Made by a program: the position numbers and the translations under genes. The notes beneath the pieces were generated by a model. The model did no database searches and was not told where the DNA came from. It saw nothing but the letters and a program-made list of their open reading frames with translations. From IMG/VR virus record IMGVR_UViG_3300030012_002984, positions 1 to 32,556 of that record: a stretch of DNA of 32,556 bases. One strand, given 5' to 3'. Below, piece after piece: positions 1 to 32,556 of this stretch (positions are counted from its first letter, which is position 1; each line of letters begins with the position of its first letter). Source of the stretch: a virus.

Positions 1-128
1 TCGAGGGCGTCGAACAAGGTCTTATGACACTAGACAAAATATATGTAGCTCTAGTCAATGGAGATGGAATCTATCCGGATCTAGACGAAGAGGAAGGACC
101 TTCAAACCTGGACCACATCGACGTATGA
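1..128 (+). CDS. C-terminal part of small early protein (diverged copy of gene at 32140-32424)
   Basis: The reading frame is open from base 3 and stops at TGA 126-128. It encodes 41 residues, EGVEQGLMTLDKI to NLDHIDV, that match the last 41 residues of the complete 94-residue gene at 32140-32424 with one visible change (L for M). The 5' part lies outside the window. Against the other copy eight codons differ, and seven of those changes are synonymous, so the protein has been under selection in both copies. The C-terminus is strongly acidic (DLDEEEGPSNLDHIDV). I recognise no domain. The stop codon sits in the loop of a perfect hairpin. Confidence 0.8.
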   Translation, partial: EGVEQGLMTLDKIYVALVNGDGIYPDLDEEEGPSNLDHIDV

Positions 129-140
129 TTCGATGTGGTC
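111..140 (+). other. Conserved stop-codon hairpin, copy 1
   Basis: GACCACATCG (111-120) pairs perfectly with CGATGTGGTC (131-140) around a 10-base loop that carries the TGA stop codon. No U-tract follows, so it does not look like an intrinsic terminator. The second copy at 32407-32436 keeps all 10 pairs although two positions in each arm region have changed together. Role unknown: it may affect translation termination, protect the mRNA, or control the downstream Gp88-like gene, whose start is 45 bases away. Confidence 0.85.
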
Positions 141-163
141 ACACCACACCACACCACACCACA
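141..163 (+). repeat. ACACC pentanucleotide tract (4 copies)
   Basis: Four tandem ACACC units plus ACA lie between the hairpin and the ribosome binding site of the Gp88-like gene. The other copy of this locus has six units. The tract is purine/C only and would be unstructured in RNA. Its length differs between copies, as expected for slippage. Confidence 0.9.
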
Positions 164-184
164 AAATAAACAGGAAAAATAATC

Positions 185-919
185 ATGCCTAATAGCGCAC
201 CCAAACACACACATATTATTGACGTACTTGTACAATCAAGTACACGCAACAAAAAAACCGGCAACATCCCGACGGTTATCGTCGGACAAAATACAAAAGA
301 CATCAAAAAATCTTGTCTTGATTCAGGCTGTCCTTTACTCTCTGAAAAGATGGGAGGAGCTGGACAGTATAAACAGCACGGACTAAAGCCGTGTTATGCT
401 CATGCCTCCTCCGTGTCGTGGGCTACCAAATCAATCCTGAAAGCCATTGACAAAGGAAACAAGACGATCAAAGACTACTCGATCAGAGAAGGATTCAGAA
501 TGTCGTCACGTCATGCAAGGTTCTTTCGTTTATCCTCTATAGGTGATTGTTCTTCTCTCTCTCGCAAGGTTATTGATAAGCTCGTGAAGACAGGAAAAGA
601 ATATAACTTGAAACCTCTAGGATATACAGCAGGATGGCGTCAACGACCCGACCTAAAAGACATCGTACTTGCTAGCAATATCACAATGGAAGACGCGGAC
701 ACAGCAGTATCGAAAGGCTGGCGTGCTACTTGTCAAGTCCCGAAAGGAACAAAGAAACGATTCATCACTCCTGCAGGGAATGAAGGAATCGTTTGCCCTG
801 AACAGACACAGAAGAGCACGACACCACGAAACAAAATAACGTGTAACACTTGCGGACTATGCAGTGAAGGCAACCAACACAAAACCAGATTCAAAGTCAT
901 TGGATTTATCAATCACTAA
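185..919 (+). CDS. Gp88/DUF7227-like Cys-rich phage protein
   Basis: A 244-residue protein starting at ATG 185, behind AACAGGA. The pattern resembles the Gp88-like family found in many phages: an N-terminal Cys cluster (C44, C49, C70 in a PCYAH motif), a central RLSSIGDCSSLSRKVIDKLV stretch, a GYTAGWRQRPDL stretch, and a C-terminal cluster with C204 in VCPEQ and C220-x2-C223-x2-C226 (CNTCGLC). The Cys spacing suggests bound metal, zinc or perhaps an iron-sulfur cluster; this is inference. The molecular role of the family is not known to me. It is the first long gene of the early module, and its start region is duplicated at the right end of the window. The family assignment rests on memory of motif layout, without a search. 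Confidence 0.7.
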   Translation: MPNSAPKHTHIIDVLVQSSTRNKKTGNIPTVIVGQNTKDIKKSCLDSGCPLLSEKMGGAGQYKQHGLKPCYAHASSVSWATKSILKAIDKGNKTIKDYSIREGFRMSSRHARFFRLSSIGDCSSLSRKVIDKLVKTGKEYNLKPLGYTAGWRQRPDLKDIVLASNITMEDADTAVSKGWRATCQVPKGTKKRFITPAGNEGIVCPEQTQKSTTPRNKITCNTCGLCSEGNQHKTRFKVIGFINH

Positions 920-933
920 CAGGAGAACACACC

Positions 934-1212
934 ATGAAAACCATAACTCTTATAGGCTATCGTCGAACACTCCATCAAGACATACACTGTCCTGATGGAG
1001 TCACGCGTAGTTTTTACACATACCGAATCGCCTTTCAAAATGGAAAAGGCAAGATCTACCATGCATCAGTATTGTATTGGTACAAGCGAGACATGCACAG
1101 TGTCTCATGCTGTAGCTGTCCTGCTTGGGACTACAAGCGAGTATGCTATCACCGACAAGCAATCATGCAAGATCCAAAGCTACAAGAACTTATCAAAGGA
1201 GACAAGCAATGA
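934..1212 (+). CDS. Small SWIM zinc-finger protein
   Basis: A 92-residue protein with AACAGGAGAACACACC before ATG 934. The C-terminal half carries CxC-x8-CxH: C60, C62, C71 and H73 in SCCSCPAWDYKRVCYH. This fits the SWIM zinc finger (CxCxnCxH), a module that binds DNA or protein partners, for example in Rad51-paralogue partners and some helicases. The N-terminal half (residues 1-55) looks beta-rich and may be a small wing on which the finger sits. It lies in the early operon between the Gp88-like gene and small unknown genes, and its TGA overlaps the next ATG (ATGA). A DNA-binding or adaptor role in early takeover is an inference. Confidence 0.75.
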   Translation: MKTITLIGYRRTLHQDIHCPDGVTRSFYTYRIAFQNGKGKIYHASVLYWYKRDMHSVSCCSCPAWDYKRVCYHRQAIMQDPKLQELIKGDKQ

Positions 1213-1568
1213 GACAAGCACTACCAACATGGCTACCAGTGAAACCCGACTCCTATCACAAGGACGACGATCTCTATGAGGCAGAGCAACACGCGATGAT
1301 CTCGTACTTCGAGACAAGCGAGTACTTTTTGGAGCGATTGACACAAGAGATCGACCGATTCTCTGCCATCGCGATGACGATATGGATGGATACACATCCT
1401 GTAAGACAACAGTATCGACAAGCGATTGCAGACCGAGACCAGCTACAAGGACAAGTACTGTCCATGATACAAGATACACCGAGATACAAGGACTTTATAT
1501 GTCCAGTAACCATGCCCATTATATCATCCATGATAACATCTATTGACTCACAACAGGAGACAACATGA
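1209..1568 (+). CDS. Early hypothetical protein, 119 aa
   Basis: I chose ATG 1209 over the in-frame ATG at 1125 because it has AAAGGAGACAAGCA just before it and forms an ATGA overlap with the preceding gene. The protein (MRQALPTWLPVK...) is helical and acidic in the middle (YEAEQHAMISYFETSEYFLERLTQEIDRF), with a conserved-looking YRQAIADRDQLQGQ stretch that suggests a short coiled coil. I recognise no family. It is translationally coupled on both sides, which points to a polycistronic early mRNA. Confidence 0.75.
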   Translation: MRQALPTWLPVKPDSYHKDDDLYEAEQHAMISYFETSEYFLERLTQEIDRFSAIAMTIWMDTHPVRQQYRQAIADRDQLQGQVLSMIQDTPRYKDFICPVTMPIISSMITSIDSQQETT

Positions 1569-1849
1569 GAACTACAGAAGATCAAAACCTGACATACATC
1601 CTGCGCAAGACATTCGTCTTGCTCAGGGTCGTGTGGCCATACAACACACTGCACACACTGGACGCAGAAGTGAAGAAAGACAAGCATGACAGGATGATTG
1701 TGCTGCTGACAACTGATGATGTGATACAAGCAATCGAGATCGGTCCGGAAGACTATCTCAATGATACCCGACCAGAGCAAGACATCTTGTACAACAAGGT
1801 TCTGAAAACCTTGTCTGACTATTTAAAAGACCAGTACGACTGGAGTTAA
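1565..1849 (+). CDS. Early hypothetical protein, 94 aa
   Basis: It starts at ATG 1565 in an ATGA overlap with the previous stop, behind AACAGGAGACAAC. The protein is MRTTEDQNLTYILRK... and ends in DYLKDQYDWS. It has mixed alpha/beta composition, no Cys pairs and no membrane segment. I recognise no family. Position and coupling place it in the early operon. Ribosome binding site and coupling support it being real; function is unknown. Confidence 0.7.
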   Translation: MRTTEDQNLTYILRKTFVLLRVVWPYNTLHTLDAEVKKDKHDRMIVLLTTDDVIQAIEIGPEDYLNDTRPEQDILYNKVLKTLSDYLKDQYDWS

Positions 1850-1850
1850 C

Positions 1851-2084
1851 ATGACTATCTATATCCTAATGATTGCATGGGAACCATCGCTGCATGGTGT
1901 TGAGTACACGCCTTTCTTCGAAGAGGACAAGGCATACGAACACTTGGTAGATCGACTCGTGGAAGAGAACATCATCAGCCATGGGGACCTAGCATTCCAA
2001 TCTATTCAACAACTAACAGATTCCCATGGTATCTCATGGGATATAACCGTCTCAAAAATGGAGGAGACATGCCCAAAAAACTAA
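1851..2084 (+). CDS. Early hypothetical protein, 77 aa
   Basis: ATG 1851 follows the previous stop by one base, with GGAGTTAAC as ribosome binding site. The protein is acidic (MTIYILMIAWEPSLHG..., EEDKAYEHLVDRLVEEN). Its layout of a short beta-strand, then a helix with acidic residues, then DITVSKMEE is typical of small phage anti-host or accessory proteins, but I recognise no family. The last 16 bases overlap the start of the ribbon-helix-helix gene. Confidence 0.65.
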   Translation: MTIYILMIAWEPSLHGVEYTPFFEEDKAYEHLVDRLVEENIISHGDLAFQSIQQLTDSHGISWDITVSKMEETCPKN

Positions 2085-2308
2085 AGACATACCCGATGAG
2101 TATGGACCCAGAAGTATACAAGCTAGTGCGAGCTATCGCAGAAGCACAGTCAATCACGATGAAGGAAGTGTTTCGCGTTGCGCTCGGGCTGTATGTAGCT
2201 CACAACGTGCACGCTTTCGACGTCATAAAAAAAGGGGACAGGCCACCACAGCCAGTCCCCAACACCATAAAAACTACTAGCCAAGAACAGGAAAAGAACA
2301 ATGACTAG
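2069..2308 (+). CDS. Ribbon-helix-helix (CopG/Arc-like) small DNA-binding protein, putative
   Basis: Start chosen at ATG 2069 (MPKKLKTYPMSMD), which has GGAGGAGAC directly upstream; an earlier in-frame ATG at 2036 lacks a good site. The 79-residue protein has a basic N-terminal beta-strand (KKLKTYPMSMDPEVYKLV) followed by two helices (EVYKLVRAIAEAQ, TMKEVFRVALGLYVAH), the order of a ribbon-helix-helix fold. The tail (residues 50-79) is polar and disordered. Such proteins bind DNA as dimers and often repress early promoters, so it is one candidate for the protein that reads the palindromes at 31423-31808. It overlaps the next gene by 8 bases. A leftward terminator is embedded in its coding sequence. 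Confidence 0.55.
   Translation: MPKKLKTYPMSMDPEVYKLVRAIAEAQSITMKEVFRVALGLYVAHNVHAFDVIKKGDRPPQPVPNTIKTTSQEQEKNND
2227..2260 (-). terminator. Leftward intrinsic terminator inside the RHH gene
   Basis: GGGGAC-A-GGC (2234-2243) pairs with GCC-A-GTCCCC (2251-2260): nine pairs, one A/A mismatch, 7-base loop. Seven A residues (2227-2233) lie on its left, so a leftward transcript would end the hairpin with seven U. On the plus strand no U-tract follows, so rightward early transcription is not expected to stop. It would block leftward (antisense) transcripts that leak from the late module. Confidence 0.7.
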
Positions 2309-4619
2309 CAATAACACCATAACACAATACCTCAGCACAAGCAACACCATCGCAGCAGAAGATATGAGATTCGATGCATCGCTGCACAAAGCACCAGACG
2401 TTGGATGGTACCGAACGAACAAGCTAGACCACTGCACAATCGTGTTGGGATTTAACTTGCATGTACAATCACCTCGTATGATACGCGATCTGTCCGTGAC
2501 TACCAAGGGAAGCAAGACCATCGAATGCGGCAAAAACTATGTCGGTCTCTTCTGCCCAGTCACATGGAATACAAGAGAAGGCAACAGAAGAATCGATGCC
2601 GTCGAATCGATACATGCCATGGTCCTCGACATCGATGGTGTTACGCCAGAAACAACAGAAGACATTCTCTCTCGTCTCAGTCAAGTGTGCTACGTGGCAT
2701 ACACATCCTTCTCCCATCGCTCACCCATCAAGGATGGGAAGGATGCCTTTCGCGTGGTCATTCCCTTCACCCGTCCCTGCACACCAAAAGAGTACAAGAC
2801 CGTGTGGCAGGCCATGCAATCATGCATACCAGAGAACGACATCCAGACCAAAGACCCATCGAGATTGTGGTTCCTGCCGTCGTTCCGAATCGATCGTGCA
2901 GATTCAGCATGGAAAAGACACAACAATGGGCATGCATTGTGTGTAGATAAAATGTTACAATACAAAGCCTCACCCAAAAAGAAAGAAGACAATGGACATA
3001 TGGCTCCAAATACTACTCCTGATATTGCTCCTGCTAATCACGACAACAGCCGATACACGATAGCGCAGGTCCCGGCACACTGGCTGATACAGTGTGACAT
3101 CGATGGAGATACGGTCACTCATCCCTTCTCTTGGTACATCAAGAACTGGAAGAGGCTGCAGAAGAATCGGTCCGGCAATCTCCCATGCTATGCACATGGA
3201 TCCGAGACACATGGCTCTGCATTCATGACACGCAAGATCGATCCGCTCACCAACATCGCACGATACCGATGCACAGAACAGAACTCCAATCGTCGCAATC
3301 TGGACTGTATTGCTACCGATGGTGGCATCGAGATATGCTACGGGAACCGTGGTGCAAGCTGGTCTGCACTCAAGTCACCCGACAATATCTGTGCCATGAT
3401 AGTAGAGATGGGACTGGACATATGGGAATGTGCTGTGCGAAACAAGCCATTCTATGGATCCGAACCTCTGTCCGATTCGCTCGAACTGGAGATCATGACC
3501 AAGATACGGCAGCGTTATTTTGTAGGAAGAGACATCGCACTCATCCGTGTACAGCAGGCCATCCAACTGCACGCCTCACGCAATCGCATCCATCCTATCA
3601 AAGAGTATCTTGATAGCTTGCGATGGGATGGAAAGTTTAGATTGGGTCGTCTCTTCATCGACTTCCTGAAAGCACAGGACACACCGCTCAACCATGTGTA
3701 TGCTATCAAATGGGCGATCTCTGCCGTGGCTCGTATCTACAAACCGGGCTGCAAGGTAGATACAATGGTGGTATTCAATGCACCACAGGGACATGGGAAG
3801 GGTACGTTCTTCAGGACTATGGCCGGAGAATGCACGCGTACAGGATACTCATGGTACAACAGCAGCAAGATAAACATCGGTGAAAAGGATGGACGATCGA
3901 TTCTCTCAACTGCATGGATACATGAGATGGCAGAACTGGCATCGATGGCGAAGAAAGATGCCAACGTAGTCAAGAACTTTCTTGATGAGCAGTACGATAC
4001 ATTCCGTGGGGCCTACCAGAAACACGAGAAGAAGATTGCACGTGGCTGTATCTTCGGGGGATCGGCCAACGATAAAGACATGGCTATCTTCAGGGACCAC
4101 ACTGGCTCACGTAGATACTGGCTCATGGTGCTGCAAGGCAAGGCACACCACATGGCATACAACCCAAAAGATCTCGAAGCCATACGCGACCAGCTATGGG
4201 CTGAGGCTGTGGCTGCATACAAAGACGGCAAAGAATGGTGGCTCACTCCTGAAGAACAACTGCTATCTTCAGAGGAGAACAACAAACACAAGGTCACATC
4301 GATTCATGAGACGATGGTGCAGCAATGGTTGGATGATAACCCATGTCGATATTTCACCATCAAAGAAATGATGGAAGAAGTATACACGGAAGAACTGGAT
4401 CAACCCATCGGACCACCCAAGCGTGTACCTACTGTCGTCCGTCCGATGAGCTACGAGAACTACTATCCCGATCTCCTGAAGAGACTGGATGCTGTACTTC
4501 AGAACTGTGGCAAGGCATGCAGAAGGAATGGCAAGAACCGAAGAGGATGGTGGCAAGCACCCAAGTTTAAAGGGCATATTCTCTGCACACACATACAAGA
4601 TCATGCCATAAAGATTTAA
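2301..4619 (+). CDS. AEP-type primase fused to VapE-like superfamily 3 helicase
   Basis: A 772-residue replication protein. Residues 1-220 look like an archaeo-eukaryotic primase domain: DID at 110-112 (metal-binding DxD), SFSH at 136-139, and DPSRLWFLP with D185 and R188. A Cys/His-containing middle section follows (about 290-350, CYAHGSETHG ... YRCTEQN ... LDC), which may bind zinc. The C-terminal part is a virulence-associated-E type helicase: Walker A APQGHGKGT (about 494-502), an acidic WIHEMAEL motif, a GGSAND sensor-like motif and TGSRRYWLM with the expected arginines. The domain order matches phage and plasmid primase-helicases. With no polymerase gene in the window, it probably starts replication and loads the host polymerase. 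It is the last gene before the terminator at 4628. Start ATG 2301 follows AACAGGAAAAGAACA. Confidence 0.88.
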   Translation: MTSNNTITQYLSTSNTIAAEDMRFDASLHKAPDVGWYRTNKLDHCTIVLGFNLHVQSPRMIRDLSVTTKGSKTIECGKNYVGLFCPVTWNTREGNRRIDAVESIHAMVLDIDGVTPETTEDILSRLSQVCYVAYTSFSHRSPIKDGKDAFRVVIPFTRPCTPKEYKTVWQAMQSCIPENDIQTKDPSRLWFLPSFRIDRADSAWKRHNNGHALCVDKMLQYKASPKKKEDNGHMAPNTTPDIAPANHDNSRYTIAQVPAHWLIQCDIDGDTVTHPFSWYIKNWKRLQKNRSGNLPCYAHGSETHGSAFMTRKIDPLTNIARYRCTEQNSNRRNLDCIATDGGIEICYGNRGASWSALKSPDNICAMIVEMGLDIWECAVRNKPFYGSEPLSDSLELEIMTKIRQRYFVGRDIALIRVQQAIQLHASRNRIHPIKEYLDSLRWDGKFRLGRLFIDFLKAQDTPLNHVYAIKWAISAVARIYKPGCKVDTMVVFNAPQGHGKGTFFRTMAGECTRTGYSWYNSSKINIGEKDGRSILSTAWIHEMAELASMAKKDANVVKNFLDEQYDTFRGAYQKHEKKIARGCIFGGSANDKDMAIFRDHTGSRRYWLMVLQGKAHHMAYNPKDLEAIRDQLWAEAVAAYKDGKEWWLTPEEQLLSSEENNKHKVTSIHETMVQQWLDDNPCRYFTIKEMMEEVYTEELDQPIGPPKRVPTVVRPMSYENYYPDLLKRLDAVLQNCGKACRRNGKNRRGWWQAPKFKGHILCTHIQDHAIKI

Positions 4620-4627
4620 CTTGAACA

Positions 4628-4660
4628 AAAGCCACAGCATATACGTTGTGGCTTTGTTTT
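4628..4660. terminator. Bidirectional intrinsic terminator after primase-helicase
   Basis: AAAGCCACA (4628-4636) pairs perfectly with TGTGGCTTT (4647-4655) around a 10-base loop. GTTTT follows on the plus strand, and TTTTGTTC follows on the minus strand. It ends the rightward early operon 8 bases after its last stop. It can also stop leftward late transcripts that pass 5304 without another visible terminator. Confidence 0.85.
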
Positions 4661-4673
4661 ATGGTGCTATACT
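4646..4673 (+). promoter_or_regulatory. Sigma70-like promoter candidate for the nuclease gene
   Basis: TTGTGG (4646-4651), a 16-base spacer and TATACT (4668-4673) preceded by TG (extended -10, TGCTATACT). It lies 27 bases before ATG 4701, and its -35 box overlaps the terminator's right arm. The arrangement would give the nuclease gene its own transcript right after the operon ends. Confidence 0.5.
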
Positions 4674-4700
4674 ATCTCTTGACTGGACAACGGAGAGAAG

Positions 4701-5327
4701 ATGATACCATTCAGAAAACTACTGCACCAAGGAACCATCGCAGAGCTTGCTGTGATGGAAGAGATAAACAAGGGAAGAGCGATGCAATCTATATACAAGC
4801 AACCTCCATTTGATTATATGATCGCAACACTAGACGTAGGCAAGTACGATCCACACGACATCCATATCTTTTGTGCATACTTAGAAGACATGGGATTACA
4901 CAAGCGAGGCCAACAAATCTGCACAGTAGAAGTCAAGTCTGCAATGAACGGAGGAAGGTATGATACATTCTTTGCTGAGATTATACAGACAAGCACTCAA
5001 GGATACTCAGCATACCTAGTGCATCCACCAACTTGGATTGTGTATGTTGATATCCCAACCAGAAAACACTACTGGTACGATGGAGAAATATTTGCTATAG
5101 CTGTCAAAGCCAGCCACAAGCACAAGTATCAACCCAAAAATCTAAAAGCAGAAGGGATTACTTTTAAAACAACGAGCGAACATTTTGGATACATAGGGTC
5201 CTATAAACAAACAGACGAATGGGATGATATATGTGATCGATATGATGATGTCATCAAAGAACGAATCAATACACGCAAACACACAATCATCTACAAAGAT
5301 TGTTTATTTCTTCCGACGCTTACGTAA
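4701..5327 (+). CDS. PD-(D/E)XK-fold nuclease-like protein
   Basis: A 208-residue protein with CGGAGAGAAG before ATG 4701. The N-terminal helix GTIAELAVMEEINKG (E15), then FDYMI (D38) and TVEVKSAM (E77-x-K79) give the order E...D...ExK of the PD-(D/E)XK nuclease fold; GGRYDTFFAEI follows as the usual post-core helix. The C-terminal half (about 110-208) has no motif I know. The substrate cannot be told: resolvases, exonucleases and restriction-like nucleases share this core. It stands alone between a terminator and the end of the leftward module, and its last 24 bases overlap the convergent basic-protein gene. Confidence 0.6.
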   Translation: MIPFRKLLHQGTIAELAVMEEINKGRAMQSIYKQPPFDYMIATLDVGKYDPHDIHIFCAYLEDMGLHKRGQQICTVEVKSAMNGGRYDTFFAEIIQTSTQGYSAYLVHPPTWIVYVDIPTRKHYWYDGEIFAIAVKASHKHKYQPKNLKAEGITFKTTSEHFGYIGSYKQTDEWDDICDRYDDVIKERINTRKHTIIYKDCLFLPTLT

Positions 5328-5654
5328 TGATGTAGCTCTTTTTCCTGCACTCTTACGAGCAATGTTCTTTCGCTTCTGAGAACTGCTGATCTCTGATGTG
5401 GTCTTTGGTGTCTTGCTAGATACACGTTTCGATGGACGACAATACTGTTTCTTGTTTGTCTTGGCACCACAAGCCTTACCAGTTCTGGTATCCACCCACT
5501 TCTCTTTCTGCCAACGTTTTAAACTGGCACCCTTCTTGCTCTTTCGTACCTTGCCTTTACCCTTGCGACACTTTGCAATCGCCTGACTAGCACGAGCAGA
5601 GGGGAACTTCTTGTATGATCTCTTTACTTTTTTATAGCAGCTATCTTTTGGCAT
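5304..5654 (-). CDS. Highly basic small protein (DUF5872-like)
   Basis: I placed the start at ATG 5654 (MPKDSCYKKVKRSYKKF), giving 116 residues; the longer frame to 5798 would overlap the regulator gene for over 150 bases. The protein is very rich in K and R and carries SLKRWQKEKWVDTRTGKACG followed by YCRPSKRVSSKTPKT, a pattern I associate with a conserved viral family of unknown function (DUF5872, from memory). Its charge suggests binding to DNA or RNA, perhaps as a packaged or virion-linked protein. It is the last gene of the leftward module, overlaps the regulator gene upstream by 14 bases and converges with the nuclease gene. Confidence 0.7.
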   Translation of the reverse strand: MPKDSCYKKVKRSYKKFPSARASQAIAKCRKGKGKVRKSKKGASLKRWQKEKWVDTRTGKACGAKTNKKQYCRPSKRVSSKTPKTTSEISSSQKRKNIARKSAGKRATSLRKRRKK

Positions 5655-5991
5655 TCTCAATCTCCAAGACCAATCGCTCATAATGTTTGCGCAACCAACC
5701 TGGATCTTCGATGACAAGCGCATCAATATACTCTCGTCTCCATTGACGAGCAGCAGCCTTTGGATCCTCTTTGCCTTCAAGCAAATACACAAACTCAATC
5801 CACATCATCTCATACGACACATTCTTCTGCTGTGCTATAGCTTTGAAAAACCACACAAGAGACATAACATGAGGATTATTCCGACTCTTAATCCAGCTAT
5901 ACACAGTGTTAGGATGTATGCCAGCTGATTTTGCTGTGCTCTTTAAATCCCCATGCTGTAAATACATAAACAAAAACTTCTTTATGTGCAT
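5641..5991 (-). CDS. Helix-turn-helix regulator-like protein
   Basis: A 116-residue protein starting at ATG 5991 after GGTGGTAATCA. Residues 13-36 (HGDLKSTAKSAGIHPNTVYSWIKS, given in part) have the shape of a helix-turn-helix: helix, turn at AGIH, recognition helix PNTVYSWI. The rest is helical (WRREYIDALVIEDPGWLRKHYERLVLEIENAKR, in part). It could be a transcription regulator, but small-terminase-like or late-gene-control proteins also use this fold. It is the second-to-last gene of the late module, overlapping the amidase end by 10 bases. If it binds the palindromes in the control region, late expression would feed back on early genes; that link is inference. Confidence 0.6.
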   Translation of the reverse strand: MHIKKFLFMYLQHGDLKSTAKSAGIHPNTVYSWIKSRNNPHVMSLVWFFKAIAQQKNVSYEMMWIEFVYLLEGKEDPKAAARQWRREYIDALVIEDPGWLRKHYERLVLEIENAKR

Positions 5992-6413
5992 TGATTACCA
6001 CCAGAACTAACACGACCTTTGCGATATTGACGCAGCTGTTCAATCAAAAACTTACCACAACAGGCTGTCGCTGCAAACTCTTGATGATAGTACACATCAT
6101 TCCAATCCAAGTCATATGTAAACAACAAAGTCTGTATGTGAGTAACAAGAGCATCGAAACGAAACTTCGGACAATGATAATCTTCAAAGTTACCAGTCAC
6201 GCAAATACCAATGCTGTCTTTGTTTTCACCACGAGTATGTGCACCAGGTTTTTTTAAAGGACGACCCTCTTGTATCTCACCATTATGGTCTACCACATAA
6301 TGATAACCGATGCCCCACCATCCTCTATTCTTATGCCACGAATCGATCTGCTCAACTGTAGTATCAGGTGAAGATGCAGAATGATGGACCACTATTTTTT
6401 TAATGGTCCTCAT
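5982..6413 (-). CDS. N-acetylmuramoyl-L-alanine amidase endolysin (Amidase_2, T7 lysozyme-like)
   Basis: A 143-residue zinc amidase that cuts the bond between N-acetylmuramic acid and L-alanine in peptidoglycan. I chose ATG 6413 over GTG 6428 because GGTGAGG lies 9 bases before it. Motifs: IVVHHSAS (H10, first zinc ligand), SWHKNRGWWGIGYHYVV, PGAHTRG, DSIGICVTGNF, and YYHQEFAATACCGKF with H110 and C118 as the other ligands. The length is close to T7 lysozyme (about 150). The catalytic lysine position of T7 lysozyme appears to be T, as in many other Amidase_2 proteins. There is no signal peptide, so release needs a holin; a membrane protein is encoded at 7066-7305. Confidence 0.92.
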   Translation of the reverse strand: MRTIKKIVVHHSASSPDTTVEQIDSWHKNRGWWGIGYHYVVDHNGEIQEGRPLKKPGAHTRGENKDSIGICVTGNFEDYHCPKFRFDALVTHIQTLLFTYDLDWNDVYYHQEFAATACCGKFLIEQLRQYRKGRVSSGGNQCT

Positions 6414-6588
6414 TGCGTAGATCCTCACCTATATCCGTAGCCAATACACCTAGGACTTCAAGCAAATCATCAATCAGTTCTGCTTTTTCGTCAGCAGTAA
6501 ACCCACCTTTTGCATAGCGAACAAGTTTACCAACCAACGCAAAAATCTTTAGCCAACTCGCTGGCTCAACAGTAATCTTCGGAGACAT
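6400..6588 (-). CDS. Small hypothetical protein in lysis region, 62 aa
   Basis: It starts at ATG 6588 in a TAATG overlap with the preceding gene and ends 14 bases inside the amidase gene. The protein has a mildly hydrophobic N-terminal helix (SWLKIFALVGKLVRYAKGGF) and an acidic C-terminal half (DEKAELIDDLLEVLGVLATD). The helix is too charged for a clear membrane span but could be amphipathic. I recall similar small proteins beside lysis genes in other phages, but I have no function for them. Confidence 0.65.
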   Translation of the reverse strand: MSPKITVEPASWLKIFALVGKLVRYAKGGFTADEKAELIDDLLEVLGVLATDIGEDLRNEDH

Positions 6589-6770
6589 TATATATCTCTA
6601 TAAGAATATAAACCAGCAGAAGCACGAGGTTTCTTTTGTCCACCCTTACGAGGCTTCATGCCTGAATATGCTTTCTTTTGTTTCTTACTACTCTTCTTTG
6701 TCTTTTTTTTGCTACCGTACATGGCACCTCCATAAATATTAGACATATTATTTTTACACTGACAAGACAT
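6588..6770 (-). CDS. Small lysine-rich protein, possible dual start
   Basis: The frame from ATG 6770 gives 60 residues behind AAGGAGATAATAT. A second ATG at 6722 (MYGSKKKTKKSSKK) has an even better site, GGAGGTGCC, and would give 44 residues. Both may be used. From residue 17 on, the protein is almost all K, S, G and R and ends in AGLYSYRDI. The extra N-terminal part carries a CQC motif. The high charge suggests nucleic-acid binding. It sits between two other basic-protein genes and the amidase. Confidence 0.6.
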   Translation of the reverse strand: MSCQCKNNMSNIYGGAMYGSKKKTKKSSKKQKKAYSGMKPRKGGQKKPRASAGLYSYRDI

Positions 6771-6773
6771 ATA

Positions 6774-7085
6774 TTATCTCCTTGTTCGTTTCTTTGCCGA
6801 TGGATTTTTGGTTTTTTTTCCACGCGGCCACAAATCTTTACAAGCCCAATAACCAGCTGTTGTCTTATCTTTTTTCGAATCACAACCATGACGAGCTCGA
6901 AAACTTTTCTTTGCTGAGTCAGAATAGTTGTGACCATATCCCTTTGCACCATACTTAATCAACTTCTGTCGACCTGCCTTACAACCCAGTACAACCTTTT
7001 TCTTTTTGCCATATCCTGGCTCTCCTTTTCGCAAAGCACGAGGACGATTGCACTTCATTGATTTTTTATTTATCGACTTTGGCAT
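6774..7085 (-). CDS. Basic Cys-containing phage protein, 103 aa
   Basis: It starts at ATG 7085 after AAGGATATAAAGG; MKCNRPRA at residue 9 is an alternative start. The protein is rich in K, R and G with four Cys (C12, C35, C69, C82 approximately). The stretch KYGAKGYGHNYSDSAKKSFR followed by ARHGCDSKKDKTTAGYWACK is a pattern I have seen in small proteins of marine phages; no function is known to me. Cys spacing and charge could fit a small zinc-binding nucleic-acid protein. It overlaps the holin candidate by 20 bases. Confidence 0.7.
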   Translation of the reverse strand: MPKSINKKSMKCNRPRALRKGEPGYGKKKKVVLGCKAGRQKLIKYGAKGYGHNYSDSAKKSFRARHGCDSKKDKTTAGYWACKDLWPRGKKTKNPSAKKRTRR

Positions 7086-7305
7086 CCTTTATATCCTTGA
7101 TATCTGCTGACATTACATCTAGCTGTTCAGACAATCTCAACATATGATCCTGATACATTTTTCGATCATCATCACATCGTACCATCATACCATTTATCTG
7201 ATCAACATATAACTGAGATATATACCACAAAGCAATACAAGCAAGGACCAATGCACCACCTTGACCCAACACCAGCTCTAGTACTTTTTGTTTATTTATA
7301 CTCAT
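7066..7305 (-). CDS. Single-span membrane protein, holin candidate
   Basis: A 79-residue protein starting at ATG 7305 behind GAGGTGATGT. Residues 13-36 (QGGALVLACIALWYISQL...) form one membrane span. The rest is a polar, probably coiled tail (YQDHMLRLSEQLDVMSADIKDIKDAK). Size, single N-terminal span and the position upstream of the amidase fit a BhlA/UviB-type holin that would let the endolysin reach the cell wall. A spanin or other small membrane protein is possible. A terminator lies directly upstream, so this gene opens a separate lysis transcript or depends on readthrough. Confidence 0.6.
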   Translation of the reverse strand: MSINKQKVLELVLGQGGALVLACIALWYISQLYVDQINGMMVRCDDDRKMYQDHMLRLSEQLDVMSADIKDIKDAKVDK

Positions 7306-7314
7306 ACATCACCT

Positions 7315-7354
7315 CAAAAAAAGCGGCTGACATTATTATTATAACATCAGCCGC
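7315..7354 (-). terminator. Leftward intrinsic terminator after fibre gene
   Basis: GCGGCTGA (7323-7330) pairs perfectly with TCAGCCGC (7347-7354) around a 16-base AT loop. Seven A lie at 7316-7322, so the leftward RNA ends in seven U. It separates the tail/fibre genes from the holin-amidase region. Confidence 0.9.
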
Positions 7355-7380
7355 CCAACCCAACACAACAGATTGATTAA

Positions 7381-8262
7381 CTATTTCCAATAATCAACAA
7401 TAATCTTTTCGCCATTAGCAGGATTTGCACCCAAAGTAACAACTGTTGCAGACCCATTGTCAGTTACAGTATACTCAGATGCATCAGCCGGAGAAGAAGC
7501 TTTTTGCAAAAGTCGTTGACCATTTCGGAATACCTTTACACCTTGTGCAAAATCATTAAGACTTGCAGCAGGAATACGTTGAGACAACGTAAATGCAGCA
7601 GTACTACCATTAGGAGAAAAGTCATCCATAAATGGACGCATACCAAACTTAGTAATAGTCACAGCATTGTTTGCTAGTTGACCCTCTCCGATTCCAAGAT
7701 CAGCTACCTTAACACCAGAGCCAGACTTAGCAAGAGTAGAACCATCCAGCTGTACAGTCAAATCATTAACAGCAGCAGACCCATTGTATGCTGACATCGA
7801 GATACCTTGACCAGCTGAAAGACTGTCAAGGTTTGTACCAAGAGCCTTACCAGAAATAGTACTGTTCGCAAGTTTTGCATTTCCAATAGCACTGTCAGCA
7901 ATGTAAAGACCATCTGCATCTTTAGTAATAGATCCACCAGACTCAGACTTAACTTTTACGTCAAGCTTAGTACTGGTAAACTGAAGACCTGGATTGGTAG
8001 CAAGATCAACAGCAATAATATCTGGATCTCCTGATGCATCAATAACAATACCATTCCCGCCTTGAAAAGTGTCTGGTACTTGTGCATCAACATATGCTTT
8101 GATTGCAGCAGCAGTAGCAAGTTTAGATGCTGATGCAGATGCTGCAAGATCGGTTTCAATATCAGCAGACTTCATCTTTGCAAATGATACTGCCCCTGAG
8201 TCAAGTTTATTTTCATTAATGATCGAATCGACCAACTGATTTCTTACAAGAGTTATAGCCAT
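7381..8262 (-). CDS. Tail fibre/appendage protein
   Basis: A 293-residue protein behind AGGGGGTAACTAACC. The N-terminal part (1-60) has an ASASKLATAAAIKAYVDAQV segment typical of phage fibre shafts. The middle is made of repeating short beta units (SAIGNAKLANSTISGKALG, GIGEGQLANNAVTITKFG). Residues about 215-293 form a compact beta module (FRNGQRLLQ ... EYTVTDNG ... GEKIIVDYW). The low-complexity A/S/G/D-rich sequence fits a trimeric fibre. It probably binds a host receptor or links to a tip protein. It is followed by a terminator, and its C-terminal module resembles the small protein encoded just upstream. Confidence 0.75.
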   Translation of the reverse strand: MAITLVRNQLVDSIINENKLDSGAVSFAKMKSADIETDLAASASASKLATAAAIKAYVDAQVPDTFQGGNGIVIDASGDPDIIAVDLATNPGLQFTSTKLDVKVKSESGGSITKDADGLYIADSAIGNAKLANSTISGKALGTNLDSLSAGQGISMSAYNGSAAVNDLTVQLDGSTLAKSGSGVKVADLGIGEGQLANNAVTITKFGMRPFMDDFSPNGSTAAFTLSQRIPAASLNDFAQGVKVFRNGQRLLQKASSPADASEYTVTDNGSATVVTLGANPANGEKIIVDYWK

Positions 8263-8275
8263 GGTTAGTTACCCC

Positions 8276-8545
8276 CTAGATTGTTTTATATGTAGCTACA
8301 ATGGTCGTACCACTTTCAGGTACAAAATCCAACTGTATAGTACGAGCATTTATTACAGTCACTTCGACTCCAGTTCTCTGCCGTACTCCATTGTAATATA
8401 TCACAATGCTCGAAGTATTAAAGGCAAACGTAGTCACAAAGCTGTTGGTTACACCATCTATCTGTGACGATAGGTCATCTGATATATCTCCCTCACCAAA
8501 TGCACCACCATCACCAAATGCATCTATGTTCGATGATATTGCCAT
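8276..8545 (-). CDS. Small virion appendage protein related to the fibre C-terminus
   Basis: Start set at ATG 8545: GGAG lies 6 bases upstream, and the previous gene's TGA overlaps (ATGATGA). This gives 89 residues. After a flexible G/D-rich start (DAFGDGGAFGEGD) comes a beta module with SIVIYYNGVRQRTGVEVTVI and GTTIVATYKTI, which lines up with VKVFRNGQRLLQ and GEKIIVDYW of the neighbouring fibre. Modules of this kind (a strand, an NG turn, a hairpin, and a closing V-x-Y strand) are common at the ends of phage structural proteins. The exact place in the virion is unknown. Confidence 0.65.
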   Translation of the reverse strand: MAISSNIDAFGDGGAFGEGDISDDLSSQIDGVTNSFVTTFAFNTSSIVIYYNGVRQRTGVEVTVINARTIQLDFVPESGTTIVATYKTI

Positions 8546-8931
8546 CATACTCTCCACGTTATTTTTATCTGCCTGACATTCAAAGTACCAGTATCTGTTT
8601 TTATCCACACATGACTGGGCCATGTATCCGCTACATCAATCTCAATCTTTATAATGCTCGATGTCTTTGTTGGTGTTGTAACGCCCAATGACATACCAAC
8701 CTGCCTATCTCCAATGATACACATGTCACCATAACTATCTTCTGTTATGCGAACTGTCAGTGCATTGGCACCAGACAATGTGTCACCATAGATTGTTACT
8801 GCACTCAATGTACCTCCAAGTGTAGGCATTGTGTTTTGTATTTCCCTAATCGTAGGTATGATGTCAAAAACCTGCCAGTCTGTATTTATAGGCGCATTAT
8901 AATACTGTACAAGTTTTCTAGGAGTGGTCAT
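8545..8931 (-). CDS. Putative virion protein, 128 aa
   Basis: ATG 8931 overlaps the stop of the giant virion gene (ATGA), with AAAGGAATCGCA before it. The sequence is beta-rich with many T and I residues (LSAVTIYGDTLSGANALTVR, WIKTDTGTLNVRQIKITWRV). I recognise no family. Position between the ejection proteins and the fibre, on the same transcript, supports a structural role, perhaps a fibre adaptor. Confidence 0.6.
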   Translation of the reverse strand: MTTPRKLVQYYNAPINTDWQVFDIIPTIREIQNTMPTLGGTLSAVTIYGDTLSGANALTVRITEDSYGDMCIIGDRQVGMSLGVTTPTKTSSIIKIEIDVADTWPSHVWIKTDTGTLNVRQIKITWRV

Positions 8932-11900
8932 TGCGATTCCTTTTCAGCCTGATCCAATGCTCTGTTTACACGATTTAGCTGATATATTATGTTCTTCTCA
9001 GCTGGCGCACCCCTTAGTGGTGTCACCAAACCTAACTGATACAATGACCATAATATAGCACTTTGTGTGTCTCCTTCAAATACTTCTGAGATTTTTCCAC
9101 CCTGTATTGTGCCAGTCTTTAAATACCTACTTTCAAAAGGTATAACCTTTTCTCCTTCTTTAGTTTGGATTCGATCTCCACGCTTCGATGATAACATCTC
9201 TGCCTTGGTCAAATCTCTTTTAAAACGTTGACCAAACAACCGTATAAATAAATCATTAACTGGTATACCCTCTTCTTGTGCTAATAAATCCAATCCCTGA
9301 TTTATAAGTACACCAGCCGTAGTTAAAGCAGCAGTTTCATCTATCAAATATTGTTTATATCCTGGCAATCCTTTTTCCCCATCCGGAAAATCATACAATA
9401 TACCTGCTTCTGTTTCCTCTGTACCCATAGTCAACGTCTTTCCTCCCATTCTGCGTCTAGGTATCAAACCATATCGCTGTATATAATACTCAAGATTACC
9501 TGATGCTTCTGCATTATACTGTAAATAAGATGGGAAAGGTGGTATTCTTTCCGATGATCTTGCACGTTCATATTTAACAAAGGGAGAAACATATGGTTTT
9601 TGTTCCAACAATAGTAATCCCAAAAATGTTATTACTTCACTTGATTGATCAGCTACCAAAACTGTAGACATTAAATCTAACAACTGTACTTGAGGATTAG
9701 GTGGTCCACCAACTGTAATAGGATAACCATCCACATCACCTGCAAATATATTATAAACTCTGTTCAACTGTTGATTAGTATAATCATTATAATCTTTAGC
9801 CATCTGTCGATTCAATACATCTTGAGATCTTAACATTCTCAACGACAAAGATGGTTTACCTGTCATTACACCCTTGTATATAGCGTTGATCTGACTACTT
9901 ATCATTGTTCTTTGAAATGCATAAAACCAAATAAAGTTAGATACATATCTTTTTTCCTCAGGAGTCAAAATACTGTAATCCAACATTGACGACTTACCTG
10001 CTGTTACTGCTTCATCAACAGTATAGCCATTCCGTAAATACTCAACAAATACAATACGACGCAACTCACTATCTTGATACCTAGATAACTGTGTAAATAT
10101 ATTGTTTTGCGATGTGCGTGTATTCTCTAATATTTTTTTTCCTTTTTCATACAACCATGGAAAGTTACGCAAAAATGGTTGTTGTGATCTATACCTATTT
10201 AAACCTTGTTCATTTATACCCAACTGAATCAACATCTGATTAACTTCTGTATCAAAAAACTCTGCATCAGCTCGACTATATTCCATACCAGTTTCATTTA
10301 TTATTCGTCGTAACTCTCCTGCTGTATAATCTCTTTTGGCACCATCCTTTGCAAACACAACTACTTCTTCTGGGGATGCAAACCGTAACTTGTTTGCTGC
10401 TGATAAATCCCAAACATTAGATTTTCCCAACTTCCTCATAAACAGATTGAATGCTGACTTTACAGGAAGTTCTATACCCATATCAAAAGTTCTACCAACT
10501 ATTTTAGATACTGATGATAATCTCAAAGGAGCATTCAAAACAGTAGCACCAAGTATAAATGCAGCAGTAAAACGATTAAAACCAAAAAAACGAGTATTGG
10601 GAGCAAACTGACCACCCAACATTCCTGCTGTAGTCCAGCGTCTAAAAAGATTTAAAGTACCAAAAAAAGTATTAAAAGCCATTTGCAATAGTATTTGGTT
10701 TTTATTTATACCTTTTGCATCCTTTTTAAAGATTTGTTGTGCATATTTATTAAATGCCTGACTTTTAAACACACTATCAAAATACTTCGACTCAGTCATT
10801 TCAGTAATCAACTTCGCTCGTTCAGACAACTCTTGTCCATAAACTAAAGCCAAGTTTTGCTTACCTATCATCTTGATTCTTGGATTGATAGACTTCAATG
10901 CTTTTGATAATGTACTACCATTTAAACCATACATCGTAATACGATTTGTCACTTGCTGTATTTGTTGAGCAAAAAGAGAATCGGATAATGGGTCTTTACC
11001 TATACCTGTCAACTTGCCCAAGTATTCTACATTCATCGTCTTAATCAAACCAGGTAATGAACTTTTTATATCTTCAACTAATCTTTGTTTTTTTTCTATC
11101 AAAGATACATTTGCATCTTCTGCTGTTTTTAAATCTTCTAAGTTGTCAGTTACTCTTTTCAACACTTTTTGCAGTTGTTGATTTATATTATCAAAAGTCG
11201 AACTTTTAATAATAGGAGATTTATCTCCCTGTGCAACAATAACTGTACGCAAAAAAGAATCCATATCTATTGCAACAGTTTCTTCTAACACCATTTTGTT
11301 TAAATATTTCTGTAAAAACTTTTCTTGTGTTGACCTCGATGTATTTACCCAAACATCTTTCATCATTCCATCAAACAATATTTCCTTTACCTGATAAAGT
11401 ATAATATTTTTTAAATCCTCAGAAAAAATATTTGCTTTATCACCAGCCGATAAAGTATTACGTATACTCTCTTCAACTTTTGTACTTATTGACTGAACAG
11501 ACTTTAAACCAACCATACCCTCTTGGGTTCTTTTCATAGACAAAACTATATCTGGTTCACTTCTAGCAAACTTTGTAATAGCTTCTTGTGTATTTTGTAG
11601 CTTCTGTATACTTATCATTTTCTGTAAAACCGGAAGTACAAAGTTTTCATCACGAGAAAATATACCCTTCTTCAATCCATACTTATTTAATATGTCTCCA
11701 CCTGGTAGTGATCGTAAACCAGAAACTACTTCTTTTAATGTAGTAGGATTTATAGGCTGCAAGTTATTAGGTGCAAAAAATGGTTGTTCAGGATCTACTA
11801 CAATCAACTTTAATAGCTGATCTTCTTCTGTTACAAAATCTAACATCTTTGATGTAGTAATAACTTTTTTACCTGATAACTCAGGACTTACAAAAAAGCT

Positions 11901-14900
11901 TTTTAACACATCTTGCCATTGATTATATCGTATAAAACCTTCCTCATATATATACATATAATCAACTAAATCATCAATAACTGTAGCCAAATCATCATAA
12001 TCTAAGTCTTTAAAACCTACTGTTTCTTCAATAAAATCTTTTACTTTTTTATGACCAAACCTCTCCGATGCTGCCTGCAATGTTCTACGTTTGGCTGTTT
12101 CTTTGCTTTTAGATATCTGATCTTTACGTATCTTTTCAACATACTCATCAATCTTATTGTTTATCTTTGCTTCTTCTTCACTCAGCTTTTGTAAATCTTT
12201 CATTTCAGATTCTACTGCTGCTTTTACTTTCTTATCAAAGATTTCTTTTTGCTCTATTGCACGTGTTGTACGTATCTCTTGTTGCTTTTCTTTACGCTTT
12301 GCTACTATCTCTTGCTGCTTTGCCAATCGTTCTTCGTAAAACTTTTTTTGCTTTGCAATCTTCTCTACAATCTTTTGCTGCTTATTCTTTATCTTCTTTT
12401 TGCTAGACATTAAGTTAGCCAACGATGCACGCTGCTTTGTTGTCAAGTTCTCAATACTTACTTTTTGCTTCTCTAAAAGTTTTGCCAAGCTCTCTTCTTG
12501 AGCCTGTGTAAGTTTTGCAAAACTTTCTTCTTGTTGAGTTTTTATCTTTGATAAAGACTTTATCCTCTGTTGTTTTCTTTCTGCTCGTGCTTCTCGTTTC
12601 TGTTCGATTTTCTTTTGTAATCGAATCTTAAACTTTTGCTCATATGGACTATCGCCAACAAACTCTTGACGTGCAGTCGGTGACACTTGAGATATCTGTG
12701 GTTGATCTGCACGTATCGCCATACTCTTACGTGACGACCGTTCTAGCTCTACACCCAAGTCCATATATATTTTGCTTTGATCATTGATAACTTCTGCTGG
12801 ATTATCTGATAATCTTGATTTTTGTGTTATGTTTGCAATCACTTGTTTAGGTGCAGAATCAGCAGCCAACTGTACACTTCGCTCAAAACGTTTAAATGAT
12901 GCAGTTGCTGCATCATCAAAAAACTTAATATCTTCTATGGGTTGACCTTGCAATACACGTATTGCATTTGCAATAGCTTTACCTTTTATTGCACCTGTCG
13001 GCTTTTTACCACGTGCTTGTACTACCAAAGTATCACCAGCTGCTATACCTGCATCTGCTATATCTGATTGTAATCCTGCTGTTCGTAATCTTGTGCCACC
13101 TAATATATCAAGAGCCAACTGTGCACCAACAGTGTCTGATAACTCTGCTCTTTCAAGCGCAGTAAAAGCTTTACCATTATCTAGTTTTTCAACTATACTT
13201 GGAGCCAACTGTACTCCACGTTGTTTTAAAAAACCTCGTAAATAACTTAACCCATCTGGTGTAAACTCATATACTTCTTGTACACCTTCTAGTCTAGGTT
13301 TAAAATCTAATAACTGTCGATGTTCTTCTAAATACTTTGTATATTCTTTTGTTGGTCTGCCTGAAACTGTATGTATTTTGCTAGAAGGTACTGCAACATT
13401 GTCCGATATATAAACCAAATCAACTGGCATTGTACGCAAAAGATTATCTCGGATTAACTGTGCTGCACTAGATCGTATAGCATCATATATTACTTCAGCT
13501 GAGTTACGTATCTCTTCTGGTATTTGTTCGTATACTTTATTTTTTTGTAAAACATCAAATGATGATCGTAAAGTTTTTTGTTGTTTTGCTGATAATGGAC
13601 CTTGTTTTGATCGTTTCAAAAGCCCTCTAGCTTTTGACCATGCTGCTGTTACTGCATTTTTATTTTGTTGTACTACTACCTTTTCAACTTCATCTAAAGG
13701 TATATTACGCAATCTTGATACAGCTATTCCACGATTTATTAAATCTGGTGCTACGCTAGGTTTGCCACCCTTTTCGATTACTTCTATTGTTTCCTTTGCT
13801 ACTTTATCTACTCCACGTAATAATGGATTAACTCCAGTAGCTCCTGGTAGATTACCCTGCAAAATCGGTTCTACTGAAGGTACAGACCTTGTTTGTAAAT
13901 ATCTACTTTGCGGTATTTTTTGCGATAACTTTTTTGCATCTTCAAAAGTACTTGTTGTAGATAAAAATCTATCTCGAACCTTAGATCCTGCAACTATATC
14001 AGCACCTATCTCGGATGCCTTATAAGATACAGTATGTGGCTCCAAAAAATCATTCGCTTTTATTTTTATACGAGTAAGATTTTTACCTTCCTTTGTTGAT
14101 CGCAAAGATTTAAAAGCATTTTCTAGTGCCTTACGTTGACCTGCAAATAGTATACCTCTAGCTATTGCCTTGGCTGGCTTTACAACAACACCCATAGGTA
14201 CTACAGGTACTGCAAACTCTGGCATCAATGTAGTAACTATATTACCAAAACTGCCCTGTACTGTTGGATCCAATGGATTATAGTTTGTTTCTGGAGGTAG
14301 TGACTGAGCTCCCAGTTGCGAAAATAATCCTTGACCTATAATCATATTAGTCAAAGCCTGACCCAAAGGACTTTTCATTTCTGTCTTTTCATATCCTGCA
14401 CCTTTCCGTGTAGCAATCGGTGCAAGGTTTTCTTTCATCGTATCCGATACAAACTGACTAACAAATGGCTGTAAATATGTAGGCAATGCAGACGAAGCTG
14501 TACTTGCAATAATAGATCTACCTTTATCCGTTTGAGCAAAATCATTTACCCAATCTAATGCTGGAGCTGCAAATGCCGATGTCACATTTAACTGACGAAA
14601 ACCTGTAGCCAATCCAGTTTCAACAATACCTGCTTCAAGATAAGGAGATTCTGTTATAAATAAATCTTGTACTTTTTCTTTACCCCTCTCTCCTAAACCA
14701 TATACAACACCATCTGGTGTGACTGGCGTTGATCCAGTTCTACGAAAAAACTCTCCTTCTTTTTCTTTTATTGCTTCTTCTATTTCTGTATCTGTCTTAC
14801 CTTGTTTTTTAAAAAATCTTCGGAGATCTTGTTCTCTTTGTTTTTTTGAAGATTCCTTTATAGCCTCCATTTGTTTTACTTGATCAGGAGTAGCAATCCG

Positions 14901-15578
14901 TTGTGGTTTTAAAGCTTCTATAAATAACTCAGCTTCTCCTGATGGTAAAATCGTTTTATCACCAACACCTATTTTTTCTAATAAATCATCTACACCCAAA
15001 ATATCCAATCCAGCAATGATTGCATTTTGTAACACAGGATTTCCAGTTACTGCTCCGGCAATGGTTGATTCTATCGGTAAATCTGATACATCAAGACCTT
15101 GAGCCTCTCGCATTTTTCCTGTCCTTTTATCAAAAACAAGACCTCTTTTAGGATCTAATATCCTAGACATACCCTTTGATACTGTATATGGATCACGAAA
15201 CTGTTTTGTACCAAACTGAAGTGACTCCATATCTTTCTGAAACTGACGAGTTTTTTCTTGTTCCAGTTGACGTGCATCTTCAACTGTAAGTTTACGACCC
15301 AGTTCTTCTTCTCGTTTTTTTACATCTTCAAGTTTTAACTCATACGGTACAGTATAATCACCATATCCACGCAGTTTACTTTCTGTTTCTGCCTGTAAAC
15401 CTCTTTCTGTAAACTGAAAATCACGAGGCTCTATCTGTGTCTCAGCTGCAAGCTGGTTTTGTAACTTCTTATTCAGTACTTCATACTCAACAAAATAGTC
15501 ATCCAACTCTATTTCTTTCATCATCAAACGATATTTCAAATCATTTATCTGTTGTCGTATCTCTGCTGCTGTAGCCAT
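8928..15578 (-). CDS. Giant internal virion/ejection-type protein, 2216 aa
   Basis: One uninterrupted frame fills a fifth of the genome, with ATG 15578 behind TAGGTGTGTA. Residues 1-130 are helical and charged. About 985-1160 is a long coiled coil rich in K, E, Q and R (AKLTQAQEESLAKLLEKQK, AKQQEIVAKRKEKQQEI). Around residue 1870 is DYSILTPEEKRYVSNFIWFY, which resembles a segment I remember near the C-terminus of very large virion proteins in other phages. I found no transglycosylase, peptidase or RNA polymerase motif. Size, position after two smaller helical virion proteins and coiled-coil content fit an ejected internal protein (as T7 gp16 is) that may line the DNA channel into the host. 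It ends in an ATGA overlap with the next gene. Confidence 0.75.
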   Translation of the reverse strand: MATAAEIRQQINDLKYRLMMKEIELDDYFVEYEVLNKKLQNQLAAETQIEPRDFQFTERGLQAETESKLRGYGDYTVPYELKLEDVKKREEELGRKLTVEDARQLEQEKTRQFQKDMESLQFGTKQFRDPYTVSKGMSRILDPKRGLVFDKRTGKMREAQGLDVSDLPIESTIAGAVTGNPVLQNAIIAGLDILGVDDLLEKIGVGDKTILPSGEAELFIEALKPQRIATPDQVKQMEAIKESSKKQREQDLRRFFKKQGKTDTEIEEAIKEKEGEFFRRTGSTPVTPDGVVYGLGERGKEKVQDLFITESPYLEAGIVETGLATGFRQLNVTSAFAAPALDWVNDFAQTDKGRSIIASTASSALPTYLQPFVSQFVSDTMKENLAPIATRKGAGYEKTEMKSPLGQALTNMIIGQGLFSQLGAQSLPPETNYNPLDPTVQGSFGNIVTTLMPEFAVPVVPMGVVVKPAKAIARGILFAGQRKALENAFKSLRSTKEGKNLTRIKIKANDFLEPHTVSYKASEIGADIVAGSKVRDRFLSTTSTFEDAKKLSQKIPQSRYLQTRSVPSVEPILQGNLPGATGVNPLLRGVDKVAKETIEVIEKGGKPSVAPDLINRGIAVSRLRNIPLDEVEKVVVQQNKNAVTAAWSKARGLLKRSKQGPLSAKQQKTLRSSFDVLQKNKVYEQIPEEIRNSAEVIYDAIRSSAAQLIRDNLLRTMPVDLVYISDNVAVPSSKIHTVSGRPTKEYTKYLEEHRQLLDFKPRLEGVQEVYEFTPDGLSYLRGFLKQRGVQLAPSIVEKLDNGKAFTALERAELSDTVGAQLALDILGGTRLRTAGLQSDIADAGIAAGDTLVVQARGKKPTGAIKGKAIANAIRVLQGQPIEDIKFFDDAATASFKRFERSVQLAADSAPKQVIANITQKSRLSDNPAEVINDQSKIYMDLGVELERSSRKSMAIRADQPQISQVSPTARQEFVGDSPYEQKFKIRLQKKIEQKREARAERKQQRIKSLSKIKTQQEESFAKLTQAQEESLAKLLEKQKVSIENLTTKQRASLANLMSSKKKIKNKQQKIVEKIAKQKKFYEERLAKQQEIVAKRKEKQQEIRTTRAIEQKEIFDKKVKAAVESEMKDLQKLSEEEAKINNKIDEYVEKIRKDQISKSKETAKRRTLQAASERFGHKKVKDFIEETVGFKDLDYDDLATVIDDLVDYMYIYEEGFIRYNQWQDVLKSFFVSPELSGKKVITTSKMLDFVTEEDQLLKLIVVDPEQPFFAPNNLQPINPTTLKEVVSGLRSLPGGDILNKYGLKKGIFSRDENFVLPVLQKMISIQKLQNTQEAITKFARSEPDIVLSMKRTQEGMVGLKSVQSISTKVEESIRNTLSAGDKANIFSEDLKNIILYQVKEILFDGMMKDVWVNTSRSTQEKFLQKYLNKMVLEETVAIDMDSFLRTVIVAQGDKSPIIKSSTFDNINQQLQKVLKRVTDNLEDLKTAEDANVSLIEKKQRLVEDIKSSLPGLIKTMNVEYLGKLTGIGKDPLSDSLFAQQIQQVTNRITMYGLNGSTLSKALKSINPRIKMIGKQNLALVYGQELSERAKLITEMTESKYFDSVFKSQAFNKYAQQIFKKDAKGINKNQILLQMAFNTFFGTLNLFRRWTTAGMLGGQFAPNTRFFGFNRFTAAFILGATVLNAPLRLSSVSKIVGRTFDMGIELPVKSAFNLFMRKLGKSNVWDLSAANKLRFASPEEVVVFAKDGAKRDYTAGELRRIINETGMEYSRADAEFFDTEVNQMLIQLGINEQGLNRYRSQQPFLRNFPWLYEKGKKILENTRTSQNNIFTQLSRYQDSELRRIVFVEYLRNGYTVDEAVTAGKSSMLDYSILTPEEKRYVSNFIWFYAFQRTMISSQINAIYKGVMTGKPSLSLRMLRSQDVLNRQMAKDYNDYTNQQLNRVYNIFAGDVDGYPITVGGPPNPQVQLLDLMSTVLVADQSSEVITFLGLLLLEQKPYVSPFVKYERARSSERIPPFPSYLQYNAEASGNLEYYIQRYGLIPRRRMGGKTLTMGTEETEAGILYDFPDGEKGLPGYKQYLIDETAALTTAGVLINQGLDLLAQEEGIPVNDLFIRLFGQRFKRDLTKAEMLSSKRGDRIQTKEGEKVIPFESRYLKTGTIQGGKISEVFEGDTQSAILWSLYQLGLVTPLRGAPAEKNIIYQLNRVNRALDQAEKESQ

Positions 15579-15588
15579 TACACACCTA

Positions 15589-17379
15589 CTACTTATTTCC
15601 TAGTGCTTTCAATGCCTCTAAGTATTCTCTGTTGCGAGAACCATCCTTCATTATAATCGGTGCCTTGGTTCTCTGCTGTGCCATTACTCTACTATCAAAA
15701 GCAGAGATTGCTCTCATCTGTTCTTCTGGAGTCTTAGTATTTTTTTGTATACGATCAACTACAGATTGATACGTATTATCATTTAAAAACGTACTGTTTA
15801 ATGGATCAAATGTTTCTTTATATAATGATACACCCAACGCTTCTGGAACACCTTTGCTTCGTAAATCCTCATCTGATTCATACGACAACCTAGCACTCTC
15901 ACGTTGTGTTGCATAAAACCGTTGCTCCAATGGTGTACCTGCGTTTGCTGTCGATCTTCGCTTAGGCGACTCGAGTATCTCACCTGCTCGCGAGCGTACT
16001 TGCTCAAAGCTATCTAACTCTGGCTGTATACTTCTTACACGCTGTCCTTGACGCATTAAGTTCAACTGGCGTTCCAATGCCAATGGATCCAACAATCTTC
16101 GCTCCTCCAATGATATCAATGGAGTTTGTGTTCGCTCTATCTGTAGCTCTTTATATGCATTAACAGCAGCTTCGCCTACTGTAGCAATCTCTTCTTCAGT
16201 CAACTGAAACGGTGTATCATCATCAGCACGCAACTGCTCAAATACTGGCTCTGCTGTTTTGCGTAAATCATCTATATACTGACGTTCCGTTGTGTCTTGT
16301 TCTGGCACTTTCTCTTGAAATGCTTTCGTTATAAATGCTCGCTGTTTTGGTGGAGGTGGAATATATGGAGCCTTTAATATATCAGACGTTGTCTTCTTTA
16401 AAATAGGAGACAACTCTTGCAGTTTTAACTGATACTCAGCATCTTCTCTTCGTTCTATTTCTGTTTCTGGTATATCTGCAACATCTTGAAATCTTCCATT
16501 CAAAACTTTTGATTGCAATATATTTTTCATTATAGTTTTGAACTTTTCTCTTTGTATATCTTTGTCATCACCTACATATGATATATCAAAAGTATTCATT
16601 GCATTATTCAACACATGATACATAATGCCTGCTTTTTTATACTCTTCTCTTGTTCTATCAAACTTGTATTCTTTTTCATCCCCTTTATCTTTTAATAAAC
16701 CTTGTGGAGATTTTGTTTTATCTGATGCTTGAGCAATCGCTTGGTCAATAAACTTGTTAAAGTTTTTACTATATAAATATGTTTTTATTAGATTTTCTGA
16801 TGGCTTACCTTTAGCAAACTCTTTTGATATAACATCCGACATACCACCCAAAATACCATCTACACTGCTTGATAAAACATTATCAGAATAAACAACCTCT
16901 TTGGCATGCTTCCTTGCTGCTCGATCATACTTGCGATGATTTTTATCCAAATCATCTTCAAAACTTTTTTTCAACTTAGCACTATCAACTGTAGCTTGAT
17001 ACCGACGCAAAGTGTTGTCTTTCCTCCACTTATACATCGCCTGTTGATTTTTTCTATCTGCTATTGCTATACTTTTTCGATTTGCTTCTTTAGCTGCATG
17101 TTGTCTTCGTAGATTTCTTTGCTCTGCTGCAAATGCTTTCTTTGCTATGTTTATATTGCCTGACCGTAAATCTTTCATATTGCGTGCAAGTATCTTAAGA
17201 TAATCATCATAAGACCTTTGCTCAAGCTTCAATACACCCAATGCAGCCTTACGTGCCTCTACATCTGATTGATATGTACTCAACGCTTCTTGATATGCAG
17301 TCTCCATCGCACTGTTTATTCTGCGAGTATTCGACTGCATATACATATTTACAATCTCATTTGCTACTTCATATGACAT
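15589..17379 (-). CDS. Internal virion protein, helical, 596 aa
   Basis: ATG 17379 is preceded by GGGAGATTATTAAA. The first 160 residues form a long charged helical region (EQRNLRRQHAAKEANRKSIA, KKSFEDDLDKNHRKYDRAARK in part), the middle is mixed, and the C-terminal third is polar with a short proline stretch (APYIPPPPKQ). The layout resembles T7 gp15/gp14-type core proteins: long, helical and ejected with the DNA. No enzyme motif is seen. It lies one base after the stop of the smaller internal protein and ten bases before the giant one, so the three are probably made together. Confidence 0.65.
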   Translation of the reverse strand: MSYEVANEIVNMYMQSNTRRINSAMETAYQEALSTYQSDVEARKAALGVLKLEQRSYDDYLKILARNMKDLRSGNINIAKKAFAAEQRNLRRQHAAKEANRKSIAIADRKNQQAMYKWRKDNTLRRYQATVDSAKLKKSFEDDLDKNHRKYDRAARKHAKEVVYSDNVLSSSVDGILGGMSDVISKEFAKGKPSENLIKTYLYSKNFNKFIDQAIAQASDKTKSPQGLLKDKGDEKEYKFDRTREEYKKAGIMYHVLNNAMNTFDISYVGDDKDIQREKFKTIMKNILQSKVLNGRFQDVADIPETEIERREDAEYQLKLQELSPILKKTTSDILKAPYIPPPPKQRAFITKAFQEKVPEQDTTERQYIDDLRKTAEPVFEQLRADDDTPFQLTEEEIATVGEAAVNAYKELQIERTQTPLISLEERRLLDPLALERQLNLMRQGQRVRSIQPELDSFEQVRSRAGEILESPKRRSTANAGTPLEQRFYATQRESARLSYESDEDLRSKGVPEALGVSLYKETFDPLNSTFLNDNTYQSVVDRIQKNTKTPEEQMRAISAFDSRVMAQQRTKAPIIMKDGSRNREYLEALKALGNK

Positions 17380-17380
17380 T

Positions 17381-18241
17381 TTAATAATCTCCCGAAAGCA
17401 ACTCAGCTATAAAATCACGATCACTTAAATATATATTAGCAAACTGTTTTTGTATTTCATCATCAATCAACCTATCAGTCGAAAAGTCAGGATTACCTAA
17501 AAACGAAAAAGGATCTGTATACATCATCATAGCATCAACAGCCCTATTACCATCTCCACCCATGCCTTGTCCTCCTGTTCCAGACATACTAGCACCTTCA
17601 ACTGCCTTATAGTTTGGTTCACTTGACCCAAGTAATATATTACGTGTTGATGATATAACTTCTTGATCTTCTTTGCTTGGCTTGTCCCTCTCATAAGTTT
17701 CTTCTGCAAACTTCATCTTTGCTGCAATACCACCCGCCTGTGTCAATCCTTCTCCAGCTGCTCCCAACAAAGACATCACAGCCTGTCGCTCCATTGCTTT
17801 GCGCTGCAACTCTTGTTGACGCATCATTGCTAGCTGTTGCTGTTGCTGCTGTGCTACAACTGCGTCTCGTTCTGCTACTGCTCTTTGAGCCTCTGCTCTA
17901 GCAGCCTCTGATGTTTGCTTCAATGCTTGCTGCTGCCGAAACGCTGCACCTTGACCAATGTCTCCCACCGCTTGACTGGCACCAAAACGAGCCAATGCTT
18001 CTCGCTCTGCCGTTTGTACCGGAGACATAACTTGTGTGCCATACACCTGACGATCTTGATCTGACATACCAAAAGCAGACTCTGCTTCCATACGTTCCAG
18101 TTCTTTTAACCTACGACGTTGCTCTTCAGTCAGCTTTAAATCTTCTGCTGCTCCTCCTGCACCTATAGCTCCAGACACACCCTTTATCAACGATCCACCC
18201 AATCCTGATAACAGTGCCAACTCTAGTCCTGTTAATGCCAT
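17381..18241 (-). CDS. Small internal virion protein, gp14-like, 286 aa
   Basis: ATG 18241 follows GAGGTAAGTT. The N-terminus (residues 4-30, LELALLSGLGGSLIKGVSGA and so on) is hydrophobic and glycine-rich, able to enter a membrane. Residues 35-170 are a long Q/A/E/R helix with a QQQQQQ run and AEQ heptads. The tail is polar. This is the typical make-up of short-tailed phage ejection proteins such as T7 gp14, which enters the outer membrane at infection. The family link is by composition and gene order only. Confidence 0.65.
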   Translation of the reverse strand: MALTGLELALLSGLGGSLIKGVSGAIGAGGAAEDLKLTEEQRRRLKELERMEAESAFGMSDQDRQVYGTQVMSPVQTAEREALARFGASQAVGDIGQGAAFRQQQALKQTSEAARAEAQRAVAERDAVVAQQQQQQLAMMRQQELQRKAMERQAVMSLLGAAGEGLTQAGGIAAKMKFAEETYERDKPSKEDQEVISSTRNILLGSSEPNYKAVEGASMSGTGGQGMGGDGNRAVDAMMMYTDPFSFLGNPDFSTDRLIDDEIQKQFANIYLSDRDFIAELLSGDY

Positions 18242-18249
18242 AACTTACC

Positions 18250-18915
18250 TCACATATAAAAACATTCTAATGATACTGACCATGATACATTTTGACACAT
18301 ACCTGCTGTTGATTCAGCAACCAAACCAATACTGTAACCACGAACTTGATTAGATATATCATCTAAAACAAAACCATTTGTTCTCGATGTTCCATTTATA
18401 AGCACATTATAAGTTAAACCTGCTGGTTGCTCATGTACTTGATGATGCACAACTCCTGATGATATAAACTTACTATTCATAGCAGCTTTTATTTGTGTCA
18501 ATCCATTTGTACCATCACCATCAGCTAAACTTTGATGTATCATTGACCACTGAAAAAACAATGTACAGGGACGCAAAATGTCAAACGTTATGTTTGTATA
18601 AGGTATGTACGCTCTTGGTTTGCTTGATCCTGTTGCTCCAGTCCTATCCGTCAACCAACGAGAACAATAAGATAGATTGTTTAAAAAAGTACCATTATTT
18701 CTACCACCAAACACACCTGATACATTTACAGATATATTGCCTGTTGGTTCATATCGACCTTCCATTATATGATGGGTGTCTATCCATTGACCCGTTGCAA
18801 AATCCGAACCTGATAGCTTGGCTTGCTTCTTTTGCATTGCATCAAGATTACTACGTACATCAGCTGCACTCGCTACCTCTGATGCTGCAAACGTTTTGGG
18901 AAATGTAATACTCAT
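18250..18915 (-). CDS. Virion appendage protein, 221 aa
   Basis: ATG 18915 lies in an ATGA overlap with the preceding gene, behind GAGGGAACA. A short N-terminal helical part (EVASAADVRSNLDAMQKKQA) ends in ATGQWIDTHHIM. Then comes a beta-rich body (NISVNVSGVFGG, CTLFFQWSMIHQSL, YSIGLVAESTAGM). No family recognised. The N-terminal pattern of helix plus an ID motif is shared in outline with the next two genes, which suggests a common way of docking on the tail. Likely a tail spike, fibre or collar-type component. Confidence 0.6.
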   Translation of the reverse strand: MSITFPKTFAASEVASAADVRSNLDAMQKKQAKLSGSDFATGQWIDTHHIMEGRYEPTGNISVNVSGVFGGRNNGTFLNNLSYCSRWLTDRTGATGSSKPRAYIPYTNITFDILRPCTLFFQWSMIHQSLADGDGTNGLTQIKAAMNSKFISSGVVHHQVHEQPAGLTYNVLINGTSRTNGFVLDDISNQVRGYSIGLVAESTAGMCQNVSWSVSLECFYM

Positions 18916-19751
18916 TGTTCCCTCATTACCAAATATGCCATATGACTACGAGATACTGTATTCGTTTGTACACCCGATGAAGTCGTTAATAATCTCCAAG
19001 AGTTTTGTGGAGAACCTGTAACAGAGTCATACTTTTGATCCAGCAAACCTCTTATTCGTAAACGCAAACCGTATATAGTTATATTGCTATCAGGAGCATA
19101 AATCCAATCTCCATAACCTGTACTTGGATGTGTATCCAAAACTCTTGGATTATTAACTGCTGAATATAATGGATCATATAAAACTACAGTATGAGGAACA
19201 ATCGTACAACCATATCCCTGTGATGTATGTGTTCCAAAAGATGTAATACTTCCTGGGCTTCCAGCAATACCTTGTTCAAAATCTCCTTGATTAGGAACTG
19301 CTTGCCAGCTACCACCAAAACTGCTTTGATACTCCAACCATATTGCCCACACACAACCATTATTACCCTGAACATTTACTGGAGCACTATCATTAGCTAC
19401 TGTCTGATAATCAAACTGCCAATATACTCGAATCAAATCTGAACTTGTAACAGGCTGTACAACTGTCCAAGTTTGAATCGTAACTGGTGCATCAAAAGGT
19501 GTACCTGTAGCTGTATTAGCTGATGCTGTTACTGGAGTTGTATCATCATTACTATCAGCTGCAACCAATATAATACCACTTTTTCCATGACTGTTATTCA
19601 AGTCAAATGAAGGTTGATCAATACCTTCATTGCGAACATTATCTCCATCCATAGGAAATGCAGCATTTACTTCTGTAAACTGTTGATTCAACTGGGTAGA
19701 TGTATAACTAGATCCCCTCTTTATAGGATCTGCATTGGTTATTCTACTCAT
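18912..19751 (-). CDS. Virion appendage protein, 279 aa
   Basis: Start set at ATG 19751 (MSRITNADPIKRG): GGGAG lies 6 bases upstream and the ATG overlaps the previous TGA. The longer frame from 19802 would add 17 residues inside the upstream gene. The N-terminus has SSYTSTQLNQQFTEVNAAF followed by DNVRNEGIDQPSF, a helix-plus-ID pattern. The body is beta-rich (IRVYWQFDYQTV, ITIYGLRLRIRGL) with many aromatic residues, as in receptor-binding or fibre domains. No family recognised. Confidence 0.6.
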   Translation of the reverse strand: MSRITNADPIKRGSSYTSTQLNQQFTEVNAAFPMDGDNVRNEGIDQPSFDLNNSHGKSGIILVAADSNDDTTPVTASANTATGTPFDAPVTIQTWTVVQPVTSSDLIRVYWQFDYQTVANDSAPVNVQGNNGCVWAIWLEYQSSFGGSWQAVPNQGDFEQGIAGSPGSITSFGTHTSQGYGCTIVPHTVVLYDPLYSAVNNPRVLDTHPSTGYGDWIYAPDSNITIYGLRLRIRGLLDQKYDSVTGSPQNSWRLLTTSSGVQTNTVSRSHMAYLVMREQ

Positions 19752-20365
19752 CGCCATCTCCCAATAAACATGTGCTGCATTGATAAAAGGGTAAACAAAC
19801 ATCTAGTATCTTCTGTAGCCCCGGCAGCTACAGAAGCTGCTTGCACAGTTACTGTATTAGGTGATGCTGTTATTGGAACATCACAAACCATTCGATGAGT
19901 TGTTGTAGGAAAAGATAGTTTATGTGCCGTGCAAACCTCAACCCCATCAAACAATAAACGAATAGAGGTAGATTTTAAACTACCTCTGTGTGTATTAAAA
20001 AGATTGTTATACACATGAAAAGAAAACTCCCAATGTAACATACCATCTTTCATATCTGATAACGTAAACTCATCTACAGTAACCCATCCTCCACCATATG
20101 TATTATACGTGATGCCACGAAAATCACTAGCACCTGCAACAATCGATGTATCTTCTAAGGCTGTATTGTCACCACGACGAAATATCTGAACATAATGTAG
20201 CGCCTTGTCCTTCTTATTTGATTCATCAAATACATTCACTGGTGTCATGGTGCGATCAATCCCACCATTTAAGCTACTCTTCTGTGTATTGTATCCCTGA
20301 TTAAACTGCTTGTAGTCTATTATCGCATTGTCACGAGGATACCCTTCTGTCCACTTCTTGCTCAT
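19748..20365 (-). CDS. Virion appendage protein, 205 aa
   Basis: ATG 20365 forms an ATGA overlap with the nozzle-like gene; the ribosome binding site is weak (GGTAAGAAGTT), so translation is probably coupled. An N-terminal stretch IIDYKQFNQGYNTQKSSLNG ending in GIDRTM recalls the helix-plus-ID pattern of the next two proteins. The body is beta-rich (LHWEFSFHVYNNLF, STSIRLLFDGVEV). No family recognised. Likely part of the tail periphery. Confidence 0.6.
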   Translation of the reverse strand: MSKKWTEGYPRDNAIIDYKQFNQGYNTQKSSLNGGIDRTMTPVNVFDESNKKDKALHYVQIFRRGDNTALEDTSIVAGASDFRGITYNTYGGGWVTVDEFTLSDMKDGMLHWEFSFHVYNNLFNTHRGSLKSTSIRLLFDGVEVCTAHKLSFPTTTHRMVCDVPITASPNTVTVQAASVAAGATEDTRCLFTLLSMQHMFIGRWR

Positions 20366-22458
20366 AACTTCTTACCTTTTATGATTCGAGTGCCAGCTGC
20401 TGTATAATCAATCGCATACCCAATCACATGCATGTCTGCTGTCGTCTCTATCATAAACTGAAACCAACTACAGGCCTTTGTGTATATGTCATATCGCAAC
20501 ATTGTAATCAATGGCTCTTGCCAACTTGCTCCGCTATCCAACTGTGCAACGTTGTACACAGGTTGATCTGCAATATCAGCAGGCTGTTGCCGTAATGCTT
20601 GGGATGTATGCTGTGTCGTATAATCATAATCAGTAAAAAACTTCAATGGTATGTCTTGGTCTCCACCTGTAGCCAAGTAAATATACACACCATGTATCTT
20701 CTTCTTGAGCGAAGCATCACCCATATCCAACCATGCAGATCGAAGAATCGATGTCGGGGCTGTCAAATCTACAATCGCATCTTCACGTTTTGTCTGACCT
20801 GAACATCGACGATGAGATAACACCATAACACCATGCTGATTGGTTGCTGATGCCGCAGCATCGGACATACCAAAAAGCACGTCACCTGTCGCATTTACAA
20901 TCATCTGACCCATCGGGAAGTCTCTTGTTGACCAGCTCTTCTTATCTGTATGATAGACCAAAACCATATTGTTTACAGGACTACCATCTACAGGAAACGA
21001 AAAGATTAACTCTCGCCTCTTCTTGCTATACACACCTGATGCTTTGGCCAAAGCATCAATGTTGACACGTCGAAACAAATCACGTAAATGAGGTGTAACA
21101 TTCTGTACATTCGGACTATCGCTATAATCCAAGTTTATATTTACGCTGTACACACCATCATACGATAAAAATACTACGCCAAGACCAGGAGCTGAAACAA
21201 TCGTGTTTGTTGCAATCGTACCAATATACTGAGACAAACTCGCTGACGAAAAGTTTGGATAATCACCCTGCAATATATCAATACTCTTCTCTCGAAAAAT
21301 CAATAAATGAGAAAAGTATGAGTATAATCCTGTAAGACCGCCACCCTGTCTATGGCCTAGTGTAATAAAAGAGAATGCTCCAAACTGGTCTGGTCTTGCA
21401 GGATTAGAAAAGTATAACGTCAAGTCTTCATCACGACCACCATCAAGAAACAAACAATCTTTGTACACCCCAACAAATCTTGCTTTCCTAGCAGGCATCA
21501 CAACAGAGTTCGTTTCCAATGGAGCCTGAGAACCCAACGCTGTATCTGGTATGTCATCTATAAATATATCGTCTCGATTATTGGGAATCTCAGCAACAAA
21601 ATAATATGTCAATGAATCATTTCCTGCATCGTCTGAAAAGTTTTTAGTACGATATATTCTTCGAGCAACAACATCTTCATTGCCTGTTGGTATCTCAACA
21701 TTTAAAGCATACTTAAGATTTAAAGATATTGTTGCCCACTCTACTGTATTGGAAAAAGAAGATAAAGGACCCTCAGAACCCGCTGTATTTACAAAAGAGA
21801 TTTTGTATCGATATTTATTTTCTTTAGTATCAACAGGTATTCCAAGGCCTTTATCTTTAAAATCACCTAACAATGTTGCTGCATTGTCTGCATAAAACCA
21901 AATGCTAGTTTTGTTACCATTGGTAGATGTAGAAGAAAAAGTAGTCTCTACTCCCCATACAACTGGAGCCGATGGCAATGCATCAAAACCCAATGGAAGC
22001 TCCACCAAATAGTTTGTCGAATAACTTGTACACGGCCACAAATGACTTTTGGCTGGTTTATTGTATCCATTGACATAGATAATGTATCTGCCAAACTGAG
22101 CATACTGTGTACCTACTTCCGACACCAATGGCTGTACTCTGGCTGTCGATAGCTCTTGTTTTTTCAACACTCCGGCAAAATCATTCAGCTGATACAACAC
22201 ACCCGACTGCTCAAACAATATGCTGTCTTGCGCTCCTTGGTGGCGTTGCACATAAAACATGCTATCAACCACACTCGTCAAAAAAGGATCCCAATCATTG
22301 GCATTGACATCATACTTTTCCCAGCCAAGACGATTTACCCAACCGCCTGTAACTGGATCAACAGCCCAGTTTTCTAACTCAAATACACCCGATGGAGGTT
22401 GAGGAACCTGCTGAAACAATCCCTTCAGGTCGATTATTTGTATATGAGTATCTTTCAT
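20362..22458 (-). CDS. Tail nozzle / tail-tube-B-like stabilisation protein, 698 aa
   Basis: Start set at ATG 22458 (MKDTHIQIIDLKG) with AAGAGGTTGTA before it and TAATG overlap with the adaptor gene; the frame extends 8 codons further without a better site. The opening GVFELENWAVDPVTGGWVNR is the type seen at the start of nozzle proteins in short-tailed phages. The body is beta-rich throughout, with blocks such as GRYIIYVNGYNKPAK, YKISFVNTAGSEGPLS (fibronectin-like) and GVVFLSYDGVYSVN, consistent with a beta-propeller core. Its length is near T7 gp12 (794). It would form the distal tail tube below the adaptor ring. Assignment rests on order and composition. Confidence 0.72.
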   Translation of the reverse strand: MKDTHIQIIDLKGLFQQVPQPPSGVFELENWAVDPVTGGWVNRLGWEKYDVNANDWDPFLTSVVDSMFYVQRHQGAQDSILFEQSGVLYQLNDFAGVLKKQELSTARVQPLVSEVGTQYAQFGRYIIYVNGYNKPAKSHLWPCTSYSTNYLVELPLGFDALPSAPVVWGVETTFSSTSTNGNKTSIWFYADNAATLLGDFKDKGLGIPVDTKENKYRYKISFVNTAGSEGPLSSFSNTVEWATISLNLKYALNVEIPTGNEDVVARRIYRTKNFSDDAGNDSLTYYFVAEIPNNRDDIFIDDIPDTALGSQAPLETNSVVMPARKARFVGVYKDCLFLDGGRDEDLTLYFSNPARPDQFGAFSFITLGHRQGGGLTGLYSYFSHLLIFREKSIDILQGDYPNFSSASLSQYIGTIATNTIVSAPGLGVVFLSYDGVYSVNINLDYSDSPNVQNVTPHLRDLFRRVNIDALAKASGVYSKKRRELIFSFPVDGSPVNNMVLVYHTDKKSWSTRDFPMGQMIVNATGDVLFGMSDAAASATNQHGVMVLSHRRCSGQTKREDAIVDLTAPTSILRSAWLDMGDASLKKKIHGVYIYLATGGDQDIPLKFFTDYDYTTQHTSQALRQQPADIADQPVYNVAQLDSGASWQEPLITMLRYDIYTKACSWFQFMIETTADMHVIGYAIDYTAAGTRIIKGKKL

Positions 22459-23756
22459 TACAACCTCTTGAGCGGAGTCCACATCGGAACTGTATCAACA
22501 CCACTCTCCTGCATGTAACCTTTTACCCATCGCCTAGGCTTTTGTGTCAAAAATCTCTGCTCCAGCTTTATTATCTCTTCAAGATACTTTGCTCGATATA
22601 TACGACTCATTTGTGCATTGTCGTGTTTATTAAAAATATCCATCAAAGACCCATAGGCCAAAACAAGATGATGACTTTGTGGTAAGTCTGGGGTATCTGT
22701 ATCTTCTTGTAATCTTGCAGGTCGATATATATAACGCACCGATAGCTCATAGTCCGTGCTTTGTCTCGGATATAAACGAATCCTTTGAACATATCCGTCC
22801 GTATACGTATACCTAGGATTATTAAGTACAAAACTACCATTCTCAAACTCAGCCTGCGAAAAGTCTATGTTCTCTGATAATGATGCTGAAACATCTTTCA
22901 ATGTACCAACTTGATACACTCCATCAAACTGAGGCGTTGTTGCTGCATTCTTTATGTAAAATCGCCTGGCATATCCTACCTTTGTTAAATCCAACGAAGA
23001 TGTCAATGTCATTCGTTGAGCATCAGTTAATGTGATTGCTTCTGAAAATGGAGACAATCCAGACTCTAGCTCTGTAGCCTGACCATTGGCTGGATACTTT
23101 ACATACGTATATGCCAACCGTACAGTTCTAGTTCCCTGACCAGCTGATGTAGCTGTTGCTGTTGGTGTCAATACAATCGGTGGTGCCGATACATATTCTG
23201 AATCTTGCATAATCCAGTAGTTCGGAATGTTTACCTCATCCAACGGAAGATTGTAATACTCATCTTCGTACCTAGTCAAAGGTATATATCGACCCACAGC
23301 TGTAGGAGCAATGCTCATACTACGTTTGCCAACCTGCAATATCGATACACAATCTTTGGGTAAACGTATAAATCTTTGTTTAAACTTTACTGGCTGTCCA
23401 ATAAAAGCAAAACTGCCTTCTATAAATACAGTGATTGCTGATGCCTTGTATATAACATCATGCTCAACACCATCTATTTCAATAATGTTACCTTCAACCC
23501 AATCAGGTATCGAAGGGTTTATTACAATCTGCGTTAATCCTGCAATAACACCTGTAACACCTGATGCTGTATATTCCGCATCAGTATATATCGGTATCTT
23601 TACTTCTTTCTGTGCAAAAGTAAAAGGCTTCTCCGAGAACAACATACGATAGGTTTCGTTGATTACATTGTCAACCTGAGCAGAATAATCCCTATTTACA
23701 TTAGGATCATAGTCTGTAATGTTTGCAATGTATTCTCTTATCTCACGTAGATTCAT
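22458..23756 (-). CDS. Head-tail adaptor / tail-tube-A-like protein, 432 aa
   Basis: ATG 23756 follows AGGATGGCATT. The N-terminal MNLREIREYIANITDYDPN followed by YSAQVDNVINETYRMLF fits the helical start of adaptor proteins that sit under the portal. The C-terminal helix bundle (SHHLVLAYGSLMDIFNKHD, RIYRAKYLEEIIKLEQRFL) is also typical. Between them (about 200-330) lies an inserted beta domain (TRTVRLAYTYVKYP) that looks immunoglobulin-like. This makes it longer than T7 gp11 (about 196). A terminator lies between it and the capsid genes, so it opens the tail transcript. Confidence 0.72.
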   Translation of the reverse strand: MNLREIREYIANITDYDPNVNRDYSAQVDNVINETYRMLFSEKPFTFAQKEVKIPIYTDAEYTASGVTGVIAGLTQIVINPSIPDWVEGNIIEIDGVEHDVIYKASAITVFIEGSFAFIGQPVKFKQRFIRLPKDCVSILQVGKRSMSIAPTAVGRYIPLTRYEDEYYNLPLDEVNIPNYWIMQDSEYVSAPPIVLTPTATATSAGQGTRTVRLAYTYVKYPANGQATELESGLSPFSEAITLTDAQRMTLTSSLDLTKVGYARRFYIKNAATTPQFDGVYQVGTLKDVSASLSENIDFSQAEFENGSFVLNNPRYTYTDGYVQRIRLYPRQSTDYELSVRYIYRPARLQEDTDTPDLPQSHHLVLAYGSLMDIFNKHDNAQMSRIYRAKYLEEIIKLEQRFLTQKPRRWVKGYMQESGVDTVPMWTPLKRL

Positions 23757-23767
23757 AATGCCATCCT

Positions 23768-23800
23768 ATAAAAATGGGGGCAAGTAATCTTACCCCCATT
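23768..23800 (-). terminator. Leftward intrinsic terminator after capsid genes
   Basis: AATGGGGG (23773-23780) pairs perfectly with CCCCCATT (23793-23800), with a 12-base loop. The A-tract on its left gives a U-rich tail in leftward RNA. It sits 20 bases after the decoration-protein stop and would lower expression of tail genes relative to capsid genes. Confidence 0.88.
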
Positions 23801-23819
23801 CAGAGAGAAACCTTATGGT

Positions 23820-24326
23820 TTAAAAGTTTGGAAGTACGTATACTGTAGCAGCGTTACCAGATTCAGCAGACACAGCAATCGCAACAATGTGCGCTTGTTG
23901 AGTAACTGCACCTGCACCTGCACCACCACTACCTTCTTTTTGATCAGAACGATAAGATGGAGCAACAGCAGCACGTCCACCAGTAGACGATGCAACAAGA
24001 CGATCTGCTTGAGCAACACCAGTAGCAACGTTTGCAGAAATCATTCCACGAACGCAAATACGAATGTTGTCACCCGCAGCCGCAGCAGCAGCAATCGCAA
24101 CACCAACACACAATGATGTAATAGTAGCACCAGAGTTCAGCTTCTTGACATGCAATGCTTTGTCACTATCGTCTGATTTACTCAGATCAAGAGTAACAAA
24201 ATCACCAGCTGCAATCGCTTCGGATGCAATAAATACTTCTTCAATACGACGGTCTGATGCATTTACAGAAGAACCTGTTGTATCAGCAGCAGCGTCTAGT
24301 CTTTGTAGTAAGTTTTGAGTAGCCAT
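23820..24326 (-). CDS. Capsid decoration/cement-like protein, 168 aa
   Basis: ATG 24326 follows AGAGGTAAATC, 9 bases after the capsid stop. The protein has the outline of DUF2190-type decoration proteins: EAIAAGDFVTLDLSKSDD, a GVAIAAAAAAGDNIRICVRG core, then GVAQADRLV, with a G/A-rich loop before the last strand (ATVYVLPNF). Gene order (next to the capsid gene, before a terminator, strong ribosome binding site) supports a protein made in amounts similar to the capsid. The family name is a guess from pattern. Confidence 0.6.
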   Translation of the reverse strand: MATQNLLQRLDAAADTTGSSVNASDRRIEEVFIASEAIAAGDFVTLDLSKSDDSDKALHVKKLNSGATITSLCVGVAIAAAAAAGDNIRICVRGMISANVATGVAQADRLVASSTGGRAAVAPSYRSDQKEGSGGAGAGAVTQQAHIVAIAVSAESGNAATVYVLPNF

Positions 24327-24335
24327 GATTTACCT

Positions 24336-25490
24336 CTAGTTAATGGTTGCAAATGCGTTAATAAGAATACCATGTCCGCTCAAGTTTGCAGTAGTAAACT
24401 GTGTACGGGTCATGATATGAGCAGCCATTGCTGCGTATCCAGAAATACGCTCAAACTCGCTCATCTCAAAATAAGCATCTTTGTCAAAGTACAATGACAG
24501 AAGTTTGCTATTCAAGAACATTGCATCAATAGTACCATGCAAGTTTTCAGTAGCTGTTCCATCAGTAGAATACTTATTAGATCCACTTCCAAACTCAATA
24601 GCAGCTCCATTCATATCTTTTGCAGCAATAGCAAGTTGAGCTGAAGAGTTACCAGATGCTGCATCAGTAAAGTTTGTACCAAGATTAGGCTCAACATATA
24701 CCTTTGCACCATTAAACATAAGAGCCAGTTTACCAGCCATATCACGTTCTTCTTGAATAGAAGTATAACGTTCTTGGTTAAAAAGACTGTTCTTATATAG
24801 CTCATAACAACGAGGTGACATAAGAATAATGTCAACTTCACCTTCTGGAGCATATACTTGTGTATCAATGTACAACTTACTCATCGCTCGGAAAAGACGA
24901 GTTGCTTGATCAGTTACACCAGGAAATGCTGATGGACAATCTACATATTGATTTTGAAATGTAGTTGTATATACAGCTTTATCAAGTCCACCTACAGTAC
25001 CTGTTTGTTGTCCAAAAGGTTGACATCCAAACCATCCACCTGTAACAAATGGAGACAATGTTTCAAGTTCAGTCAAAGATGTTGAGTTACCTTCAACAAC
25101 TTGCTTACAAAACTCTCGTTGAAGCATACCCATAACGGACTTCAAACGAGCTTCTGCAATGTTGATTACAGCACGGTCGCCCTTATTAGACAGCTGTTCT
25201 TTTTCAGTGATTACGACTGGAGCAGCAAAGTCACACCAGTTGTATTCAGTTTGGCGAAGAGGATCTTTAACAGCAAGATTGATTGACTCGTATCCACTGG
25301 ACAGCTGAGTAATCATACTGTGTTCGGTCATGATAGCCGGGCAGTTTACCTTGCTACCACCATCACTCTCAATAACGGCTCCGTGTGAACGAATCGCATC
25401 AAGGATGGGAATATTTTTAAATGTATTGTCTACCTCACGATCTTTTAAGATACGCAGGGTCGACGCTAATATGTCTGGTTGAATGGGCAT
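24336..25490 (-). CDS. Major capsid protein, 384 aa
   Basis: ATG 25490 has the best ribosome binding site in the window (AGGAGG, spacing 6), as expected for the most abundant virion protein. Features fit an HK97-fold capsid: N-terminal helix (DILASTLRILKDREVDNTF), SDGGSKVNCPAIMTE, an E-loop-like region with ESINLAVKDPLRQTEY, a spine helix (AVINIAEARLKSVMGMLQRE), and a long C-terminal domain with EVDIILMSPRCYELYKNS and MFNGAKVYVEPNL. Length and position directly after the scaffold are normal. The exact capsid subfamily cannot be named without a search. Confidence 0.85.
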   Translation of the reverse strand: MPIQPDILASTLRILKDREVDNTFKNIPILDAIRSHGAVIESDGGSKVNCPAIMTEHSMITQLSSGYESINLAVKDPLRQTEYNWCDFAAPVVITEKEQLSNKGDRAVINIAEARLKSVMGMLQREFCKQVVEGNSTSLTELETLSPFVTGGWFGCQPFGQQTGTVGGLDKAVYTTTFQNQYVDCPSAFPGVTDQATRLFRAMSKLYIDTQVYAPEGEVDIILMSPRCYELYKNSLFNQERYTSIQEERDMAGKLALMFNGAKVYVEPNLGTNFTDAASGNSSAQLAIAAKDMNGAAIEFGSGSNKYSTDGTATENLHGTIDAMFLNSKLLSLYFDKDAYFEMSEFERISGYAAMAAHIMTRTQFTTANLSGHGILINAFATIN

Positions 25491-25602
25491 TGAAGCCTCC
25501 TACGTTTGAGTTTTACTATCGCTCTCGTATCCTCGTGAGGGGAGATGGCTTGGACGTATCCATGTGGGTTCCTTGCCTTGCGACTATGATAAGTGTATAA
25601 CA
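25491..25602 (-). promoter_or_regulatory. Leader between scaffold and capsid genes
   Basis: This 112-base gap is long for this packed module. Read leftward it has AT-rich TTATACACTTATCATAG near the scaffold end, which could hold a -10 element but no convincing -35, then a C/G-rich stretch with a small CCTC/GAGG hairpin, then AGGAGG before the capsid ATG. It may carry a capsid promoter or an RNA leader that raises capsid translation. Confidence 0.4.
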
Positions 25603-26466
25603 TTATTTCTTCTGTTTCAACAGGTGATTGTATAAATCTGATGCTGACATCTTGTTACTATTCTTTGGTACAGTAATACCTTTGTGTTGTCCTGTACCCA
25701 CCTTTAGCCCCGCAGCCTGTGCTGCTTGCTGAAATGCCAACTGTTGCATTTGTTGACGCTCTGCTGTCTGATAAGATTGTTGACCTTTTACAATCCAATA
25801 TGCATCTTGTAATGTTAAGTTTTCGTTTGCCAACAATGTCTTGCGTACCTCACCTTTAAACATTTCATCTGTCTGTAACTCTGGATGCTGTGTCATAAAA
25901 GATTGTACTTTTGCTTTTGCCTGAGCTTTCATTTGTTGTTCAGCCATAGGCTGCAATACAGATTGCAATCTCTCTGCAACAATACGATTAACGTACCGCT
26001 CAAAAGACTGTGTGTCGTAAGGATCAAAATCTCCGGTCTCTGCCTGAGCAGCTTCTTGAATGGCTTTGTATGCAGCGTTGTCCTCAAGGTTCATTCGCAG
26101 TGCCGACAACTTTTCCTGTTCGGCTTGTATTGCTTTACGTTGCTCGGCTAGCTCTTGTGTCTTGCGCGTATAATCTTTGCGCAATGATGCCATTGCTCGC
26201 TGCGCGCTTTCAGGTACTTGATCATATACATTGTCCCATGATTCTCCTTCGCGCAAACTCTCTGGCTCTGGTGGTGATACACCATCTTTTTCAGCGTTGT
26301 ATCTTTCCAAAAGCTCATCTACCTGACGATCATAATCATCTTTATAATCATTCAAAGACTTACGAGAAAGATCTTCTGTTGGAGTTTCTTCTACCGGAGA
26401 GACTTCTGCGGAAGTGTCCTCTACAGTATTTTCAGGGGTTTCTGTTGTGTTGTTTTCTTCTGACAT
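25603..26466 (-). CDS. Scaffolding-like protein, 287 aa
   Basis: Start set at ATG 26466 (MSEENNTTETPEN), two bases before the upstream gene's stop region, with TAGGATGTAAT before it; the longer frame to 26484 would overlap that gene. The first 45 residues are acidic and disordered (E, T, P, D). Residues 45-150 are a charged helical rod (YTRKTQELAEQRKAIQAEQE), and the C-terminal part is basic (GQHKGITVPKNSNKM, LYNHLLKQKK), as in scaffolds whose C-terminus binds capsid. Place between portal and capsid genes is the standard one. Confidence 0.78.
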   Translation of the reverse strand: MSEENNTTETPENTVEDTSAEVSPVEETPTEDLSRKSLNDYKDDYDRQVDELLERYNAEKDGVSPPEPESLREGESWDNVYDQVPESAQRAMASLRKDYTRKTQELAEQRKAIQAEQEKLSALRMNLEDNAAYKAIQEAAQAETGDFDPYDTQSFERYVNRIVAERLQSVLQPMAEQQMKAQAKAKVQSFMTQHPELQTDEMFKGEVRKTLLANENLTLQDAYWIVKGQQSYQTAERQQMQQLAFQQAAQAAGLKVGTGQHKGITVPKNSNKMSASDLYNHLLKQKK

Positions 26467-26467
26467 A

Positions 26468-26953
26468 TTACATCCTACTTGCAAATAGTTCTTCGTCTGT
26501 CATCTCTCCACCTTCGGGAGTTTCGACCTGTTCTTCCATTGCAACTTCTTCTACAGGCTCTGCCTGTTTTTCCGCTGCCTCAAGAAAATCTATAAACTTC
26601 TTATCTGATACCGCTCTTTTGATCAATGCTACCAATCGTGCAACATCTTGATCTGACTCTACTTCAGACAATGACATATCAACCGATACACCTGCTTGCT
26701 CTGCAATCGCCATAATCGCCATCACAACCTGCACCAACTGTTGAGGGAAAGATTGCATATCAACAGCCTCAATCTCTAGCGGTGGCTGGTTCATGCGCTG
26801 CATAAATGCATTGACTTCTGCTAGCAATGCTTTCATTGCCTGACTAGAAAACTGACCTTGGGGGATCATCATCTGCATCCCTTGAGCCTGTGCTTCATCC
26901 ATTCCGGCTCCAATCTCTGCGGCCTGCATGCTTAAATCTTGTGGTATTGACAT
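26468..26953 (-). CDS. Hypothetical head-assembly protein, 161 aa
   Basis: ATG 26953 follows AGGAGTATAAG. The protein is rich in M and Q at the start (GMDEAQAQGMQMMIPQGQF), helical in the middle (QQLVQVVMAIMAIAEQAGVS, VARLVALIKRAVSDKKF), and very acidic at the end (EPVEEVAMEEQVETPEG). No family recognised. Its place between portal and scaffold and its acidic tail suggest a helper in head assembly, perhaps a second scaffold-like or portal-associated protein. Confidence 0.65.
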   Translation of the reverse strand: MSIPQDLSMQAAEIGAGMDEAQAQGMQMMIPQGQFSSQAMKALLAEVNAFMQRMNQPPLEIEAVDMQSFPQQLVQVVMAIMAIAEQAGVSVDMSLSEVESDQDVARLVALIKRAVSDKKFIDFLEAAEKQAEPVEEVAMEEQVETPEGGEMTDEELFASRM

Positions 26954-26962
26954 CTTATACTC

Positions 26963-28645
26963 CTATAAAACTTTTGCTACTTGTTGAGGACTACCCTGTA
27001 CACCCTGCTCTATTGTCGCAGTCGCACTCGGTTGGTTCTGTGGTTGTTGTATTTCTTGTCCACCTTCAATCGGTGACGATAAAAAATCTTCCGGTAAATC
27101 TAGCTTGCGTACCAACTCTTCCAATACTTTTTCCTGTGGTACACCCAGCTGCAATAATAGATTGACTGCCTGAAAAAACTCTTGTTTCTTCACACTTTCT
27201 GATACAGGTGTACTCCCCGCGTCAAGCGCAAAGAACGCAAAATCACCATCCATATCTTCACTTCGTACAACTTCTGAACGACCATTCAGTACAATCACAT
27301 CTGCATCATCTTTTAAAAATATCTTCATCATTGCTATGTATACCGATGCTGTATGCTCAATCATTGCATCTCGTTCTCTTGCAAGACGACCAATCTCACT
27401 ACTGCTGTAAGATGCCAACGCTGTAACTTCAGTCGCTGTTGCTCGTGTTGCCTGACCTCTAGTAAACGGAGCCAATACACTACCACGTTGAAAATCCTCA
27501 TTCACCTGGTTAATGTATGTTTCCAACTCCGTAGGGACTTGGGTATGCGGCACGGCTTGGATGCTTCCCTCCAAACTTTGACCCATCGATAGCTCGGCTT
27601 CCACATATTCTCCATCCGCACCCAAAGCAAGTTTGGCCATATCTTCATCCGAAAATACACCCTTCTTGACAATCCATTGCCGTGCCGCTCTCCTTACCAT
27701 CGTTGCCTGATACGTACGGATTATGTTTGTTTCCTCGACCTGTGAGTACACTCGTTTCAACGCGCTATATCCACGCAAAGGTACATCAGGCTGACGACTA
27801 AAGTACAACGGTATAATCGGTGCAATCGGATGGTCCGCACTATCAGTAAAAGGTATCTGGTCAAACTTGGTTGTCTCACCATCTACACCTACATCTACCT
27901 CAACACCATCATACAAAAACTTTTCGCCATTCGCATAGTCAGGCGACCATACCAACATTTTGTTGTTTACCAAATCAAAGTATTCAACTACCTGTACATA
28001 CTCAAATGGACTATCAACCTCAAATCCCGAATCGTTAAGCTCACTCAGGTTTATTCCGAGATAGCTGGCATTTTGATCGTCATTGTTATCGTAGTCCAAA
28101 AACCTCACCAGCTGATGTGTCGTATATCTTTTGTTTCCATACTTGGCTTTTGCTTCTTGGTGCGTAATATAGTACCGATGCCCTACATACTTTTGCTGAA
28201 CCCAGCTCGCTGCATCTACATCAACAATGCAGTCCCATGCCGCAATCGCAGAACACGATACACGCTTGAATGGATCAGGATGATCACTGCCATACAGCTT
28301 CAAAAAAGCACAGGGATATATCAAAGCCAATCGACTTACGTCCTCAATCTGACTTCGTACATTGTCAAGAAAAGCATTGCACAATGCCTGTACCTTCTCA
28401 GGATTGCCCTTCCCTCTTACATCACCCTTTACGATAACTGCTGGGTTGCGGGAAAATAAACTGGCAATGTATCCTTCAATGTACTCATACGCTCTTGTTG
28501 TCTCTATCAATACCTGATTCGAACCATAGTCATTATCCCAGTATTGTGTCATATACGCAGATCGATACTTACGTAACTCTCGCTTCTGACGTGCCCAATA
28601 CTCTTCGTGTCGTCTATACAGTGCTTCTGCTACTTTCGGTTTCAT
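26963..28645 (-). CDS. Portal protein, 560 aa
   Basis: ATG 28645 overlaps the terminase stop (ATGA), with GAGGGC before it. Portal-type features: N-terminal helices with RRHEEYWARQKRELRKYRSA, the IEGYIASLFSRNPAVIVKG segment (helix then strand), the wing with HRYYITHQEAKAKYG, and a stem/crown region DNFQRGSVLAPF-like (VNEDFQRGSVLAPFTRGQAT) before a long helix ARERDAMIEHTASVYIAMMK. The C-terminal 50 residues are Q/P-rich. Twelve copies would form the ring through which DNA enters the head. Gene order TerS-TerL-portal is classic. Confidence 0.88.
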   Translation of the reverse strand: MKPKVAEALYRRHEEYWARQKRELRKYRSAYMTQYWDNDYGSNQVLIETTRAYEYIEGYIASLFSRNPAVIVKGDVRGKGNPEKVQALCNAFLDNVRSQIEDVSRLALIYPCAFLKLYGSDHPDPFKRVSCSAIAAWDCIVDVDAASWVQQKYVGHRYYITHQEAKAKYGNKRYTTHQLVRFLDYDNNDDQNASYLGINLSELNDSGFEVDSPFEYVQVVEYFDLVNNKMLVWSPDYANGEKFLYDGVEVDVGVDGETTKFDQIPFTDSADHPIAPIIPLYFSRQPDVPLRGYSALKRVYSQVEETNIIRTYQATMVRRAARQWIVKKGVFSDEDMAKLALGADGEYVEAELSMGQSLEGSIQAVPHTQVPTELETYINQVNEDFQRGSVLAPFTRGQATRATATEVTALASYSSSEIGRLARERDAMIEHTASVYIAMMKIFLKDDADVIVLNGRSEVVRSEDMDGDFAFFALDAGSTPVSESVKKQEFFQAVNLLLQLGVPQEKVLEELVRKLDLPEDFLSSPIEGGQEIQQPQNQPSATATIEQGVQGSPQQVAKVL

Positions 28646-30162
28646 TCTGCCCTCTTAAATGGTAGCCGGACCATCCGCATACGATTCGCTCTCCTCGAAG
28701 AAATCATATCATCCATCCAACTTCTCTTTGCATTTTGCACCAAATAACTCGGTATGTCAATACTACATCGGTATGCCAATGCCAAACTGTCAGCCATGTC
28801 ATCATGCATGCCTGGAGGAGCCTCGGGCGCAACCTTAAATATAGTCATCGATCGCAGCTCCATCAAGGTTGTCATGTCCATCCTTGTTATCATGTTGTTG
28901 CTTATCATCTCGCGCAATACCTCATACATCTCTATCTTGCTCTTGGCACTCGTCACCCAGTCCTTACCCTTGGTGCTTTTCCATAAGTTTTTATAGCCCC
29001 AATCTACCAGCTTATGCAACACCAAATGACCATGATTGTTTGTCTCTACCAGTACCGTAGCTTCATTGTACAGCTGGGCTACCTGTAACACATGCTCCGC
29101 AAAATCTACCGGCAAAATCGTATTGCATCGATACTGATACGCTATCTCCTTCGATGCCATAGATATGACACTGATACAACTATAATCACCGCCAACACCA
29201 CCCGCACAGTCAACTCCAATGGCATATACATCATCATCATATACATCTTCATACTTGCGCTCATTCCCGTTAAACGTCATCGATTCGATCATGTCCAAAT
29301 CATTCGGATCAAAATATGCACTCGTACCAAAATGAAACGCATCATCAATACAGGCAGGATACTCACGCTTAAACTTATCAGACCCTAGCGTGGCTATCTG
29401 TTCTCGCCTCCACTGAATCTGCTCATCATCCAATCCATACGCTTTCTTCAGCTGACGTTCCTCTGGGCTGAATACCATGTTCTTTGGTGCAGGCAATCGA
29501 TAATGTTCATGCTGCCACCACCAAAAACATATCAACGTCCAACCATTATCTGGCGCACCACTACACAACGTGTGGAAACGATCTCCAATATTGTTCGGTG
29601 TCGATTCGATTATAATCTGACCATTGCCCACCGTCGCCATTACCTGCGCCAATACCTCCTCTTGGTCAGGATAAAACGCAAACTCCGATAGATGCGCACT
29701 GTTCAAAGTGAAACTACGTGTACCGCCACTACTCCTCGCTGTATACGATGACAGACCTGCTCCCGTATCCGCAAAAATCAAATCCGTAGTATTGTCTATG
29801 CTCGTTTCTCGCTGCAGCAACTCCGGCAAACCTCGCAAGAAACCATTGTCCATCTTTCGAAGATGCTTACTCGACCGCTCGTGAAAACTCAATACACCAA
29901 ACTTGACCGGGTCCTCCGCTATATACGCGCGATAAAATGCATACGCACGCAACAACGTACTCACACCAATCTGTCTGGGCTTGATTACTATAATCTTCTG
30001 ATGCTCACTCAGCTTACGTAGCAACGTCTCTTGCTCAGGATACAAATCAAACTGCTTATACGCACCACTGTACTTATCCTGCACACGCAACAACCGAAAA
30101 AACTTTATCGGATCCTTAAATACAGGAGCCAACTGTTTACGCTGAGACTTGCTTAATGCCAC
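28642..30162 (-). CDS. terL: Terminase large subunit
   Basis: The 506-residue packaging motor: an N-terminal ATPase and a C-terminal nuclease. The start is GTG 30162, directly after the TerS TAG; no ATG lies near. Walker A is KPRQIGVST (61-69), where the usual GK lysine is V and K61 upstream may take its role, as in other terminases of this type. Walker B-like LSE is at 157-159, and the coupling motif ESTPN at 185-189. Nuclease acidic residues: D317 in GVDCAGGVGGDYS, E372 in VLVETNNHG, and the DD/D457 cluster in MHDDMADSLALAY. Length is normal. Confidence 0.93.
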   Translation of the reverse strand: MALSKSQRKQLAPVFKDPIKFFRLLRVQDKYSGAYKQFDLYPEQETLLRKLSEHQKIIVIKPRQIGVSTLLRAYAFYRAYIAEDPVKFGVLSFHERSSKHLRKMDNGFLRGLPELLQRETSIDNTTDLIFADTGAGLSSYTARSSGGTRSFTLNSAHLSEFAFYPDQEEVLAQVMATVGNGQIIIESTPNNIGDRFHTLCSGAPDNGWTLICFWWWQHEHYRLPAPKNMVFSPEERQLKKAYGLDDEQIQWRREQIATLGSDKFKREYPACIDDAFHFGTSAYFDPNDLDMIESMTFNGNERKYEDVYDDDVYAIGVDCAGGVGGDYSCISVISMASKEIAYQYRCNTILPVDFAEHVLQVAQLYNEATVLVETNNHGHLVLHKLVDWGYKNLWKSTKGKDWVTSAKSKIEMYEVLREMISNNMITRMDMTTLMELRSMTIFKVAPEAPPGMHDDMADSLALAYRCSIDIPSYLVQNAKRSWMDDMISSRRANRMRMVRLPFKRAE

Positions 30163-30540
30163 CTACTTTTCCACCAACTTTAAGATCGCTCCAATCTCAT
30201 CACTCGTCGATATACGATCACGCTCTTTCTGCTTCTTTACACGGAACGTATCCAATATGTACCGTGCCGCTGTTACCCTAGCACCATCATTTACACCATG
30301 CTCCATAACCTGCTGCAATGTCGTGTACGCCTGCTCAATCAACTGCTTCTCCTTTCGGTCATTGTCCACAATCGGATTGTAGTTACTTGCTACCAACTCT
30401 TGAAAACCTTTATCTTGAAACCAACGAAGAATCGTTTGTCGACTTACACCCAACTGTCGAGCTATCTCCGACTTGCTGCACTCATTAGTCGTCCACAACA
30501 ACGCTGCTGTCTTGTGCCTCTGCTTGATCTTGATTCCCAT
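30163..30540 (-). CDS. terS: Terminase small subunit-like protein
   Basis: Start set at ATG 30540 (MGIKIKQRHK) with AAAGGAGCAAAG before it; the frame reaches 30555. The 125-residue protein has a helix-turn-helix at 21-41 (CSKSEIARQLGVSRQTILRW), then a helical section for oligomer formation (RKEKQLIEQAYTTLQQVMEH) and a basic tail. This is the layout of small terminases that recognise phage DNA. It lies directly before terL. A general DNA-binding regulator is possible, but context favours TerS. Confidence 0.82.
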   Translation of the reverse strand: MGIKIKQRHKTAALLWTTNECSKSEIARQLGVSRQTILRWFQDKGFQELVASNYNPIVDNDRKEKQLIEQAYTTLQQVMEHGVNDGARVTAARYILDTFRVKKQKERDRISTSDEIGAILKLVEK

Positions 30541-30973
30541 CTTTGCTCCTTTCATTGTGATAGTCTGTCAATGCCGTAATCTGTATCTGGATCTCAGGCT
30601 CCTGATAATCTGCACAATACCATTTCTGGCCCAGAACCTCAACCACCTGACTGTCATCTTCCCATACTCTAGCACAGTTTATCGCATCAAGCACCAACTT
30701 CAAATAGTTATCTACATCCGGCTTTGTCGTCTTTAATACCGCATCACCCTTTCCCATGTACTTCGGACGCTTGCAATAAAATCTACAATACACCGCTATC
30801 GCATCCGGTTTGCGAATCAAATACTTTTTTTCTTTTTCTATCTGCAATGCCAACAGCTCCATCGCATCTTTTGTTTTCTTTGGTGTATACGTTCGACCAT
30901 TCTTGGTAAACCTAGGACGACCTTTTGCTACAGGATCCATCTTTATCTTAAACACCTGAATAATACTCGACAT
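30485..30973 (-). CDS. rusA: RusA-family Holliday junction resolvase
   Basis: Start set at ATG 30973 (MSSIIQVFKIKM) because AAGGAG lies just before it, giving 162 residues. RusA features: KGRPRFTKNGRTYTPKKT near the N-terminus (16-34) and the catalytic TTKPDVDNYLKLVLDAIN with D86, D88 and K92, then VWEDDSQVV. RusA cuts four-way DNA junctions, here probably to clear branched DNA before packaging. It is the first gene of the leftward late module and overlaps terS by 56 bases, which makes coordinated production likely. Confidence 0.9.
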   Translation of the reverse strand: MSSIIQVFKIKMDPVAKGRPRFTKNGRTYTPKKTKDAMELLALQIEKEKKYLIRKPDAIAVYCRFYCKRPKYMGKGDAVLKTTKPDVDNYLKLVLDAINCARVWEDDSQVVEVLGQKWYCADYQEPEIQIQITALTDYHNERSKDGNQDQAEAQDSSVVVDD

Positions 30974-31039
30974 TCTCTCTCCTTCACACAACTTACACAC
31001 TATCAAAGTTTCAACTGTAACGCTATATATTTTTTGGGC

Positions 31040-31078
31040 TCCCCCATATATTGGAATGTCAAGACTGGGGGATCCCCC
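31040..31078. repeat. Nested G/C palindromes upstream of rusA
   Basis: TCCCCCA (31040-31046) can pair with TGGGGGA (31066-31072). The right arm also belongs to a perfect 12-base palindrome, GGGGGATCCCCC (31067-31078). The two pairings exclude each other, so RNA or DNA here could switch between forms. It lies 67 to 105 bases upstream of the rusA start, in its likely leader. Confidence 0.8.
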
Positions 31079-31083
31079 TATAA

Positions 31084-31148
31084 CAACTTACATAAGTATA
31101 ACAAACTTGCTATACCGTTTAACGAACTTGCTATATATATGTAACTTG
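31084..31148. repeat. AACTTGCTATA direct repeats with flanking TATGTAA motifs
   Basis: AACTTGCTATA occurs at 31104-31114 and 31125-31135, exactly 21 bases apart (two helical turns). It is flanked by the inverted motif CAACTTACATA (31084-31094) and by TATGTAACTTG (31138-31148). Further TATGTAACTTG copies are at 31383-31393 and 31463-31473, and TATGTAAC at 31575-31582. The phasing suggests binding sites for one protein on one face of the helix. Confidence 0.75.
31095..31100 (-). promoter_or_regulatory. Candidate leftward -10 (TATACT) upstream of rusA
   Basis: Read leftward the sequence is TATACT, 122 bases before the rusA start. The -35 position is weak (TTAAAC at 16-base spacing). The AACTTGCTATA repeats overlap the upstream side, where a regulator could act. 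This is one of two candidates for the late promoter. Confidence 0.3.
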
Positions 31149-31174
31149 GTCAATATGTGTCCTGGACTTCGTCG

Positions 31175-31354
31175 AGGTGCTGAACACCTGTACAGTACTA
31201 TATCGCTCCCCTCACGCGGGTTCGGGTTGACGCTTGCATAGTGCGCGCGTCGGTCCTCTGCTCTGCAGTACGGACCTAGCATATGGAACGACAGAGCAAG
31301 GGTTCATTACATTCACGGCTCTGTCTACACCGATTCAAGTAGATCCAGTACTGG
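31175..31354. other. GC-rich block of hairpins, possible structured RNA or origin element
   Basis: Successive inverted repeats: AGGTG/CACCT (31175-31189); GGTCC-CTGC/GCAG-GGACC (31252-31276); GACAGAGC (31290-31297) with GCTCTGTC (31318-31325), 8 perfect pairs; and the palindrome CCAGTACTGG (31345-31354). Base composition differs sharply from both flanks. No tRNA fold was found. It may be an untranslated RNA or a structured replication element. Confidence 0.55.
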
Positions 31355-31378
31355 CAGTGATAGCACGATACTGTCGAG

Positions 31379-31384
31379 ATTATA
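31379..31384 (-). promoter_or_regulatory. Candidate leftward -10 (TATAAT)
   Basis: A perfect TATAAT read leftward, embedded in the TATGTAACTTG motif. The -35 position holds only TGCATA (17-base spacing). Two operator-like palindromes lie about 50 bases upstream, where an activator would sit. Transcripts from here would run through the GC-rich hairpin block towards rusA. Confidence 0.4.
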
Positions 31385-31422
31385 TGTAACTTGCTTATAT
31401 TTATGCATCTTCGATAAACCGT

Positions 31423-31439
31423 TTATGAAACTTTCATAA
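31423..31439. promoter_or_regulatory. Operator-like palindrome O1
   Basis: TTATGAAACTTTCATAA is a perfect 17-base inverted repeat around a central C, and pairing extends one more base on each side (31422-31440). It shares TTATG-NN-ACT-NN-CATAA with the palindrome at 31792-31808. This form is typical of a dimeric repressor site. Confidence 0.75.
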
Positions 31440-31441
31440 AC

Positions 31442-31458
31442 TTATGAAACATTCATAT
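31442..31458. promoter_or_regulatory. Operator-like palindrome O2
   Basis: TTATGAAACATTCATAT differs from O1 at two positions. Its centre is 19 bases from that of O1, so two dimers could bind side by side, as in paired repressor sites of temperate phages. Confidence 0.65.
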
Positions 31459-31475
31459 GTTTTATGTAACTTGAT

Positions 31476-31712
31476 ACTGTTGTCGTGTTGCAACCGATTC
31501 CAAACTTTCGAAAAATGCATGTCATTCTTGCAACTTCTGCACGTTTGGCTAGGTAAAAAAAAAACTTTTTGAAGTATGTAACAGACGTAACAGTGTAACA
31601 CCCTCGACTATACATATCTCTATCCATGTTTTCACTGTTGTCGACTGTTGTCTTAGTGTTGCAGAGAGTCAACAGCCAACGACAACACCTTGCAACACTG
31701 GCACAACGACCC
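31476..31712. repeat. GTTGTCG / TGTTGCA repeats in both orientations, iteron-like
   Basis: ACTGTTGTCG is at 31476-31485 and 31634-31643, with ACTGTTGTC again at 31644-31652 (tandem). The reverse form CGACAAC is at 31680-31686. AGTGTTGCA (31655-31663) is the exact reverse complement of TGCAACACT (31691-31699), and GTTGCAAC (31487-31494) is a palindrome. Three GTAACA units lie at about 31578-31600. Such sets are found at plasmid and phage origins or partition sites. Confidence 0.65.
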
Positions 31713-31781
31713 AACAATATAAAACATAGTAAAAGTTTATTGTTTGCAATATAGATTATTATGTAGACAGCATAAGAGATA

Positions 31782-31787
31782 TATGAT
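31782..31787 (+). promoter_or_regulatory. Candidate rightward early -10 (TATGAT) next to O3
   Basis: TATGAT lies 50 bases before the first early start codon. The -35 position is poor (TTATGT at 17 bases). The palindrome O3 begins five bases after the -10 element, so it would cover the transcription start. Confidence 0.4.
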
Positions 31788-31791
31788 AGTA

Positions 31792-31808
31792 TTATGGTAC
31801 TACCATAA
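31792..31808. promoter_or_regulatory. Operator-like palindrome O3
   Basis: TTATGGTACTACCATAA is a perfect 17-base inverted repeat with a central C, the same length and outer TTATG/CATAA as O1. It sits just before the early genes, in the position where a repressor blocks transcription. In RNA it would form an 8-pair hairpin with a one-base centre, which is too tight for a stable loop, so a DNA site is more likely. Confidence 0.75.
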
Positions 31809-31837
31809 AAGTGTAGTACAACCAACAGGAAAACACC

Positions 31838-31963
31838 ATGAAAATCTCAACTATCACAATCATCACTATTTATATATGTGCCTGCATATATGATACTAAC
31901 TATTGCGCATTGCCAGTTCTCCCTATCCTTGCGATAGGGATGATGAAAGAACTAACAGAATAA
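31838..31963 (+). CDS. Short early peptide, 41 aa
   Basis: ATG 31838 follows AACAGGAAAACACC, the same leader used by the other early genes. The peptide (MKISTITIITIYICACIYDT...) is hydrophobic for the first 18 residues and has three Cys; it could be a small membrane or secreted peptide. The coding sequence contains a perfect hairpin, CCCTATC (31921-31927) with GATAGGG (31933-31939). No family recognised. It is the first gene behind the candidate early promoter. Confidence 0.5.
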   Translation: MKISTITIITIYICACIYDTNYCALPVLPILAIGMMKELTE

Positions 31964-31988
31964 TCACCCACCATAACAGGAAAAAAAA

Positions 31989-32138
31989 ATGACATTTACT
32001 CAAAAGATAAAGGACATTGAAAAAAAATATAAAGTCTTAGTTTATATAGACTGTGGCCAATATGTAAGGCTATCATGCTTACCAATGAACACACACGCAA
32101 GATCATGTCACATATTTTATGTAAAAAAAGGAGAATAG
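31989..32138 (+). CDS. Short early protein, 49 aa
   Basis: ATG 31989 lies behind AACAGG and a run of nine A. The protein (MTFTQKIKDIEKKYKVLVYI...) has a basic helical start and a beta-like middle, with Cys at 22, 30 and 40. It ends one base before the next start. The distance from AGG to ATG is long, so translation may be weak. No family recognised. Confidence 0.5.
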   Translation: MTFTQKIKDIEKKYKVLVYIDCGQYVRLSCLPMNTHARSCHIFYVKKGE

Positions 32139-32139
32139 A

Positions 32140-32424
32140 ATGAAAGTATATAAAAAATGGATTGAACAACTTGCACTTGATCGCGAGTATGCAAAGACAG
32201 ACGCACAAAAAGAGGAGTATGATGAGTGGATTCTGTGGCTCGAGCTACAGCTATCGAATAATCGAACCGCTCCGATTTACTGCCATCACTGGAGATTAGA
32301 AGGAGTTGAACAAGGTATGATGACACTAGACAAAATCTATGTAGCTCTAGTCAATGGAGATGGAATCTATCCGGATCTAGACGAAGAGGAAGGACCATCA
32401 AACTTGGACCACATAGACGTATAG
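32140..32424 (+). CDS. Early hypothetical protein, 94 aa (complete copy)
   Basis: ATG 32140 follows AAGGAGAATAGA. Residues 1-40 are a charged helix (YKKWIEQLALDREYAKTDAQ, then EEYDEWILWLELQL). Residues 55-94 are GVEQGMMTLDKIYVALVNGD and an acidic tail ending in NLDHIDV. No family recognised. The C-terminal 41 residues are repeated at 1-128 with mainly synonymous changes. The stop is TAG here and TGA there. It leads through a hairpin and an ACACC tract to the Gp88-like gene. Confidence 0.75.
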   Translation: MKVYKKWIEQLALDREYAKTDAQKEEYDEWILWLELQLSNNRTAPIYCHHWRLEGVEQGMMTLDKIYVALVNGDGIYPDLDEEEGPSNLDHIDV

Positions 32425-32436
32425 ATCTATGTGGTC
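32407..32436 (+). other. Conserved stop-codon hairpin, copy 2
   Basis: GACCACATAG (32407-32416) pairs perfectly with CTATGTGGTC (32427-32436). Compared with copy 1, C-to-A in the left arm is matched by G-to-T in the right arm, so the pair is kept. The stop codon TAG is in the 10-base loop. No U-tract follows. Confidence 0.85.
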
Positions 32437-32469
32437 ACACCACACCACACCACACCACACCACACCACA
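32437..32469 (+). repeat. ACACC pentanucleotide tract (6 copies)
   Basis: Six ACACC units plus ACA, against four in copy 1, between the hairpin and the AACAGGA ribosome binding site of the Gp88-like gene. Confidence 0.9.
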
Positions 32470-32484
32470 ACAGGAAAAATAATC

Positions 32485-32556
32485 ATGCCTAATAGCGCAC
32501 CAACACACACACATATTATTGACGTGCTTGTACAATCAAGTACACGCAACAAAAAA
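32485..32556 (+). CDS. 5' part of Gp88-like gene, second copy
   Basis: ATG 32485 opens 24 codons identical to the start of the gene at 185 except for K7T; two further changes (in codons 6 and 14) are silent. It runs off the window end. Its leader AACAGGAAAAATAATC is the same as in the first copy. Confidence 0.85.
   Translation, partial: MPNSAPTHTHIIDVLVQSSTRNKK

Follow-up and report, generated by a model that had tools for sequence, protein, structure and literature searches.

Hairpins followed by an unstructured, A/C-rich leader lie about 55 nt ahead of early-gene start codons at two junctions in an uncultivated phage and its relatives, and their arms differ in sequence while the pairing and the position are kept. 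The hairpin may be an early-gene leader module that would insulate the ribosome landing site and/or protect processed mRNA, a reading to which a probability of roughly 45% is assigned.

The window, i.e., the whole stretch of DNA analysed, is a 32,556-bp record (IMG/VR IMGVR_UViG_3300030012_002984) with early genes on the plus strand and late genes on the minus strand. Its terminase has at most about 27% identity to those of named phages or isolates, and its relatives in IMG/VR comprise 61 contigs; a terminase scan of genome_contigs gave no match. A late protein of 2216 aa (8928-15578) had no PHROGs or Pfam match. The features of the first junction are as follows.

111-140, plus strand: intercistronic hairpin, copy 1, GACCACATCGA-CGTATGAT-TCGATGTGGTC (sequence, folding)
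126-128, plus strand: TGA stop of the small upstream gene, within the hairpin loop (sequence)
141-184, plus strand: A/C-rich unstructured leader of copy 1, an (ACACC)n array followed by AGGA at 172-175 (folding energy 0)
185-919, plus strand: gene with a Gp88-like / DUF7227 C-terminal domain, downstream of the hairpin
32140-32424, plus strand: complete small upstream gene, 94 aa, ending ...LDHIDV* (without known family)
32407-32436, plus strand: hairpin copy 2 at the other contig end, GACCACATAGA-CGTATAGA-TCTATGTGGTC (sequence, folding)
32437-32484, plus strand: A/C-rich leader of copy 2 (sequence)

Both copies form a perfect stem around an 8-nt loop that contains the stop codon (TAG at 32422-32424 in copy 2), as an earlier note on this DNA had described; at 11 bp, including the closing A-T, the stem is one pair longer than the 10 it had counted. 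The change from C-G to A-T in both arms and the switch from TGA to TAG had also been read correctly. The 30-mers fold at -17.3 (copy 1) and -16.2 kcal/mol (copy 2), none of 200 dinucleotide shuffles folded as well, and perfect stems of at least 10 bp arise by chance zero to two times per shuffled 32-kb genome. The 5' arm consists of the last codons of the small upstream gene, for which neither a single-protein search nor INPHARED searches (with DNA and with the small gene) returned a match.

Positions 3-256 of the window match its last 258 bases at 235 of 258 positions (91%), and the contig ends overlap: one end holds the whole upstream small gene and a truncated Gp88-like gene, and the other the reverse. 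Because the hairpin copies sit on these overlapping ends, they most likely represent two strain versions of a single locus, in a genome that is circularly permuted; of the earlier "two diverged copies", both hairpins are thus present, but not as separate loci. The contig ends of a relative, G003, likewise overlap inexactly at the Gp88-like gene. At the end of that gene (L013), a CCCCCTTTAAAGGGGG hairpin without a U-tract lies past the stop codon at both ends.

The same junction was found with a hairpin in two relatives. In G001 (L001), whose Gp88-like protein is 91% identical, the hairpin is GACCATATC-gatctgt-GATATGGTC, and in G004 (L009) it is GACCACATCGA-tatttgat-TCGATGTGGTC, yet ahead of a different downstream gene. 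Across the four sequences compared (both window copies, G001, and G004), all 41 scorable cells are paired, versus 12-42% in slid controls, with two double-sided changes (C-G to A-U in copy 2 and C-G to U-A in G001) and no one-sided change; the expected covariation in relatives is thus present, but weak at n=4, as is the shuffle control (41/500). The 5'-arm changes are synonymous within the conserved ending LDHID. Related phages lacking the stem had been named as evidence against the fold, and this was borne out in part: a comparable stem was not found at the junction in G009, where the small gene does have a homolog, or in G008, where a different small gene is present. Nor was a comparable perfect stem found at the junction in G002 and G003, which carry other genes at this position.

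A second such hairpin occurs further along this early operon, at the junction between a gene for a small ribbon-helix-helix (RHH)-like protein and the helicase-primase gene.

2069-2308, plus strand: RHH-like small gene, with homologs that carry 3'-end hairpins (RHH match below cutoff)
2234-2260, plus strand: second hairpin, within the 3' coding end of the RHH-like gene; its centre is at -53.5 nt relative to the start of the helicase-primase gene (2301)
2261-2300, plus strand: A/C-rich leader, unstructured, ahead of the helicase-primase gene

Nearly every homolog of the RHH-like gene that was found carries a hairpin near its 3' end, although the arms are unrelated among many of them (CTGCCAGAGA/TCTCTGGCAG, TACCTCACAC/GTGTGAGGTA, and ACCACTACTG/CAGTAGTGGT). 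In the window, pair 6 of the stem is C-G versus T-A (U-A) in relatives. Five homologs could be aligned, with the stem entirely within coding sequence; 96% of their cells are paired, and the covariation score is 0.280 versus 0.096 in shuffles, of which 1 in 500 scored as high. Two pairs covary at third codon positions with three pair types each (GCT/CCA, GCC/CCG, GCG/CCC; and GGC/CAG, GGT/CAA, GGG/CAC). Additionally, among ten coding RHH hairpins, eight have a better fold than 98% or more of their synonymous recodings: the number of recodings, out of 4000, that fold as well is 3 for the window, 0 for L171, L170, and L178, 1 for L181, 11 for L177, 27 for L182, and 45 for L183. The hairpins of L180 (165/4000) and L179 (639/4000) are only weakly unusual among their recodings, or not at all. 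On these comparisons, the RHH-helicase junction is stronger evidence for a kept fold than the small-gene junction, and the idea that the fold matters is better supported than it was from the first reading.

The position of the hairpin follows the downstream gene. For the two junctions together (19 hairpins), the centre is found at -54.7 ± 5.2 nt relative to the downstream start versus -32 ± 27 nt relative to the upstream stop, although the homologs are related and a test statistic therefore overstates certainty. The distance to the upstream stop ranges from +3.5 to -62 nt, and since the hairpin tracks the downstream start instead, the stop-codon control suggested in the earlier note is unlikely. 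The short intergenic gap accounts for the stop codon being within the loop, where its presence is incidental. Readthrough of the stop into the Gp88-like gene was also considered and rejected, as the genes are in frame in copy 2 but out of frame in copy 1 and G001, and the arrangement is thus not conserved. From the end of the stem to the downstream ATG there are 34-51 nt (mean 40.2, sd 4.9, n=19), and this leader is 51% A, 30% C, 10% G, and 9% T, with a folding energy of about 0.

The assignment of the hairpin to early genes is upheld by a folding peak at -55 in early genes that is absent in late genes. Across the whole clade, 31 of 151 nonredundant early starts have folding energies of -9 kcal/mol or lower at -55 (6.6 in shuffles), versus 16 of 314 late starts. 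With the two junctions removed, the peak persists in 22 of 140 early starts (5.6 in shuffles) versus 16 of 314 late starts (Fisher p=0.00036), a part of these hairpins being ordinary terminators (e.g., 4628-4655). Similarly, 17 long perfect stems were observed on the early strand versus 2.0 expected in 115 kb, and 15 on the late strand versus 6.25 expected in 587 kb.

Further hairpins, and a likely promoter, are located elsewhere in the early region.

969-1001, plus strand: hairpin early in the coding sequence of the gene at 934-1212
31764-31792, plus strand: likely sigma70-type early promoter, TAGACA-17-TAGTAT (consensus match only)
31792-31808, plus strand: small hairpin about the transcription start, TTATGGT-ACT-ACCATAA (sequence)
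31918-31943, plus strand: further hairpin, spanning -71 to -46 relative to the start at 31989

The hairpin at 31792-31808 is followed by an A/C-rich leader, a Shine-Dalgarno sequence (SD), and an ATG at 31838; the layout is that of the junctions, and it probably marks a true 5' end. This order of hairpin, leader, SD, and ATG is seen after likely early promoters both in the window and in four relatives. The hairpin at 969-1001 shows paired changes relative to G001 and has a G-U pair in L190, but it falls outside the -55 rule; its counterpart in G001 has 15 perfect pairs, and none of 4000 synonymous recodings folds as well. Also in G001, a palindromic stretch, AAGGCGCGCGCATAGCGCGCAAGG, is present twice close to gene ends past the Gp88-like gene (L017/L011), once with the stop TAG in mid-palindrome. 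A promoter inside the hairpin itself (TATGAT in the loop of copy 1) was rejected, as it is not conserved and promoter matches are not above those in shuffles. Hairpin promoters of the N4 type were likewise set aside: hairpins of the same genome do not share a sequence, and the operon is preceded by sigma70-like promoters.

Arrays of (CACCA)n were rejected as a part of the hairpin element, since they occur without a hairpin in many unrelated phages and in relatives that lack the stem. In such unrelated phages (L086, L090, L098, L100, L106, L107, L117, L118, L122, and others), the arrays separate a stop codon from the next SD, and most have no hairpin; in L086, a 12-bp hairpin stands ahead of the array. 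An alternative stem, formed by the 3' arm with the first array unit, would fit the window and G001, two sequences being too few for a comparison. In the distant relatives G035 (L142) and G041 (L146), several early genes of one genome are preceded by a recurring two-hairpin leader, in the order GC-rich hairpin, CTTTTA, small hairpin with loop TATTT, TCTACAATCTACA, SD, and ATG. The stem of the small hairpin covaries (ACTC/GAGT, GTTC/GAAC, CTTC/GAAG), 93.8% of cells are paired, and the covariation score is 0.393 versus 0.166 in shuffles (0/500 as high); the leader has no Rfam match. No Rfam match at or above the gathering score was obtained in the window, L001, L009, L027, L086, G035, or G041.

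Several known systems resemble these junctions. The RNase III sites of T7 early mRNA are hairpins between the early genes of a polycistronic phage message, and an RNase III site has either about 20 bp of double-stranded stem or two stems stacked on each other; the 9-12 bp stems found here are below the usual length of an RNase III substrate, and the hairpins do not qualify as RNase III processing sites. Lambda nut sites also place an early-operon hairpin ahead of A/C-rich RNA, but here the hairpin sequences differ within one genome and boxA is not above chance, with five one-mismatch matches in the window versus 5.7 expected and none near the hairpin. A transcription attenuator or Rho-linked element, in which the hairpin causes a pause and the C-rich, G-poor leader serves as a rut site, would be consistent with the C-rich arrays downstream of the stem in the window and with the CTTTTA that follows a hairpin before several early genes of G035 and G041. 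However, leaders at the RHH junction are richer in A than in C, there is no boxA nearby, and a U-tract is absent in the window's clade, where the hairpins are not called terminator-like, such that this explanation is very improbable. In the window, ACACCACACC rather than a U-tract directly follows the stem, which is missing from lists of terminator-like structures, in agreement with the earlier view that it is not a normal intrinsic terminator. Another candidate is a DNA-level palindrome, serving as the operator of an early regulator or as a recombination or replication site. The pairs are mostly Watson-Crick, a neighbouring gene encodes the RHH-like protein (a DNA-binding fold, with a match below cutoff), and G004 carries the same hairpin ahead of a different gene, but hairpins within one genome lack a common sequence, some contain G-U pairs, and a DNA site would not be expected to show either the strand bias or the fixed distance to start codons; this, too, is very doubtful.

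Inverted repeats could also be neutral, with polymerase template switching both creating and repairing palindromes that have no RNA function. Template switching is able to create and maintain hairpins and can alter both arms in a single event (PMC8794818); hence, although the fold is kept by paired changes, in two pairs at the small-gene junction and more in the second hairpin, such changes are not the direct proof that they had been taken for. The five changes clustered within 14 nt between copies 1 and 2, as well as the additional long stems at scattered early-gene sites, would fit this mechanism. In contrast, nearly all RHH homologs share a similar hairpin position despite unrelated arms, the stem changes between L182 and L183 are all at third codon positions with a density not above that of the upstream flank, G-U pairs occur in L180 and L190, and the hairpins are biased to the early strand and to -55. 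A purely mutational origin is thus rather improbable. It is somewhat less improbable, while still unlikely, that the hairpin is a decay barrier for the upstream gene, with the stem halting 3' exonucleases that attack the message once it has been cleaved, or terminated by Rho, within the next gene, as in malE-malF, puf, and galE. This is a known intercistronic kind that includes a hairpin near the galE stop (PMC9239205), the malE-malF, puf, and galE hairpins likewise lack a U-tract at a cistron junction, and the stem at the small-gene junction is indeed placed at the stop codon. However, the phage hairpins follow the downstream start and not the end of the upstream gene, and the stem of the RHH junction is buried in coding sequence by up to 62 nt, so that an mRNA ending there would have no stop codon.

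The leader-module reading is preferred because the hairpin lies just outside the expected ribosome footprint, the A/C-rich leader is open, and the same layout follows likely early promoters. A structural element of the polycistronic early mRNA would delimit the next cistron's leader on its upstream side, in the order hairpin, about 40 nt of unstructured A/C-rich RNA, SD, and ATG. Placed about 55 nt ahead of the start, the hairpin may block pairing of the upstream coding sequence with the landing site. Once the message was cut upstream, it could act as a 5'-protective stem-loop, and after likely early promoters it would form the 5' end of the transcript. At papBA-type junctions, such protective structures are found within the end of the upstream coding sequence (PMC5927463). 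The phage hairpins share this placement of a stable stem a short distance before the next cistron's start (-54.7, sd 5.2 nt, n=19, and the clade profile), but they belong to a phage early operon, their arm sequence is not conserved, and RNase cleavage is only putative. They also resemble the standby-site module, in which a single hairpin precedes a single-stranded proximal site and the SD; the leaders here are 34-51 nt long and fold with an energy near 0. Insulation may nonetheless be weak, because with a proximal site of this length the standby-site model expects a hairpin this far upstream to impose no penalty and to have no effect on initiation (PMC3936740). Overall, the hairpins are best classed with an already known kind, intercistronic leader hairpins, with a putative mechanism.

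If this reading is correct, early start codons in an uncultivated phage group are preceded, at a fixed distance, by an RNA whose shape is conserved while its sequence is not. Such shape-only conservation would escape sequence-based searches for RNA families, including Rfam, and folding profiles relative to start codons, compared between early and late genes, would be a way to find similar modules in other phages. The group would also provide a natural case in which selection on RNA shape may be told apart from maintenance by template switching.
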